Assembly: GCA_016794425.1 (NCBI GenBank)
Contig: JAEUHR010000028.1
Span: 186,001 to 250,000, forward strand
Length of the DNA stretch: 64,000 nt
Source: Planctomycetota bacterium
GTDB taxonomy: Bacteria; Planctomycetota; UBA1135; UBA2386
Direction of reading: 5' to 3'
The notes under the pieces are model-generated. The model was not told where the DNA came from. It did not search any database and saw nothing but the letters and a program-made list of their open reading frames with translations. Shown here piece by piece: positions 1 to 64,000 of the stretch. Made by a program: the position numbers and the translations under genes. Position 1 is the stretch's first letter, and the number at the start of each line of letters is the position of its first letter.

Positions 1-67
1 CGACGCGGCGCAGCAGTTCGAGGCGATCTGGCACCACCTCGGCAGCCGGCTGCCGCGCCGCCGATGA
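1..67 (+). CDS. C-terminal end of an unidentified CDS (partial)
   Basis: The frame that begins at base 2 is open from the window edge to a TGA at 65-67 and encodes about 21 residues ending in a basic LPRRR tail. Its stop overlaps the ATG of the aminotransferase fusion (ATGA at 64-67), so the two genes are probably translationally coupled in one operon. Too little is visible to name the product. A histidine-biosynthesis gene would fit the neighbour, but nothing in the residues shows it. Confidence 0.5.
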   Translation, partial: DAAQQFEAIWHHLGSRLPRRR

Positions 68-1539
68 GCGGGCCGCGTCCGGCCGGGCGCGTGCCGCAGG
101 GCGCGGCCGGCATCCCGCGGCCACCGGCGGGGATCGACCTGCGGCTCGACGGCAACCAGGGTCGGGCGCCGTCGGCCGCGTTCGTCGCGGCGCTGCCGGA
201 CGCCGCGCGGGCGCTGCGCGACTACCCGCTGGAGCCGGCGCTCGAGGCGGCGCTGGCCGCCCACCACGGCACGACGGCGGACCGCGTGTTCGTCGGTGCC
301 GGCGCCGACGACGTGCTGGATCGGCTCTGCCGCGCGGTGCTGGAGCCCGGCCGCGCCGCGATCGTGCCGTTGCCGACGTTCGAGATGCTGCCGCGCTACG
401 TCGCGGCGACCGGTGCCGAACTGGTGGCGCCGGCGTGGACCGAAGGCGCCTGGCCGCGCGACGCGGTGCTGCGCGCGATCACCACCGCCACGGCGCTGGT
501 CGCGATCGTGTCGCCCAACAACCCGACCGGCCTCGTCGCCACCGCCGACGACGTGCGCGCGGTCGCGGCAGCGGCGCCGCACGCGGTCGTGCTGGTCGAC
601 GCGGCCTACGCCGAGTTCGGCGGCGACGACCTGACCGCGGTCGCACGATCGTTGCCGAACGCGGTCGCCGTGCGCACGTTCAGCAAGGCGTACGGCCTCG
701 CCGGGCTGCGCGTCGGCTATGCGCTGGGCTGGCCCGAACTGGTCGGCTGGCTGCGCCGCGTCGGCAGTCCGTTCACCTGCGGCACCTGGAGCCGCGTCGT
801 CGCCGCCGAGCGGCTCGCGCGTTCCGCCGCCGAGGTCGCGGCCTACGTGCGCGACGCGATCCGCGAACGTTCGGCGCTGACCGCGCAGCTGCAGGCGCTC
901 GGCCTGCTGCCGCTGCCATCGGCCGGCAACTTCGTGTTCGTGCGCGGCGGCGATCCGCAGTGGCTGCGCGACGCGCTGGCCGGGCTCGGCATCGCCGTGC
1001 GGGCGTTCGCCGACGGCGTGCGCATCACGCTGCCGGCGGCCGACGCGGCGTTCGCGCGGCTCGAACGCGCACTGGCCGCCGCGGTGCGGCCCGACGCACT
1101 GCTGTTCGACCTCGACGGCGTGCTCGCCGACCTCGAGGGGCGCCACGCGATCGCGGCGGTGGCCGACGTCGCGGCGCTGGCGGCGCACCGGCCGCTCGGC
1201 GTCGTCACCAGCTGTCCGCGGCGGCTCGCCGAATCGGTGCTGGCGCGGCACGGTTTCGCGCCGCACCTGCGCGCGCTGGTCACCGCCGAGGACGGCCCCG
1301 GCAAACCGAGTCCGGTGCCGGTGCAGCTGGCGCTGCAGCGGCTCGGTGCAACCTCGGCCTGGATGCTCGGCGACAACCCGGGCGACGTGCTGGCGGCGCG
1401 CGCAGCCGGCGTCGTGCCGCTGGCGGTCGCGCCGCGCGGCATCGGCGCCGAGGCGCACGCCGAACGGCTCTGCGCTGCCGGCGCGGCGCGGCTGGTCGGC
1501 GGCATCGCCGACCTGCTGCCGCTGGTTCAGCGCACCTGA
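64..1539 (+). CDS. hisC: Histidinol-phosphate aminotransferase fused to a HAD phosphatase domain
   Basis: A 491-residue two-domain protein. Residues 1-340 form a class I/II PLP aminotransferase of HisC type: SPNNPTG at 150-156, D179/Y182 for the cofactor, and the PLP-binding lysine K208 in FSKAYGLAGLRVGY. HisC makes histidinol phosphate from imidazole-acetol phosphate. Residues 343-491 carry all HAD motifs: DLDGV (nucleophile D349, acid D351), T383, K414 in GKPSP, and LGDNPGD (D437, D441). Only about 30 residues separate motifs I and II, so the usual C1 cap is missing. The HAD part could be the histidinol-phosphate phosphatase (HisN role), giving two consecutive steps in one chain, but that is inference. 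The ATG overlaps the upstream stop. The 3' end overlaps the antisense tail of the M28 gene. Confidence 0.8.
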   Translation: MSGPRPAGRVPQGAAGIPRPPAGIDLRLDGNQGRAPSAAFVAALPDAARALRDYPLEPALEAALAAHHGTTADRVFVGAGADDVLDRLCRAVLEPGRAAIVPLPTFEMLPRYVAATGAELVAPAWTEGAWPRDAVLRAITTATALVAIVSPNNPTGLVATADDVRAVAAAAPHAVVLVDAAYAEFGGDDLTAVARSLPNAVAVRTFSKAYGLAGLRVGYALGWPELVGWLRRVGSPFTCGTWSRVVAAERLARSAAEVAAYVRDAIRERSALTAQLQALGLLPLPSAGNFVFVRGGDPQWLRDALAGLGIAVRAFADGVRITLPAADAAFARLERALAAAVRPDALLFDLDGVLADLEGRHAIAAVADVAALAAHRPLGVVTSCPRRLAESVLARHGFAPHLRALVTAEDGPGKPSPVPVQLALQRLGATSAWMLGDNPGDVLAARAAGVVPLAVAPRGIGAEAHAERLCAAGAARLVGGIADLLPLVQRT

Positions 1540-2554
1540 CGCGCACCGGTTCGGCCCAGTGCAACATCGTCGCCAGCACGGCCTGCGCGTTCCGCCGCAG
1601 GAACACCGGATCGAGCGTCGCCGGCGTGTCGGTGGGCCGGTGGTAGTGCGGGTTGCGGTACTCGGCGGTGTCGCCCAGCGCGATCGACGGAATGCCGGCC
1701 TGCCAGTAGTTCCAGGTGTCGATGCGGTTGGCGTCGCCGGACCAGCTCGCCATGCGGTTCAGGCTGTAGTAGCGCAGCTCGGGCACGTAGGCCTCGATCG
1801 CGGCCTCGTGCAGGTTGCCGAGCCAGCCCGACGCGTGGTTGCCCGCGACGAGCACGAAGTCGCCGACCGTCGGCGGGCCGAGCAGCAGCGGGATGCGGAA
1901 CGGCGACTGCTGCGAGTCCGGCGCCGACGACGCGAAGCCGACCATGTCGAGCGTCAACGCGCCCTCGGGCAGCGGCGCGCCGCTGCGCTGCAGCTGTTCG
2001 ACGTGTTCGCGGCTGCCGACCAGGCCCTCCTCCTCCTGCGCGTAGAACACGAACCGGATCGTCTTCGTCGTCGGCACGGCGTGCACGAGCCGCGCGACTT
2101 CGAGCAGCACCGCGACACCGCTGGCGTTGTCGTCGGCGCCCGGCCCGAACGCGACGCTGTCGTAGTGGGCGCCGAGTTCGACCACCGGCGCGTCGGCGGC
2201 AGCGCCGGGCTTCTCGGCGACGAGGTTGTGGTGCTTGTCGACCTTGCCGGTCGCGACCCACGCGACGGCGCCGTCGCCTGTCACCTGCCGCTGCCACACC
2301 TGCGTCGGCGCGACGTAGCCAGCGCGGCGCGGTGCATAGCCGCAGCGTGCCAGCTCCCGTTCGAGGTACGCCAGCGTGGCCTCGCTCGCTGCGGCGTCGC
2401 CGGCCGGCCGCGGGCCGATCGCGCACAGCGCCTCCACGTGCGCCAGCAGCCGCGCGGTGTCGACGCTGGCGACGCGCTGTTCGATCGCGGGGTCGGGGGA
2501 CAGTGCACAGGCGCCGGCCGCCGCGGCCAGCACACAGACGATCGGGGTTCGCAT
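1280..2554 (-). CDS. M28-family secreted zinc aminopeptidase with anomalous C-terminal extension
   Basis: A 424-residue ORF with an N-terminal signal ending in a lipobox-like ACAL (residues 14-18). The M28 signature follows: GAHYDSV, GADDNASG, AQEEEGLVGS, and a late HYHRPTDTP giving the last zinc histidine. The family removes N-terminal residues from peptides outside the cytoplasm. The family-like part ends near LHWAEP, about base 1545. From there the frame runs 260 bases antisense through the hisC fusion as an Arg/Ala/Pro-rich tail of about 80 residues that looks like translated antisense DNA. A stop in another frame sits near 1530-1533, so a small indel is plausible. The start overlaps the amidohydrolase stop by one base (TGATG), making it the last gene of that unit. 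Confidence 0.75.
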   Translation of the reverse strand: MRTPIVCVLAAAAGACALSPDPAIEQRVASVDTARLLAHVEALCAIGPRPAGDAAASEATLAYLERELARCGYAPRRAGYVAPTQVWQRQVTGDGAVAWVATGKVDKHHNLVAEKPGAAADAPVVELGAHYDSVAFGPGADDNASGVAVLLEVARLVHAVPTTKTIRFVFYAQEEEGLVGSREHVEQLQRSGAPLPEGALTLDMVGFASSAPDSQQSPFRIPLLLGPPTVGDFVLVAGNHASGWLGNLHEAAIEAYVPELRYYSLNRMASWSGDANRIDTWNYWQAGIPSIALGDTAEYRNPHYHRPTDTPATLDPVFLRRNAQAVLATMLHWAEPVRVRCAEPAAAGRRCRRPAAPRRQRRAVRRAPRRRCRAARPPAARRRLRAPPARRPGCRRASRPRLHRAAAAPAAPAPDSVCRGRPRR

Positions 2555-3894
2555 CAGCGTGACTGCAGCTGCCGTAGGCGCTCGCGGTACTTCTTCGCCA
2601 GTTCCGTCTGTCTGTTTCGCAGGTCGACCTGCCGGCCCTGCACGAACGCCACGTCGATGGTCGTCGTCAGTTCGAACGGGTGGCCCGAGGCGACGAACAG
2701 CGTCGCCTCCTTGCCGGCCGCGAGGGAGCCGAGCCGGTCGCCGACGCCGAGGATGTCGGCCGCGTCCTGCGTGATCGCGGCCAGTGCGCGCGTCTCGTCG
2801 AGGCCGTACGCGACTGCGGTCGCGGCGTGGTACGGCAGGTTGCGGTCGTTGCTGAAGTCCGAGCCGGTGCCGATGCAGAACTTCACGCCGGCGGCTGCCA
2901 GCCGCGCCGGCAGCGTGAACGCCTCGTCGTAGTCACTGTCGTCGCGGCGCGGCAGCCGGTGCACGCCGTTCAGGATCACCGGCACCGCGCGTTCGCGCAG
3001 CAGCAGCGCGCACTGCGCGGCGTCGCGGCCGCCGACGACCACGGCGCGCAGCTGGCGTTCGCCGGCCCAGCGCACCGCCGACTCGATCTGCTCCTGTTCC
3101 TCGGCGAGCAGGAACACCGGCACCTCGCCGCGCAGCGCGCCGATCAGCGCTTCGTGGCGCACGTCCAGCGGCACCGTCGGATCGGCCGTGCGCGCGTCGA
3201 GCCACGCGCGCGCCGCCGCGAACGCGGCGTCGATGCGCTGCCGCTGCTGCCGGACGCCGCGCTCCGGTTCCTCGTCGCCGTCGGCGCCGCGCTCGGGGCC
3301 GCGGCGGAACCGCCGGCCGGCCTGGTTGGCAGGCCAGGCGACGACGACGCCGGCTTCGGCGCGCACCGTCAGGTCCGCATTGGTCCAGCCGTCGAGCCGG
3401 ATCACCGAGGCGCGACCCGGCAGCAGGCCGCCGCGCGGGAACGTGCCGGCGGTCAGCACGCCGTTGCTGCGCGCGATCGGGATCGCGGCCGAGTCCGGGT
3501 TCAGCGCCACCGCGGCGATCGCCTCGGGGCTGAAGTCGCCGCTCTCGTCGGTGTCGACCGACTGCGGCACCATGCCGATCTCGACCAGGCCCAGCGTCGT
3601 GCACGCGGAGACCAGGCCCGGGAACACGTGTTTGCCGGCGAGGTCGAGCACCAGCGGTTCGACACCGGCCGGCAGCGTCGGCTGGCGATCGGCCGGCAGC
3701 ACCTCGCGGATCACGCCGCCGTCGAACCACAGCGAACCGCCGAGCACGACGCCGCCGGTCACCGTGTGCAGCACGGCGTTCTGCAACAGCACCGGACGCG
3801 ACTGCGGCGGCGCCTTCGGCAGCAGGTCCTGCGCCGGGGTCAGGACGGCGGTCGCCAGCAGCGCCGCGGGGAAACGGAACGGAGCGCGGCTCAT
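2554..3894 (-). CDS. Secreted amidohydrolase-family protein lacking the HxH metal motif
   Basis: A 446-residue protein with a short signal peptide (residues 1-21, ending TPAQ). It has the composite amidohydrolase fold: an N-terminal beta sandwich strand set, a TIM barrel, and a C-terminal GSLAAGKEATLFVASG segment typical of imidazolonepropionase-like members. At the place where the family has HxH after the PGL turn, this protein reads FPGLVSACTTLG, so the first two metal-binding histidines are absent. GTGSDFSND near residue 345 keeps an Asp at the last metal position. Catalysis is therefore doubtful and a binding or partner role is possible. Its ATG overlaps the stop of the double amidohydrolase (ATGA at 3891-3894), so the two are probably made together. 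Confidence 0.75.
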   Translation of the reverse strand: MSRAPFRFPAALLATAVLTPAQDLLPKAPPQSRPVLLQNAVLHTVTGGVVLGGSLWFDGGVIREVLPADRQPTLPAGVEPLVLDLAGKHVFPGLVSACTTLGLVEIGMVPQSVDTDESGDFSPEAIAAVALNPDSAAIPIARSNGVLTAGTFPRGGLLPGRASVIRLDGWTNADLTVRAEAGVVVAWPANQAGRRFRRGPERGADGDEEPERGVRQQRQRIDAAFAAARAWLDARTADPTVPLDVRHEALIGALRGEVPVFLLAEEQEQIESAVRWAGERQLRAVVVGGRDAAQCALLLRERAVPVILNGVHRLPRRDDSDYDEAFTLPARLAAAGVKFCIGTGSDFSNDRNLPYHAATAVAYGLDETRALAAITQDAADILGVGDRLGSLAAGKEATLFVASGHPFELTTTIDVAFVQGRQVDLRNRQTELAKKYRERLRQLQSR

Positions 3895-6800
3895 CGGACA
3901 CCTCCGGCAGCGTGGTCGCGGCAGCAGTAGTTCCCGGTCAGGTCTTCGGCGGCCCAGTAGGCGTCCTTCGGGTCGCCTTCGCGCGCCGGTTTGCCCTTCG
4001 CGGTCGTCGCGACCTTCTGCAGCAGGCGCTGCCGTTCGGCGGCGATCGCGGTGCGTGCGGCGCGGTCCGCTTCGAGCGAGAACAGCTGGCGGCCGTCGAC
4101 CCAGGTCGCCTCACAGCGCGCCGCGTAGCTCAGCGGATCGGCCGACCACAGCGCGAGGTCGGCGTCGAGGCCCGGCGCGATCGAACCGGTGCGGTCGGCG
4201 ATGCCGAGCTGGATCGCCGGGTTGCGCGTGACGAAGCACAGCGCCTCGTGCGGCGGCAGGCCGCCGTACTTGACCGCCTTGCCGGCCTCGGTGTTGAGCC
4301 GCCGCGCGTGTTCGTCGCTGTCGCTGTTGAACGACACGTTGACGCCGGCCGCGTGCAGCAGCGCGCCGTTCTCCGGGATCGCGTCCCAGACCTCGAACTT
4401 GTAGCCCCACCAGTCGCTGAACGACGACGCGCCGACCGCGGCCTCGGCGATCGCGTCGGCGACCTTGTAGCCCTCGAGCACGTGCTGGAACGTGCCGATC
4501 CTGATGCCGTGCTCCTTGGCGATGCCGCACAGCATGAAGATCTCGTCCTGGCGGTAGCTGTGGCAGTGGATGCGGCGCGTGCCGGCGAGCACCTCGGCCA
4601 GTGCGTCGAGTTCGAGGTCGCGGCGCGGCGGGCTGCTGCGTGCGCGCTCGGTCGGGTCGAGTGCCTCGTAGGCCGCGCGCTCGGCGGCGTAGGCTTCGGC
4701 CGCGGCCAGGCGATCGCGGATCAGCGCCTCGACGCCCATGCGCGTCGCCGGATAGCGGCTGCCGCGGTCGCTGTCGTTGGCGTTGCGCGGGTTCTCGCCG
4801 AGCGCCCACTTGATGCCGGCCGGCGCGCCGGCGAAGCGCATGTCGTCGGGGTGCAGCGCGCCCCAGCGCACCTTGGTGGTGCAGCTCTGGCCGCCGATTG
4901 CGTTCGCCGAGCCGTGCAGCTGGTTCACGCAGGTCACGCCGCCGGCCAGCTGGCGGTACCAGTTGGCGTCGTCGGGGTCGACCACGTCCTCGACGCGCAC
5001 CTCGGCGGTCACGGCCTGGCCGCCTTCGTTGACGCCGCGCGCGATGCCGGTGTGCGAGTGGCAGTCGATCAGCCCCGGCGTCAGGTGCTTGCCGGTGCCG
5101 TCGACGACGACCACGTCGACCGGCAGGTTCGGCAGGTCGCGCACGACGCCGACGAACGCGATGCGACCGCCCTGCACGTAGACCGCGCCGCCGCGGATCG
5201 GTTCGCGGCCGTCGCACGGCCACACGGTGGCGCCGGCGACCACGAAGTCGCGCGCCGGCGGCGGCGTCACGAAGCCGTAGCCGCCGAGCGGCGTCGGCAG
5301 CGGCGACCGCTCCGGCGGCGGCGCGCGTTCGCCGCGCGGCTTCTTCGCCGGCGCGGCGTCGGCTTTGGCTTCGCTCGGCGTCGCGCGGACCTCGTGCTCG
5401 GTGCCGTCGGGCGCCGTGCGCACGCCGGCGAGGCCGGTGCCTTCGCGCCACAGCCGCAGCCAGTGCGCCTGTGTGCCGTCGAGCGCCTCGCCGGCGAGCC
5501 GGAACGTCACCGCGCCCGGTTCGCGTGCGACCGCGGTGGCCTCGAGCTCGGCGTCGCCGACCTTGCAGCGGACCTTGTCGCCGTCGACGGTCAGCACCGG
5601 GGTCGCGTCGGCGCGCGGCCAGCCGGCGGTCCACGACCAGGTGCCGTCGAGCCCGCGGTCCTTCGGTTCGTGGATCACGTGGCGCCGGCCGCCGACCCAG
5701 ACGTCGCGCACCTCGCCGTCCTCGGCGAACAACTCGCCGGCGACCACGACCAGGTTCGCCAGCTTGCCGCGTTCGATCGTGCCGGCGTCGCCACCGATGC
5801 CGAGCAGGCCGGCCGGCATCACGGTCAGCGCGCGCAGCGCCTCGTCGGCGGTCACGCCGCAGTGCATCGCGTCGCGCACGCGCGCCGGGAAGTCCTTGCG
5901 GTCGCGCAGCCGCGCCGTGGTCCACGCGATCTCGACCGAGGCCTCGAGCAGGCGCTTGCTGTTGGTCGGCGCCTGTTCCCAGGACTGCAGCTGCCGCAGC
6001 GACACGCGTTCGATCGCGGCGGCGGAGCCGACGTCGGGCGCGTCGGGCAGCTGCAGCGGCACGACGATCGGCGTGCGCGCCGCCGCCAGCGCGGCGAGCC
6101 GCCGGAACTCCATGCCGCTGCCGACCAGCACCGCGCGGCGGCGGAACTCGTGCGCGATCGCGACGGCGCGCAGCGCCTGCAGCTCGTCGGCGACGTCGAA
6201 CCACAGCGGCTGGTCCGGGTTCGCGAGCGCGGCCAGCGCCGCGCGCGGCTGCGGCGCGGCACCCGGCGTCGCCAGGCACCGCGCGTACCAGTCCGCATCG
6301 GCCAGCGTCTGCCGCAGCAGCGCGACCGCGCCCATCTGGCTGCTCGGGTAGCCGCCGCGGCTCGTCTGCAGGCTGGCCAGCTGGTAGACCGCGTCCCGGA
6401 CCACGCGCACCGGCTCGGTCGGCGAGGGTTCGTCGAGCTGCACGACGCAGCTGGTGCCCTTCAGGTTGCCGCCGGTCGGCACGCAGGCCACGGTCGTGAA
6501 GCCGAGCCGCCGCAGCGCGGCGCGGTCCGCGGCGGGCACCAGCGCGCCGTCGCGCGCGTGGCGCTGCGGCTGGATCGCGGGGTTCCAGTGCTGGTCGGCG
6601 GCCGTCTTGTCGAGCGCCGGCACGTCGGTCGGCACGAACGGATCGATCAGGCCCGGGTAGATCGTGAGCCCGGTGCAGTCGACGACGGTCGCGCCGGCGG
6701 GCGGCGCGTTGCGATCGACGGCGGTGATGCGGCCGTCGCGCAGCACGATCGTGAAGCCTTCGATCGTGTTGCCGGGCGCCTGCACGATGCGCGCGCCGGT

Positions 6801-6908
6801 CAGCGCGAACCAGCCCGGGTCGACCGGCCGCGGACCCTCGTGCGGGGGTTCCTGGGCGAGCGTGGCGGCGAGCAGACCGAACGTGGCCACGAGCGGGCGA
6901 ACGCGCAT
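3891..6908 (-). CDS. Double-domain secreted amidohydrolase (degenerate N domain, intact C domain)
   Basis: A 1005-residue protein from an ATG at 6908. The upstream extension of the frame is the antisense of the kinase gene and was discarded. A signal peptide ends near LAQ (residue 19). The N-terminal amidohydrolase domain (about 30-410) reads YPGLIDPFVPTD, with no HxH. A Lys/Ala/Pro linker lies at about 511-540. The C-terminal domain (about 550-980) has PGLIDCHSHTG with H617 and H619, further histidines in RIHCHSYRQ, and SFNSDSDEH as the late Asp motif. Only the C half looks able to bind the two metals. The family hydrolyses cyclic amides, amino-acid derivatives or dipeptides; the substrate here is unknown. 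Downstream genes are a second degenerate amidohydrolase and an M28 peptidase, which suggests peptide scavenging. Confidence 0.8.
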   Translation of the reverse strand: MRVRPLVATFGLLAATLAQEPPHEGPRPVDPGWFALTGARIVQAPGNTIEGFTIVLRDGRITAVDRNAPPAGATVVDCTGLTIYPGLIDPFVPTDVPALDKTAADQHWNPAIQPQRHARDGALVPAADRAALRRLGFTTVACVPTGGNLKGTSCVVQLDEPSPTEPVRVVRDAVYQLASLQTSRGGYPSSQMGAVALLRQTLADADWYARCLATPGAAPQPRAALAALANPDQPLWFDVADELQALRAVAIAHEFRRRAVLVGSGMEFRRLAALAAARTPIVVPLQLPDAPDVGSAAAIERVSLRQLQSWEQAPTNSKRLLEASVEIAWTTARLRDRKDFPARVRDAMHCGVTADEALRALTVMPAGLLGIGGDAGTIERGKLANLVVVAGELFAEDGEVRDVWVGGRRHVIHEPKDRGLDGTWSWTAGWPRADATPVLTVDGDKVRCKVGDAELEATAVAREPGAVTFRLAGEALDGTQAHWLRLWREGTGLAGVRTAPDGTEHEVRATPSEAKADAAPAKKPRGERAPPPERSPLPTPLGGYGFVTPPPARDFVVAGATVWPCDGREPIRGGAVYVQGGRIAFVGVVRDLPNLPVDVVVVDGTGKHLTPGLIDCHSHTGIARGVNEGGQAVTAEVRVEDVVDPDDANWYRQLAGGVTCVNQLHGSANAIGGQSCTTKVRWGALHPDDMRFAGAPAGIKWALGENPRNANDSDRGSRYPATRMGVEALIRDRLAAAEAYAAERAAYEALDPTERARSSPPRRDLELDALAEVLAGTRRIHCHSYRQDEIFMLCGIAKEHGIRIGTFQHVLEGYKVADAIAEAAVGASSFSDWWGYKFEVWDAIPENGALLHAAGVNVSFNSDSDEHARRLNTEAGKAVKYGGLPPHEALCFVTRNPAIQLGIADRTGSIAPGLDADLALWSADPLSYAARCEATWVDGRQLFSLEADRAARTAIAAERQRLLQKVATTAKGKPAREGDPKDAYWAAEDLTGNYCCRDHAAGGVR

Positions 6909-6937
6909 CGCCGCAGCATACGGCGGCGCGGTCGCGG

Positions 6938-9282
<2,345 letters not shown>

Positions 9283-9286
<4 letters not shown>

Positions 9287-9897
9287 GGCACCGGCCCCTT
9301 GCGCGACAGCTTCAGCAGGTGCGGGCTCGGCTTGATGCCCTGGCGCTGCAGCGCGTCGGCGTTGACCTCGAAGCGTACGTCGGCGGCCTCCGCGAACAGC
9401 TGGATCGAACCGCCGGTGGCCGCGAACCCGGGCCGTTCGCAGACGATCGGCAGCGGCTTGTCGGCATGGCGCGCGACAACGCGCGCCAGCACCTTCGGGT
9501 CGATCGACTGCGCGACGTAGAGCAGGTCGCAGTGTTCGGCCGCGCGGCCCTCGATCGCCGTCAGCGTCTCGATCGCGACCACGGTCGCCGTCGCCTCGCC
9601 GACCTGCTTGCCGGGCAGCAGGCGCTGCGCGGCGGCGGTGACGTCGTCCTTGCCGAGCACGCCGATGCGGAACACCGGCGCGCGGTGGTCGTCGCGCTGC
9701 GGCGGCTTCTCGGGAGTCAGGTAGCCAGCGAGCTTCAGCACCGTGCCGGCGCGCGCATCGGCGGGTGTGCAGCGTTCGGCCGGCGGCGGTTTCGGCGGCG
9801 TCTCGACCTCCTGCGCGGTCGCCAATGCGACCAGCAGCGGCCACGTCCAGAGGACGGCCGCGCCGCGCTTCTGCCTGACCTCGGTGCGCCCACGCAT
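9283..9897 (-). CDS. YfiR-like (DUF4154) periplasmic protein
   Basis: 204 residues with a basic N-terminus and hydrophobic signal ([15 protein letters not shown]). The mature part matches the DUF4154/YfiR pattern: [29 protein letters not shown], then [18 protein letters not shown] and LLKLSR at the end. YfiR of Pseudomonas is a periplasmic repressor of a membrane diguanylate cyclase. Here the next gene is a hybrid kinase with a periplasmic sensor, joined by a GTGA overlap, so a ligand- or redox-responsive input to the kinase is the likely role. A Pro-rich linker (PPKPPPAE) follows the signal peptide. Confidence 0.8.
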
Positions 9898-9999
9898 CGC
9901 CGCGGCGTCATCGGCGACGCCGCGCGGCGGCTTGACGGCGGCCGGGACCGCACCGTGACTACGGGAGATCCCGGGTGTCTCGTACCGGGACGTGCGGCC

Positions 10000-12900
10000 T
10001 CAGCCGTACAGCCAGTGCCAGCCGCGCTGCACGCTGCGCTTGACGTCGTCGAGCACCAGATACAGCGCCGGCACCAACACGAGGCTGATCAGCGTCGCGA
10101 ACATCACGCCGAAGCCGAGCGAGATCGCCATCGGCACCAGGAAGCGCGCCTGCACGCTCTTCTCGAGCAGCAGCGGCGCGAGGCCGCCGAACGTCGTCAG
10201 CGACGTCAGCAGGATCGGCCGGAACCGCGCCGCGCCGGCCGTGCGCACCGCGTCGAGCAGCGAATCGTGCGCGTCGCGGCGCTGGTTGACCCAGTCGACC
10301 AGCACGATGTTGTCGTTGACGACGACGCCGGCCAGCGCGACCAGGCCGAACATCGACAGGATGCTGAGGTCGTAGCCGGTCAGCAGGTGGCCGAGGATCG
10401 CGCCGACGACACCGAACGGGATCGCGGTCATGATCAACAGCGGCTGCAGGAACGAGCGCAGCGGGATCGCCATCAGCGCATAGATGCCGAACAGCGCCAC
10501 CGCGAAGCCGGACGCCAGCGACACCAGCAGGTCGGTCTTCTTCTTCTGGTCACCCTCGAACGCCCACGACAGACCGTCGTGCCGCGCGACCAGCGCCGGC
10601 AGCACCTCGGTGCGCAGCCGCGCGTTGATCGCCTCGGCGCTGGCGTTCGGGTCGTTCTCGTCGATCTCGCCGCTGACGCGCAGGGCGCGCTTGCGGTCCT
10701 TGCGCTGGATCGTCGAGAACGCGCGGCCGGCGGTCAGTTCGGCGACTTCGTGCAGCGGCACCTCGTCGCCGGACGGCGTGCGGATCCGCAGCCGGTCGAG
10801 GTCGTCGAGCGACCGGCGGTCGCGCTCCGGATAGCGCACCATGACCTTGACGTCGTCGCGGCCGCGCTGCACGCGCTGCGCCTCCTCGCCGTAGAACGCC
10901 TGCCGCACCTGCCGCGCCAGCGTCTGCTGGCTGAGGCCCAGCGGCTCGGCCGTGGCGCGGATCGACAGCTCGAGTTCGGGCTTGCCGAGACGGAACGAGT
11001 TGCTGACGTCCTTGACCTCCGGCATCGCGCGCAGCTCGCCCTCGAGCTCGGCGATCGCCTGCCGCAGCACGTCCATGTCGGCGTGGTAGAGCTCGACGTC
11101 GACGTCCTTGCCGGTCGAGAAGAACGACGTCGTGAACTGCAGGTCGACCGCGTCCGGCACCGTGCCGGTGCGTTCGCGCAGCCGGCTCAGGATCGTGTTG
11201 GACGCGATCTCGCGGCGTTCGGACGGCTGCAGCTGTACGTTCAGCTCCGCGAGGTGCGAGCCGGACTGGAACTGCGCGTCGCGCTGGCCGCCGTTGCGAG
11301 CCTGCTCGACCGCGTACGGCTGGGCGCCGACGGTCGCCAGCATGTGTTCGAGCACCGGCACGGCGCCCGGCCGTTCGGCGTCGACCTCGGTGCAGACCTC
11401 GCGCGCGATCGTCTCGATACGCTGCAGCAGCGCCGCGGTGGTCGGCAGCGGCGTGCCCTGCGGCATCGTCAGCGAGACGACGATGTTGTCGCCGTCGACG
11501 GTCGGGAAGAACACGAACCGCGGGACGCCGGCCCGCACGCTGGCGGCGGCGACCAGCAGCACCGCCAGCGCGGCGGCGATCGTCACGTAGCGCCAGCGCA
11601 GGCACAGCTCGAGCACCGGCTGGTAGACGCGCCGCACGAAGCCGTCGAGCCCGGCCTGGAAGCCGCGCTGCAGCCGGCCGAGCAGCCGCGCTCCGAGCCA
11701 CGGTCGCCGATCGGCGCGGTCGGCGGCCATCACCGCGAGGTGTGCCGGCAGGCACATCTGCGACTCGACCAGGCTGACCAGCAGCACCGGGATCACGATC
11801 AGCGGGATCACGCGCCAGACCTGCGCGTCGGCGCCGGGCACCGCGAACACCATCGGCAGGAACGCGCACACCGTGGTCAGCACCGACGCGAACACCGGCG
11901 TGCGCACCTCGCGGCTGCCGCGCAGCGCCGCCAGGGCCGGCGACGCGCCGGCGTTGCGGTGCAGCACGACGTTCTCGCCGACGACGATCGCGTCGTCGAC
12001 GACGATGCCGAGCACCAGCAGGAACGCGAACAGCGAGATCATGTTGATCGAGACGTCGAACATCGGCATCAGCGCGACCGCGCCGAGGAACGCGATCGGG
12101 ATGCCGGCCGCGACCCAGGCGGCGATGCGCAGGCGCAGGAACAGCGCCAGGATCACGAACACCAGCACGAGGCCCTGCAGCGCGTTCGACAGCAGCAGGT
12201 CGATGCGGCCCTTCAGGATCACCGACTCGTCGCGCCAGGTCGTCATCTGCACGCCCGCCGGCAGCAACCGCGGCCCGGCCTCGGCGACCCAGTCGCGCAC
12301 CGCGCGAGTGACCGCGATCGCGTCCTGGTCGCCGACGCGGAACACCTTGACCAGCGCCGCCGGCTTGCCGTCGAAACGCGCCATCAGGTCGTCCTCGGCG
12401 AAGCCGTCGACGACGCTGGCGACGTCGCCGAGCCGCACCGTGGTGCCGTCGGGCTTGGTCAGCAGCACGAGCTCGGCGAACTGCGGGCCGGTGTAGGCCT
12501 GGCCTTCGACGCGCAGCAGCGTCTGGCCGTCGGCGGCCTTGATCGCGCCGGCCGGCAGGTCGAGGCTGCCGCGCCGCACCGCGGCGGCGACGTCGTCGAA
12601 GGTGATGCCGTGGCGGCGCATCGCGGTCTCGGCCAGCTCGATCGAGATCTCGTACGGCCGCACGGCCGACAGTTCGACCTGCGACACGGCGGCCAGCGCG
12701 CCGAGTTCTTCGCGCGCGGTCTCCGCCAGGCGCTTCAGCGTGCGTTCGTCGGCGTCCCCGAAGATCGACACGTTGATGACCTCCTTGCGCACGACGAGCC
12801 GCGACACGATCGGCTGCTCGGCCTCGTCGGGGAAATTCGTGATCGACTCGACGCGGTTGCGCACGTCGTCGAGCACACGGTCGACGTCGGCGTCCTGCAG

Positions 12901-13227
12901 CGTCTCGATCACGACCAGGCCGGTGCCCTCGTTGGCGCTCGACGTGACCTTGTCGACGCCGGTCACGCCCTCGACGGCCTCCTCGACGCGCAGGCAGATG
13001 CCCTGCTCGACCTCGGTCGGCGACGCGCCGGCGTAGCTGACCTGCACCGTGACGATGTTCGGCGCGATCTCGGGGAACACCTCGCGGCGCACGCGGCCGG
13101 TCGTCAGCGCGACCAGGCCGGCGACGACGGCGGACAGTGCGACCAGCGTCGCGGCGACGTGGTTCTGCACGAACCAGGCGAAGAAGCCGCGCTTCTCGTC
13201 GGCGGGGATCGTGGGATCGTCGTGCAT
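10000..13227 (-). CDS. RND efflux pump, inner-membrane transporter subunit (AcrB/MexB superfamily)
   Basis: 1075 residues, normal for the family. It has the RND plan of twelve membrane helices and two large periplasmic loops. Visible marks are the first helix near 20-40 followed by RREVFPEI and VSYAGASPTEVEQ, the TM4 proton-relay motif LGIVVDDAIVVGENV, and the equivalent second-half motif LAGVVVNDNIVLVDWVNQRR. Such pumps move drugs, lipids or metals outward with the proton gradient. The substrate is not visible; the absence of the heavy-metal signature points to the HAE-type or a related general group. It is the last gene of a TetR-OMF-MFP-RND operon, 4 bases after the MFP stop. Confidence 0.95.
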   Translation of the reverse strand: MHDDPTIPADEKRGFFAWFVQNHVAATLVALSAVVAGLVALTTGRVRREVFPEIAPNIVTVQVSYAGASPTEVEQGICLRVEEAVEGVTGVDKVTSSANEGTGLVVIETLQDADVDRVLDDVRNRVESITNFPDEAEQPIVSRLVVRKEVINVSIFGDADERTLKRLAETAREELGALAAVSQVELSAVRPYEISIELAETAMRRHGITFDDVAAAVRRGSLDLPAGAIKAADGQTLLRVEGQAYTGPQFAELVLLTKPDGTTVRLGDVASVVDGFAEDDLMARFDGKPAALVKVFRVGDQDAIAVTRAVRDWVAEAGPRLLPAGVQMTTWRDESVILKGRIDLLLSNALQGLVLVFVILALFLRLRIAAWVAAGIPIAFLGAVALMPMFDVSINMISLFAFLLVLGIVVDDAIVVGENVVLHRNAGASPALAALRGSREVRTPVFASVLTTVCAFLPMVFAVPGADAQVWRVIPLIVIPVLLVSLVESQMCLPAHLAVMAADRADRRPWLGARLLGRLQRGFQAGLDGFVRRVYQPVLELCLRWRYVTIAAALAVLLVAAASVRAGVPRFVFFPTVDGDNIVVSLTMPQGTPLPTTAALLQRIETIAREVCTEVDAERPGAVPVLEHMLATVGAQPYAVEQARNGGQRDAQFQSGSHLAELNVQLQPSERREIASNTILSRLRERTGTVPDAVDLQFTTSFFSTGKDVDVELYHADMDVLRQAIAELEGELRAMPEVKDVSNSFRLGKPELELSIRATAEPLGLSQQTLARQVRQAFYGEEAQRVQRGRDDVKVMVRYPERDRRSLDDLDRLRIRTPSGDEVPLHEVAELTAGRAFSTIQRKDRKRALRVSGEIDENDPNASAEAINARLRTEVLPALVARHDGLSWAFEGDQKKKTDLLVSLASGFAVALFGIYALMAIPLRSFLQPLLIMTAIPFGVVGAILGHLLTGYDLSILSMFGLVALAGVVVNDNIVLVDWVNQRRDAHDSLLDAVRTAGAARFRPILLTSLTTFGGLAPLLLEKSVQARFLVPMAISLGFGVMFATLISLVLVPALYLVLDDVKRSVQRGWHWLYG

Positions 13228-13231
13228 CGGC

Positions 13232-14431
13232 TCACTTCGGCGCGCCCATGGCGCGGCTGGCGGGTTCGGTGGCGTCGACGAGCCGCACGGCCATGCCGTC
13301 GGTCGCGGTCTCGAGCGCGCTGGTGCAGACGCGGGTGCCGGCTTCGATGCCGTCCTGCAGCACGACGCGGTCGCGTTCGGTGCGCAGCACGGTCACGGCG
13401 CGGCGCCGCAGCCGTTGTTCGGCGTCGACGACCCAGACCTCGTCGCCGGCGCGCAGCGCCGCGCGCGGCACCACGACGACGTCGGCGAACGTGCGCCCGG
13501 CGATGCGCGCTTCGACGAAGGTGCCGACCAGCAGCGGCGGCCGCGTGGCGGTCGCCGTGAACGGATCGTCGACGCGCGCGACGACGGTCAGCTGCCGCGT
13601 GCGGCGGTCGAGTTCGCCTTCGGTGCGCACGACGTGGCCGGTCCACTCGTGGCGCGCGCCGGCGAAGTCGGCGCGCAGCGTGACCGCGGCGCCGGCGCCG
13701 GTCGCCGCCGTGCCGGCCAGCGGCAGATCGACGAACGCGGCGCTGCGGGTCGGGATCGGCAGCCGCACCTCGACTGCGGCCAGGTCGAACAGCAGCGCGA
13801 GCTGCTGCCCCGGCTGCACGAACTGCCCGACCTCGACCGCGGCGCTCTGCACGCGCCCGGCGACCGGCGCCGTGACGTGTGTGCGCGCGCGGTCGAGCCG
13901 CGCCTGCTCGAGTGCGGCCCGGGCGGCGGCCAGCGCCTTGTCGGCGTCGGCGATCTGCGGCGCGCGCGTCACCAGCGCGTCGGCGGGCCGTTCGCCCTCG
14001 AGTTCGCGCCAGGCACGCACCGCGGCCTCGGCTTCGGCACGCTCCTGCAGCAGGCGCAGTTCGGCGCGCGCGACGGCGGCTTCCTGCTGCACGATCGCGA
14101 CGTCGAAGTCGCGCGGGTCGAGTTCGACCAGCACGTCGCCGGCCGCGACCTGGCCGCCGGCGCGCAGCTGCGGGTGCGTCGCGACGACGCGCGCCGCGAC
14201 CTCGGCGCCGACGACGATCGTGCGGTACGGTTCGACCGTGCCGCTGGTCTCGACGTCGAGCTGCACCTCGGTGCGCTCGGCGAGCGCGGTGCGCACCAGC
14301 GGCGCGACCGCCGGCGGGTCGGTGACGGTCGGCTGCTTCGGGCTGTTGCCGATCCGCCAGGCGAGGAACGCGCCGCCGCCGAGCACGATCAGGGGCAGCA
14401 GGACTTGCAACGTGCGACGGAACGGGTTCAC
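13232..14431 (-). CDS. RND efflux periplasmic adaptor (membrane fusion protein)
   Basis: 399 residues from a GTG at 14431 that overlaps the stop of the outer-membrane gene (GTGA). Basic NPFRRT then one membrane segment (LQVLLPLIVLGGGAFLAW) anchors it in the inner membrane. A biotinyl-lipoyl-like half (SGTVEPYRTIVVGAEVAARV), a coiled-coil hairpin of Ala/Glu/Arg heptads at about 110-190, the second lipoyl half (THVTAPVAGRVQSAAVEVGQFV) and a C-terminal beta barrel follow in the standard order. The protein bridges the RND pump and the outer-membrane channel encoded on either side of it. Confidence 0.93.
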   Translation of the reverse strand: MNPFRRTLQVLLPLIVLGGGAFLAWRIGNSPKQPTVTDPPAVAPLVRTALAERTEVQLDVETSGTVEPYRTIVVGAEVAARVVATHPQLRAGGQVAAGDVLVELDPRDFDVAIVQQEAAVARAELRLLQERAEAEAAVRAWRELEGERPADALVTRAPQIADADKALAAARAALEQARLDRARTHVTAPVAGRVQSAAVEVGQFVQPGQQLALLFDLAAVEVRLPIPTRSAAFVDLPLAGTAATGAGAAVTLRADFAGARHEWTGHVVRTEGELDRRTRQLTVVARVDDPFTATATRPPLLVGTFVEARIAGRTFADVVVVPRAALRAGDEVWVVDAEQRLRRRAVTVLRTERDRVVLQDGIEAGTRVCTSALETATDGMAVRLVDATEPASRAMGAPK

Positions 14432-15858
14432 GGGTGGTCTCCTCCGGCCGCGGCCGGCGGCACGGCGCCGCCGAGGGCCAGGAACAGGTCGATGCGGTTG
14501 TCGATGCGCGCCAGCTCGACGTCGATGCGCGCGGCGTCGGCGAGGTAGGCCTGGCGCTGGCCGTCGGCGACGGCCAGGAAGTCGGCGAGGCCCAGCTGCC
14601 AGCGTTCGCGCGCCAGGTCGCGGGCCTGCCGCGCGTGTTCGGCGGACCGGGTCGCGGCGCCGAGGCGGTCGACCAACAGCGTTTCGGCGGCCAGCGCGCC
14701 TTCGACCTCGGCGAACGCCTGCAGCACGGCGCCGCCGTAGCGGGCCAGCGCTTCGGCGCGTTGGGCCTGCGCGCGAGCGACCTCGGCGCGCAGCGCGCCG
14801 CCGCGGAACAGCGGCTGCAGCAGGTTGGCGGCGAGGCTCCAGACGCGGAAGTCGTCGTCGACGAGGTCCTCGAGCTCGGTGCTGGTGGTGCCGCCGCTCG
14901 CGGTCAACGCCAAGCGCGGATACAGCGCCGCCTTCGCCGCGTCGACGCGGCAGCCGGCCGCGGCGAGCCGGCGTTCGGCGGCTACGAGGTCGGGGCGACG
15001 CTGCAGCAGTTCGGCCGGCAGGCCGGCCGGCACCGGTGGCAGCAGGGCCGGCAGCCGCACGGCGTCGATGCTCCGGCCGGCCGGATAGCGGCCGGTCAGC
15101 ACGTCGAGCCGCCGCGTCGCGCGCTGCAGCGCGTCGCGGCGCAGCGCCACGGTCGCCTCGGCGTTGGCGAGGTTCGTCGCCGCCTGGTGCACGTCGAGCG
15201 CGGGCCGCATGCCGCGCCGGTAGCGGTCGCGCACGTCGTCGGCGGTGGCCCGGAACGCCGCCGCGGTCGCCTCGGCGAGGTCGAGCTGCTGGCGCGCCGC
15301 GATCGCCGCGAACCACGCCTTGCCGACCTGCGCGCCGAGGCTCAGGCGCGCGCCGGCGTGATCGGCCGCGGTGGCCTGCAGATCGCCGATCGATGCACTC
15401 TCGCCGGCGGCGACCCGGCCCCAGACGTCGAGTTCCCAGCGCACCGACAGCGAGAGGCCGAACGTCGTCGTCGTGCTGCTCGGCACGCCGCCGCCGCCGA
15501 ACGGGAAGCCGAGGAACAGGCGCCGCGCGCGCTGCGGATCGAACGCCGCATCGACCTGCGGCAGCGCCTCGGCGCCGGCGATCGTGCGCGCGGCGGCCGC
15601 CGCCTCGAGCCGCGCCAGCGCGGCGCGCAGGTCGCGGTTGTCGCGCAGCGCGGCCTCGATCCGCGCGTCGAGCTGTGCGTCGCCGAAGCCGGTCCACCAG
15701 TCCTCGCCCGGCGCCGCCGCGGCGGCCGGCGGCGTCGACCACTGTTCGGGCACGGCGAGGTCGAGGACTTCGGGTTCGACGCGGGGCGGCGGTGCTCCGC
15801 AGGCGGTCAGCGCCAGCGCCAGCAGCGGCAGACGGCGGAACGGCGACGGGTGGTTCAT
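14428..15858 (-). CDS. Outer-membrane efflux lipoprotein (NodT/TolC family)
   Basis: 476 residues with a lipoprotein signal whose lipobox is LTAC (ALALTACGAPP), so it is probably acylated and in the outer membrane. Then come two TolC-type repeats rich in long Ala/Arg/Glu helices, including the usual ADHAGARLSLGAQVGKAWF and RRPDLVAAERRLAAA signatures. Length and motifs fit the NodT subclass. The start overlaps the TetR stop (ATGA at 15855-15858) and the stop overlaps the adaptor start, so the pump parts are translated together. Confidence 0.92.
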   Translation of the reverse strand: MNHPSPFRRLPLLALALTACGAPPPRVEPEVLDLAVPEQWSTPPAAAAAPGEDWWTGFGDAQLDARIEAALRDNRDLRAALARLEAAAAARTIAGAEALPQVDAAFDPQRARRLFLGFPFGGGGVPSSTTTTFGLSLSVRWELDVWGRVAAGESASIGDLQATAADHAGARLSLGAQVGKAWFAAIAARQQLDLAEATAAAFRATADDVRDRYRRGMRPALDVHQAATNLANAEATVALRRDALQRATRRLDVLTGRYPAGRSIDAVRLPALLPPVPAGLPAELLQRRPDLVAAERRLAAAGCRVDAAKAALYPRLALTASGGTTSTELEDLVDDDFRVWSLAANLLQPLFRGGALRAEVARAQAQRAEALARYGGAVLQAFAEVEGALAAETLLVDRLGAATRSAEHARQARDLARERWQLGLADFLAVADGQRQAYLADAARIDVELARIDNRIDLFLALGGAVPPAAAGGDHP

Positions 15859-16502
15859 GCGGGGCGCCTCCGGCGGCGGGCGGTGGGGGCGCGCAGGCCG
15901 CCCGTGGCGAACGCGACCAGGTGTTCGATCAGCGCGTCGACGTCGCCGGCGTCACAGGCGCCGCCGGTCAGGTGCGAGAGGGCTTCGGAGTTCTGCAGGG
16001 TGTGGGCCATTGCGCCGATCACGAAATGCAGGCGCCACCACGTCGCGGCGCGGTCGAGCCCGGGCAGTGCGTCCGCCAGGGCGGCCTCGAAACGGCGCGC
16101 GACGCCGCGGAATTGCCGGGCCAGGAACGCGCGCAGGAACGGCGGCTGTTCGACCATCACGCGGCCGAACACGCGGCACAGCCGCGCGCCGGGCGACGCG
16201 CCACCGCCGGCGCCGGCGCGCAGCGGCGGTTCGACGAACGCGCGTACGATCGCGGCCGTGTCGCGGTTGCCCGCCGGCAGCGCGGCGAGGCGGCGCAGTC
16301 GTTCGGCGTTGATCGGCGCGATGCGCCGCGCCAGCACGGCCTTCGCCAGCGCCTCCTTGCCGCCGAAGTGGTAGTGCACGGCGGCGAGGTTCACGCCGGC
16401 GCGCGCAGTCAGCTGCCGCAGCGACGTCGCGGCGTAGCCTTGTTCGGCCAGCAGCTCTTCGGCGGCGTCGAGGATCGTCTGCTTGGTGTCGGCCGGCGCC
16501 AT
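15855..16502 (-). CDS. TetR-family repressor, PsrA-like, heading the efflux operon
   Basis: 215 residues from the ATG at 16502. An upstream in-frame TTG at 16541 lies inside the palindromic operator and was rejected. The N-terminal HTH reads QTILDAAEELLAEQGYAATSLRQLTARAGVNLAAVHYHFGG split over about residues 8-48, standard for TetR. The C-terminal ligand domain (WWRLHFVIGAMAHTLQ) resembles the TetR_C_30 type seen in PsrA and relatives that bind fatty acids or similar amphipathic ligands. The palindrome 33 bases upstream would let it repress itself and the three efflux genes that follow without a gap. The natural inducer is unknown. Confidence 0.88.
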   Translation of the reverse strand: MAPADTKQTILDAAEELLAEQGYAATSLRQLTARAGVNLAAVHYHFGGKEALAKAVLARRIAPINAERLRRLAALPAGNRDTAAIVRAFVEPPLRAGAGGGASPGARLCRVFGRVMVEQPPFLRAFLARQFRGVARRFEAALADALPGLDRAATWWRLHFVIGAMAHTLQNSEALSHLTGGACDAGDVDALIEHLVAFATGGLRAPTARRRRRPA

Positions 16503-16534
16503 CGGGCCGCGCACGGTAGCGGCGTCGAACGACC

Positions 16535-16556
16535 GATTCAAACGAGCGTTTGAATC
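16535..16556. promoter_or_regulatory. 22-bp perfect palindromic operator upstream of the TetR-efflux operon
   Basis: Two perfect 10-base arms, GATTCAAACG and CGTTTGAATC, flank a 2-base AG centre. The core reads CAAAC-N4-GTTTG, which agrees with the C/GAAAC-N2-4-GTTTG/C pattern reported for Pseudomonas PsrA. It ends 33 bases before the ATG of the TetR-type gene, the normal place for an autoregulatory operator. The region is A/T-rich against its surroundings, as expected at a promoter. It also lies just after the class V aminotransferase stop. Confidence 0.8.
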
Positions 16557-16572
16557 ACCGTCGCGGCGACCG

Positions 16573-17739
16573 TCACAGCCGCGCCGCCAGGTACTCGTAC
16601 TGCGCCGGCGCGTTGTAGGCCTGCGGCGAGATGCGCAAGAGGCGCTGCGCGAAGAGCCGCATCACCGGCACCTCGATGCGGTCCCGCGCGAACAGGCGTG
16701 CCTGCAGCGCATCGACGCCGTCGACCGGCGCCGCGTCGTCGGCCGGCAGGCGCACGCTGGCCAGCGAACCGATCATCGTGTCCGGGCACAGCGGCAGCGC
16801 GGCGAGCCTGGTCTGCAGCAGCGCGCGGCCGCGCAGCGCGAGGTCGCGGTTGTGGGCCTGCAGCGCCGGCAGGCCGCCCGGCAGCAGGCCGCCGAGGAAC
16901 CGCAGTGCCGCCGGCACGCACAGGAACGGCGTCGGGTCGTCGGTGCCGGTGAAGTCGAACTCGAGCCGGAACCGCGACCGGTCGGTGCGCGGCGAGTTCG
17001 CGCCGTGGCTGATCGACAGCGGTCGGATGCCGGCCTGGCGGTCGCGGCGCACGTGCAGCAGCGCGCTGCCCTTCGGCGTGCACAGCCACTTGTGGCAGTT
17101 GCCGGTGTAGTAGGCCGCGCCGAGGCGGTCGAGGTCGAGCGGCAGCATGCCCGGTGCATGGGCGCCGTCGACCAGCGTGTCGATGCCGCGCGCGGCCAGC
17201 GCCGGCACGATCGTCTCGACCGGCAGCACGAGGCCGGTGGGGCTGGTCACGTGGTCGATCAGCAGGAGCCGCGTGCGCGCGGTGGCCGCGGCGACCACCG
17301 CGTCGTGCACCTGCGCCGGCGAACGCACCGGCAGCGGCAGCGGCACCGTGACCACGCGCGCGCCGGCGCGCGCGGCGACGAAGTCCAGCGCGTTGCGGCA
17401 GGCGTTGTACTCGTGGTCGGTGACCAGCAGCTCGTCGCCGGCCGCGAACGACAGCGAGCGCAGCACCGTGTTGACGCCGGCCGTCGCGTTGGCGACCAGG
17501 GCCAGGTCGTCGGCGTCGCAGCCGCACAGCCGGGCCAGTTCCGCGCGCGGCGCCGCCAGCAGCGACTCCAGCTCGCGACCGAGGAACAGCACCGGTTCGC
17601 GTTCGAGCCGCCGGCGCCAGTCGCGCTGTTCGTCGAGCACGATGCGCGGGCAGGCGCCGAAGCTGCCGTGGTTCAGGAACACGACCTCGGGGTCGAGGTC
17701 CCAGTGCGCGGCCAGCGGCGACGGCGACGGCAGCGTCAT
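16573..17739 (-). CDS. Class V PLP aminotransferase (isopenicillin-N epimerase/cysteine desulfurase-like)
   Basis: 388 residues from an ATG at 17739 that overlaps the ogt stop (ATGA). The N-terminus WDLDPEVVFLNHGSFGACP is the hallmark of this subgroup. ATAGVNTVLRSL binds the cofactor phosphate, LIDHVTSPTGLVLP and DGAHAPG hold the pyridine-binding Asp, and the PLP lysine is in YYTGNCHKWLCTPKG. Related enzymes include isopenicillin-N epimerase, ergothioneine EgtE-type lyases and selenocysteine lyases. The true substrate cannot be read from the sequence, and no EgtB/EgtD genes are nearby. Confidence 0.85.
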   Translation of the reverse strand: MTLPSPSPLAAHWDLDPEVVFLNHGSFGACPRIVLDEQRDWRRRLEREPVLFLGRELESLLAAPRAELARLCGCDADDLALVANATAGVNTVLRSLSFAAGDELLVTDHEYNACRNALDFVAARAGARVVTVPLPLPVRSPAQVHDAVVAAATARTRLLLIDHVTSPTGLVLPVETIVPALAARGIDTLVDGAHAPGMLPLDLDRLGAAYYTGNCHKWLCTPKGSALLHVRRDRQAGIRPLSISHGANSPRTDRSRFRLEFDFTGTDDPTPFLCVPAALRFLGGLLPGGLPALQAHNRDLALRGRALLQTRLAALPLCPDTMIGSLASVRLPADDAAPVDGVDALQARLFARDRIEVPVMRLFAQRLLRISPQAYNAPAQYEYLAARL

Positions 17740-18233
17740 GCGCCGCACGCGGCGCCGGTGCCGGCGAGCACGGCCGCTTCGTGCGCGAGCAGCCGCCGCT
17801 TGCAGTCGAGACCGCCGCCGAAGCCGACCAGGCTGCCGTCCTTGCCGATCACGCGATGGCACGGCACCACGATCGCGATCGGGTTGCGACCGTTGGCGGC
17901 GCCGACCGCACGCATCGCGCGCGGGTTGCCGATCGCCGCCGCCTGCTGCTGGTACGACCGCGTCGCGCCGAACGGGATCCGCCGCAACGCGCGCCAGGCG
18001 CGCTGCTGGAACGGCGTGCCGGCCGGGGCCAGTTCGAGGTCGAACGTGCGACGTTCGCCGGCGAAGTACTGCTCGAGCTGCAGCACCACGTGGTCGGTGC
18101 CGTCGCCGGCGCGGTGGCGCGGTGCCGGCGCCACGGCGCTGCCCGGCAGTTCGAGCCGCAGCAGGCGGCCGCGGTCGTCGACGTGGATCTGCAGGACGCC
18201 GATCGGGGACCGGTACGAACTCGCGTGGACCAT
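17736..18233 (-). CDS. ogt: Methylated-DNA--protein-cysteine S-methyltransferase (O6-alkylguanine repair)
   Basis: 165 residues from the ATG at 18233. The C-terminal catalytic domain has TPFQQRAWRALRRIPFGATRSY, and then the active-site IVVPCHRVIGKDGSLVG with the alkyl-accepting cysteine. GGLDCKRRLLAHE follows. The enzyme takes the alkyl group from O6-alkylguanine onto its own cysteine and is used once. The N-terminal ribonuclease-like fold is short, as in Ogt rather than Ada, and no Ada AraC domain is present. It lies 20 bases downstream of a lipoprotein gene and overlaps the aminotransferase gene. Confidence 0.93.
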   Translation of the reverse strand: MVHASSYRSPIGVLQIHVDDRGRLLRLELPGSAVAPAPRHRAGDGTDHVVLQLEQYFAGERRTFDLELAPAGTPFQQRAWRALRRIPFGATRSYQQQAAAIGNPRAMRAVGAANGRNPIAIVVPCHRVIGKDGSLVGFGGGLDCKRRLLAHEAAVLAGTGAACGA

Positions 18234-18253
18234 CGCCGCACGATAGCGGCCGT

Positions 18254-19450
18254 TCAGCGCACCGGCACCGACATCCGCACGGTCGGCGCCGCGAGCTTCG
18301 ATGCGGGCGGTTCGCCTTCCTCGAGGTGCACGAACGGCTGCGCCAGCACCGGCCCGGCCGCGGTCAGTCGCTGCGCCGCCAGCGCGTCCTGCAGCTGCCG
18401 CGTGCCGGTCGCCACGCGGGCGGCGAGGTCGCCGTCTTGCGGATAGACGACGAGCCAGCGGCCGGCCTCGAAGTCGCGCACGGTCCAGCCGGCCGGCGGT
18501 GCGAACTCGGGGCCGTCGTCGCGGCGGCGGAACGGCGCCGCGAGCCAGGCGCGCCCGTCCTGCTGCCACAACATCGCGAAGCCGGCCACGCGCTGCTGCT
18601 GGCGCACCAGTTCGGCGTGCAGCGGGGCATAGCTCGCGCAGCGGCCCGGCCAGTCGCCGGGATCGGCGCGCACGATCACCCGCAGCGCCGGCGCGTCGAC
18701 CAGTACGGGCACCGGCGAGCGCGGTTCGCTGCCCTGTGCCGGCAGCCGCAGCGTGCCGGTGGCGGGCCGCGGTGCGGTGTCGCGTCGGTCCGGCGGTGCG
18801 AAGAAGTCCGGTGCCCAGGCGAGGTCGTTGAACACGAACCGCACGTCGCACGGGCCCAGTCCGTCGAGCGCGGCGCGGCGCACGATCCACGTCGTCGGCG
18901 TGCGCAGGTAGTCCAGCACCTGCACCTGGCCGAGCTGCGCCGGCAGCAGCGTGCCGGGCCGCAGCGCCAGCGTCACGGGGTCGCCGCCGGGCTGTGCCAG
19001 CTGCCACGTCGCGGCGCCGGTGCGCGAGCAGCCGGTGGCCCGGTGCAGCGGCCCGAACAGCGCCGCGTCGAGCAGCGTGCGCAGCTGCTGCAGGCGCAAT
19101 CGATCCGCGGCGGCGACGGTGGCCGCAGCGTCGTCGCCGAGCCGGTAGGCGTCGTCGTCGACCAAGAGCCAGCTGCCCTGCTCGGTCTGGCAGCGCAGGC
19201 GCCGCGGCAGTTCCGCGAACAGCTGCACCTGGTGGCCGTCGGGCGGCGTCACGACGGCCGCGATGCGATCGAGCTGCCCGCGCAGTGGCCGATGGCATTC
19301 GTCGAGCACCGCCGCGACCAGTTCGGCGTCGGCGATCGCCGCGAGGTCGACTGCGCGCGGGGTCGGAGTGGCCGGCGCGTCGCCGCAGCCGGCCAGCGCC
19401 AGCAGCGCGCTCGCGGCTACCGCGCTGCTCGTTCGAACACCTTGTGCCAC
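18254..19450 (-). CDS. Lipoprotein of unknown function with a possible GyrI-like C-terminal domain
   Basis: 398 residues from a GTG at 19450, the only start in frame near a signal peptide; it overlaps the end of the HEAT-repeat gene by 34 bases. The lipobox is LALAGC (residues about 18-23). The first 230 residues are beta-rich with pairs of cysteines (RLRCQTE, ATGC, GPCDVRF) and could form a LolA-like or similar lipid-binding fold. Residues about 250-390 (RCASYAPLHAELVRQQQRVAGFAMLWQ, then VYPQDGDLAARVATG split) recall GyrI/SOUL-like small-molecule binding domains. Both ideas are weak. I do not recognise the protein. Confidence 0.6.
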   Translation of the reverse strand: MAQGVRTSSAVAASALLALAGCGDAPATPTPRAVDLAAIADAELVAAVLDECHRPLRGQLDRIAAVVTPPDGHQVQLFAELPRRLRCQTEQGSWLLVDDDAYRLGDDAAATVAAADRLRLQQLRTLLDAALFGPLHRATGCSRTGAATWQLAQPGGDPVTLALRPGTLLPAQLGQVQVLDYLRTPTTWIVRRAALDGLGPCDVRFVFNDLAWAPDFFAPPDRRDTAPRPATGTLRLPAQGSEPRSPVPVLVDAPALRVIVRADPGDWPGRCASYAPLHAELVRQQQRVAGFAMLWQQDGRAWLAAPFRRRDDGPEFAPPAGWTVRDFEAGRWLVVYPQDGDLAARVATGTRQLQDALAAQRLTAAGPVLAQPFVHLEEGEPPASKLAAPTVRMSVPVR

Positions 19451-20397
19451 GCCGCCACGTCGTAGCCGTGGTCCTGGCCACCGGCAAGGTCCGCCAGCGC
19501 CTTGCGCGCGTGCAACCGCACGTTCGGCACCGTTTCCTGCGGTCCCAGCAGGTCGATCAGGTCGGGCGCGTAGTCCTGGGCGTTCATGCGCGCCAGCGCG
19601 ATCGCCGCCGCCATGCGCAGCCGCGGCGTCGGGTGCTTCAGCATCGGCGCGACGAGCTTCGCGTCGTCGGCCGAACGCGACAGGCCGAGGCCACGCACCG
19701 CCGACACCAGCACGCCGATCGGCAGCTCGTCGCGCGCTTCGCCGAGCCAGCGGCGCCAGATCGCCGCGAACGGCGCCTGGTCGGTGTTGACCTGCTGGAT
19801 CTCGTACAGCGCCCAGGCCGCCTGCACGCGGCCGTCCTCGGGATGGTTGCGGCGTTCGGCGATCGCCGCCAGCACGCCGGGCGGCGTCGTCGGCGCGCGC
19901 AGCACCGCGAGGCCCAGCACCGCGTGGTCGACGCGGAACGGATCCTCGAGCTGCGCACCCTGCACGATCAGCGGCATCAGGTCGGTGCGGCCGGAGAAGC
20001 CGAGCGCAGCCAGCGCGATCGCCTGCCGGTTGGGATCGCTGCCGTCGGCCGCCGCGGCCTGCAGCAGGCCGAAGTTCGCGCCGGCCTCGGTCGGCGGCGC
20101 GCTGGCGCCGTAGCCGGTCGGGCCGAGGTCGAGCACCGTGTCGCGGATCGACTTCGCGAGCTGCTCGACCTGCCGGTCGGCGCGCACCTGACCCTGGTTC
20201 GACAGCGCCTGCACGTAGCTGTCGAGCGACTGGTCGAGCCGCACCAGCACCGCCTGGAAGTCGCGGCGCTTCTCGTCGGCGGCGCGCACGTCGCGGGCGC
20301 GCTGCTCGGCGTCGGGGGCCGGTTCGCGTTCCAGCGACGGCCCGGTCGACGAACAGGCGGCGCAGAGCAGCGACAGCAGGGCCAGGCGGAGCTTCAT
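19417..20397 (-). CDS. HEAT-repeat lipoprotein
   Basis: 326 residues from the ATG at 20397, chosen because it begins a clean lipoprotein signal (LLSLLCAACSS, lipobox cysteine at about residue 16). A coiled helix (RDVRAADEKRRDFQAVL) is followed by repeated paired helices with conserved Ala/Leu spacing and turns such as NHPEDGRVQAAWALYEI, HPTPRLRMAAAIALARM and NVRLHARKALADLAGG, typical of HEAT repeats. It is probably a periplasmic or outer-membrane scaffold. First gene of a minus-strand run with the next lipoprotein, ogt and the aminotransferase. It is divergent from the dehydrogenase gene over 67 bases that should hold both promoters. Confidence 0.75.
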   Translation of the reverse strand: MKLRLALLSLLCAACSSTGPSLEREPAPDAEQRARDVRAADEKRRDFQAVLVRLDQSLDSYVQALSNQGQVRADRQVEQLAKSIRDTVLDLGPTGYGASAPPTEAGANFGLLQAAAADGSDPNRQAIALAALGFSGRTDLMPLIVQGAQLEDPFRVDHAVLGLAVLRAPTTPPGVLAAIAERRNHPEDGRVQAAWALYEIQQVNTDQAPFAAIWRRWLGEARDELPIGVLVSAVRGLGLSRSADDAKLVAPMLKHPTPRLRMAAAIALARMNAQDYAPDLIDLLGPQETVPNVRLHARKALADLAGGQDHGYDVAAWHKVFERAAR

Positions 20398-20464
20398 GGC
20401 GTGGCTTGGAAGGGGCACGCCGCGTATCCTTCCCGCCGGACCGCGCCGGCGCCACAATCGCCGC

Positions 20465-21499
20465 ATGACATCGACCGACGTGATCGCGGCGGCCGACTGC
20501 GAACAGGTGCTCGTCGTGCGGGACCGGGCCGCCGGGGCCACCGCGGTGCTGGCCGTGCACGACACGCGCCGCGGGCCGGCGCACGGCGGCATCCGGCGGG
20601 CGCGCTACCCGGACCTCGGGGCGGCGGTCGCCGACGCGGTGGCGCTGGCGCAGGCGATGACCTGGAAGTGCGCGCTGGCCGAACTGCCGGCCGGCGGCGG
20701 CAAGACCGTGGTGCTCGACCACGACGGCCTCGACCGCACCGCCGCCTACCGGCTGGTCGGCCGCACCGTGGCGCAGCTGGGCGGCCGCTACTTCACCGGT
20801 CCCGATGTCGGCACCGGCGACGACGACCTGCGCGTCGTGGCGGCCGAGACGCCGTTCGTCGCCACCGCGACGGCGGCCGACGCGGGCCCGGGCGACCTGG
20901 CCGCGGCGACCGCGACCGGCGTGCTGGCGGCGCTCGGCGCGCTGGCCGAACGGCTCGGCGCGCGCGTCGCGGACCTGCGGGTCGCCGTGCAGGGCCTCGG
21001 CGCGGTCGGCTGGCAGCTGTGCCGGCTGCTGCACGGGGCCGGGGCGCACCTGGTGGTCGCCGACGTGTTGGCCGTGCGCACCGCCGAGGCTGCGACCGCG
21101 TTCGGTGCCGCCGTGGTCGCGCCCGAACGCATCACGGCGACGCCGTGCGACGTGTTCGCGCCGTGCGCCCTCGGCGGCGTGCTGACGCCGGCGGTCTGCG
21201 AACAGCTGCCGGCGCGCGGCGTCTGCGGCGCCGCCAACAACGTGTTCACCGGCGCCGACGCCGCGGCCGTGCTGCACCGCCGCGGCGTGCTGGCGGTGCC
21301 GGACTTCGTCGCCAACGCCGGGGCGCTGATCCTCGGCGCGACCTGGCACCTGCAGCGTGTGCGCGCCGACGCGGCGCGGCTGCAGCGCATCGGCGCCACC
21401 GCCGGCCTGCTGCTCGACCGCGCGCGCACCGAGGACGTGCCGCCGGCGGTGCTGGCGCTGCAGCTCGCGCGCGAACGCGCGGCGGCGCCCCCGGGTTAG
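20465..21499 (+). CDS. Glu/Leu/Phe/Val dehydrogenase family enzyme (leucine dehydrogenase-like)
   Basis: 344 residues from the ATG at 20465. The upstream in-frame extension crosses the divergent promoter and was left out. Catalytic residues match leucine dehydrogenase closely: K68 in AMTWKCALAELPAGGGK, K80 in the same block, and D114 in FTGPDVGTGDDDL. The NAD-binding Rossmann part has AVQGLGAVGWQLC. The C-terminus has CGAANNVFTG and VPDFVANAGALI. Such enzymes reversibly deaminate branched-chain or aromatic amino acids. Which amino acid is used is not settled by the sequence. Ends four bases into the convergent thioesterase gene. Confidence 0.87.
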   Translation: MTSTDVIAAADCEQVLVVRDRAAGATAVLAVHDTRRGPAHGGIRRARYPDLGAAVADAVALAQAMTWKCALAELPAGGGKTVVLDHDGLDRTAAYRLVGRTVAQLGGRYFTGPDVGTGDDDLRVVAAETPFVATATAADAGPGDLAAATATGVLAALGALAERLGARVADLRVAVQGLGAVGWQLCRLLHGAGAHLVVADVLAVRTAEAATAFGAAVVAPERITATPCDVFAPCALGGVLTPAVCEQLPARGVCGAANNVFTGADAAAVLHRRGVLAVPDFVANAGALILGATWHLQRVRADAARLQRIGATAGLLLDRARTEDVPPAVLALQLARERAAAPPG

Positions 21500-21891
21500 C
21501 CGGCGAGTTCGGGTGGCAGCCGGCGCAGCTTGCCGTCGCGGCCGACGCAGGCCAGTTTCGTGCTGCCGGTCGCGCAGACCGCACCGTCGGTCTCCCGGCG
21601 CGCCTCGTACTCGAGCGTGACCGCGGCCTTGCCGGCTTCGGCCACGCGCAGCCGGATCGCGACCACGTCGTCGTAGTCGACCGGCTTGTGGTAGCGGCAC
21701 ACGAACTCGACCACCTGCAGCAGGTTGCCGTCGTCCTCGATCTGGCGGTAGGTGCGGCCGCGGCGGCGCATCCACTCGGTGCGCGCCTCCTCGAACCAGG
21801 CGACGTAGCTGCCGTGGTGGGCGACCGCCATGCGATCGGTCTCGCAGTAGCGCACGCGCACGCGGTGCGGCGGGTCGGCGAACTCGTTCAT
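21496..21891 (-). CDS. 4HBT/YbgC-type acyl-CoA thioesterase
   Basis: 131 residues from the ATG at 21891, a hot-dog fold protein of normal length. The YbgC signature is clear: RVRYCETDRMAVAHHGSYVAWFEEAR split around residues 12-38, with catalytic-type D19 and EEARTEWMRRRG. FVCRYHKPVDYDDVV is the usual second block. The family hydrolyses short- or medium-chain acyl-CoA or 4-hydroxybenzoyl-CoA and in some bacteria works with Tol-Pal. No Tol-Pal genes are visible here. The stop overlaps the end of the dehydrogenase gene (convergent). Confidence 0.88.
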   Translation of the reverse strand: MNEFADPPHRVRVRYCETDRMAVAHHGSYVAWFEEARTEWMRRRGRTYRQIEDDGNLLQVVEFVCRYHKPVDYDDVVAIRLRVAEAGKAAVTLEYEARRETDGAVCATGSTKLACVGRDGKLRRLPPELAG

Positions 21892-22050
21892 GCGCCCATC
21901 CTGGCGCGGGCCGGCGGCCGGTGCCACGGCGCCGCCGCATTCCGCGTGCGGTCGGCCGGGCCGGGACACTCGCAGCGGCGGCGGCGTTCGCGTAACTTCT
22001 GCCGGCCTTCGGCGGCAATCCTGTTCCGCCGGCTGCGTAGCCCCGCGCGC

Positions 22051-22572
22051 ATGACCCTGACTCCGGAAGTCGCCTTCGAGCAGCACCGCGAGCGCCTGCT
22101 GTCGGTGATCTACCTGCGCATGGGGCCGAACCTGCGCGTGCGCATGGACCCCGAGGACGTGCTGCAGGAGGTCGCGATCGAGGCCGTGCACAGTTGGCCG
22201 ACGCTGTCGGACCACCAGAACGCCGGCGCCTGGCTGGTGACGCTCGCGCGCCGCAAGGTGGCGCGGATCCTGCGCGACCAGCTCGGTGTCGCCGCCCGCG
22301 ACCCGCGCCGCGAGCACGCGATCAAGACCGACCTGCCGGTGCAGGACCGCCGGTCGGGGCCGGTCACACACGCCGACCGCAAGGACCGGCTCGAACTGCT
22401 GGCGCAGGCGCTCGAGCGGCTGTCCGACGACCACCGCGAAGTGGTGCTGGCGATGAAGATCGAGGGCGTGTCGGCCAAGGAGGTCGGCGAGCGCATGGGC
22501 CGCAGCGAGAACGCGATCCACCTGCTGCTGAGCCGCGCGCTGAAGCGCCTGGCCGAAGAACTGAAGCTCTGA
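22051..22572 (+). CDS. ECF-type RNA polymerase sigma factor
   Basis: 173 residues from the ATG at 22051. Region 2 is EDVLQEVAIEAVHSWPTL followed by NAGAWLVTLARRKVARILRDQ. Region 4 ends EVVLAMKIEGVSAKEVGERMG and SENAIHLLLSRALKRL, the HTH that reads the -35 box. No anti-sigma factor follows. Instead a membrane Ser/Thr kinase gene starts 5 bases after the stop. In Planctomycetes several ECF groups are tied to Hanks kinases in this way and are thought to be activated by phosphorylation. It is divergent from the thioesterase over 159 bases. Confidence 0.92.
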   Translation: MTLTPEVAFEQHRERLLSVIYLRMGPNLRVRMDPEDVLQEVAIEAVHSWPTLSDHQNAGAWLVTLARRKVARILRDQLGVAARDPRREHAIKTDLPVQDRRSGPVTHADRKDRLELLAQALERLSDDHREVVLAMKIEGVSAKEVGERMGRSENAIHLLLSRALKRLAEELKL

Positions 22573-22577
22573 CCGCC

Positions 22578-25220
22578 GTGATCCCGCCCGAACCCCCGCC
22601 CGAGGACCCGCCGGCGCCGCCGACCCTGGCCGGCGGTCCGCCCGACTTCGCCGACGCCGACGTCGACGACGTCGACCGGCGGCTGCTCGACGTGCTGCGC
22701 GGTTCGAGTTCGGGGGCCGAACTGCGCCAGCAGCTGCAGGGTGAGCAGGGGGAACACGCGTCGGACCTGCTCGGGCGGCTCGACGCGCTGGACTTCGTGC
22801 AGCAGGTCGTCGGCCACACCGAGGACGTGCCGGAGCGGCTCGGCGAGTACCGGATCAAGGGCGTGCTCGGCCGCGGCGGCATGGGCATCGTCTACCTCGG
22901 CTGGCAGGAGGAACTCGAACGCGAGGTCGCGCTGAAGGTGCTGTCGCCGCACTACTCGAGCGACTCGACGATGCGCAAGCGCTTCCGCGCCGAGGCGCGC
23001 GCGACCGCGGCGCTGCACCATCGCCACATCGTGCCGATCTACGACTACGGCCAGTCGCAGGGCATGTTGTACTTCGCGATGGAGCGCGTCGACGGCATGA
23101 GCCTCGACAAGCACATCGCCGCCGCGCGCCGCCTGGAGAAGCCGGCGCTGCCGCCGCTCGAGGCCGCGCGGCGCTTCGCCGGCGTCGCCGACGCGCTCGG
23201 CCTCGCGCACCGGCGGCGCCTGCTGCACCGCGACGTGAAGCCCGGCAACATCCTGGTCAGCATCGACGGCACCCTGGCGCTGACCGACTTCGGGCTCGCC
23301 AAGGCGCTCGACCAGGTGTCGATGCACCTGACGTCGAAGGGCGGCGGCTTCCTCGGCACGCTGCACTACAGCTCACCGGAGCAGGCGCTCGGCACCGAAC
23401 TGACGCCGGCCAGCGACCTCTACTCGCTCGGCGTGACGATCTTCGAGGCCGTGACCGGCGAGCTGCCGCTGCACGGCAAGACCACCGAAGCGCTGCTGCA
23501 GGCGATCCTGCACGGCACGCCGCGACGGCTGCGCGACTTCCTGCCGAAGCCCCCGCGCGACCTCGAGGCGGTGCTCGACAAGCTGCTGAGCCGGGAGCCC
23601 GGCGACCGCTACCAGGACGGCGAGGAACTGGCGCGCGACCTGCAGCGCATCGCCGACGGCGAACCGGTGCACATCCGGCGCCTGCCGCTGCACGTGCGGA
23701 TCTGGCGCCGCGCGCGCAAGAACCCGGTGCTGGCCGGCGCGATCGCCGCGGCCGCGGTGCTGCTGCTGGTCACGGTCGCGCTGCTGACCGTGTTGCGGCG
23801 CGAGAAGGGGCAGAGCCTGGTGTCGCGGCACCAGAACAACCTCGCCGCGATCGCGCGCGACGTCGGCAACGAGTCCGGGCCACCGTGGGGGCCGGCCGGG
23901 CTGCTCGGCGCGCTGACCGGCGTCGACCAGCCGGCCGTGCCGCCGAGCGCCGGCGTGCTGGCGGCGCTGGCGCGGGCGCAGAGCGAACTGGCCGACGAGC
24001 AGGTCGCGGCGATGCGCACGGCCTACGCCGACGACCCGCTGCCGGCCGCGACCGCGCTGCTGCGCGAAGGGCGCGGCTACGAGGCCCAGCTGCGCTACGA
24101 CCAGGCGATCGTCGACGCGCTGGCGGCGCGTGCCGGCACCGACTTCGCGACCGAGATCGGCCTCTACGGCCTGTTCCTCGGCCGCGGCGTCGCCAACCTG
24201 ACCGCATCGGTGGCGCGCATCAACGAGGCGCGCACCGACCTCGCGCTGGCGTCGTACCTGCGCCGCGGCGCCGTGTTCCCGCGCGTGCTGCTGGCCGTGC
24301 TCGACGTCGCGCAGAGCGCCGACGTCGCCACCGCGACCGAACGCCTGCAGCGCGACCTCGAACTGGCGTCGCCGGAGCGCGCGCGCGTCGTCGGCCTGCT
24401 GCTGTGGAACGTCGCCGCGTTGCGCCCGTTCGCGCGCAGCAACCTGATGGACTTCGGCCTGTCGTACCCGAAGCGGCGCGCGCTGCACGAACTGGCCGCG
24501 CACCTGCTCGGCGAGCCGGCGGCCGAGCTGGCGCCGTGCGGTGCCGCGACCGGCTTCGCCGGCGAGCTGGCCACCAGCGCCGGCGAAGCGCTGCTGCGCC
24601 TCGCCGAGCCGGCCGCGCTGCGCGACGTCGCGCAGGCGTTGCGCCAGCGCATCGACGGGGCCGTGCACCCGGAGTCGCCGCTGCAGGGCTGGCGTTCGGT
24701 CATGCAGCTGCTCGAGACGCCGACGCAGCTGGGGCCGCTGCTCGACCGCGACGGGCAGCCGCTGCCGCCGCTGGTGCAGCTCGCGGCGTGGGAGGACCTG
24801 CTGCGGTTGCGGCCGCGCCGGCAGACGATCGCGGTGTGGTTGCCGCGCTTCGACGAGCTGCGGCGCCAGTATCCGAGCCTGCCGGGCATGCTGCGCGTGG
24901 CCGCGCAGCTGCACCAGCTCGCCGACACGCCGGTCGCGAACGACCTGACGCAGGCGTGGTTCGTCGACGCGGCCGGCGATCCGGAGGCGCTGCTGTGGCG
25001 CATGCGTGCGGCGCTGCGCCGCGGCGGCGTCGTCGACGCGCGCGACGATGCGATGGTCGCGGTGCAGGAGAGCGTCGACCGCGGCGCGACGATCGGTCAG
25101 GTGGTGCGCGTCTGCGGCGAGCTGGCGCCCGAACTGGAGCCGGCGGCGGCCGCGGCCACGCGGCAGCTCGCGGCGGAGTTCGCGGCGCTGGTGCCGGCGG
25201 CGGCGGAGGTGCGGCGATGA
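22578..25220 (+). CDS. Membrane-anchored Ser/Thr protein kinase (Hanks type) with large extracytoplasmic domain
   Basis: 880 residues from a GTG at 22578, five bases after the sigma stop. A Pro/Asp-rich N-terminus leads to the kinase domain at about 91-365: glycine loop GRGGMG (98-103), VALK (K120), HRDVKPGN (D219, K221, N224), DFG (237-239) and YSSPEQALG as the activation/APE region. A juxtamembrane stretch (RIWRRARKNPV) and one membrane helix at about 378-400 follow. The last 480 residues are helical, Ala/Leu/Arg-rich, with no recognised domain. It probably senses envelope conditions and phosphorylates the ECF factor or its partner. ATGA overlap with the next gene makes a three-gene unit. 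Confidence 0.93.
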   Translation: MIPPEPPPEDPPAPPTLAGGPPDFADADVDDVDRRLLDVLRGSSSGAELRQQLQGEQGEHASDLLGRLDALDFVQQVVGHTEDVPERLGEYRIKGVLGRGGMGIVYLGWQEELEREVALKVLSPHYSSDSTMRKRFRAEARATAALHHRHIVPIYDYGQSQGMLYFAMERVDGMSLDKHIAAARRLEKPALPPLEAARRFAGVADALGLAHRRRLLHRDVKPGNILVSIDGTLALTDFGLAKALDQVSMHLTSKGGGFLGTLHYSSPEQALGTELTPASDLYSLGVTIFEAVTGELPLHGKTTEALLQAILHGTPRRLRDFLPKPPRDLEAVLDKLLSREPGDRYQDGEELARDLQRIADGEPVHIRRLPLHVRIWRRARKNPVLAGAIAAAAVLLLVTVALLTVLRREKGQSLVSRHQNNLAAIARDVGNESGPPWGPAGLLGALTGVDQPAVPPSAGVLAALARAQSELADEQVAAMRTAYADDPLPAATALLREGRGYEAQLRYDQAIVDALAARAGTDFATEIGLYGLFLGRGVANLTASVARINEARTDLALASYLRRGAVFPRVLLAVLDVAQSADVATATERLQRDLELASPERARVVGLLLWNVAALRPFARSNLMDFGLSYPKRRALHELAAHLLGEPAAELAPCGAATGFAGELATSAGEALLRLAEPAALRDVAQALRQRIDGAVHPESPLQGWRSVMQLLETPTQLGPLLDRDGQPLPPLVQLAAWEDLLRLRPRRQTIAVWLPRFDELRRQYPSLPGMLRVAAQLHQLADTPVANDLTQAWFVDAAGDPEALLWRMRAALRRGGVVDARDDAMVAVQESVDRGATIGQVVRVCGELAPELEPAAAAATRQLAAEFAALVPAAAEVRR

Positions 25221-28108
25221 CCGAGACGTGGCGGCGCCGGCAGCGGCCCGTGTGGGCCTGGTTGGTCGGCGGCGCGGTGCTCGCCGCGCTCGGGTTGTCC
25301 TTGTGGGCGCTGTTCGAGCGCGCGGGCCGCGGCGCGCCGGCGGCGTCGTCGCCGACGGCGCCGGCTGCACCGACGCAACGCAGCGACAGAGACGGCGCCG
25401 TCACCACACTGGTCGCGCCGGCGGCCGAACGCAGCCGCGGCAGCCGCGCGATCGGCGGCACCGTGCTGCTGCCCGACGGCCAGCCGGTCGCCGGCGCCAC
25501 CGTCACGCTGCTGCGGGCGACCACCGCGTGGCCCGAGTGGCGCACCGAGCGCGTCGACGAAGCGATCACCGGCCCGTCGGGCACGTTCGAGTTCCGCGTC
25601 GCGCCGCGGCAGGCGCTGCTGGTCGAGTTCCAGCACCCGTCGTTCGCCGGCGGGCTGATCGAGGTGCCGCAGCTGGCGCTGCCGCTGCGCCTGCAGCTGC
25701 AGCCGGGCTTCGAGCTGTTCGGCGTGGTCACGACGCCGGCCGGCGCGCCGGTGTCCAACGCGCGCGTCGCGATCGAGGCCGTGATCGGCGACGACCGGCG
25801 CGTGCTGGCCGTGACCACGAGCGCGAACGGCGCCTACCGCTTCACGCGGCTGCACGCCGGGCCGGTGCGGCTGATCGCGCGCCACGACAACTGGCAACCG
25901 GCGGCGCTGCCGGTCGTCGTCGGTGATCAGGTGCGGCGCGATCTGACGTTCGAACGGCCGGGGCTGCCGCCGATGCGCGGTCGCGTGACCAGTCTGGCGA
26001 CGCAGGCGCCGATCGCCGGCGCCACGATCGAGGTGCTGCCGGCCAACGCGCGGCCCGGGCTCAGCGACCCGGCCGCCGCGGCGTCGACCGCCGACGGCAC
26101 GTTCCTGATCGCCGGCCTGCCGCGCGGCACCGCGCGCGTGCTGGTGCGCCATGCCGAGTACGGCGTCGTCTCGCGCACGATCGCGGTCGGCGGCGTCGCC
26201 GCCGAGCTGTCGTTCGAACTGCCGCCGCGCGCGACCGTGACCGGTCGGCTCGTCGCCGAGGACGACCCCGAGGCGCGCTTCGACGGCGAGGTGCTGCAGA
26301 TCCGCGACCCGTCGGGCGAGCTCAGCTACGCGACGGTCGCCGAGGACGGTTCGTTCCGCTGCAGCACGGCGCTGTCGCCGGGCTGGGCCGGCGTGCGGCT
26401 GGTCGGCAGCGCGCTGGCGTTCGTCGGCACGCGCAACGCCGCGACGGCGATCCGCGTCGACGAAGCCGGCGCGAACGACTTCGAGCTGCTGGTCGAGCCG
26501 GCGCGCACCGTGCGCGGCCGTGTGCTCGATCGCACCGGCGCGCCGCTGGCCGGTGCCACGATCACGCGCACGCGGCTGCTGGCCGACAGCACGCAGTCGA
26601 TCGGTTCCGCGTTGTGGGACCTCGACATCACGCAGCTGACCAGCCAGGTGGCGCAGCTGTTCCGCGACGACCGCGACGAACTGCTGGCGGTGTCGGCTGC
26701 CGACGGCACGTTCGCGCTGGCCGGGCCGGAGCCCGGGCCGCTGGTGCTGCGGACCGACCTGGCCGGGCACGGCCGCCGCCTGTTGCGCCTGATGGTGCCG
26801 CTGGACGGCAACCTGCCGGGGCTCGGCGACGTGGTGCTCGACGCCGGTTGCCGCATCGAAGGCCGCGTGCTGCGCGGCGGCCGCGGCCTCGCCGGCGCGC
26901 TGGTCACGGCCGACGGCGGCGAATCGCAGGCGGTCGCGGTGACGATCGGCGACGGCACGTTCCGGTTCGCCGACCTGGTGCCCGGCGACTACCGGCTGCG
27001 CGCGCGGCTGCCGTCGGCGGCCAGCGGCAGCCGCGAACAGCGCGTCGTCACGACGGCGCCCGGTCGCCCGGCGACCGACGTCGTGCTGGCGCTCGAGACC
27101 GGCCGCACCGTGCGCGGCGTCGTGCTCGGCAGCGACGGCCAGCCGGTGCCGAGCGCGCTGGTGACCGTGCGCGGGGCCGTCGGCCAGACGACGCTGACCG
27201 ACACCAGCGGCGACTTCCAGCTCGAACTGCCCGACCGGCCGGTCGAACTGCAGGTCTCGCTGGCCGACCGCAGCCGGCTGCTGGTGGTGCCGGTGCCGAC
27301 CGGGCAGCAGAACGTCGACGTGCAGCTCGACACGCCGCGCACCTGCACCGTGGTGGCGCAGCTCGCGGGCCTGCCCGGCAAGCAGCGGCTGGCCGGCGTG
27401 CTGGTGCGCTGCGTCGCGCTGGACGGCGGCGACGGCGATGCCCGCGCGCACTGGCTCGAACTCGGCAACGGGCAGCTGCGCTGGAGCTTCTGTCCGGTCG
27501 GCCGCGTGCGACTCGAGTTCTGGTGCGACGGCTTCGCGCCGCTCGCGGTCGAGCGCGAGTTCGCGGCCAACGAGACATACGACCTCGGCGAGGTCCTGCT
27601 CGAGACCGGCGCGCGGCTGCACGGCGTGGTCGTCGACGACGACGGCGAGCCGGTGGCGGGGGCGCAGGTCTGGCTCGGCGAAGAAGCCGACGTCGACCTG
27701 TTCGAACCCGCGGTGCGCACGGCCGCCGACGGGTCGTTCCGGATCGGCGGCGTGACGTCGCGGTCGGCGCGGCTGGCGGTGCGCGCGACCGGTTACGCGC
27801 CGCGCGTGCAGGACCTGGTGCTGCCGCGCGACGTGCTGGCGGCCGCACCGCTGCGCCTCGTGCTCGAACGCGGCGCGACGATCGAGGTGCAGCTGCCGCG
27901 CCGGCCCGGCCTCGAAGGCAGCTACGTGCAGCTGCGGGCCGGTGGCCGCGTGGTCGCCAACTCGGTCAGCGACGAGGGTGGTCGGGCGTGGTTCGCGAAC
28001 CGCAGCGCCGGCAGCTACACGGTGGTGCTGCCGGGGTCGGATCTGCCGGTGACCGCGGTCGAAGTCGAGCCGGGTGCTGCAGTGGTGCGCGTGCGCATCG
28101 CCGACTGA
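25217..28108 (+). CDS. Single-pass membrane protein with multiple CarboxypepD_reg (Ig-like) repeats
   Basis: 963 residues; the ATG at 25217 overlaps the kinase stop. A single membrane helix (VWAWLVGGAVLAALGLSLWAL split, about 12-32) anchors the N-terminus. The rest is a chain of about eight to ten beta-sandwich repeats, each with the pattern G.V...G.PV.GA.V......T...DG.F....L..G.Y.L, for example GTVLLPDGQPVAGATVTLL, GVVTTPAGAPVSNARVAI, GVVLGSDGQPVPSALVTV and GVVVDDDGEPVAGAQVWLG. These are CarboxypepD_reg/carboxypeptidase-regulatory-like domains, often in proteins that bind glycans or serve as surface scaffolds. In this operon it could be the sensor or target of the ECF-kinase system. No catalytic motif was seen. 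Confidence 0.85.
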   Translation: MTETWRRRQRPVWAWLVGGAVLAALGLSLWALFERAGRGAPAASSPTAPAAPTQRSDRDGAVTTLVAPAAERSRGSRAIGGTVLLPDGQPVAGATVTLLRATTAWPEWRTERVDEAITGPSGTFEFRVAPRQALLVEFQHPSFAGGLIEVPQLALPLRLQLQPGFELFGVVTTPAGAPVSNARVAIEAVIGDDRRVLAVTTSANGAYRFTRLHAGPVRLIARHDNWQPAALPVVVGDQVRRDLTFERPGLPPMRGRVTSLATQAPIAGATIEVLPANARPGLSDPAAAASTADGTFLIAGLPRGTARVLVRHAEYGVVSRTIAVGGVAAELSFELPPRATVTGRLVAEDDPEARFDGEVLQIRDPSGELSYATVAEDGSFRCSTALSPGWAGVRLVGSALAFVGTRNAATAIRVDEAGANDFELLVEPARTVRGRVLDRTGAPLAGATITRTRLLADSTQSIGSALWDLDITQLTSQVAQLFRDDRDELLAVSAADGTFALAGPEPGPLVLRTDLAGHGRRLLRLMVPLDGNLPGLGDVVLDAGCRIEGRVLRGGRGLAGALVTADGGESQAVAVTIGDGTFRFADLVPGDYRLRARLPSAASGSREQRVVTTAPGRPATDVVLALETGRTVRGVVLGSDGQPVPSALVTVRGAVGQTTLTDTSGDFQLELPDRPVELQVSLADRSRLLVVPVPTGQQNVDVQLDTPRTCTVVAQLAGLPGKQRLAGVLVRCVALDGGDGDARAHWLELGNGQLRWSFCPVGRVRLEFWCDGFAPLAVEREFAANETYDLGEVLLETGARLHGVVVDDDGEPVAGAQVWLGEEADVDLFEPAVRTAADGSFRIGGVTSRSARLAVRATGYAPRVQDLVLPRDVLAAAPLRLVLERGATIEVQLPRRPGLEGSYVQLRAGGRVVANSVSDEGGRAWFANRSAGSYTVVLPGSDLPVTAVEVEPGAAVVRVRIAD

Positions 28109-28114
28109 CGGCAC

Positions 28115-28137
28115 CGCGGCGATCCGAAGCCGCGTTT
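28115..28137 (+). terminator. Possible terminator hairpin after the ECF-kinase unit
   Basis: Seven bases past the stop at 28108, a 6-bp stem CGCGGC/GCCGCG with an 8-base loop is followed by TTT. The stem is short and the T tract brief, so it may only slow the polymerase. It separates the three-gene sigma unit from the glycosyltransferase genes, whose ATG is at 28175. Confidence 0.35.
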
Positions 28138-28174
28138 GGTCGCCGCACCGGCGCCGGGTAGCGTGTGCGCCGCG

Positions 28175-30289
28175 ATGGACACGGCGCGTGGGAGCGGCAA
28201 CCGATGGCACCCCTTCACGCTCGCCTGTGCGGCCGTCGTGGTCGGCGGGTCGATCGCCGGTGACGCGCTGCGCACGCCGGTCGCCGCGGCGGTGGTGTTC
28301 GCGGTGCTGCTGGTGACGGCGCTCGACACCGCGTGGCGCACCGCGTCGGCGCTGCTGGCGCACTGCGTGCCGTCGCAGCGCATCGCCGGCGCGCTGCTGC
28401 TGTTCGAGGCGATCGCGGCCGGCTCGGTCGGTCTGTGCGGCGCAGTCGGGCTGTTCACGCTGCCGGTCGTGGCGGCGTTGGTCGGCGGCCTGCACGCGAC
28501 CGCGGTGCTGCGGCTGCGGCCGCCGCGCTCGCTGCGCGATCTGCTCGGCGAACTGGCGTTCGGCAGCGGCGCCAACCCGCTGACCGACGCGGCGCTGGTG
28601 GCGGTGCTGGTGGTGTTCGGCTTCGTGCTGCAGCTGCAGCTGCGCTACACGATCCAGGACGCCGACAGCATGTGGTACCACCTCGTGATGGCCGGCAGCT
28701 GGGTCGAGACCGGCTCGATCGCACCGATCGACGCGATCCCGCTGATCGGCCGCGCCTATCCGGGGTTCCGGCAGGCGCTGGTCGCGTTCGCGGCGCTGCC
28801 GTTCGGCCACGAACACCTGGCGCTGGTCGGCGCGTTCGACTTCGTGCTGCTGGCGCTGTCGATCTACGCGGTTGCGCGGGTCGCCGGCAGCGGCCGCACG
28901 CTGGCGCTCGCGGTGGCGGTCTACGGCACCACCACGCCGGTGGTGATGGGCGCGTTCAGCACGCAGGGCAACGACCTGTCGCTGGCGAGCCACCTGCTGC
29001 TGTCGGTGCTGTTCCTGGGCCGGTTCCTCGAGACCGGCGATCGCCGCAAGGCGCTGCTGGCCGGCCTCGCGCTCGGCGCGCTGGCATCGATCAAGTTCTC
29101 GGGCCCCGGCTACGCGGTCATCGCCGCGATCACGGCGGTCGCGATGTACGGCTGGCGGCGCGCGCGCGACTGGCGCGCCCTGCTGCAGCTCGCCGGTGCC
29201 GCGGCGCTGCTGGCCGGGCCGTGGTACCTGCGCAACCTGATCGTGTTCGGCAACCCGCTGTATCCGGCGCGCGTGCAGGTCGGCGGCCACGTGCTGTTCG
29301 GCGGCCCGCTCGGCAGCGACTACTTCACGCCGTCGACGCTCGGCTGGAACGTGCGGCCGCTGCTCGACAACCTGCACCACTTCCCGGAGGCGCACGGCTG
29401 GCTGGTGCCGATCGTGCTGCTGGCGCCGCTGGCGCTGGCGGCCGTCGCGCTGCGCCGCGGTCCGCGGCGGCCGCTGCTGGGGCTGGCGCTGCTGCCGGTG
29501 CTGCTGTTCGTGGCGTTCCTGCACCATCCGTTCAACGCGCCGTGGTTCGACGCCGGCTACACACACCGCTACCTGATCGTCTGGTTCGCCGGCGCGATGG
29601 TGGTGCTGGCGGCGGCGCTGGCGCAGCTGCCGGGCCGCGTGTTCTGGGTGCTGCTGCTGCTCGCGACCGCGTTCGGCGGCCTGACGCAGGTGACCGGCTT
29701 CGTGCCGGTGATGGTCGCGGCCGTCGTCGTGCTGACGGCGTCGGCGATCTGGTTCGACCTGCCGGACCAGGCCGACCGGCTGCTCGCCGCCCTGGCGCAG
29801 CTGCGGCTGCGCTCGGCGATGCTGCTGGGCATCGTCGCGGCGGCGGCGTGGTTGGTCGGCGAGCGCCGCGCGGTCTGGCAGTACCGCGACGACCTCGGTT
29901 ACCACGACGCGGTCAGCGAGCGCGGCTGGGGCCCGTGCGCGGCGTGGGTGCACCGCAACGTGCACGGCAGCCGCGTCGGCCTGCACGGCAGCCTGTACCT
30001 GTTCCCGCTGCTCGGCGAACCGTGGTCGAACACGGTGCTGCTCGCCGACGACCTGCACCTCGACGTGCCGCGGCGCAGCGTCGCCGAGGTCGCCGCGTGG
30101 GCCCAGGCCGAACGGCTCGACTGGCTCTGCTGCTGCGTGCCGCGGCTCGACCGCACCGGCTCGCGCGACTACGTGTTCGGCGAATCGATCGCGGCGCAGC
30201 TGGTCGCGGCGCGGCCGGACGTGTTCTCGGTCGCGTTCGAGAGCCGCGGCGCCGCCGTGCTGCAGGTGCGGCCCGGCCCCGGCCGATAG
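28175..30289 (+). CDS. Polytopic GT-C-type membrane glycosyltransferase-like protein
   Basis: 704 residues from the ATG at 28175. There are about eleven to thirteen hydrophobic helices. The first long loop has DADSMWYHLVMAG, a likely acidic catalytic or metal site for the GT-C fold. GPWYLRNLIVFGNPLYP is a motif common to ArnT/dolichyl-P-mannose mannosyltransferase-like proteins of unknown specificity. The last 130 residues form a soluble extracytoplasmic domain. Such enzymes move a sugar from a polyprenyl-phosphate donor to a surface acceptor. The GT2 gene 12 bases downstream could make that lipid-linked donor. No Pfam assignment can be proven by eye. Confidence 0.78.
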   Translation: MDTARGSGNRWHPFTLACAAVVVGGSIAGDALRTPVAAAVVFAVLLVTALDTAWRTASALLAHCVPSQRIAGALLLFEAIAAGSVGLCGAVGLFTLPVVAALVGGLHATAVLRLRPPRSLRDLLGELAFGSGANPLTDAALVAVLVVFGFVLQLQLRYTIQDADSMWYHLVMAGSWVETGSIAPIDAIPLIGRAYPGFRQALVAFAALPFGHEHLALVGAFDFVLLALSIYAVARVAGSGRTLALAVAVYGTTTPVVMGAFSTQGNDLSLASHLLLSVLFLGRFLETGDRRKALLAGLALGALASIKFSGPGYAVIAAITAVAMYGWRRARDWRALLQLAGAAALLAGPWYLRNLIVFGNPLYPARVQVGGHVLFGGPLGSDYFTPSTLGWNVRPLLDNLHHFPEAHGWLVPIVLLAPLALAAVALRRGPRRPLLGLALLPVLLFVAFLHHPFNAPWFDAGYTHRYLIVWFAGAMVVLAAALAQLPGRVFWVLLLLATAFGGLTQVTGFVPVMVAAVVVLTASAIWFDLPDQADRLLAALAQLRLRSAMLLGIVAAAAWLVGERRAVWQYRDDLGYHDAVSERGWGPCAAWVHRNVHGSRVGLHGSLYLFPLLGEPWSNTVLLADDLHLDVPRRSVAEVAAWAQAERLDWLCCCVPRLDRTGSRDYVFGESIAAQLVAARPDVFSVAFESRGAAVLQVRPGPGR

Positions 30290-30301
30290 CCCGGAGCCCG
30301 C

Positions 30302-31060
30302 ATGCGCAACGTGCTCGTCGTCGTGCCGTGCTACAACGAAGCGCAGCGGCTCGACGCGGCGGCGTTCGCCGCCTACGCCGCGGCCGAGCCCGGCGTGCGG
30401 TTCCTGTTCGTCGACGACGGCAGCCAGGACGCGACCGCGCAGGTGCTGGCGGCGCTGGTGGCGCGCTGCCCCGAACGGCTGCAGTTCGTCTCGCTCTCGC
30501 GGAACGGCGGCAAGGCCGAGGCGGTGCGACAGGGTTTCCTGCGCGCGTTCGCGGCCGAGCCGGCGCCGGACGCGGTGGCGTTCTGGGACGCCGATCTGGC
30601 GACGCCGCTGGCCGACATCGGCGCGTTCGCCGAAGTGCTCGAGCGCTCACCGCGGTTCACGGCGGTGTTCGGCTCGCGCGTGAACCTGCTCGGCCGCGAC
30701 GTGCGGCGCAAGCTGTGGCGCCACTACCTCGGCCGCGTGTTCGCGACCGCGGCGTCGGCGGTGCTGCGGCTGCCGATCTACGACACGCAGTGCGGCGCGA
30801 AGCTGCTGCGCAACACGGCCGCCGTGCGCGCGGTGTTCGCCGAACGGTTCGTGTCGCCGTGGATCTTCGACGTCGAGATCCTGGCGCGGCTCGGCCGCGA
30901 ACTCGCCGCCGCCGGCGGGCCGCCGCTGCGCGAGGTCGTCTACGAGTTCCCGCTGATGGTCTGGCGCGACGTCGCCGGCTCGAAGGTGCGGCTGCGGCAC
31001 TTCGTGACCGTGTTCTTCGACCTGCTGCGCATCTGGTGGCGCGGCGGGAGGCCGCGGTGA
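30302..31060 (+). CDS. GT2 family glycosyltransferase (polyprenyl-phosphate sugar synthase-like)
   Basis: 252 residues, a complete GT-A fold of the dolichyl-phosphate glucose/mannose synthase group: VLVVVPCYNEAQRLD, FLFVDDGSQDAT, SRNGGKAEAVRQGF, AFWDADLATPLADI (the DxD site) and FGSRVNLLGRDVRRK. YDTQCGAKLLR and FDVEILARLGR are typical of this subgroup. No C-terminal membrane segments, so it is peripheral. It would charge polyprenyl phosphate with one sugar for the preceding GT-C protein. The stop overlaps the GTG of the FkbM gene (GTGA at 31057-31060). Confidence 0.9.
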   Translation: MRNVLVVVPCYNEAQRLDAAAFAAYAAAEPGVRFLFVDDGSQDATAQVLAALVARCPERLQFVSLSRNGGKAEAVRQGFLRAFAAEPAPDAVAFWDADLATPLADIGAFAEVLERSPRFTAVFGSRVNLLGRDVRRKLWRHYLGRVFATAASAVLRLPIYDTQCGAKLLRNTAAVRAVFAERFVSPWIFDVEILARLGRELAAAGGPPLREVVYEFPLMVWRDVAGSKVRLRHFVTVFFDLLRIWWRGGRPR

Positions 31061-32025
31061 TCGGCGCCGTGTTGGTGCCCGCCTGCCGCGCCTGCCTGCG
31101 CGCGCTGGTCACGCGCAAGCCGCGCACCGGCCGCGTCGAACGCGTGCTGCGTGCGCTGCTGCTGTTGCCGCCGTTCGGCTTCGCGCTGGTGCTGCTGCGG
31201 CTGCGGCTCTGGGTGCTCGGGCCGCTGACCAAGGACGGCGTCACCGACGACGGCGTGCAGGTGCGCTGCCGGCTGCCGGACCTGATCCAGATGTACGTGT
31301 ACTTCTTCGGCGTCTGGGAGCCGGACCTGACCGCGTTCCTGCGCCGCCGGCTCGCGCCCGGGCAGGGCTTCGTCGACGTCGGCGCCAACGTCGGCTGCAT
31401 GACCGCGCTGGCCGCGCGCCGCACAGGTGCCGCCGGCCGCGTCACCGCGGTCGAACCGTCGCCGCCGGTGCTCGACGAACTGCGCGAGACCCTGCGGCGC
31501 AACGCGCTGACGAACGTCGACCTCGTGGCTGCCGCCGCGTCGGACGCGCGCGGCGAACTGGTGCTCTACGCCGGTCCGCAGCACAACGTCGGCCTCACGG
31601 CGACGGTCGCGCACCGCGGGCTGCAGGCGGTCGGCACGGTGCCGGCCGCGCCGCTCGGCGAACTGGTGCCCGCGGCGGTGCTGGCGAGCGCCCGGCTGGT
31701 CAAGATCGACGTCGAGGGCGCCGAGGACCGCGTGCTGCGCGGCCTGTTGCCGGTGCTCGACCGGCTGGCGCCCGACGCGGAGCTGATCGTCGAACTGTCG
31801 CCGATCTGGTGGCAGGACGCGGCGCTGCGGCCGATCGACGTGCTGCGGCCGTTCCTCGACCGCGGCTTCCACGTCTACCTGCTGCCGAACGACTACTGGC
31901 CGTGGCGCTACCTGTGGCCCGCCGACGTGGCGCCGCCGCGGCGGCTCCGCGACCTCGCGCAGCTCGAACGGCGCGTGCCGCGGCTCGACATCGTGCTGTC
32001 GCGCGTCTCTGCCGACGAACTCTGA
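31057..32025 (+). CDS. FkbM-family SAM-dependent methyltransferase
   Basis: 322 residues from a GTG at 31057 that overlaps the GT2 stop. A hydrophobic N-terminal segment (ALLLLPPFGFALVLLRLRL split, about 34-54) may tie it to the membrane. SAM-binding motif I is FVDVGANVGCMTALAA and motif II is VTAVEPSPP. VKIDVEGAEDRVLRG is the FkbM hallmark after motif III. FkbM enzymes O-methylate sugars or polyketides, and here a sugar of the surface glycan made with the two preceding genes is the likely substrate. Confidence 0.88.
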   Translation: MIGAVLVPACRACLRALVTRKPRTGRVERVLRALLLLPPFGFALVLLRLRLWVLGPLTKDGVTDDGVQVRCRLPDLIQMYVYFFGVWEPDLTAFLRRRLAPGQGFVDVGANVGCMTALAARRTGAAGRVTAVEPSPPVLDELRETLRRNALTNVDLVAAAASDARGELVLYAGPQHNVGLTATVAHRGLQAVGTVPAAPLGELVPAAVLASARLVKIDVEGAEDRVLRGLLPVLDRLAPDAELIVELSPIWWQDAALRPIDVLRPFLDRGFHVYLLPNDYWPWRYLWPADVAPPRRLRDLAQLERRVPRLDIVLSRVSADEL

Positions 32026-32043
32026 CCGGCACCGCGGCGCCGC

Positions 32044-32058
32044 GCCCGGCCGCCGGGC
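32044..32058 (+). terminator. GC-rich hairpin downstream of the glycan trio
   Basis: Stem GCCCGG/CCGGGC with loop CCG starts 19 bases past the methyltransferase stop. There is no T tract, so intrinsic termination is uncertain. The next gene starts at 32115. Confidence 0.25.
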
Positions 32059-32114
32059 AACGAACCCCGCCGCCGCCGGTGGACGCGGCCGCAACGGTGC
32101 GCGATGGTCGCGGC

Positions 32115-32831
32115 ATGCGCTTCTCCTCGCTGGTGTCGTCGTTCCTGTTCGCTGCCGCCGCGCCATCGCAGATCGCATTGCCGAACCCGATGCCGTGGCC
32201 GCTCGGCCAGCCGATCCCGTTCACGATCGAGAACAACACCGACACGCCGTTCGCGTACACGTTCTGCACGCCGATGGTGACCGACCTGTCGGGGCAGTTC
32301 GTCGCGATGGGCTTCTGCGCGTTCGCCGAACTGCAGCTCGCGCCCGGCGCGACGGTGACGTCGTACTGGTACCAGCAGGACATGAACGGGCTGCCGGTGC
32401 CGCCCGGCATCTACCTGGTCAACGGCCGTCCGTACGCGATCGGCACGATCGACCTCGCGCTGCAGCCGCTCGGCGCGCCGCATGTCGGCGAGACGCGGGC
32501 GATCGAGCTGACCGCGAGCAACGGCGCCGGCGTGCCGTACGCGCTCGGCGCGTCGTTCGGCACGTCGTTCGGCATCCCGCTCGGCTGCGGCGTGCACTTC
32601 CCGCTCGACTTCGACTGGCTGCTGGTCGAGTCGCTGACCAACGCGGCGGTGTTCCCCGGCTTCGTCGGCGTGCTCGACGCGGACGGCCGCACGTCGGTGC
32701 CCGCGATCGTGCTGCCGCCGCTGCCGGTGCTGGTCGGGCTCGGCCTCGATCTCGCGTTCGTCACGTTCGATGCCGGCGCGCCCTGTGGCTTCGGCCGTAC
32801 CAGCCTGCCGTTCCACGTGGTCGTGAAGTAA
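32115..32831 (+). CDS. Secreted protein of unknown function
   Basis: 238 residues from the ATG at 32115, which begins a signal peptide (FSSLVSSFLFAAAAPSQ). The mature protein is beta-rich, with FTIENNTDTPFAY, LAPGATVTSYWYQQD and PPGIYLVNGRPY. This pattern looks like an immunoglobulin-like or BsuPI-type proteinase-inhibitor fold, where an extracellular domain with aromatic and Pro/Gly turns is expected. Three cysteines are spread through it (near 50, 67 and 155). I see no enzyme motif. It stands alone between the glycan genes and the esterase gene, with about 170 bases of non-coding DNA after it. Confidence 0.65.
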   Translation: MRFSSLVSSFLFAAAAPSQIALPNPMPWPLGQPIPFTIENNTDTPFAYTFCTPMVTDLSGQFVAMGFCAFAELQLAPGATVTSYWYQQDMNGLPVPPGIYLVNGRPYAIGTIDLALQPLGAPHVGETRAIELTASNGAGVPYALGASFGTSFGIPLGCGVHFPLDFDWLLVESLTNAAVFPGFVGVLDADGRTSVPAIVLPPLPVLVGLGLDLAFVTFDAGAPCGFGRTSLPFHVVVK

Positions 32832-33000
32832 CGGACCTCGCGCGAGCGGCCGCCGCGGCAGCGACGCCCGGGCCCGCGCCGACCGTGCCGTGGCAGCGGC
32901 ACTTGCGCTGCGCCGCCGCGGCGGCGACGCGCGGTTCAGCAGCAGGCCGTGCGTTCCCGATGTCGGTCGCGGTAGCATGCCGCGCCCTGCCACGACCCGT

Positions 33001-34242
33001 ATGCGCCGCCTCGCGACTGCCGCGCTGCTGATCGCCGCCCTGCCGGGCCAGCACCACCACACGAACTTCGACGAGACCAAGGTCGGCGCCGTCGTCGTGC
33101 CGGATCTCGGCGCCGCCGACGTCGCGACCTGGACCGAGCGGCGGCGGCCGGAGCTGCTGGGCCTGTTCGCAGACCACGTGTTCGGCCGCACGCCGACCGA
33201 CTATGGCCCGGTGCGCGTGCGCGTCGTCGCCGAACGCGCGGACGCGCTCGACGGCCTCGCGACCCGCAAGCTGCTGCACCTCGACCTGCCGGAACTGCCG
33301 CAGTGGGAGGGCATGGACGTGCTGCTCTACCTGCCCAACCACGCGCGCCGGCCGGTCGGCTGCTTCGTGGCGCTGAACTTCTACGGCAACCACGCGGTCA
33401 GCCCCGAACCGGACCTGCCGCTGTCGCACCGCTGGATCGACGTCGACACGACGCTGGTCGACCACCACGCGACCGAACGTTCGCACGGTTCCGACCGCCA
33501 GCACTGGCCGCTGCAGGACGTGCTCGAGCACGGCTTCGCGCTGGTGACGGCCTACTACGGCGACGTCGAGCCCGACCACGCCGAAGGCTGGCACGAGGGC
33601 CTGCGTGGGCACCTCGCGCTGCGATCGCCGGCGACGATGCAGGGCGACCAGGCCTGGGGCGCGATCGGCGCCTGGGCGTTCGGCCTGTCGCGGCTCGCCG
33701 ACTGCGCGGCCGCCGAACCGCGCATCGACGTGCGGCGGCTCGCGGTGCTGGGGCATTCGCGGCTCGGCAAGGCCGCGCTGTGGGCCGGGGCGCAGGATCC
33801 GCGCTTCTCGATCGTGATCGCCAACGAGGCCGGCGAAGGTGGCGCCGCGCTGATGCGGCGCGACTTCGGCCAGACCACGGCCGAGCTGGTCGAGGAGTTC
33901 CCGTGGTGGTTCGCGCGCCGCTACGCCTGCTACGCCGCGGCGCCGGACGACTGCCCGGTCGACGCGCACGAACTGATCGCGCTGGTGGCGCCGCGGCCGG
34001 TCTACGTCGCCAGCGCGGCCGGCGACGAGTGGGGCGATCCGAAGGGCGAGTTCCTCGGCGCCAAGTTCGCCGAACGCGCCTGGCTGCTGCACGGCCGCCG
34101 CGGCCTCGGCAGCGACGTGCAGCCGCCGGTCGACACGCCGATCGGCGACTACGTCGGCTACCACGTGCGCAGCGGCGAACACGACCTGCTGCGCTGGGAC
34201 TGGCTGCAGTTCCTGACGTTCGCCTCGCGGCACTGGCGCTGA
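33001..34242 (+). CDS. Secreted CE15-like glucuronoyl esterase
   Basis: 413 residues. An ATG at 33001 begins a short signal peptide (LATAALLIAALPGQ); an in-frame ATG at 32977 is an alternative. A His-rich stretch (QHHHTNF) follows cleavage. The alpha/beta-hydrolase core shows the CE15 features: GCFVALNFYGNHAVSP as the oxyanion region, the nucleophile serine in VLGHSRLGKAALWAG, a conserved NEAGEGGAAL, and the late histidine in HVRSGEHDLL. CE15 enzymes cut the ester bond between lignin alcohols and glucuronic acid of xylan. A planctomycete could use it on plant or algal polysaccharide. Converges on the di-haem protein gene. Confidence 0.85.
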   Translation: MRRLATAALLIAALPGQHHHTNFDETKVGAVVVPDLGAADVATWTERRRPELLGLFADHVFGRTPTDYGPVRVRVVAERADALDGLATRKLLHLDLPELPQWEGMDVLLYLPNHARRPVGCFVALNFYGNHAVSPEPDLPLSHRWIDVDTTLVDHHATERSHGSDRQHWPLQDVLEHGFALVTAYYGDVEPDHAEGWHEGLRGHLALRSPATMQGDQAWGAIGAWAFGLSRLADCAAAEPRIDVRRLAVLGHSRLGKAALWAGAQDPRFSIVIANEAGEGGAALMRRDFGQTTAELVEEFPWWFARRYACYAAAPDDCPVDAHELIALVAPRPVYVASAAGDEWGDPKGEFLGAKFAERAWLLHGRRGLGSDVQPPVDTPIGDYVGYHVRSGEHDLLRWDWLQFLTFASRHWR

Positions 34243-34251
34243 GCCAGCGCC
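34235..34251. terminator. Perfect hairpin between convergent genes
   Basis: Stem GGCGCT/AGCGCC with loop GAGCC spans the esterase stop. It sits in the 17-base gap region between two converging genes, where a bidirectional terminator is expected. No T tract on either side. Confidence 0.35.
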
Positions 34252-34259
34252 GGCGCGTC

Positions 34260-37112
34260 TCACCGCTCGACGACCAGCGGTCCGTTCTCGGGCACGACCT
34301 GCAGCGTCTTCAGGAAGTCGACGACACTGCGGCGGTCGTCGTCCGGCAGCGCGAGGTAGGCGTCGCGCGCCGCCGCGGCCTCGCCGCCGTGGCGCCGGAT
34401 CGCCGCGTCGATCGTCAGCGCGCGGCCGTGGTGCAGGAACGGCGGCTCGCTGGCCATGCCCCAGAGTTTGCGCGTCAGGAACACCGACGTCGGCACACCC
34501 GCCTGCACGAGGTGTTCGTTGTCGCACTCGGGGCCGAGGTCGTGCCGCTTCAGGTCCGAGAACAGCGGCACCCGCACCGAACCGTCGGCCTCGCGGCGCA
34601 GGTGCGGTCCCGGCCCGTCGGTCGTCAGGTCGACCGCGACCACCGCCGCCACCTGCGCGAGCTGCAGGTTGCCGGGCGGGTTGTAGGCGTTCGGCTCGGT
34701 GAACACCGCGTCGTCGAGCCGCAGGAACGGCACGTGGCAGTCGGCGCAGCCGATCGCCGTGAACCGCGCCTCGCCGCGCTCGACCGCGGCGCGCTGCGCC
34801 GGGTCGGCCGGCAGCACCCGGCCGGGCACCGGCAGCATCGCCTGGTAGAGCGTCACCGCGGTCACGTCGCCGACCGTCAGCTCGTCCTGGTGGCCGTCGC
34901 CGTCGTGGTCGTGGCCGGCACCGAAGCGTTCGCTCGCCTGCATGCCGTGGTGGTGGTTCATCGCGTTGTTGGTGAACTCGCGCAGCGACACGACGACGCC
35001 CTTCTGGTGGAACGGCCGCACGACGAGGTCCGCGTCGACGCCTTCGACCGCCGCCGTGGTCACGCTGCCGTCCGGGTGTGCGACCAGCGCGCCGAACGCG
35101 ATGCCCTTGGCGCGCAGATCGACCGCGACGTCGGTGCCGCGTGCGCGGGCCACCGCGAGCGCGCCGGCGCGTTGTGCCTGCAGTTCGGCGGTCATCTCGC
35201 GCGCCAGCAGTTCGACGTAGCCGGCGCCGAACATGCCGACCGTGTTGCGTTCGTTGGCGACCGTGTCGAGCCGGTGGCCCTGGAACGCGTCGCCCTCGTT
35301 GTTGACGTCGAAGTCGACGAACGGGAACCGCTGGCCCAGCACGAACACGTTGGCGACGTTGTCGCCGCCGCCGCCGGAGCGCGGCTGGTTGTGGCAACCG
35401 GCGCACGAATCGGCGTCGGGACCGCTGATGCGATTGAAGTTCTCCGGCGCGGTGCGCGGCTGGCGCGGCAGGCCGGTGCCCGTGGCAGCCGGGCGGCCGG
35501 CGCCGTCGAGCGTGTTGAAGTCGGCGTCGAACAGGCGGCGGCCGAACTCGAACAGCGCGGCCGGCGCGTGCACGCCCTGCTCGATGTCGACCTGCGACAG
35601 GTGCACGGCGACCGCCGGATCGTCGCCGATGCCGCCGGTGTTCGCGTGCACCAGCGTCGTCGCGCCGGCGTCGGCGGGCAGCACCTGCAGCGTCTGCAGG
35701 AACTCGATCACCGCCGCCTGTTCGGCCGCGCTGCCGGCCGCGAACGCGTCGCGCGCCGCCTGCGCCTCGCCGCCGTGCAGCAGGATCGCTTCGCCGAGCG
35801 TCGACGCGCGGCCGTGGTGCAGGTACGGCGGTTCGTTGGCGGCGCCCCAGAGCTTGCGGGTCAGGAACCAGCTGGTCGGCACGCCGCCCTGCACCAGCGT
35901 CTCGTTGGCCAGCGCCGGGCCCATGTCGTGCCGCCGGAAATCGGTGTAGGCGCGCACGACGACGCTGCCGTCGGCCGCGCGCGGCAGGTGCGGGCCCGGA
36001 CCGGCCGCCGTCAGGTCGACCGCGACCGGCGCGCCGACGTCGGCCGGCTGCAGGTTGCCGGCGGGGTTGTAGGGGCCGGGCTCGGTGAACACCGGATCGT
36101 GCAGCACGAGTTCGGGCACGTGGCAGACCGCGCAGCCGAACGACAGAAACCGCGCCTCGCCGAGCTGCACCGCGGCCAGGCGGTCCGGATCGTCGGGCAG
36201 CACGCGGCCCGGCGCCGGCAGCGTCGCCTGCCACAGGGTGATCGCGGTCACGTCGCCCGGCGACAGTTCGTCGGCGAGGCCGTCGCCGTCGGCGTCCACG
36301 CCGGCACCGAAGCGTTCGCTCGCCTGCATGCCGTGGTGGTGGTTCAGCGCGTTGTTGCTGAACTCGCGCAGCGACGCGACGACACCCTTCTGGTGGAACG
36401 GCCGCACGACGAGGTCCGGGTCGATGCCGCGCACCTCGCCGGTGTCGACGCTGCCGTCCGGGTGCGCGGTCACGTGGCCGAACGCGATGCCCTTGGCCAC
36501 CAGCGGCCACCGCACCGCGCTGCCGGCGCTGGCCGCCGCGGCGATCGCCGCCGCGCGCGCGGCGTGCAGTTCGGCCGTCAGTTCGCGCGCCAGCAGTTCG
36601 ATGAAGCCGGCGCCGAACATGCCGAGCGTGTTGCGTTCGTTGGCGACCTCGCGCAGCGTGTGGTCCTCGAAGCCGTCGCCGGCCGCGGTCGCGTCGAAGT
36701 TCACGAACGGCAGGCGTTGGCCCAGCACGAACACGTTGGCGACGGTGTCGCCGCCGCCGCCCAGGCGCGGTTTGTTGTGGCAGCCGCCGCACGAGTTCGC
36801 GTCGGGGCCGGACACGCGGTTGAAGTTCTGCGGGAACTCACGGCGCGCGCGCGGCGCGCCGGTGCCGGTCGACTCGGGCCGGCCGGCGCCGTCGAGGTCG
36901 TTGAAGTTGGCGGCGAACAGCGCTCGGCCGTGCGCGAGCACCTGGTCGAGGGGCACTTCGCCGCGCGCGATCTCGATCTGGTCGAGGTGCTGCCCGATCG
37001 CCGGTTGGTCGCCGAGCGCGGTCGGTGCCGGGGCACCGTCGCCGCGGTGGCAGGCCGCGAGCGTGAAGAGCGCCAGCGTGGCGCCGGTGCGAAGGCGACG
37101 GGGCGAGAGCAT
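34260..37112 (-). CDS. Tandem-duplicated di-haem (DHOR) cytochrome c oxidoreductase lipoprotein, four haem motifs
   Basis: 950 residues from the ATG at 37112 with a lipobox TLAAC (C21). It holds two full copies of a di-haem oxidoreductase of the putative-peroxidase type (about 35-480 and 490-945). Each copy has NFNRVSGPDANSCGGCHNKPR-type block (here split as FNRVSGPDAN and CGGCH; second copy FNRISGPDAD and CAGCH) and a second CxxCH (CAVCH, CADCH). Each also has GMFGAGFIELLARE/GMFGAGYVELLARE, VRPFHQKGVV, NHHHGMQASERFGAG, and LTRKLWG with LHHGRA. Four c-type haems are therefore predicted, in the periplasm or at the outer membrane. The family takes electrons to peroxide or other acceptors; the substrate is not known. 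Confidence 0.88.
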   Translation of the reverse strand: MLSPRRLRTGATLALFTLAACHRGDGAPAPTALGDQPAIGQHLDQIEIARGEVPLDQVLAHGRALFAANFNDLDGAGRPESTGTGAPRARREFPQNFNRVSGPDANSCGGCHNKPRLGGGGDTVANVFVLGQRLPFVNFDATAAGDGFEDHTLREVANERNTLGMFGAGFIELLARELTAELHAARAAAIAAAASAGSAVRWPLVAKGIAFGHVTAHPDGSVDTGEVRGIDPDLVVRPFHQKGVVASLREFSNNALNHHHGMQASERFGAGVDADGDGLADELSPGDVTAITLWQATLPAPGRVLPDDPDRLAAVQLGEARFLSFGCAVCHVPELVLHDPVFTEPGPYNPAGNLQPADVGAPVAVDLTAAGPGPHLPRAADGSVVVRAYTDFRRHDMGPALANETLVQGGVPTSWFLTRKLWGAANEPPYLHHGRASTLGEAILLHGGEAQAARDAFAAGSAAEQAAVIEFLQTLQVLPADAGATTLVHANTGGIGDDPAVAVHLSQVDIEQGVHAPAALFEFGRRLFDADFNTLDGAGRPAATGTGLPRQPRTAPENFNRISGPDADSCAGCHNQPRSGGGGDNVANVFVLGQRFPFVDFDVNNEGDAFQGHRLDTVANERNTVGMFGAGYVELLAREMTAELQAQRAGALAVARARGTDVAVDLRAKGIAFGALVAHPDGSVTTAAVEGVDADLVVRPFHQKGVVVSLREFTNNAMNHHHGMQASERFGAGHDHDGDGHQDELTVGDVTAVTLYQAMLPVPGRVLPADPAQRAAVERGEARFTAIGCADCHVPFLRLDDAVFTEPNAYNPPGNLQLAQVAAVVAVDLTTDGPGPHLRREADGSVRVPLFSDLKRHDLGPECDNEHLVQAGVPTSVFLTRKLWGMASEPPFLHHGRALTIDAAIRRHGGEAAAARDAYLALPDDDRRSVVDFLKTLQVVPENGPLVVER

Positions 37113-37207
37113 GGTGGGGAGCGAGGGCGTCCCGAAACGATACTCCGCGGCCGCGTCGGCGGCGGGCGCGGCGCGCCGCGACGATGGCAACGGCGGTTGT
37201 GGCCGGC

Positions 37208-38674
<1,467 letters not shown>

Positions 38675-38867
38675 TGCGGGATGCTACGGCGTGGTGTCGG
38701 CGCAGCGATCACTGCTGTTGCAGTGGCGGGGTTGGGGGAGTGCACGGCGGGTGTTGGGGTTCGATGGTTCGCGAGGGTGCGCCGCTGGTTCTGATGGCTG
38801 GAGTGGGCTCGGGTTGCGGGATGGGGTGGAGCAGGTAGGCTGCAGGGGAAGGTGCTGCGGGTGATTT

Positions 38868-38895
38868 GCGCTCGCGGCTCAAGAAGACGTTGGCT
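38868..38895 (+). repeat. Right arm of a truncated attC-like site
   Basis: The 28 bases here repeat the right arm of the attC at 40596-40664: 16 identical bases (38868-38883 = 40633-40648), then AAGACGTTGG again (38884-38893 = 40653-40662), with GTCA missing between. It ends in GTTGGCT, close to the GTTRRRY recombination box. I find no matching left arm in the 190 bases upstream, which are G-rich and lack a gene. So only half of a site remains, just where the 5' edge of a gene cassette would be. Whatever cassette or integron platform preceded it seems to be lost. Confidence 0.65.
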
Positions 38896-40658
38896 TGACG
38901 GGAAACCTGGGCTTGTTTGTTCCCGCTGCCACGAGACACTCCTTCGACTCATCAGCTATGTAGGTGCAGGTGGATCCTCTCGGCTCGCATGACTACTACA
39001 GCTTGCTCGGCGTGCCTCGCAGCGCCTCCGCCGAGGCCATCCGGGCTGCGTTCCTTGCCAGCGTCAAGAAAGCACATCCCGACCGAATAGACAGGTCAAG
39101 CAGCCCGCTGGAGTGGGAGTTCGCCAATCAGCTGATGGCCGCTCTGACTAGGGCCTACGGCGTTCTGCGCGATCCCGCCCAGAGAGCGATGTACGACGCG
39201 GCTCTTGGCACCACACCGAAGCCAAGTGGATCATCGCGAGGCGAACCGGCATCTGGCGCGTCAAGGCCAACGCCTGACCCTAGGCGCGCAGCGCTACGGA
39301 AGGCCCAAGGGGCCGTCGTTCGCGGATCGGCGTACTTCCATCGCCTGTCACCCGAGTTGCAAGCCGAGCTTCGCGGTCGACAAGAGTCTGACAGCGCTGA
39401 TTCCGTGCGCCGGACCACGGAAAGCGCATTCGCTCACTATGTCGGAGTGCTCGTACTCGGCGGATGGCTGTGGTACTTGTTCAGCGGTGGCAGCAGTGGT
39501 TATGCCTGGGCATTGCCACTTGCCGTTGGGTACTACAGCATCACAGGCTTGTTGTCATGGTGGAGCACGGCTTCCATTCGCAAGATCTATAAGTGGCACC
39601 GAGCGCCTCTTCGTCCTTCGTTCTACCTGACACGGTTGCATTATGTCGTGACGACACTTGACTCCGTCTCCTTCTGGCCGCTGTGGGAGTTTCGCGACGC
39701 GTCGGTTGTGCACCATTACACGAATGGTGTGTATCAGCACTCTACGCTCAGCTTTTCTCTGGGGGATGACGCTCTTTCACTGCAGTTCCAGTCCAAAGAC
39801 GAGGTCGAGGCCTTCTGGAAGTCACTGCGCAGTTTTCAGACGGATGCAATCGGTGCGGAGCAGCGCTTGGACGTCGAGTACTTCCAGCGTAACAACCGGT
39901 TTAGTGGAGTTGCCACAGATCCGGTCAAAGCAGGTCCGGGGCTGCCGAGGCGCTGGGCGGTGGCCGCCATTCTGGTCGGAGTCGCGACGTGCTTCGCAGC
40001 CTCCGTCAAGAATGATCAACTAAGAGACTCCAAGTGGTTCAAGCATGCTGCGCTTCCGGCCATTCCGTCGACTACGCCTTCAAGGCCAAGCCCAAACCCG
40101 TTCTTGCGGCCGGCTCCTGAAGGCAGTCCGACGGCCATCTTCGCCAACAGTCATCCTCCGCAGCCTTTACCACCTAACGGTGAGGTGCGTACGTCATCGC
40201 GACGTGAGCGCATAGCGCCTTTGACGGTGCGAACTGACGCCGGAGACTTCTACCTAGTGAAGTTGGTCGATTCGACGCGAGGGACACAGTTGACCGTGTT
40301 CATTCGCGGTGGCGCGCCACTGGAGGTCGATGTTCCTCTGGGTACGTACGAGCTGCGCTACGCGAGCGGTGCCACATGGTTCGGGTACGAGTTTCTCTTC
40401 GGTCCGGAGACATCCTATGCCAAGGCCGACAAGTCATTCACGTTCTCACGATCTGGGGACAGCGTGTCGGGTTATGAGGTTACGCTGTACAAGGTCCGGG
40501 ATGGCAACCTGCACACAACAGAAATCGCGGCCGACAAGTTCTGACCCGTTAGGCGAGCCTCTTGACGGCAGGCGCTCGCGATCCCGCTGGCCGCAAGCCA
40601 ACAAGACCTTGGAGCCGGCGAGCGCCGAAGCGGCGCTCGCGGCTCAAGGTCAAAGACG
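38890..40658 (+). mobile_element. Putative integron gene cassette carrying a J-domain membrane protein
   Basis: If the crossover points are G^TTGGCT at 38889/38890 and G^TTGGGT at 40658/40659, a 1769-bp cassette results, with one gene in the correct orientation, about 75 bases from its 5' end, and an attC at its 3' end. Base composition is clearly less GC-rich than both flanks, and codon use is relaxed (many A/T-ending codons). No integrase gene is visible in the window, so this would be an integrase-less cassette stranded in the chromosome. Confidence 0.6.
38964..40544 (+). CDS. J-domain (DnaJ-like) integral membrane protein in an integron cassette
   Basis: 526 residues from a GTG at 38964 (a second GTG at 38970 is possible). 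An N-terminal J domain (about 8-78) has the DYYSLLGVPRSASAEAI start and the essential HPD at 38-40, so it should stimulate an Hsp70. A Pro/Arg-rich linker leads to two membrane helices (about 156-200). Then comes a soluble segment (about 205-320) with SFWPLWEFRDASVVHHY and NGVYQHSTLSFSL that looks like a bacterial PH-like domain. A third helix is near 335-350, and after a Pro-rich linker there is a C-terminal domain (about 415-526) with EVDVPLGTYELRYASG and FLFGPETSYAKADKSF. I know this C-terminal block from proteins of mobile and proteobacterial DNA. Substrate and role are unknown. Confidence 0.82.
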   Translation: MQVDPLGSHDYYSLLGVPRSASAEAIRAAFLASVKKAHPDRIDRSSSPLEWEFANQLMAALTRAYGVLRDPAQRAMYDAALGTTPKPSGSSRGEPASGASRPTPDPRRAALRKAQGAVVRGSAYFHRLSPELQAELRGRQESDSADSVRRTTESAFAHYVGVLVLGGWLWYLFSGGSSGYAWALPLAVGYYSITGLLSWWSTASIRKIYKWHRAPLRPSFYLTRLHYVVTTLDSVSFWPLWEFRDASVVHHYTNGVYQHSTLSFSLGDDALSLQFQSKDEVEAFWKSLRSFQTDAIGAEQRLDVEYFQRNNRFSGVATDPVKAGPGLPRRWAVAAILVGVATCFAASVKNDQLRDSKWFKHAALPAIPSTTPSRPSPNPFLRPAPEGSPTAIFANSHPPQPLPPNGEVRTSSRRERIAPLTVRTDAGDFYLVKLVDSTRGTQLTVFIRGGAPLEVDVPLGTYELRYASGATWFGYEFLFGPETSYAKADKSFTFSRSGDSVSGYEVTLYKVRDGNLHTTEIAADKF

Positions 40659-40664
40659 TTGGGT
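40596..40664 (+). repeat. Integron attC recombination site (69 bp hairpin)
   Basis: The ends are AGCCAAC (40596-40602, R'' box) and GTTGGGT (40658-40664, R' box, a perfect GTTRRRY); six of seven bases pair. Inside, GACCTT (40605-40610) pairs with AAGGTC (40646-40651), G611 bulges, GAGCCG pairs with CGGCTC, G618 bulges, and CGAGCGCCG pairs with CGGCGCTCG around an AAG loop. The bases between boxes and stem (AA on the left, AAAGAC on the right) stay unpaired. Two extrahelical bases on one strand, an unpaired spacer and a conserved R' box are the recognised layout of attC. It lies 51 bases past the J-domain stop. Confidence 0.85.
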
Positions 40665-40695
40665 CAGTCCTCACACCTTCTGAGGTGCTCAAGTC

Positions 40696-41388
40696 ATGCT
40701 GTGCGTCAACGATCGTGCGCGTATGCCAGAACTCGAACCACGGTTGCCTGAGATTACGGAGGCATGTCTCCTGGCAGTTGCAGGATCCGTCATTGTTTGG
40801 ACCGGATTCCGCATGGTCACGCGGGGGTGGCGAGAGGCAAATGACCGGACATGGGTGCTGGGAAGGCCGGTCTGGATTCCCTTCTACGGAGTCGTGGCGG
40901 GAGTCATTTGTATTGTCTCCATGTTCCGGCACCGGGGCTTTGGGTCCTTCGGCATCTCCTGGCTGGGTCTTCAGTTGGGTCTGCTGGCCGCGTTCTTGCG
41001 TGTGATTCTGAAAGGACGCCCCATTATCGGCAGGAACACGTGGTCCCCATTGCGCAAGCATGTAGCACAGTCCATCAATGTGCTGTGGGGAGGAGTCCCG
41101 GATGGGCTGATGCCGCTGAGCTATGCATCTCATTGGCGGTGGTCAACAGTTCTCTTGGCTGCGTTCGGCTCCAGTCTCTTGCTGCATACGATTGTCGCCG
41201 ACGTGTCAGAGGAGACGCGACTGACCTGGATTGTGCAGAACTCCAGCGTTATTCTATTCGCAGCGTGCGCCTGGATCGCAATCGAGGCAACCCTCGCCAA
41301 TTCCCGCCTGGGCATGCGGTGGGCGTCCATTGCTTGTTGGCTTGTCGCTGGTGTCGGCGTGACATCATCCTTCTTGGATTTGTCCTGA
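40696..41388 (+). CDS. Polytopic membrane protein of unknown function in the low-GC island
   Basis: 230 residues from the ATG at 40696, or 221 from the ATG at 40723. Hydropathy shows five or six membrane helices: LLAVAGSVIVWTGF, VWIPFYGVVAGVICIV, ISWLGLQLGLLAAFL, STVLLAAFGSSLLLH, SSVILFAACAWIAI and WLVAGVGVTSSFL. No motif is recognised. The gene starts 32 bases after the attC R' box and shares the A/T-richer composition, so it is probably the next cassette. The matching downstream attC was not found. A cassette gene without its own attC may be fixed in place. Confidence 0.65.
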   Translation: MLCVNDRARMPELEPRLPEITEACLLAVAGSVIVWTGFRMVTRGWREANDRTWVLGRPVWIPFYGVVAGVICIVSMFRHRGFGSFGISWLGLQLGLLAAFLRVILKGRPIIGRNTWSPLRKHVAQSINVLWGGVPDGLMPLSYASHWRWSTVLLAAFGSSLLLHTIVADVSEETRLTWIVQNSSVILFAACAWIAIEATLANSRLGMRWASIACWLVAGVGVTSSFLDLS

Positions 41389-41753
41389 GACGACAGTGTC
41401 ATTGGGTCTGCAAACACAATGCGCTACTGCAAGCCGACTCGCAGGGACGTGCAGTAGTTGGTGGCTACCAGTGACCCAGTAGGAAGCGCATCCCGACGAA
41501 TCGGACCCGGGGCAGTCCCCTGAACCCTCGCGTACCTGGGTTGGTCTTGCGTCCCGTTCCTTCCCCTGTTCCCCGTGTTCCTGCCCTCAGCCTTCGCGCG
41601 CAGATCCTGGCCGGTACCGCCTGTGCCTGTCGATTCTCTTGGTGCTTCTGCCCGTCAGACCCATCTGGCTGCGGGCTTGGCAGGCCTCGGAAGGGCAATG
41701 GTGAAGGACCCAGACACGCGCGAACGCTCGAGCAGCTCCAACCACACCCACGC
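41389..41753. other. Gene-free stretch with an attC-unlike hairpin and a palindromic GGGGCAGTCCCC element
   Basis: No convincing gene lies here; ORFs across it read as low-complexity translations. CTACTGCA (41424-41431) pairs perfectly with TGCAGTAG (41450-41457) around an 18-base loop, and TGGGTC (41403-41408) can pair with GACCCA (41473-41478) outside it. There are no R boxes or extrahelical bases, so it is not a standard attC. At 41509-41520 lies GGGGCAGTCCCC, similar to short palindromes that RAYT (REP-associated) transposases mobilise in some environmental bacteria. From about 41500 composition moves back to the high GC of the chromosome, so the island border lies in this stretch. A pyrimidine-rich tract fills 41540-41600. 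Confidence 0.5.
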
Positions 41754-42356
41754 ATGACCCCCACGCAGCTCCGCGACCGCGCGATGCACCTCGCCAAGGA
41801 GGATCCCGACGCCGCGCTTCGCCTCGCGCGCGAAGTGCCGGCGCCGTGGTTCCGGGCGCAGGCGCTGGCGGCCGTCGCGCGCTGGATCGCCGCGCCCAAC
41901 GTCGAGACCACCGCCGCGGAGGCATTGAGCGCCGCCAGCGCCTGCCACGACGACTACCAGCGTGCAGCCGTCGCCGCCTGGCCGATCCGTGCCTTGCTCG
42001 AGCGCGGCCATGTCGACAGCGCGGCTGCCGCGCTCGCGGTCGCCCGGGCCCGCGCGCTGGCGGCGACGCCGTGCGGTTCGCGCGCCGAAGCACTGCTCGG
42101 CCTGCTGCAGGCGGCCTGGAGCCTGGGGGCGGAGGCGCGCCGGACCCTCGTCGAGGACCTGTGCACCGCGCACGAGCAGGACTCGTTCTGGCGGGTGACC
42201 CGCGCGCTCGCCGACGCGTTGGCAATGGTGCGCGCGACCGAACCCGATCTGACCGAACGGATCCTCGCGCGCTTGCCGGAGTCGCCGGCGCGAGCCAGGA
42301 TCGAGCGGGCGCTGGCCCGGCACGCTGCGCGAACCCCGCGTTCCTACTTCGCATGA
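41754..42356 (+). CDS. Alpha-helical hypothetical protein (HEAT/TPR-like)
   Basis: 200 residues from the ATG at 41754. The protein is almost all helix with repeating Ala/Leu positions (RDRAMHLAKEDPDAALRLA, RAQALAAVARWIAA, RAEALLGLLQAAW), reminiscent of two-helix repeats. No signal peptide, no membrane helix, no enzyme motif. Its TGA overlaps the ATG of the propeller lipoprotein (ATGA at 42353-42356), so the two are probably co-expressed. It is the first high-GC gene after the cassette island. I do not recognise the family. Confidence 0.65.
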   Translation: MTPTQLRDRAMHLAKEDPDAALRLAREVPAPWFRAQALAAVARWIAAPNVETTAAEALSAASACHDDYQRAAVAAWPIRALLERGHVDSAAAALAVARARALAATPCGSRAEALLGLLQAAWSLGAEARRTLVEDLCTAHEQDSFWRVTRALADALAMVRATEPDLTERILARLPESPARARIERALARHAARTPRSYFA

Positions 42357-43444
42357 CCTCACGCCGCACTGCGACCGTCTCCCTGCGCACCACAGCGACC
42401 CTGCTGGCCGCCGTCGCCGCGGCGGGCTGCACCGCAGGAGCCGACCGCGTGGTTCGGCCGCCGGCCCGCCTGAAGTTCGCGGTGACGCGTTCCGTGCTGC
42501 AGGACCGCAGCGGCAACTACTGGTTCGGCAGCTGGAACGAAGGCGTCTGCCGTTTCGACGGCGAGACCTTCACCTACTTCACCGTCGCCGACGGCCTGAC
42601 CGGCAACCAGGTCCGCGCGATCCAGGAGGACCGGAACGGCGTGGTCTGGTTCGAATGCGACGCCGGCATCTGCGGCTTCGACGGCCAGCGGATCGTGACG
42701 CCGTCCCGGCGCGACCATGCCGCGAAGCACGACTGGCGCATCGCGGCGGGGGATCTGTGGTTCATGGCCAACGGCGCGGTCGGCGCGACCGAGGTCGAAG
42801 CGCTGCCGGGCTGCTACCGGTACGACGGCGAGGTCTTCACCTTCCTCGCCTATCCGGTGCGTGCCATGCCCGACCAGTACCCGAACTTCGCGACCACGGG
42901 CATCGCCCGCGGCCGCGACGGCCGCGTGTGGTGCGCGACCTATGACGCCGTGTTCGGCTACGACGGCCGGTCGTTCACGACCCTCGACGACCGCAGCCTC
43001 GGGCTCGGCGGGGACTCGGGTCGCCTGCACGTCCGCTGCGTGCTCGAAGACAGCAAGGGGCGGCTCTGGATCGGCAACAACGGCATCGGCGTGCTGCTCT
43101 ACGATGGCCAGTCGGTCCGCGGGTTCACGCAGGAGATGGGGCTCGGTCGGGCCGGCCGACACGGCGACCGGAACGTGCCGCTGCCCGGCGATGCCGCGCC
43201 GGGCGCGCCGTCGATGCACCGCGTGTTCTCGCTCGGCGAGGACCGCGCCGGCAACATCTGGTTCGGCACCATCGAGCACGGCGTGTGGCGCTACGACGGC
43301 ACGTCGATGCGGAACTTCACCGGCGCGGACGGCATGACCAGCGCCGACGTCTTCGCGATCTACACCGACCGCCACGGCGACCTGTGGGTCGCCGGCAACG
43401 GCGTGTTCCGGTTCGACGGCACCCGGTTCGAGCGCGTCTTCTGA
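42353..43444 (+). CDS. Two-component-regulator-propeller lipoprotein
   Basis: 363 residues with a lipobox AAAGC (about residue 26). The mature protein is built of at least seven short repeats of the reg_prop type: QDRSGNYWFGSWNEGVCRFDG, QEDRNGVVWFECDAG, RGRDGRVWCATYD, EDSKGRLWIGNNG, EDRAGNIWFGTIEHGVWRYDG and TDRHGDLWVAGNGVFRFDG (each given in pieces of the same pattern, D..G..W.G....G..R.DG). These fold as a beta propeller, usually the sensor half of hybrid two-component proteins in Bacteroidetes. Here it stands alone as a lipoprotein, so it may bind a ligand or partner. The preceding gene overlaps its start. Confidence 0.85.
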   Translation: MTSRRTATVSLRTTATLLAAVAAAGCTAGADRVVRPPARLKFAVTRSVLQDRSGNYWFGSWNEGVCRFDGETFTYFTVADGLTGNQVRAIQEDRNGVVWFECDAGICGFDGQRIVTPSRRDHAAKHDWRIAAGDLWFMANGAVGATEVEALPGCYRYDGEVFTFLAYPVRAMPDQYPNFATTGIARGRDGRVWCATYDAVFGYDGRSFTTLDDRSLGLGGDSGRLHVRCVLEDSKGRLWIGNNGIGVLLYDGQSVRGFTQEMGLGRAGRHGDRNVPLPGDAAPGAPSMHRVFSLGEDRAGNIWFGTIEHGVWRYDGTSMRNFTGADGMTSADVFAIYTDRHGDLWVAGNGVFRFDGTRFERVF

Positions 43445-43450
43445 CCGGCC

Positions 43451-43474
43451 GCGCCGCGGCCTTGACCGCGGCGC
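43451..43474 (+). terminator. GC-rich terminator-like hairpin
   Basis: A perfect 9-bp stem GCGCCGCGG/CCGCGGCGC with a 6-base CCTTGA loop begins seven bases after the propeller-protein stop. No T tract, but very stable; the likely end of the two-gene transcript. Confidence 0.5.
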
Positions 43475-43521
43475 CGCGATCCGGTCCAACGCCGCGCCTG
43501 CGACACCCCACGGCAGACACC

Positions 43522-44100
43522 ATGGCGACGACGGACTCACGCGTGACGATCCACATGACGGCGAGCCTCGACGGCTTCATCGCGCGGCGCGACGGCAGCG
43601 TCGACTGGATGGAGACCAAGGACGAGTTCGCCGGCGGCGCGGTGCTGACGCCGGAGTCCATCGCCGCGTTCCTGCAGACGATCGACTGCTACGTGATGGG
43701 CTCGCGGACCTACGAGACCGCACTGCAGTTCGAGGCGAAGGGCTTCGGCTGGGCCTACGGCGACAAACCGACGTTCGTGCTGACCACGCGGCGCCTGCCG
43801 CGCACGCGCGACACCGTCGAGTTCTGCGGTGGCGACCTCGCGCGGCTCGTCGACGACCGGCTGCGGCCGCGGTTCCGCAGCATCTGGGTCGCCGGCGGCG
43901 GCGCCGTGGCCGGCGAGTTCCTGCGGCGCGGCCTCGCCGACGAACTGTGCTACTCGGTGCTGCCGGTGCTGATCGGCGACGGCATCGCGTTCTTCGACCG
44001 GCTCGACCGCGACGTCGCGCTGCACCTGACCGAGGTCAAGGCCTGGACGACCGGCATGGTCGAGATGCGCTACGCGGTGGCGAACCGGCGTCCCGCGTAG
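43522..44100 (+). CDS. RibD C-terminal/dihydrofolate reductase-like protein
   Basis: 192 residues from the ATG at 43522. It has the RibD_C fold: VTIHMTASLDGFIARRDGSVDWM at the N-terminus (in pieces MTASLDGFIARRDG), YVMGSRTYETAL, and WVAGGGAVAGEFLRRGLADELCYSVLPVLIGDGIAFF near the C-terminus (split GGGAVAGEFLRRG). These are the NADPH-binding marks of YwjB/YyaP-type proteins. The enzymes reduce pteridine or similar substrates, but most members have no known role. It converges with the M1 peptidase gene. Confidence 0.85.
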   Translation: MATTDSRVTIHMTASLDGFIARRDGSVDWMETKDEFAGGAVLTPESIAAFLQTIDCYVMGSRTYETALQFEAKGFGWAYGDKPTFVLTTRRLPRTRDTVEFCGGDLARLVDDRLRPRFRSIWVAGGGAVAGEFLRRGLADELCYSVLPVLIGDGIAFFDRLDRDVALHLTEVKAWTTGMVEMRYAVANRRPA

Positions 44101-44112
44101 CAATCCGCGCGT

Positions 44113-46716
44113 CTATTTGCGCTCGGAGAACGTCGACCGCACGCGCACCGCGCGTTCGAGCCCGTCGCGCGACTGCAGCAGCTTCTGCCGCACGTCGGTC
44201 GACAGCTCGGCCTTCGCCGCGAACGCGTCGACGATCGCCAGCGCCGCCGGCGTGCTGTGTGCATTGACGAATGCGTCGAGCCACGCCGGCATGAAGAAGA
44301 TGCGGCGGTTCTGCTTGACCCAGTCGACGCGCTCGAGCGCCGGCTGCAGGTACGGCAGCGTCAGCTCCTGCTGGCCCGGCCAGTGGAACCACGCGAGACT
44401 GTCCTGGGTCCACTGCTCGGGCGGCGTGTCGAGCTGCAGGTACTGCCGCCAGTAGTCGGCCTTCGCGTCCGCGGTCGGCGTCGCCGCGCGGGCGAGGAAC
44501 ACGTCCTTGCCGACGTCCTCGTTGGCGAAGCGCTGCTGCAGCCGTTCGACGTCGTCGCGGCCCTGGCCGGCGGCCAGCAGCGCGGCGGCGGCCAGGAAGC
44601 AGTCCTGCTTGCCCGGCACCAGGCCTTGCGGCAGCGCGTCGCCGTCGACGACCGCGCGGCACAGCGCCAGCACGTCCGGCGCCGCGCTGGCGCGGGCCAG
44701 GAAGCGGAACGTGCCGAGCTCGCGGCCCGAGCCGGCTTCGTCGCGCAGCTGCCGCAGCAGCAGCGCCGTCGTCGTCGCACCGGCGGTCGCCGCGCGCGCC
44801 GGGTCGAGGTAGCGGCGCACGCAGGTGCCGAGCGCGTCGAGCAGCCAGCCGTGCGTCTCGGCGTCGCGTTCGCCGGCCAACAGCCGCAGCGCCAGATCGA
44901 CGAACACGGCGGGGTCGAGTTCGGCCTCGCGCACCGCTTCGAACAGCGCCTGCGCGGCGACCGCGCGCACCAGTGGGTCCGGCTCGTCGGGCAGGTGCTG
45001 CGCGAACCAGGCGCGGCTGGTCGGATCCGGCACGAACTGGCCGTAGGCGACGTCGCGCGGGTTCAACAGCACCGCGGCCGGCGCCGGCCCGCCCGCCAGC
45101 GCGTCGATCGGCAGGCGCTCGGCGTCGCCCGACACCGACAGCGTGCGCCGCGTGCCGTCGGCCGCGAACACCAGCAGCTCGAGGTCGAGCGGCCAGGTGC
45201 CGTCGCCGCCGAGCGCGCGTTGCACGACCGCGGCCTCGGCGACCGTGCCGTCGTCGGCGCGGCGCCACTCGATGCGCACCTGCGGCATCGACGGTGCCAG
45301 CAGCCACCGTTCGGACCAGCGGCCCAGATCGGTGCGCGCCGCCGCCTCGAGCGCGCGCGCGAGGTCGCGCCAGTCGGCGGCGCCGAACGCGTGCGTCTCG
45401 AGGAACCGCTTCAGGCCCTGGCGGAACACTTCGGCGCCGAGCTGCTCGTGCAGCTGGCGCAGCACCGCCGGCGCCTTGTTGTAGACGATCGCGCCGTAGG
45501 CCGACTTCGCGTCGGCGAGGTTCTGCAGCTCCTGGAACACCGGCGTCGTGCCCGGCGTCGCGTCGACTTCGTAGGCGCGCGGCTTCACGCGCTGCAGGAA
45601 GCGCAGCCACGAGCGCTGTTCGGGCTCGAGTTCGGCCAGTGCCTGGTGCGCGACGAACGTCGCGAAGCCTTCCTTGAGCCACAGGTCGTCGAACCAGCGC
45701 ATCGTCACCAGGTTGCCGAACCACTGGTGGCTCAGCTCGTGGTAGACCAGCGTGCTGCGGCGCACGAGTTCGGACGCGGTCGGCGGGTGGTCGAACAGCA
45801 GCGCGGTCTCGCGGTAGAAGATCGCGCCGGCGTGCTCCATGCCGCCGTACGGGAAGCCGGGCAGCAGCACGACGTCGAGCTTGCCGAACGGGTAGTCGAC
45901 GCCGAAGCGCTGCGCCAGCCAGCGCAGGCCCTGTTTGTGCATCGTCGCCAGCCGTTCGCGGTCGAGGTGGCGCAGCTGCGAGCCGCGCACGAACAGCCGC
46001 AGCGGCTGGGTCGGATCGACGCCCGGCGCCTGCACCGGACCGGTGTCGACGACTTCGAACGGACCGCACGCGAACGCCATCAGGTAGGTCGGCAGCGGCC
46101 TGGTCTGATCGAACTGCCACAGCGTGCCGTTCGCCGCGGGGCGGCCTTCGGCGCGCGTCGCGATGCGCGGCGTGTTGGCGACTGCGACCCACTCCGGCGG
46201 CAGGTCGAGCTCGACGCGGAAGCGCGCGCGCAGGTCCGGCTGGTCGAAACACGGGTACAGCCGGTGCGCGTCGGCGGGCACGACCAGCGTGTAGCAGTAC
46301 TCGCGACCGTCGGCCGGGTCGCGGTAGACCGTCAGCGGCGTGCCGGTCGGCGCGACCGGCGAACGGAACCGCGCGTGCACGTCGTTGGCGCCCGGTTGCA
46401 GCAGATCCGCCGGCAGCAGCACGTGGTTGGCCACCGCGCGCAGCGCGGTCTCGCGGCCGTTGACGCGCACCTCGGTCAGCTCGTCGCCGGCGAAGTCGAG
46501 CACCAGCGGCGCACCGGGCGCGCGGTCCCGGTCGAGCTGGAACCGCAGCCACACCGACCCGCGCACGTGCTGTTCGCCGGCGCCGAGCTGGAAGCGCAGA
46601 TCGTATTCGACGTCGCGCACGCGCGCGGCGCGGTCGCGCGCGAGTGCGCGGTCGATGCCGGGCACGGGGTCCTGCGGGATCAGGGACACGAGGCACAGCA
46701 ACGCGAGGCCGAACAT
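44113..46716 (-). CDS. Secreted M1-family zinc aminopeptidase
   Basis: 867 residues with a signal peptide ending near LIPQDP (residue 15). The zinc site is HELSHQWFGN (H326, E327, H330), with the third ligand E349 in WLKEG. The exopeptidase motif is GGMEH (291-295) instead of the usual GAMEN. YNKAPAVLRQLHEQLG is the transition-state Tyr region (Y near 438). The C-terminal helical domain follows from about 580. The family trims N-terminal residues from peptides. It could act on peptides released by the M28 or other envelope proteases. Confidence 0.9.
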   Translation of the reverse strand: MFGLALLCLVSLIPQDPVPGIDRALARDRAARVRDVEYDLRFQLGAGEQHVRGSVWLRFQLDRDRAPGAPLVLDFAGDELTEVRVNGRETALRAVANHVLLPADLLQPGANDVHARFRSPVAPTGTPLTVYRDPADGREYCYTLVVPADAHRLYPCFDQPDLRARFRVELDLPPEWVAVANTPRIATRAEGRPAANGTLWQFDQTRPLPTYLMAFACGPFEVVDTGPVQAPGVDPTQPLRLFVRGSQLRHLDRERLATMHKQGLRWLAQRFGVDYPFGKLDVVLLPGFPYGGMEHAGAIFYRETALLFDHPPTASELVRRSTLVYHELSHQWFGNLVTMRWFDDLWLKEGFATFVAHQALAELEPEQRSWLRFLQRVKPRAYEVDATPGTTPVFQELQNLADAKSAYGAIVYNKAPAVLRQLHEQLGAEVFRQGLKRFLETHAFGAADWRDLARALEAAARTDLGRWSERWLLAPSMPQVRIEWRRADDGTVAEAAVVQRALGGDGTWPLDLELLVFAADGTRRTLSVSGDAERLPIDALAGGPAPAAVLLNPRDVAYGQFVPDPTSRAWFAQHLPDEPDPLVRAVAAQALFEAVREAELDPAVFVDLALRLLAGERDAETHGWLLDALGTCVRRYLDPARAATAGATTTALLLRQLRDEAGSGRELGTFRFLARASAAPDVLALCRAVVDGDALPQGLVPGKQDCFLAAAALLAAGQGRDDVERLQQRFANEDVGKDVFLARAATPTADAKADYWRQYLQLDTPPEQWTQDSLAWFHWPGQQELTLPYLQPALERVDWVKQNRRIFFMPAWLDAFVNAHSTPAALAIVDAFAAKAELSTDVRQKLLQSRDGLERAVRVRSTFSERK

Positions 46717-46749
46717 CGGGCCGCCGAGGTTACCCGCCCGCGGCGGCGA

Positions 46750-47082
46750 TCAGCAGCGCGGCGCCCAGGCGGCCTGCAGCATGGCGGTCGTGATCGTGTG
46801 TTGGGAGGCATGCCAGACCGCGCGGCCGTTCTCGAACAGGATCGCCTGCGGTGACTCGTGGCGCACGCCGGTGCGGTCGGCGATGCCGCGCGCGGTGGCG
46901 CGGTCGGCGATCACGTCGACGAACGCGGTGACCGCGTCGGGCTCGGCCCGGCAGAACGCCTCGAAGTGTTGCCGTGCCGCCTGGCTGATCGGGCAGGCGG
47001 GGCTGTGCTTGAACAACAACAGGCGCGGTGACTGCAGAGCGTGTTCGAACTCGATCAGGTCGTGGATCGTCTGCTGGGGCAT
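46750..47082 (-). CDS. ytxJ: Bacillithiol-system redox-active protein YtxJ
   Basis: 110 residues from the ATG at 47082. The monothiol thioredoxin-like fold has LLLFKHSPACPISQAARQHF, with the single active Cys-Pro-Ile-Ser of YtxJ/DUF2847, and TGVRHESPQAILFENGRAVWHASQH as the cis-Pro side (HESPQ). YtxJ proteins act as bacilliredoxin-like thiol reductants in bacteria that make bacillithiol. No bshA/B/C gene is in the window. Divergent from the YCII-like lipoprotein gene over about 120 bases. Confidence 0.85.
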   Translation of the reverse strand: MPQQTIHDLIEFEHALQSPRLLLFKHSPACPISQAARQHFEAFCRAEPDAVTAFVDVIADRATARGIADRTGVRHESPQAILFENGRAVWHASQHTITTAMLQAAWAPRC

Positions 47083-47203
47083 GGTGCGGAACTCCTTCCT
47101 CGACCCGGGCGGCCGAGCCAGGATGCTAGGCGCTGCGCGCCGCACTGCAAACACTGCCGTACGCCGAGTGTTGTTCGCTAGCATCCCGCGCCGGAGGTCG
47201 CGC

Positions 47204-47935
47204 ATGCCCGTTCGTCTCGCCGTGAAATTCCTGCTCGCCGCGTTTGCCGCGTTCGCCGCCGGCTGCGGCACTGCACCGGCACCAGCACCGGCGCCGTCCG
47301 CCGAGCCGGGCGCCTGCACGCTGGTGCTGCTGCGCACCGGGCCGCGCCGCGAGCCGCTGTCGGAGGCCGAGTCGAAGCAGGTCTTCGGCGGCCACATGGG
47401 CAACATGGAGCGGCTGGCGCGCGAACGGCACCTGCTGGTCGCGGGGCCCTACGGCAAGGAGAAGTCGGACCCGCTGCTGCGCGGGTTGTTCGTGTTCGCG
47501 ACCGCCGACCGCGAGCGTGCGCGCGAACTGGCCGAGACCGATCCGGGCTTCCAGGCCGGCGTGTTCGCGTTCGACTACCACACGCTGGTGACCGCGGCGC
47601 CGCTGCGGGCCTGCCTCGAGGCGGAACTGCTCGCGATGGACGAGGCGGCGCGGCAGCAGCGCGCGCGCAAGCCCGGCGAAGGGCTGCGCGGCTACGTGCT
47701 GGCGACGATCGAGGACGGCGCCGCCGCGCGCGCGGCACTGGCCGAACTGCCCGGCGTGTTGTGGTTCGCCGAACTCGACGGCACGCGCGCGTTCGTGCTG
47801 CTCGACGCGACGACGCGCGCCGCGGCGCGCACGATGCTCGAACCGGCCGCCGAACGGCTCGGCGCGGTGCGGCTCGACGAGTGGTTCGCGACCAGCCGGC
47901 TCGCCGACCTGCCGTCGATGCAGCGCGGGGACTGA
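47204..47935 (+). CDS. YCII-related lipoprotein
   Basis: 243 residues from the ATG at 47204; GGAGG lies seven bases upstream. The lipobox is AAGC (FAAGCGTAP), followed by an Ala/Pro linker. The rest has two YCII-like ferredoxin-fold parts: CTLVLLRTGPR to HMGNMERLARERHLLVAGPYG (split), with SDPLLRGLFVFATADRERARELAETDPGFQAG, then a weaker copy from about residue 145. YCII proteins are small dimeric alpha-beta folds of unknown substrate. It reaches one base short of the next start. Confidence 0.78.
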   Translation: MPVRLAVKFLLAAFAAFAAGCGTAPAPAPAPSAEPGACTLVLLRTGPRREPLSEAESKQVFGGHMGNMERLARERHLLVAGPYGKEKSDPLLRGLFVFATADRERARELAETDPGFQAGVFAFDYHTLVTAAPLRACLEAELLAMDEAARQQRARKPGEGLRGYVLATIEDGAAARAALAELPGVLWFAELDGTRAFVLLDATTRAAARTMLEPAAERLGAVRLDEWFATSRLADLPSMQRGD

Positions 47936-47936
47936 A

Positions 47937-48134
47937 GTGTGGATCGGTTGTGCCGCGTGGCCGGCGTTGGTCGCGGGGCTGGTGCTCGGCGGCCTCGGCT
48001 GCTGGATCGTGGCCGAACAGCACGATCGCGACCGATCCATGCGAATCGCCGGCTGGTCCTGCTTCCTGCTGGCGACCGTGGTCGCTGTCCTGCCGTTCTT
48101 GCTGCCGTCCGTCGTCCGGTGGCTGCGAGGCTGA
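47937..48134 (+). CDS. Small two-helix membrane protein
   Basis: 65 residues from a GTG at 47937, one base after the preceding stop. Two hydrophobic helices (AAWPALVAGLVLGGLGCWIV and GWSCFLLATVVAVLPFLLP) are joined by a charged loop (EQHDRDRSMR). Function unknown. It is close enough to the YCII lipoprotein gene to share its transcript, and the codon usage fits a real gene, but its short length leaves doubt. Confidence 0.5.
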   Translation: MWIGCAAWPALVAGLVLGGLGCWIVAEQHDRDRSMRIAGWSCFLLATVVAVLPFLLPSVVRWLRG

Positions 48135-48144
48135 AGCGGGCGGT

Positions 48145-48825
48145 TCAGCCGATCGTGCGCACTTTGCCCGCCGCGTCGCCGACCAGCACGCGGCCCGCCA
48201 TGCCGACGAACAGGCCGTGGTCGACGACGCCGACGAGTCCGTCGAGGTGGTCGTCGAGCCAGGCCGGGTCGTCGATGCCGTCGTACTTGCAGTCGAGCAC
48301 GTAGTTGCCGTTGTCGGTGACGAACGGCTTGCCGTCGCGCTGGCGCAGCTGTGGTTTGCAGCCGGTCGCGGCGACGCGGCGCTCGCTGTGCTTCCAGCCG
48401 AACGGCAGTACTTCGACCGGCAGCAGGAACGCCTTGCCGAGCACCGGCACCAGCTTGCTGTCGTCGACGATCACGACCAGCTCCTTGGCCGCCGCCGCGA
48501 CGATGCGTTCGCGCACGTGCGCACCGCCGCCGCCCTTGATCAGGTTCTTCTGCGGATCGACCTCGTCGGCACCGTCGATCGCGAGGTCGAGCCGTTCGAC
48601 CTCGTCGAGCGCGACCACCGGCACGCCGAGCGTCTGCGCCAGCTCGGCGGTCGCCTTGCTGGTCGGCACGCCGCGCACCTTCAGCCCGTCGCGCATGCGT
48701 TCGGCGAGCCGTTCGAGCACGAACCGGAACGTCGAGCCGGTGCCGAAGCCGACGGTCGTACCGTCCTGGATCAGGTCGGCCGCGGCGCGTGCCGCCGCGC
48801 GCTTGCCGGCGTTGGGGTCGCTCAT
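48145..48825 (-). CDS. rpiA: Ribose-5-phosphate isomerase A
   Basis: 226 residues from the ATG at 48825; a GTG three codons earlier is less likely. RpiA marks are clear: VGFGTGSTFRFVLERL, GVPTSKATAELAQ, LAIDGADEVD, KGGGGAHVRERIVA, and DDSKLVPVLG with the catalytic acidic/Lys residues. It interconverts ribose 5-phosphate and ribulose 5-phosphate in the pentose-phosphate path, in the cytosol. Monocistronic as far as can be seen, converging with the small membrane protein gene. Confidence 0.96.
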   Translation of the reverse strand: MSDPNAGKRAAARAAADLIQDGTTVGFGTGSTFRFVLERLAERMRDGLKVRGVPTSKATAELAQTLGVPVVALDEVERLDLAIDGADEVDPQKNLIKGGGGAHVRERIVAAAAKELVVIVDDSKLVPVLGKAFLLPVEVLPFGWKHSERRVAATGCKPQLRQRDGKPFVTDNGNYVLDCKYDGIDDPAWLDDHLDGLVGVVDHGLFVGMAGRVLVGDAAGKVRTIG

Positions 48826-48875
48826 GCGCCGCACAGGCTAGCCGGTGCCGGCGCCCACGGCAGCTGCTTTCCGCG

Positions 48876-51800
48876 TCAGGCGCCGGCGGCGCGCGGTCGC
48901 AGCAGGTCGACCAGCTGCTGCGACAGCTTCAGGTTGACGTCGCGCTGCGGGAACGCGATCTCGATGCCGGCCTCGCGGAAGGCGCGGTCGATACCCTGGT
49001 AGAGCTCGGTCATCCAGCGGTACTCGAGCGCGTTCATGTCGACGAACAGCCGCAGCTCCAGGTTGATCGTGCTGTCGCCGAAGCCGGTGCACACCGCCTC
49101 CGGGACCGGGTCGGCGCGCACGTGGCGTGACGCACGGGCGATCTGCTCGAGCAGCTGCAGCGCGCGGTCGGTGTCGGTGCCGTAGGCTGTGCCGACCGGC
49201 AGCGACCAGCGCACGATCGAGTCGCCGAGCGTCCAGTTGACGAAACGGCCGGTGACGAATTCGCGGTTCGGCACGACCAGTTCCTTGCGCTCCCAGTCCT
49301 GGATCGTCGTGGCGCGGATCTGGATCCGCGTCACGCGGCCGGTCGTGTCGCCGACGCGCACGATGTCGCCGACGCGGATCGGCCGCTCGAACAACAGGAT
49401 CAGACCGCTGACGAAGTTCGCGAAGATCTCCTGCAGGCCGAAGCCGAGGCCGACCGACACCGCGGCGACCAGCCACTGCACCTTCGACCAGCCGATGCCG
49501 ATGCTGCTGAACGCCCAGACGAGGCCGACGATGAAGATGCCGTAACGCGCCAGCGTCGTGATCGCGTGCCGTTCGCCGGCCTGCATGCGCAGCCGCTGCA
49601 GCACGAACAGTTCGAGCAGCGCCGGCAGGTTGCGCGCGGCGACCAGCGCGGCGCCGAACAGGAACACGCCCAGCAGCACGTCGGCCAGCGAGATCCACTG
49701 CGGTGCCGCCTCGTCGCCGATGTTCCACAGCTCGACGCCGCGCAGCGCGCCGAGTGCGGGCAGCACGTCGACCCAGATCTGGAACACCGCGACCGCGACG
49801 ACGATCGTGATCGCGCCGCGCAGCAGCGTCTGCGTCTGGCGCGCCAGCGACTGGGGGTCGAGTTCGGCCAGCGCCGGCGCCTCGGCGGCGACCGCGGTGT
49901 CGCCGGTGCGGACCGCCTGCATGCGTTGCTCGGCCTTGCGCATCTGCAGGCGGCGGCGTTCGAGCGCGAGGCTGCGCACGATCATCGCGTGGCCGAACAC
50001 CGCCGCCGCGACCACCGCGATCGTCAGGTGCAGCCGCCGCGCGAGCTGCAGCGCCGTGTAGTCGTAGCCCGACACGACCATGCCGAGCAGCGCCAGCGGC
50101 ACGCCGACGCCGACCGCGTGCCACAGGTGCCGCAGCCGGAACAGCATCGTGCCCGACGCGGCGCCGCCGCCGACGATGCCGCGCCGGTGGTGCAGCAGCC
50201 GCGCGAACACGACCAGCAGCAACGCGAGCTGGCCGAGCAGCGCGAGGCTGCCGAGCGCGCCGGTGCGGCTGTCGTCGCCGAATGCCTCGAGCAGCGCCAG
50301 CACCAGCGTGAACGGCAGCACCGCCAGCAGCAGCAGCGGGATCGCGCGGCGCAGCTGCGCCAGCGACGCGCTGGACCAGGCGAAGTGCGCCTCGGCCAGG
50401 CCGCGGGCCCGTACGATCGCCGCGAGCGCGGTCACCAGCAGCAGCGACCAGGCGGTGTGCACGAGGCCGACCGCGAGCGCCTTGTCGAAGTCGGTCGCGG
50501 CCGCAGCGGCGCCGAGCCGGGCGGCGCCGAGCCACAGCAGCGCCGGCAGCGGCAGCGCCAGCAGCGCGGTGTCGATCGCCGCCAGCGTCGTCGGCGCGTA
50601 GGCGACGTTGGAGCCGCGCGCGGCGCGTTCGCCGTGCACCGCGAGGCGGCGCGCCAGCAGGCGTCGCAGCGCCAGCAGCAGCAGCAGCGGCAGCGCCAGC
50701 GCCAGCGGCCACACGTCGGCGACCACGGCGCTGCCGAGCGTGCGCGCGGCTTCGAGCCACGGGCCCGGCTGCGCGAGCCACGCGGCGGCGGCGGCGGTCG
50801 TGTCCCAGTCGTGGCGCCACAGCGGCGCCGAACTCGGGATGCCGAGCACGCGTTCGGCGACGAAGGCGCGGTAGGTCGCGATCAGGTCGGTGATCTGGCG
50901 TTCGCCGGACTGCGCCGAGATCTCGGTGCCGAGCAGGCCGTGGTAGCCCTCGGCGAGCTGCTGCAGCAGGTCGCGGCGCGAGTCGCGCAGGCGGCGCGCC
51001 TCGGTCAGCAGCTCGGGCGGCAGCGCCGCGGTGTCGGGCACGCCGAGCTGCTGCGCCAGCCAGCCGTCGGGATCCTCGACCAGGCGCGTGCGCCGCTGGT
51101 CGAACTCGAGGTTCTGCAGCTGCGCGTCGGCGATCCGGTCGGCGCGGTTGCGCGTGCGCAGCTGGTGCCGGCGGCTCGTGTCGGCGAGCTGCGTGCGGCG
51201 GTGGCGCAGCACGACGCCGACCGCGTCGGTCAGGCCGACCAGGTCGACCTTCTGTTTGATCTCGTCGAAGTCGCGCTGCAGCTCGGCGCGCTCGCGGTCG
51301 CGTTCGGCGCGGTCGCCCTCGGCGGCCTGCCGCTTGGTCGCCAGCAGCGCGATCGCGCGCGCGAGTTCGGCGTTGCCGTCGGCGAGGCCGGCCAGGCGCG
51401 GGTCGGCCATCAGCGCGGCGAGCCGCGCGGCCTCTTCGGCGCGCCGTGCGGCTTCGGCGCGCTTGGGCTGCAGCACCTCGAGCCAGGCCGTTGCCGAGGC
51501 CTTGGCTGCGGTCGCGCGGCGCGCCGCCAGGTCGGCTTCGGTGCGCAGCAGGTCCGCTTCGGCGTCGTAGGTCTGCAGCTCGGCGGCCAGCGCGTCGAGT
51601 TCGGCCTGCAGCCGCGCGCGGTCGAGCGTGAACGCGAGCCGCCGCGCCGCCGCGAGCCGCGGCTCGGCACCGGCCGCGTCGGGTGGCTGCGTCGGCAGCG
51701 CGTCGAGCTTCGCGCGCGTCTCGGCGACCGCGGTCGGAATCGCGGCGCGCCGTTCGGCGCGGCGGCCGCGTTCGGCTTCGACGTCGGTCGCGGCCTTCTG

Positions 51801-52208
51801 CGCCTCGGTCTGCACCAGCTGCGCGGTCGCGTAGCCCTGTTCGAGCGCCGGCAGCTCGAGGTCCGCCTGTGGCGGGCCCGGCTTCTGCGCGTCGAGGGCG
51901 GCCAGTTCGTCGCGGCGCTGCTGCAGGCGCTCGGGCACGCCGCTGCGCTGCGCGGCGAGCCGTTCGATCGTCTGCCGGCGGGCTTCGAGCTGCCGCGCCG
52001 ACTCGAGCGCGCGCCCGAGCGTCTCGAGCAGCGGCGTCTTGGTTTCGGCCGGCAGCGTGCCGTCGGCCGCCGCCGCGTCGAGCCGCGCCTGCACCGCTGC
52101 CACCGACAGTTCGTTGGCCTGGTCCTGCGCCGGCGGCGGCGTCTGCGTACGCAGCGCCGGCGCGAGCACGGCGGCGAACAGCAGCAGGATGGTCGGGAAA
52201 CGCAGCAC
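48876..52208 (-). CDS. MscK/KefA-like mechanosensitive channel with large periplasmic region
   Basis: 1110 residues from a GTG at 52208, which starts a signal peptide (FPTILLLFAAVLAPALR). Residues about 30-440 form a long periplasmic coiled-coil region rich in Ala/Arg/Glu/Leu. Then about ten to eleven membrane helices follow from about 490. The C-terminal MscS core has the pore helix region VSVGLGFGLQEIFANFVSGLILL (split), the conserved FERPIRVGDIV, RVTRIQIRATTIQDWE, VVPNREFVTGRFVNWT, and the vestibule domain. It opens under membrane tension to let solutes out on hypo-osmotic shock. Divergent from the C39-like gene. Confidence 0.93.
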   Translation of the reverse strand: MLRFPTILLLFAAVLAPALRTQTPPPAQDQANELSVAAVQARLDAAAADGTLPAETKTPLLETLGRALESARQLEARRQTIERLAAQRSGVPERLQQRRDELAALDAQKPGPPQADLELPALEQGYATAQLVQTEAQKAATDVEAERGRRAERRAAIPTAVAETRAKLDALPTQPPDAAGAEPRLAAARRLAFTLDRARLQAELDALAAELQTYDAEADLLRTEADLAARRATAAKASATAWLEVLQPKRAEAARRAEEAARLAALMADPRLAGLADGNAELARAIALLATKRQAAEGDRAERDRERAELQRDFDEIKQKVDLVGLTDAVGVVLRHRRTQLADTSRRHQLRTRNRADRIADAQLQNLEFDQRRTRLVEDPDGWLAQQLGVPDTAALPPELLTEARRLRDSRRDLLQQLAEGYHGLLGTEISAQSGERQITDLIATYRAFVAERVLGIPSSAPLWRHDWDTTAAAAAWLAQPGPWLEAARTLGSAVVADVWPLALALPLLLLLALRRLLARRLAVHGERAARGSNVAYAPTTLAAIDTALLALPLPALLWLGAARLGAAAAATDFDKALAVGLVHTAWSLLLVTALAAIVRARGLAEAHFAWSSASLAQLRRAIPLLLLAVLPFTLVLALLEAFGDDSRTGALGSLALLGQLALLLVVFARLLHHRRGIVGGGAASGTMLFRLRHLWHAVGVGVPLALLGMVVSGYDYTALQLARRLHLTIAVVAAAVFGHAMIVRSLALERRRLQMRKAEQRMQAVRTGDTAVAAEAPALAELDPQSLARQTQTLLRGAITIVVAVAVFQIWVDVLPALGALRGVELWNIGDEAAPQWISLADVLLGVFLFGAALVAARNLPALLELFVLQRLRMQAGERHAITTLARYGIFIVGLVWAFSSIGIGWSKVQWLVAAVSVGLGFGLQEIFANFVSGLILLFERPIRVGDIVRVGDTTGRVTRIQIRATTIQDWERKELVVPNREFVTGRFVNWTLGDSIVRWSLPVGTAYGTDTDRALQLLEQIARASRHVRADPVPEAVCTGFGDSTINLELRLFVDMNALEYRWMTELYQGIDRAFREAGIEIAFPQRDVNLKLSQQLVDLLRPRAAGA

Positions 52209-52340
52209 GATCCACGATCGACGATAGCGGCGGACCGAGGGCTGCCCAGCGCTTTCACCGGCGACGGCGCCGAACGCGCTGCGAAAGCGGCGAGCGTGGA
52301 CTGGTCCCGCGCGGCACCGCGTGCCACGATCTGCGCGGCG

Positions 52341-53048
52341 ATGCCGTTGCCCGTCGACTTCCACATCGCGCCGCAGCCGGACGGTTCGTCGTGCGGGCCG
52401 ACCTGTCTGCAGGCGCTCTACCGGTTCCACGGCGACGACGTGCCGATCGATCGGATCGTCGGCGACGTGCAGCAGCTCGACGACGGCGGCGTGCTCGGCG
52501 TGCAGCTCGCCTGCCACGCGCTGCGCCGCGGCTACGAAGCCGACATCTACACCTACAACGTGCAGATGTTCGATCCGACGTGGTTCCGCGGCGTGCGGCC
52601 CGACCTGCGCGCGAAGCTCGAAGCGCAGGCCGAGGTCAAGGACAAGCGCAAGCTGAAGTTCGCGACGCAGGCCTACCTCGAGTACCTGGACCTCGGCGGC
52701 CGCGTCGACATGCGCGATCTGTCGGCCGCGTTCGTCGCCGAACTGCTGGCTGCGGGGGCGCCGGTGCTGACCGGCCTGTCGTCGACGTGGCTCTACGGCG
52801 GCCCGCGCGAGGTCGGCCGCGACCCGCAGGACGACGACGTCGCCGGCGTGCCGCAGGGCCACTTCGTCGTGTTGTGCGGCTGGCAGGCCGCGTCGCGGCA
52901 CGTCTGGATCGCCGACCCGCTGCGGCCGAATCCGTTCTCGCCCGATCCGGTCTACTCGGTCGACATCGACCGACTGATCGCGTCGATCCTGCTCGGCATC
53001 GTCACCTACGACGCCAACCTGATCCTGCTGCGGCCGCGACGGCCATGA
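52341..53048 (+). CDS. Peptidase C39-like (papain-fold) protein
   Basis: 235 residues from the ATG at 52341. The N-terminal QPDGSSCGPTCLQALYRF has the catalytic C18 of the C39-like family (Peptidase_C39_2), VPQGHFVVLCGW contains the His, and WIADPLRP the Asp. So the triad looks complete. No signal peptide and no ABC exporter, so this is not a bacteriocin processor. The stop overlaps the ATG of the N-formylglutamate amidohydrolase gene, so they probably work together, perhaps in amino-acid or peptide metabolism near ATP-grasp ligases, though none is in the window. Confidence 0.8.
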   Translation: MPLPVDFHIAPQPDGSSCGPTCLQALYRFHGDDVPIDRIVGDVQQLDDGGVLGVQLACHALRRGYEADIYTYNVQMFDPTWFRGVRPDLRAKLEAQAEVKDKRKLKFATQAYLEYLDLGGRVDMRDLSAAFVAELLAAGAPVLTGLSSTWLYGGPREVGRDPQDDDVAGVPQGHFVVLCGWQAASRHVWIADPLRPNPFSPDPVYSVDIDRLIASILLGIVTYDANLILLRPRRP

Positions 53049-53764
53049 CGCGGACGCGCGCGCCGCTGCGGCTGGTGTTGAGCTGCGAACACGGCGGCAA
53101 CCGCGTGCCGGCGGCACTGCGCGCGTGCTTCCGCGCGGCCGGCGCGGTGCTGGCGAGCCACCGCGGCTTCGATCCGGGCGCGCTGGCAGTGGCGCGCGTG
53201 CTGGCGCGGAAGCTCGGTGCGCCGTTGTTCGCCGCGACCACGAGCCGCCTGGTCGTCGACCTGAACCGCTCGCCGGACCATCCGCGCGTGTTCTCCGAGT
53301 TCACGCGCGATCTGCCACCGGCGGTGCGCGCGCGGCTGCTGGCGCGGTCGCACCGGCCGCACCGCGAACGCGTCGCGCGTGCCGTGGCGCAGCGGCTCGC
53401 GCGCGGCGCCGTCGTGCTGCACGTGGCCGTGCACAGCTTCACGCCGGTGCTGGACGGCGAGGTCCGGCGCGGCGACATCGGCGTGCTGTTCGATCCGGCC
53501 CGGCTTGCCGAGGCGGCGTTCCACCGCCGCTGGAAGCGCGCGTTCGCGGTCGTCGCGCCGACGTGGCGCGTGCTGGCCAACGACCCGTACCGCGGCACCA
53601 GCGACGGCCTGACGACCGCGCTGCGGCGCCGCTTCGGGCGCGGCTACCTCGGCGTCGAACTGGAGCTGAACCAGCGCCTGTTCGCTGGCGGGCAAAGGGC
53701 CACCGCCCGCGTCGCCGCCGCGGTCGCTGCAGCGCTGGCGGCGGCGCTGGCCGCGGATTCCTGA
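53045..53764 (+). CDS. N-formylglutamate amidohydrolase family protein
   Basis: 239 residues. ATG at 53045 overlaps the C39-like stop (ATGA). The FGase family marks are LVLSCEHGGNRVP, SRLVVDLNRSPDHPRVF, VVLHVAVHSFTPVLDGE and GTSDGLTTALRRRFG. HutG-type members cut N-formyl-glutamate in histidine breakdown, but this form is nearer the short, unlinked group that travels with ATP-grasp and C39-like genes. No hut genes are nearby. Confidence 0.83.
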   Translation: MTRTRAPLRLVLSCEHGGNRVPAALRACFRAAGAVLASHRGFDPGALAVARVLARKLGAPLFAATTSRLVVDLNRSPDHPRVFSEFTRDLPPAVRARLLARSHRPHRERVARAVAQRLARGAVVLHVAVHSFTPVLDGEVRRGDIGVLFDPARLAEAAFHRRWKRAFAVVAPTWRVLANDPYRGTSDGLTTALRRRFGRGYLGVELELNQRLFAGGQRATARVAAAVAAALAAALAADS

Positions 53765-53807
53765 GCGGCGTGTACCCTTTCGCCGGTCGCGGGCATCGTG
53801 TCCGCGC

Positions 53808-54341
53808 ATGATGCCGATGCCCGTGGCCATCGCCCGCGAGACCGACCTGCGCGCCTTCGTCGAACGGCACCAGCGCGGCCTGCAGCGCTGGCTGCGCGCG
53901 CTCGGCTGCGCCGCCGACGCGGCCGAGGAACACTGCCAGGACGCGCTGCTGGCGGCGCTGCAGCACGGCATCGACGCGCGGCCGGTGCCGGTCGCGGCGA
54001 GCTGGTTGCGCACGACGGCGCGCAACCTGTTCTGGGCGCGGCTGCGGCAGCAGCGGCGCGAACCGCCGGTCGTGGCGATCGAGCCGCTCGAGGTCGCGTG
54101 GCAGGCGGTGCGCGGCGACGACGACGGCGGCGCCGCGGCGCTGGCGGCGCTGCGCGAGTGCCTCGCGGCGGCCGAGCCGCGCGACCGCGAACTGGTGCAG
54201 GCGCGCTACGCCGACGGTGCGCCGCGCCGCGCGATGGCGGCCCGCTTCGGTGTCGGCGAACCGGCGATCAAGCAGGCGCTGCGGCGCGCGCGGGCGCGGC
54301 TCCTGGCCTGCGTCGAACACAAGCTCGGAGGTGGACGATGA
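53808..54341 (+). CDS. ECF-type RNA polymerase sigma factor (second)
   Basis: 177 residues. Region 2 is LRAFVERHQRGLQRWLRALG and EHCQDALLAALQHG, followed by ASWLRTTARNLFWARLRQQR. Region 4 has LVQARYADGAPRRAMAARFGV and AIKQALRRARARLLACV, the -35-binding helix. The stop overlaps the ATG of a membrane leucine-rich protein (ATGA at 54338-54341), which probably is its anti-sigma-like partner. Alternative starts M2 and M4 exist. There is no kinase gene nearby, unlike the first ECF unit. Confidence 0.9.
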   Translation: MMPMPVAIARETDLRAFVERHQRGLQRWLRALGCAADAAEEHCQDALLAALQHGIDARPVPVAASWLRTTARNLFWARLRQQRREPPVVAIEPLEVAWQAVRGDDDGGAAALAALRECLAAAEPRDRELVQARYADGAPRRAMAARFGVGEPAIKQALRRARARLLACVEHKLGGGR

Positions 54342-55858
54342 ACGACGCGGACGACGACGTGCCGCCGCGGGAAGCGGTGGTGGACGTGCTGCTGGCGGAG
54401 GCGCACGGCGCGTGGGCGCCGCGCGACGTCGCCGACGCCGTGCTGGCGCGGCATGCGCGCGGCGATATGGCGCCGGTGGCGGGGTCGCGGTCGGGTTCGC
54501 TGCCGTTCGCGCGGCGCTGGCTCGCGGCGGCGCTGGTGCTGCTGGGGCTCGTGGTGGTGGGCGCGGTGACGTGGTCGGTGGCGCAGCAGCGGCGCGACGC
54601 GGCGCAGGAGCCGGTGCAGGATCCCGCGCCGGACACGGAGCTGCCGGTCGCGGATCTCGCGCAGCTGCGCGCGCTGCTGCCGCAGGTGGTGCGGGTCGAA
54701 CTCGACGCGTCGTGGCTCGCCGACCCCGACCTGCCGCACATCGAACTCGGTGGCGTGCCGGTCGTCGCGACCGCCGACTGGCAACGCGCCTTCCTGGCGG
54801 CGCTGGCGACCGACGCGCAGCTCGAGCCGCCGGCCGGCTGGAAGTGGCAGAACCGGCTGTCGCTGGTGCTCGGCGACCGCCGGCGCATCGTGATGGCGAT
54901 CGACACCCACGACCACGACGCGCGGCAGACGCTCGGTCTGCGCGGCCTGCGCGGCGACCTGTCGGTCGGCGGCGCCGCGGCGCTGGCGCTGCGCGATCTG
55001 CTGGCGACCGCGACGCACGTCGCGCGGCAGGCGCACGGCGTCGTCGTGCGGCCGCAGGACCTCGACGGCGCGAACGCGTTCCCGACCACCGCCGACACGC
55101 TGCGCCTGTTCGGCCTGCAAGAGGCCGACCTGCAGCATCTGCCGCGCTATTCGAACCTGCGCCACCTCGACGTCTCGGGCCTGCGCCACCCGCTCGGCAG
55201 GACGGCGGTGCGACACCTCGCCGACTGCGCCAGCCTCGCGGAACTGACCGCCGAGGGCGTCGAGTTCCCGGACCAGAACCTGATCCGCCTGACCAAGCTC
55301 ACGCATCTGCGGCGCCTGCACCTGCGCGGCGTCACCGGCTTCACCGGCGAGGGCTTCACGGCGTGGAACAACAGCGCGCTGCGCCGCGATCCGACCGAAC
55401 TCGTCGACCTGCGCTCGGTGGCGTCGCTGACCGACGCCGGCCTCGTGCAGATCGCCGGCCTCGGCGCGGCCGAACTGCGGCTCGGCGGCGCCGGCGGCGG
55501 CATCGGCGACGAGGGCTGGCGCGCGCTGGCGGCGAGCCGCGGCCTGCAGCGGCTCGACCTGTCGGCGTGGCGCCTCGATGCGGCCCGGCTGGGCGCGTTC
55601 GCGTCGAGCGCCGATCTCGCCGAACTGACGCTCGACGACGTCGAACTCGACGATGCGGCGCTGGCCGCGCTGGCCGTCGCGCCGGCGCTGCGCGCCGTGT
55701 CGCTGCGCCGCGCGCGCGGCTTCACGCATGCCGGCGTGATCGCGCTGGGCGAGGGCGGGCACGTGCGGCGCATCGACCTGACCGCGGTCGACGGCCTCGA
55801 CCTCGACGAACTGGCGATCTGGGCGTTCCTGCACCCGGACGTCGAGTTCGTGCGCTGA
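54338..55858 (+). CDS. Single-pass membrane protein with a leucine-rich-repeat domain, probable ECF partner
   Basis: 506 residues; GGAGG stands seven bases before the ATG. A 60-residue cytosolic N-terminus (with EAVVDVLLAEAHG and DVADAVLARHARG, an arrangement like short anti-sigma domains) precedes one membrane helix (61-80). The extracytoplasmic part has a beta-rich region, then at least six LRR-like repeats, e.g. NLRHLDVSGLRHPL, LTHLRRLHLRGVTGF, GLQRLDLSAWRL, DLAELTLDDVELDD, ALRAVSLRRARGF. LRRs usually bind proteins. Placement suggests that it holds the sigma factor at the membrane. No zinc HxxxCxxC anti-sigma motif is seen. Confidence 0.75.
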   Translation: MNDADDDVPPREAVVDVLLAEAHGAWAPRDVADAVLARHARGDMAPVAGSRSGSLPFARRWLAAALVLLGLVVVGAVTWSVAQQRRDAAQEPVQDPAPDTELPVADLAQLRALLPQVVRVELDASWLADPDLPHIELGGVPVVATADWQRAFLAALATDAQLEPPAGWKWQNRLSLVLGDRRRIVMAIDTHDHDARQTLGLRGLRGDLSVGGAAALALRDLLATATHVARQAHGVVVRPQDLDGANAFPTTADTLRLFGLQEADLQHLPRYSNLRHLDVSGLRHPLGRTAVRHLADCASLAELTAEGVEFPDQNLIRLTKLTHLRRLHLRGVTGFTGEGFTAWNNSALRRDPTELVDLRSVASLTDAGLVQIAGLGAAELRLGGAGGGIGDEGWRALAASRGLQRLDLSAWRLDAARLGAFASSADLAELTLDDVELDDAALAALAVAPALRAVSLRRARGFTHAGVIALGEGGHVRRIDLTAVDGLDLDELAIWAFLHPDVEFVR

Positions 55859-55867
55859 CCGCGCGGC

Positions 55868-57259
55868 TCACTTGATCAGCTTAGCTTCCTTGTACTCGTA
55901 GAAGATCCGCGCGAAGTCGCGCATCTCCCGCGCGAAGCGTTCGCCGAACGACAGCACGAGGATGTGCTCGACGATGCGCCGCGTCGCCGAGCTCGCGATC
56001 GAGCCGCCCTTGTTGGCGTCCTTGCCCTTGCCCTTCGGCGGGTCCTTCGGCTTCTCGTCGGTGAACGTGAACGTCACGTCGACGAAGATGCCGCCGCCGG
56101 CCTTGGCGATCGCCTGGAAGTCCTCGCGCATGCGCTTCTGCGAGTCGACGAACTCGCGGTAGCCCTCCTGCTCGCGCAGTTTGCCCTGCAGCTCGAGGAA
56201 CACGCCGATGCACGAGATCAGGAACGGCGTCGTCGGCGCCGCCGCCTTCGCGCCGGTGGTGGGCTCGGAACCGCGGCGGTCGGGCGTCTCGTGGGCGGCG
56301 CGCGCCAGGTCGACGACCGCCTGTGCTTCGTTGCCGTGTGGCGGTGCGTCGCCGATCAGCACGACGAGCTTGTTGGCGTCCGGCTTCCAGCGCAGGCTGT
56401 CGTCGAGTGCCAGCGTCAGCCCGCCGAGCACGGCTTCCGGCAGGTCGCCGCCGCCGTCGGCGCGCAGGTCGGCGAGCTCCCGGCGCGCGTCGCGGATGTT
56501 GGCGGTGAACGGCTGCGCGACCTTCGCGCCCTGCTTGCCGAAGTCGGCGTAGTCCTTGTAGTGCACGACGCCGAGCCGCAGCTTCGGCGAGATGCCGTCG
56601 AGGATGTCGGCCATCTCGGCCAACGCCTCGCCGAGCGCGTCGATCGTCGGCTGCATGCTGCCGGTCGAATCGATGCAGATCAGCATGTCGAGGCCGTGCT
56701 GGTAGAGATCGAAGGCGCGCTCGGCCGCGGCCGTCGTGCCGCCGCCGGCGCCGGTCGGCTGTTCGCGTGCGGTCCACGGTGCCGGCGCCCAGGTTGCCTT
56801 CGTCTGGCCCCACCAGCGCGTCCACGCTGCCTTGTCGGCCGCTTCGACGTCTGGTGCGAGCCGCTTCAGCGCCTGCAGCACGCGTTCGCGCAGCAGCGCG
56901 TTGTTGCGGCCGAGCTGCCGCGCGATCAGCTCGTCGAGCAGTTCGGCGGTGGCCACCTGCGGCAGCAGCGCCGGATCGGCGCGCAGCAGCGCTTCGAGGC
57001 CGAACGCGCCGAGCCGCGCGTCTTTGTCCTGCAGCGCCTTCACGATCATGCTGCTGCCGGCGGGATGCCACCAGGTGTTCAGCGACAGCAGGATCACGGC
57101 CTGCTGCACCCAGTGGCCGGCGGTGTCGTAGCGCGCGCACAGCGCCTCGGTCGTCGCCTGGCCGAGGGGGGCCGGCGCCTCGGCCGGGGCCTGCGCCGAC
57201 AGCGGCGCCGCGGCGAGCAGGCAGGTGAGCAGGGACGACGGCAGGAACGGTCGCGGCAT
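55868..57259 (-). CDS. Secreted von Willebrand factor A (VWA) domain protein
   Basis: 463 residues with a signal peptide (SSLLTCLLAAAPLSAQ). Residues about 30-165 are helical, with HEAT-like pairs (LGAFGLEALLRADPAL, LLRERVLQALKRLAPD). The VWA domain starts near 188 with DMLICIDSTGSMQP (MIDAS D-x-S/T-x-S), then a conserved LRLGVVHYKDY and GGGDLPEAVLGGL as the third metal loop. A Lys/Pro-rich linker and a C-terminal helix follow. VWA proteins bind partners through a Mg ion, often at cell surfaces. Divergent from the transglutaminase gene. Confidence 0.87.
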   Translation of the reverse strand: MPRPFLPSSLLTCLLAAAPLSAQAPAEAPAPLGQATTEALCARYDTAGHWVQQAVILLSLNTWWHPAGSSMIVKALQDKDARLGAFGLEALLRADPALLPQVATAELLDELIARQLGRNNALLRERVLQALKRLAPDVEAADKAAWTRWWGQTKATWAPAPWTAREQPTGAGGGTTAAAERAFDLYQHGLDMLICIDSTGSMQPTIDALGEALAEMADILDGISPKLRLGVVHYKDYADFGKQGAKVAQPFTANIRDARRELADLRADGGGDLPEAVLGGLTLALDDSLRWKPDANKLVVLIGDAPPHGNEAQAVVDLARAAHETPDRRGSEPTTGAKAAAPTTPFLISCIGVFLELQGKLREQEGYREFVDSQKRMREDFQAIAKAGGGIFVDVTFTFTDEKPKDPPKGKGKDANKGGSIASSATRRIVEHILVLSFGERFAREMRDFARIFYEYKEAKLIK

Positions 57260-57394
57260 CGGCGGGTGGGCGGTCGGGAGGGGCGGAGCCACTAGAGCCG
57301 CCGGCGGTGCCGGTTGCGATCGATCTCGGCTGACTTGTGCCACCGTTGCCGCGGCGCTGTCATGATGCCCGGGCACGTTCGCCCCGGAGGACCC

Positions 57395-59509
57395 GTGAGG
57401 AAGCCAGCGCCCCTTGTTCCGTTCCTGCTCGCCGTTCTGCTGCCGGGAGCCCTGGCGCTGGCGCAGACCACGACGCGCACGTTCGCGATCCGCATGGCCG
57501 GCCGCACGCTCGGCACCATGGTCGAGACCGAACGGCCCGCCCAACTCGACGGCCGCGACGCGATCGAGTTCACGCTGCGCCTGGTGGCCCAGGTCGAGCT
57601 GCTCGGCGCGAAGATCGAGCAGCGTGTCGACCAGACCTGGTGGCTGGACCCGGCGACGCGCGCGGTGCTGCGGCTGCAGGCGAAGGCCACCACCGGCAGC
57701 CAAACGGTGGCCGTCGCCGGCCGGCTGGTGGACGGGCGGTTCGTGATCGACGGCGGCGAGACCGTCGACCCGGCCGAAGTCGTGGTGGCGCCAGACTACG
57801 GCTGGCTGCTGGCGCGCGGCCCGAAGACGGTCGGCCAACGCTGGACCAGCCGCGCGCTGCTGCCCGACCTCGGCGGTGTGCGCGAGATCACGGTCGTGCT
57901 GCCGCCCGACGCCGACCGCGAACTCGACGTGCTCGGTGTGGCGACCAAGGTGCGGGCCTTCGACCTGCAGGTCGAAGGCAACGGCACCGACGGCCGCGTG
58001 TTCGTCGCGCTCGACGGCGCCCTGGTGCGCCAGGAAATGGCCGCGACGGGCTTCGTGATCGAGCGCATCGCCGACGGCTCGGCCGGACCGCTCGAACGCG
58101 TCGACCTGACGAGCACGATCCTGGCGCCGACGAACCTCGATGTGCCCGACGGCTCGGCGCTGACGTTCGTGCGGTTGCGGGCGACGATCGAGACCAGCAG
58201 CAGCGTGACGGCCGCGCAACTGCAAGTGCCCGGGCAGACGTTCGAGGGCACGGTCACCGACGGCCGCATCGACGGGGTGTTCACGATCCGCAGCCGGCGC
58301 GTCGACGCGACCGCGAGTCCACCGTGGCCGCCGCCGGCCGGGCTGTTCGCCGCCGACACGCTGCGGCCGTGGCTCCTGCCGGTGCCGAACGTGATCCAGA
58401 GCGACGATCCGGCGATCGCGGCCAAGGCGCGTGAACTCGCCGCCGGTGCGGCGACGTGCCTGCAGGTCGTCGAGCGGCTCGGCCGCTGGTGCCACGACGA
58501 GATCCCGTACGTGATCCCGGGCGGCGGCTCGGCGAAGGGCACGTTCGAGTCGCGGCAGGGCGAGTGCGGCGGCCACTCGCGCCTGCTGGCGGCGATGCTG
58601 CGGTCGCTCGGCATCCCGGCGCGGACGCCGATGGGCGGCATGTACGTGCCGCTGCAGGGCGGCAGCTTCGCCCAGCACATGTGGACCGAGGTCTGGCTCG
58701 GCGAGCCGATCGGCTGGCTCGCGGTCGACTGCACGGCCGGTCAGTACACGTTCGTCGACGCGACGCACATCCGGCTCGGCGACGGCGAGGTGCCGTTCCG
58801 GCCGCACGCCATCGAGGTGCTCGACTACGAACCCGGGCCTTCGGCGGCCGAGGCGTCGGCGGCGGTCGAGCGGCGCAGCGACGCGTTCCCGTTCGACGCC
58901 GGCACGCCGCTGGTGTTCACCTGGTCGCGCGGTGGGCGCGAACTCGGCGACGAGCGCGTCAGCGTGGCGACCGCCGCCGATGGCGCGACCGTGTTCGAGA
59001 GTTCGCTGCGGCTCGCCGACGGCGCGTTCGCGGAGACCACGCGCACCGAGGTCGGTGCCGACGGATCGCTGCGGTCGTTCCGCGCCGAGCGCAGCGACGG
59101 CCCGCAGCAGAGCACGTTCGAACTGGCGGCCGAGGCCGGCCAGGTGGTCTGCACGGCTGTGGTCGGCGGCGAGGAGCGCAAGGACACGCTGCCGTTGCCG
59201 GCCGGCGCGTTCGTGCTGCACAACAGCTGCATGGCGCACTTCCTGGTGCCGCTGAGCCGGCTGGCGCCGCTCGCGGCCGGTGCCGTCGCCCGGGTGCGCG
59301 TGTTCCACAGCGAGGCCAGGACCACGCTGCCGATGGTGCTGCGCGGTGCCGGGCGCGAGGCGATCGACGTCGGCGGTGCAGAGGTGCAGGCGCACGTCGT
59401 CGTGATCGAACTCGCCGGACTCGAGATCACGACGCACGTCGACGACCGCGGTCGTCTGCTGCGTTACCACCAGAAGCAGGGTGACGTGCGGATCACGCTG
59501 CGGCCGTGA
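57395..59509 (+). CDS. Secreted transglutaminase-like (papain-fold) protein
   Basis: 704 residues from a GTG at 57395 preceded by GGAGG; the ATG at 57362 is an alternative but lies before a clean signal peptide (LVPFLLAVLLPGALALAQ). Residues about 25-330 are beta-rich. The transglutaminase-like core has C391 in RQGECGGHSRLLAAML, H428 in QHMWTEVWL, and D445 in VDCTAG, a full Cys-His-Asp triad. A C-terminal beta domain follows. Such proteins are mostly cysteine proteases or peptide cross-linkers acting outside the cell. ATGA/GTGA overlap at 59506-59509 with the next gene makes one unit. Confidence 0.83.
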   Translation: MRKPAPLVPFLLAVLLPGALALAQTTTRTFAIRMAGRTLGTMVETERPAQLDGRDAIEFTLRLVAQVELLGAKIEQRVDQTWWLDPATRAVLRLQAKATTGSQTVAVAGRLVDGRFVIDGGETVDPAEVVVAPDYGWLLARGPKTVGQRWTSRALLPDLGGVREITVVLPPDADRELDVLGVATKVRAFDLQVEGNGTDGRVFVALDGALVRQEMAATGFVIERIADGSAGPLERVDLTSTILAPTNLDVPDGSALTFVRLRATIETSSSVTAAQLQVPGQTFEGTVTDGRIDGVFTIRSRRVDATASPPWPPPAGLFAADTLRPWLLPVPNVIQSDDPAIAAKARELAAGAATCLQVVERLGRWCHDEIPYVIPGGGSAKGTFESRQGECGGHSRLLAAMLRSLGIPARTPMGGMYVPLQGGSFAQHMWTEVWLGEPIGWLAVDCTAGQYTFVDATHIRLGDGEVPFRPHAIEVLDYEPGPSAAEASAAVERRSDAFPFDAGTPLVFTWSRGGRELGDERVSVATAADGATVFESSLRLADGAFAETTRTEVGADGSLRSFRAERSDGPQQSTFELAAEAGQVVCTAVVGGEERKDTLPLPAGAFVLHNSCMAHFLVPLSRLAPLAAGAVARVRVFHSEARTTLPMVLRGAGREAIDVGGAEVQAHVVVIELAGLEITTHVDDRGRLLRYHQKQGDVRITLRP

Positions 59510-61289
59510 CCGTTCGCGCGCGGTGGACCACGTTCGGCATCGCCCTGGCGACGTCGGCGGTGTTGGTCGGCGTCGGTTGCACGCTGCGCGGCGCCGAAGT
59601 CGACGCCGAGTACGACCGCTACCACGTGGTCGCGGAGCAGTTCTGGCAGGGGCACGTCCTGTTCGACCGGTTCCATCCGTTCGGCTACCCGCTGCTGGTC
59701 GCCGCGCTGCTGCCGGTGGTCGGCGATTCGCTGCTGGCCGGGGTCGTCGTGTCGGCACTCGCCGCCGGTCTGCTGGTCTGGGCCGTGGGTAGTCTGGCCG
59801 AACGGCTGCGTGCGGGCGCCGGCGTGCCCGCCGCGAGCCTCGCTGCCGTCAACGGCTGGCTCTGGGTGTTCGGCACGATGGCCAGCACCGACGCGGCGGC
59901 CACGGCGTCGATGACCGCGGCGCTCGCGATCGTGGCGCACGGCGGCGAGTGGCGCCACCGCCGGGCGTTGGCCGGCGGTGTCTGCGCGGGGTTCGCGGTC
60001 GCCTGCCGGTTCGCCAGTGCGGCGGTGGTGCCGGTGGGCGCGGTCTGGGCGTGGTGGCGCGGGGGGCTGCGCGGTGCGGCGCTGTTCGCGCTGGGCGCAC
60101 TCGTCGGCTACCTGCCACACGCGGTCGTCGCCACCTGGACGACGGGTGCGCCGCTGGGCAACGACAACTGGCACCTGCTGTACCTGAAGGCCGTGTGCGG
60201 CTACGAGATCGAGTGCCTGCAGCGCACCTACGAAGCCGGCACGCTGCCGAGCCTGACCGCCTTCCTCGGTCAGCACGGCGGCGAACTGCTGCGCCTGGGC
60301 GCCGTCGACCTCGCGTCGCCGTGCGGGACGTGCTGCCGGCGATGGTGTGCGGGGCACCGACCGGTTCGATGGCGTTGGCGGTCTGGCCGCTGGTCGTTGC
60401 CGCCGTCGGGCTCGTGCTCGCAGCGCGGGCGCGAACCGCAGGCGGGATCCTGCTCGGGTTCGCGGTGCTGCAGGCGACCGCCGTCTGTCTGACGTACGCG
60501 CCGCGGCCGCGCTTCCTGTTCGGCGTGCTGCCGCCGCTGCTGGTCGGCGTGGCGGTGCTCGGCAGCGCGGTCGTCGACCCACGACGGCGGCGGTTGCTGT
60601 TCGCGCTGCTGGTGACGCTCTCGCTGGTCGGCAGCGTCGCGTGTTACCGCCAGTTCCTCGCGCTGCAGCCGCTCGCCGAAGTCGCCTTGCTGCGCCGGCT
60701 GCCCGAGCTGGTGCCGCGCCCGATGTGCCTGCTCTCGACGTTGCCGATTGCGGAGCGGTACGTCCCGGCGCGGGTGCTCGGCTACATGGCACCGCCGCAG
60801 CCGTCGGCCGAGGCCACCTGGGATGCGGTGCGCGAACGCATGGTCGCGGGCGGCGCCGACGTGTTCGCGACCGGCCGCGTCAGCAACGGCCACGTGTTCG
60901 CACGGTTGTCGACTGCGCTCGTGCCGTCCGACTTCACGCTGCTGTACCGCGACGACGACGTGCTGGCGGTCGAACGGCTGCCCGAGGTCACGCCGTGGAT
61001 CGCCGCGTTCACGGTCGAACCGGCCGCGCCGCGCGTCGGCGATCGGGTCACGTTGACGCTGCGCCTCGCCGCCGACGCGCCGGCGGGAGAACTCGCGGCC
61101 GGCGTCGCGCTGCAGGATGCGGAGGGTGCCCAGAGCCTGCTCGATCTGCCGCCGGCCGCGGACGGCACGCGCCGCGCCGAGTTCGTGCTGCCGGCCGTTG
61201 CGGGCGCCTGGCAGCTGACGCCGTTCCTCTTGCGCGGCAACGGTCAGGTGCTGCGCGGCGCGGTCGCGGTGCTGCCCGTGGCGCCCTGA
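59506..61289 (+). pseudogene. GT-C-type membrane glycosyltransferase-like gene, split by a -1 frameshift
   Basis: The GTG at 59506 opens a frame of about 270 good residues with membrane helices and a DAEYDRYHVVAEQFWQG loop (acidic site). At about 60310-60325 coding shifts to another frame, where helices continue (MALAVWPLVVAAVGLVLAA, LLFALLVTLSLVGSVACY) and then a soluble C-terminal domain to 61289. The first frame past the break turns Arg/Cys/Ser-rich until its stop at 60492. Total length is 1784 bases, two over a multiple of three, as for a one-base loss; one extra G near 60316 would restore a 594-residue protein. Either a young pseudogene or a sequencing error. Confidence 0.75.
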
Positions 61290-61472
61290 TCGGCGTCCGT
61301 AGTCGCGCGGTGGCTTCGCGGCGGCTGCCGTCCGGCTGCCGCCACGCTGCCGGGTGAGTCGCGACACCCTTCTGCCACGAACTCGACATTTTCGTCCGAT
61401 CGTGGGCCGCACGGTCATGTCGGGGTTGCCCGCCGAGGGCTCTGCCAACACCCCCAACCCGAGGTCCTACCC

Positions 61473-63497
61473 ATGTCCGCGTCGTTCGCTCGTAACCTTC
61501 GGTCCCGCGACCGCCGGTTGTCCTCCCTGCTCGTTGCCGCTTCGTTGTCGGCGTCGTTCGTACCGGCCCAGTGCCCACAAGGCGTCGATGCGGGGCTCGT
61601 GCAATGGAACAACGGTGTGTTCGGCACCAGCCAGCCCGCGCACGACGAGGGCCTCAGCCCCGTCGCGATCTCGCTGACCGCCGGCATCGGTGGCTTCTTC
61701 TTCCCGATGCCGAACCCCAGTGGCATCGGCTCGATCTTCCTCGACGAGATGTGGATCAACAGCAACGGCGAGATCTACCTGACCGATTCCACCGCCAGCC
61801 TCACGCAGCCCGTCGGTGGCTCGTCGTTCGGCACCAACACGCTGAACGAGCTGAGCGGTCGCGTGGCGGGCGGCTCGCCGCGCATCGTCGTGCTGGGCGG
61901 TGACCAGCGGGCCTCCCAGGTCGCGTGCAACATCTATCAGGTCACCTACGAGACACCAGGCACCGGCGGACCGGCGGGACAGGCCACCGTCACCTGGACC
62001 GACCTGGCGCGATCGGGCAACACCACCGACAACTTCCGCTTCTCGTGCACCCTGTTCGCCAACGGTGCCGTCGACTTCTCCTACAATGCTTCGGTCCTGC
62101 CGCCGCAGGCGGGGCGCTGGGTCGGCATCTCGGCGGGCAACCTGGTCGTGCCGACGGCCGGCAATCTGAGCGCCGCTGCCACCTCCCTCACGGCGGCGCT
62201 CTACGAGACCTTCACGAACGGGAACCCGTTCGATCTGTCGGGGCAGACGCTGCGCATCGTGCCGTCCGGGACGGGCTACACCGTGCTGCCGACGGTCCCC
62301 TACACGCCGGTCGACTGCGCCTACCACTGCCCGTACGGCGAGGGTTGTTACTCGTACGGCAACAACACGCTCTACCAGGTCTTCGCCGACTCGGCGACTG
62401 CCAGTGCCGCGCTGCAGACGACGCGCATGACCTACACGTTCGACGAGGTCTACCCGCTCGACGGCTACACGGCCGTCTACCCGAGTGCTGGCGGCACGCC
62501 GTTCGTCGATCCGACGCGGGTCGGCAGCACCGCGGTGGCATTGTCGTTCGTCGATGCGAACGGCGCGCCGGACCTCGATGACGGTCGCACCACGATTGCT
62601 GCTGTCGCGCCGATTCCCGGGCCGGCGAACACCACGTCGACGGTGTGGACCGTCTCGGTGAACGGCATCCTGACCGCGGGGGCGCTGCCGAACAACGGCA
62701 GCGACTTCGCGCCCACGGCGGCCGACATCGTGAATGCGACCACGGCGCCCGATCTCGGCTTCTACACCTGGCACGACTTCCTGCTGAACGACACGACGCC
62801 GAACGGCGCCATCTACCGCGAAGCCATCCCCGGCTGGCTCTACGTGACGTGGTACGCGGTCGAGGCCTACCCGACTGGCATCGTCAACCCGAGCACGTTC
62901 CAGTACCAGGTCGACCTGACCACCGGGGACGTGACGGTCGTCTGGCAGAACCTCGAGGCCGTCGGCACCGGCGACTGGCTGGTTGGCTGCACGCTGGCAG
63001 GGCCCGGCGCCACGCCCGGCGCGGTGGTGCTCGACAACACGTTCCCGCCCACCGAGCTGCGCAGCAACGTGCTGCCGCTGACGCTGTCGGCGGCGCCGCG
63101 CCCGGTCCAGGTCGGCACGAACCTCACGTTCGACTACACGATCACGAACGTGCCCGAGATCCTCCCGGGCGCCGGGACCTACGTCACTGCGCTCGTGCTG
63201 GGGCTCACGCAGATCGGGGGCGGTGGCTTCGACCTCGGTTCGATCGGTGCCCCGGCGTGCATGCTGCACACCATGCCCGACCTGATCACGAGCACGCTGA
63301 TCACCGTGGGGACGGAACCCTTCACGACCGTCACGCCGGTGCCGATCAGCTTCACGAACCTGCCGATCCCGCCGTACGACTTCTATGCCCAGGCGGTGGC
63401 GCTGGTCGTGCCGACCCCGTACTACCTGCCGCAATTCGGCAACACGGCGGGGCTGCTGACCAGCAACGGGGTGAAGAGCCACGTCGAGCTGCAGTGA
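61473..63497 (+). CDS. Large secreted beta-rich protein of planctomycete type
   Basis: 674 residues with a signal peptide (LLVAASLSASFVPAQ, residues 19-33). The mature protein starts with a NIDO-like region (FGTNTLNELSGRVAG, NIYQVTYETPGT and NTTDNFRFSCTLFANGAVDF). A second similar unit is at about 310-510 (PNGAIYREAIPGWLYVTW, TFQYQVDLTTGDVTVVWQN). The last 140 residues (VLPLTLSAAPRPVQVG to NTAGLLTSNGVKSHVELQ) form a compact beta domain seen at the end of many planctomycete secreted proteins, a likely surface or sorting domain. Five cysteines. Composition is a little lower in GC than its neighbours. Confidence 0.75.
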   Translation: MSASFARNLRSRDRRLSSLLVAASLSASFVPAQCPQGVDAGLVQWNNGVFGTSQPAHDEGLSPVAISLTAGIGGFFFPMPNPSGIGSIFLDEMWINSNGEIYLTDSTASLTQPVGGSSFGTNTLNELSGRVAGGSPRIVVLGGDQRASQVACNIYQVTYETPGTGGPAGQATVTWTDLARSGNTTDNFRFSCTLFANGAVDFSYNASVLPPQAGRWVGISAGNLVVPTAGNLSAAATSLTAALYETFTNGNPFDLSGQTLRIVPSGTGYTVLPTVPYTPVDCAYHCPYGEGCYSYGNNTLYQVFADSATASAALQTTRMTYTFDEVYPLDGYTAVYPSAGGTPFVDPTRVGSTAVALSFVDANGAPDLDDGRTTIAAVAPIPGPANTTSTVWTVSVNGILTAGALPNNGSDFAPTAADIVNATTAPDLGFYTWHDFLLNDTTPNGAIYREAIPGWLYVTWYAVEAYPTGIVNPSTFQYQVDLTTGDVTVVWQNLEAVGTGDWLVGCTLAGPGATPGAVVLDNTFPPTELRSNVLPLTLSAAPRPVQVGTNLTFDYTITNVPEILPGAGTYVTALVLGLTQIGGGGFDLGSIGAPACMLHTMPDLITSTLITVGTEPFTTVTPVPISFTNLPIPPYDFYAQAVALVVPTPYYLPQFGNTAGLLTSNGVKSHVELQ

Positions 63498-63571
63498 AGC
63501 AGCGCCGCGTGCCGGACGGACTTCGCGCCGGCGCTGCCACACCGCGCGCCGCATCCGGATGACCAGGGGCG

Positions 63572-64000
63572 ATGCTGCTGAAGATCCTGTTCTGGGCGTT
63601 CGTCGCGGTCGACGTGTGCGGCATCGGCCTGTTCTTCCTGCTCGGCCTGGCCGCTGCCGGGTCGACCAAGGACTCGCCACTGGCGGTGCTGGGGGTGATG
63701 GTCGTGCTGCCCGGGACGTTGCTGGTCGGCGCGATCTGGCTCTGGCAGCGCGCCGACTCGACGCTGCTGCGGGTCCTGGCCTACCTGCTGGTCAGCGCGC
63801 CGATCATGACGCTCGTGATCGGCCGCCTCGTCGCCGAGATCTGGGTGCGTGCCAACCCGAACGCGGTCTGGGGCGAGACGGAACTGACGCGCGCGCTGCA
63901 GGAGCTGGAGACCGATCCGAGCCGCCTGCAGACGCTGCGCGAGCTGCTCGCCGCCGGCGCCGATCCGAACGAGGCCGGCAACGACCTGCCGCTGGTGCTC
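63572..64000 (+). CDS. Membrane protein with ankyrin-type repeat (cut by window end)
   Basis: 143 residues visible from an ATG at 63572 to the edge. Three membrane helices (ILFWAFVAVDVCGIGLFFLL, LAVLGVMVVLPGTLLVGAIWL and VLAYLLVSAPIMTLVIG) are followed by ALQELETDPSRLQTLRELLAAGADPNEAG (in pieces, the last is LLAAGADPNE), the start of an ankyrin repeat. The rest lies beyond the window. Function unknown. Confidence 0.7.
   Translation, partial: MLLKILFWAFVAVDVCGIGLFFLLGLAAAGSTKDSPLAVLGVMVVLPGTLLVGAIWLWQRADSTLLRVLAYLLVSAPIMTLVIGRLVAEIWVRANPNAVWGETELTRALQELETDPSRLQTLRELLAAGADPNEAGNDLPLVL

Follow-up and report, generated by a model that had tools for sequence, protein, structure and literature searches.

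The usual picture of an integron is one integrase gene, intI, with one attI site and one promoter in cis, and its integrase, IntI, inserts circular gene cassettes at the sequence G^TT. Cassette DNA away from intI is called a CALIN when at least two attC sites and no intI are found, the default threshold of IntegronFinder 2.0, in which attI detection is limited to class 1 (PMC9024848). CALINs have been proposed to originate by off-target insertion, loss of intI or rearrangement (PMC8618304); in Xanthomonas they occur at recurrent loci distant from intI, and attG insertion sites have been described (PMC12444791). Truncated attI sequences in cassettes have been described as well (PMC12901181). 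In the literature searched, subscription papers and preprints excepted, we found no description of dispersed, intI-free platforms composed of a cassette promoter (Pc) and attI, which is weak evidence of novelty.

Here we analysed a window of 64,000 nucleotides (contig C16, positions 186001-250000) from the 5.4-Mb draft genome of a planctomycete (64 contigs, 93% complete), part of which the initial annotation had read as an integrase-less integron cassette. We consider it likely that this locus arose when an integron cassette entered a Pc-attI platform without intI, one of several dispersed landing pads. Its features, in window coordinates, are as follows.

37208-38674, minus strand: leucyl aminopeptidase gene, left flank of the insertion
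38690-44124, no strand: lineage-specific insertion
38814-38841, plus strand: predicted cassette promoter Pc
38842-38895, plus strand: predicted attI
38890-40658, plus strand: gene cassette of 1769 bp, bounded by two G^TT crossover points
38964-40544, plus strand: gene for a J-domain membrane protein, 526 aa, GTG start
40596-40664, plus strand: attC of the J cassette
40696-41388, plus strand: ORF for a 230-aa multi-transmembrane protein
44113-46716, minus strand: aminopeptidase N gene, right flank of the insertion

Comparison with 10 relatives by blastn and tblastn showed that the leucyl aminopeptidase and aminopeptidase N genes are adjacent in G003, G004, G008 and G012, and that one small gene separates them in G001. 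Because the two genes stand side by side in relatives, the insertion of 5.4 kb is lineage-specific, and the empty site that the initial annotation had proposed to look for was found in relatives. Alignments of the nearest relatives to the window end at 38689 and restart at 44125-44128. As claimed, the DNA between the repeats is low in GC (approximately 0.59 versus 0.74); this low-GC stretch runs on to around 41.75 kb, where it holds a second ORF, and 41.75-44.1 kb has normal GC. Only the left, low-GC part of 38690-44124 belongs to the cassette region. The high-GC segment at 41754-44103 encodes a hypothetical protein, a propeller-like protein and a DHFR-like protein, is not cassette-like and, compared with these relatives, lies between the two aminopeptidase genes only in the source genome. 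The congener G002 is rearranged: the DNA beside its aminopeptidase N gene (G002:C9, L061) matches window 25446-28106, and relative to window positions 28106 and 44128 about 16 kb, including the leucyl aminopeptidase gene, is gone or relocated. The region is therefore a rearrangement hotspot.

The attC at 40596-40664 is real, with every feature originally ascribed to it: its R and L boxes pair (AGCCAAC as R'', GTTGGGT as R'), the spacers are unpaired, two bases are extrahelical and the loop has 3 nt. Its hairpin folds more stably than shuffled sequences (z = -5.7 for the top strand, -6.5 for the bottom strand). The covariance-model search that had been proposed as a check recovered it at 84 bits (E 3.7e-20), using a model trained on 15 attC sites of relatives, none from the source genome, whose structure has 32 cells with both sides changed, a count that 0 of 500 shuffles reached. 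The same model found further attC sites in the source genome on C15 (E 6.8e-20) and C31 (E 3.1e-9 and 5.2e-8), and matches at E<=1e-3 in 22 of 37 genomes (source genome included), often on several contigs. With filters off, it detected a single attC in 38500-44200, so that the locus falls below the CALIN threshold; an Rfam scan of 37-43 kb gave no matches. We also observed that the source genome's contig ends share sequences: one is common to C29 (L011 16810-16942) and C6 (L251 1-75), another to C31 (L005 8190-8326) and C46 (L199 1-145). Both contain ATAAGGCCCCCTGA, placed inside attC sites, and the C31 end reads MRFYTKPHKHYCGIDLHAR, which resembles the start of an IS110/IS1111-type transposase. 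An element like IS1111-attC that targets attC is likely here, and would explain the contig breaks.

Between the attC and the upstream repeat lies a single gene in cassette orientation, as first described. Its predicted product carries a J domain (Pfam DnaJ, E 2.3e-12 at residues 10-78) with the HPD motif at residue 38, as expected of an Hsp70 co-chaperone, and two predicted transmembrane helices (155-173 and 330-351), in keeping with the J domain and membrane helices of the initial annotation. The 'mobile-DNA-type domain' that it placed at the C terminus has to be given up: the structure model of this part is beta-rich, at moderate confidence (pLDDT 69), with no PDB match below E 1e-3, and no family in Pfam, NCBIfam or PADLOC covers it. 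The C-terminal 130 residues recur with 36-55% identity in 17 loci from several phyla. Relatives over the full length occur in metagenome-assembled genomes labelled Kuenenia (32% over 557 columns), Verrucomicrobia, Opitutae and Bacteroidia, several of them with gene GC below that of the surroundings; at E 1e-10 no match was found in two congeners and the other family genomes searched. A coarse hairpin scan found no attC behind homologues of the C-terminal domain in other phyla. An integron cassette with a J-domain gene is present as described, and the J-TM-middle-TM-C-terminal architecture, which recurs in other phyla without detectable attC, is not peculiar to cassettes. We read the protein as a membrane-anchored J protein that has been transferred sporadically and is here cassette cargo. 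The C-terminal beta domain itself (around 130 aa, VPLGxYxLRYAxGxxWYGxxxLFGPxTxY in the matched regions of L204-L220), for which no Pfam or NCBIfam model was found, is fused in many phyla to intact or degenerate J domains or to zinc-ribbon-like stretches. The second, 230-aa ORF is predicted from hydropathy to encode a multi-TM protein and shares the cassette orientation and low GC; it matched no family in Pfam, NCBIfam or PADLOC, and no attC belonging to it was found up to 44200 with filters off. Its membership in a cassette array is uncertain.

A tblastn search of the window detected no intI, so the locus lacks the intI in cis that defines a complete integron. In a profile search of the source genome, the sole match above the TIGR02249 cut-off was at C29:22984-23925 (424 bits, cut-off 265), on a contig that ends about 1 kb past intI. 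The label 'integrase-less' is thus apt for the locus and wrong for the genome. Matches above this cut-off were present in 41 of 199 genomes searched. In several genomes of the family, a sigma-70-type promoter (-10 of TAGGCTG or a similar sequence) stands downstream of the intI stop codon on the same strand, and GTTGG or GTTAG follows approximately 47 nt further on. We read this arrangement as a predicted Pc and attI on the 3' side of intI.

A similar arrangement precedes the J gene. The predicted Pc comprises a -35 TTGCGG (38814-38819), N16 and a -10 TAGGCT (38836-38841), a motif and spacing that recur on C29 and C15. It is followed by a predicted attI of 47 nt and then GTTGGCT, with the crossover at 38889/38890; the spacing from promoter to GTT is conserved with the intI-linked attI sites of relatives. 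From the -10 to GTTGG the distance is 47 nt in the window, 46 nt on C15 and 47 nt at the intI-linked site of C29. TTGNNN-N15..18-TAGGCT was confined to these three places in the 153.5 kb of source-genome DNA scanned, and a genome-wide search for the promoter combined with GTTGG gave exactly three occurrences (none in the reversed control). The core of the window attI has diverged: models trained without the source genome match mainly its promoter half, and scored the site at E 0.14, at 3.5e-4 in 158 kb and at 0.041 genome-wide. The attI assignment at this site therefore draws on the combination of promoter, spacing, position and junction.

Because insertion takes place at G^TT, the bases 3' of the G of attI derive from the inserted cassette's own R'; with this R' left at attI, the cassette's R'' should be the reverse complement of the attI 7-mer, and not necessarily of the adjacent R'. 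This provides a test of a cassette insertion site from sequence alone, in which the R'' of the attC must match the upstream junction. In the window, GTTGGCT at 38889-38895 and the J cassette's R'', AGCCAAC, are fully reverse complementary (7/7), as expected of a circular intermediate, whereas the adjoining R', GTTGGGT, reaches 6/7. Nineteen arrays allowed the first attC detected to be assigned to a predicted attI; complementarity was 7/7 in 16 of them (12 of the 15 intI-free arrays), compared with a mean of 4.2 of 19 when junctions were shuffled among arrays, and 16 was not reached in any of 20,000 shuffles. For the adjacent R', 7/7 was seen in 7 of the 19. The 7/7 complementarity therefore places the window cassette at 38890-40658. 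Since attC-attC junctions obey the same rule, the test supports cassette insertion and cannot alone separate attI from attC.

Beyond the window, some 20 other Pc-attI platforms without intI are present in the planctomycete family, with as many as four in one genome, and most of them lead into low-GC cassettes with attC. Their consensus contains TTCGG...CGAAGAC(G/T)AGTTGG. A hidden Markov model of attI trained solely on eight intI-linked attI regions recovered 13 platforms without intact intI at E 1e-3 to 2e-15 (best reversed-sequence match, E 1.9); additional platforms were found in G009, in G008 and in G011, the last with only about 0.7 kb of upstream sequence examined. A second model, of 19 aligned platforms, gave 27 matches at E<=2e-6 across 81 genomes, none of them outside this family; most of the 27 are its training set, and those outside it are C29 and C6 of the source genome and sites in G004, G009, G017 and G027. 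C6 is the fourth platform of the source genome, and an R''-like GTCTAAC near its contig end, read directly, matches the attI 7-mer GTTAGAC. Where enough downstream sequence was available, orphan platforms were mostly followed by a drop in GC and by attC sites in the same orientation. Within a genome, paired units remain similar from GTT upstream to a point somewhere between -55 and -211, where the similarity breaks off sharply; in G031 the shared stretch starts approximately at the intI stop codon. Together, these comparisons point to Pc-attI modules without intI, alike over some 55-210 bp, scattered across the chromosomes of the family.

In G030, two different orphan attI sites carry members of one cassette family (MSAINRFK...) joined at GTT, as predicted by site-specific insertion at orphan attI. 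The two G030 junctions are identical over 90 nt, up to the contig ends, and cassettes of this family also sit against attC right arms, twice in G022 and in a further array of G030. IntI was not found at E 1e-60 in the draft genomes of G022 and G030, and some platforms may thus be inactive. Two candidates were discarded. The identical sequence after three attI sites of G003, considered as proof of IntI activity, matches the start of an IS91-family element in G027 and G017. The platform at G001:C56 looks identical to the intI-linked attI of G001 and begins at a contig end; it is probably an alternative junction of that locus. The IS91-family element lies directly at the GTT of attI in three genera (L252 4040-6200 in G027:C11; L254 3230-5400 in G017:C278; and three times in G003, with starts in L095, L137 and L138) and carries its own tyrosine recombinase (PF00589, PF13495, Y2_Tnp, Zn_Tnp_IS91). 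It possibly targets attI.

The alternative that survives best is that a complete integron once stood at the window locus and later lost its own intI, leaving a fossil and not an active landing pad. Fragments of the intI C terminus (around 76-80 aa) beside cassette arrays in G022:C136 (L144) and G014:C101 (L187 4390-4617) are integrase genes decaying in place and favour such a history, as does the diverged core of the window attI. However, the window Pc begins 140 bp from a conserved aminopeptidase gene with no intI remnant, and the sequence common to intI-linked and orphan units ends at -55 to -152. The C6 platform is 98% identical to the C29 attI over 59 nt, yet no intI match was found in the 5.6 kb upstream of it. 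Insertion of the cassette at the window locus would, moreover, still have required IntI. We regard a decayed integron as unlikely.

The initial annotation had called 38868-38895, a stretch contained within the predicted attI, a 'half attC'. It matches the right arm of the J-cassette attC at 26 bases, beginning with a 16-nt exact copy (38868-38883) that is followed, after a 4-nt gap, by AAGACGTTGG. On this basis, the upstream element could be a remnant of an earlier cassette's attC with its left arm deleted, making the locus an ordinary CALIN fragment, and the junction rule would be equally valid. However, no attC left arm was found upstream, and the stretch takes the place of attI in a Pc-attI module: the promoter motif 47 nt ahead of it also precedes the intI-linked attI and the C15 array. 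The C15 half-site has CGGCTCAAG-n-AGACGTTGGC in common with the window without the GCGCTCG part. An origin from two attC sites thus seems improbable, and we infer that the stretch is better explained as a diverged attI with promoter than as a half attC; attI homology alone is no explanation for the 16-nt identity. Off-target insertion at a chance chromosomal GTT (attG) behind an ordinary promoter would yield the same junction at a site type already described (PMC12444791), and such insertion by a distant IntI is one proposed origin of CALINs (PMC8618304), but it is improbable here given a promoter and GTT spacing that are those of intI-linked attI sites and rare in the source genome, and orphan sites that in most relatives are plainly homologous to attI.

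We return to a cassette inserted at an intI-free platform. In a first step, which sequence comparison supports, the chromosome would have carried attI and the cassette promoter by themselves, ahead of the gene for leucyl aminopeptidase. A second step, which is strongly supported, would have joined the circular J cassette at G^TT, with its own R', GTTGGCT, staying at attI and R'', AGCCAAC, in attC. The integrase may have been supplied in trans by the intI on C29, and the J gene would be transcribed from the predicted Pc. More broadly, the integron of this family is best described as comprising a single integrase gene and several dispersed landing pads. We lean towards a multi-platform integron, in which Pc-attI units of about 55-210 bp have spread without intI and one integrase loads cassettes and has them expressed in trans. 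If so, a single integrase could deliver captured genes to several chromosomal addresses and have them expressed there, and the reading of CALINs would change, some of them being active landing pads and not ruins. Because the available software searches for attI in class 1 only (PMC9024848), such an arrangement would be missed.

Compared with a sedentary chromosomal integron, the system shares attC structure, cassette orientation, the G^TT junction, a predicted attI with an outward promoter and a TIGR02249 IntI in the genome; it differs in that the window locus lacks intI, the source genome has several predicted Pc-attI sites, and attI in this family lies on the 3' side of intI, on the same strand. 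Like a CALIN, the locus has cassette DNA and an attC away from intI, but it opens on its 5' side with a predicted Pc and attI and contains one attC only. The Delta-attI-type cassettes of class 1 and 2 integrons also have attI sequence away from intI; in those, short pieces of attI (14-18 nt in class 1) stand in for the attC downstream of an ORF within arrays (PMC12901181), whereas here a predicted attI with promoter stands upstream of whole arrays at separate chromosomal loci. As in attG insertion, the cassette lies away from the primary attI, but the targets are homologous to attI and carry a predicted Pc, and are not scattered consensus sites.
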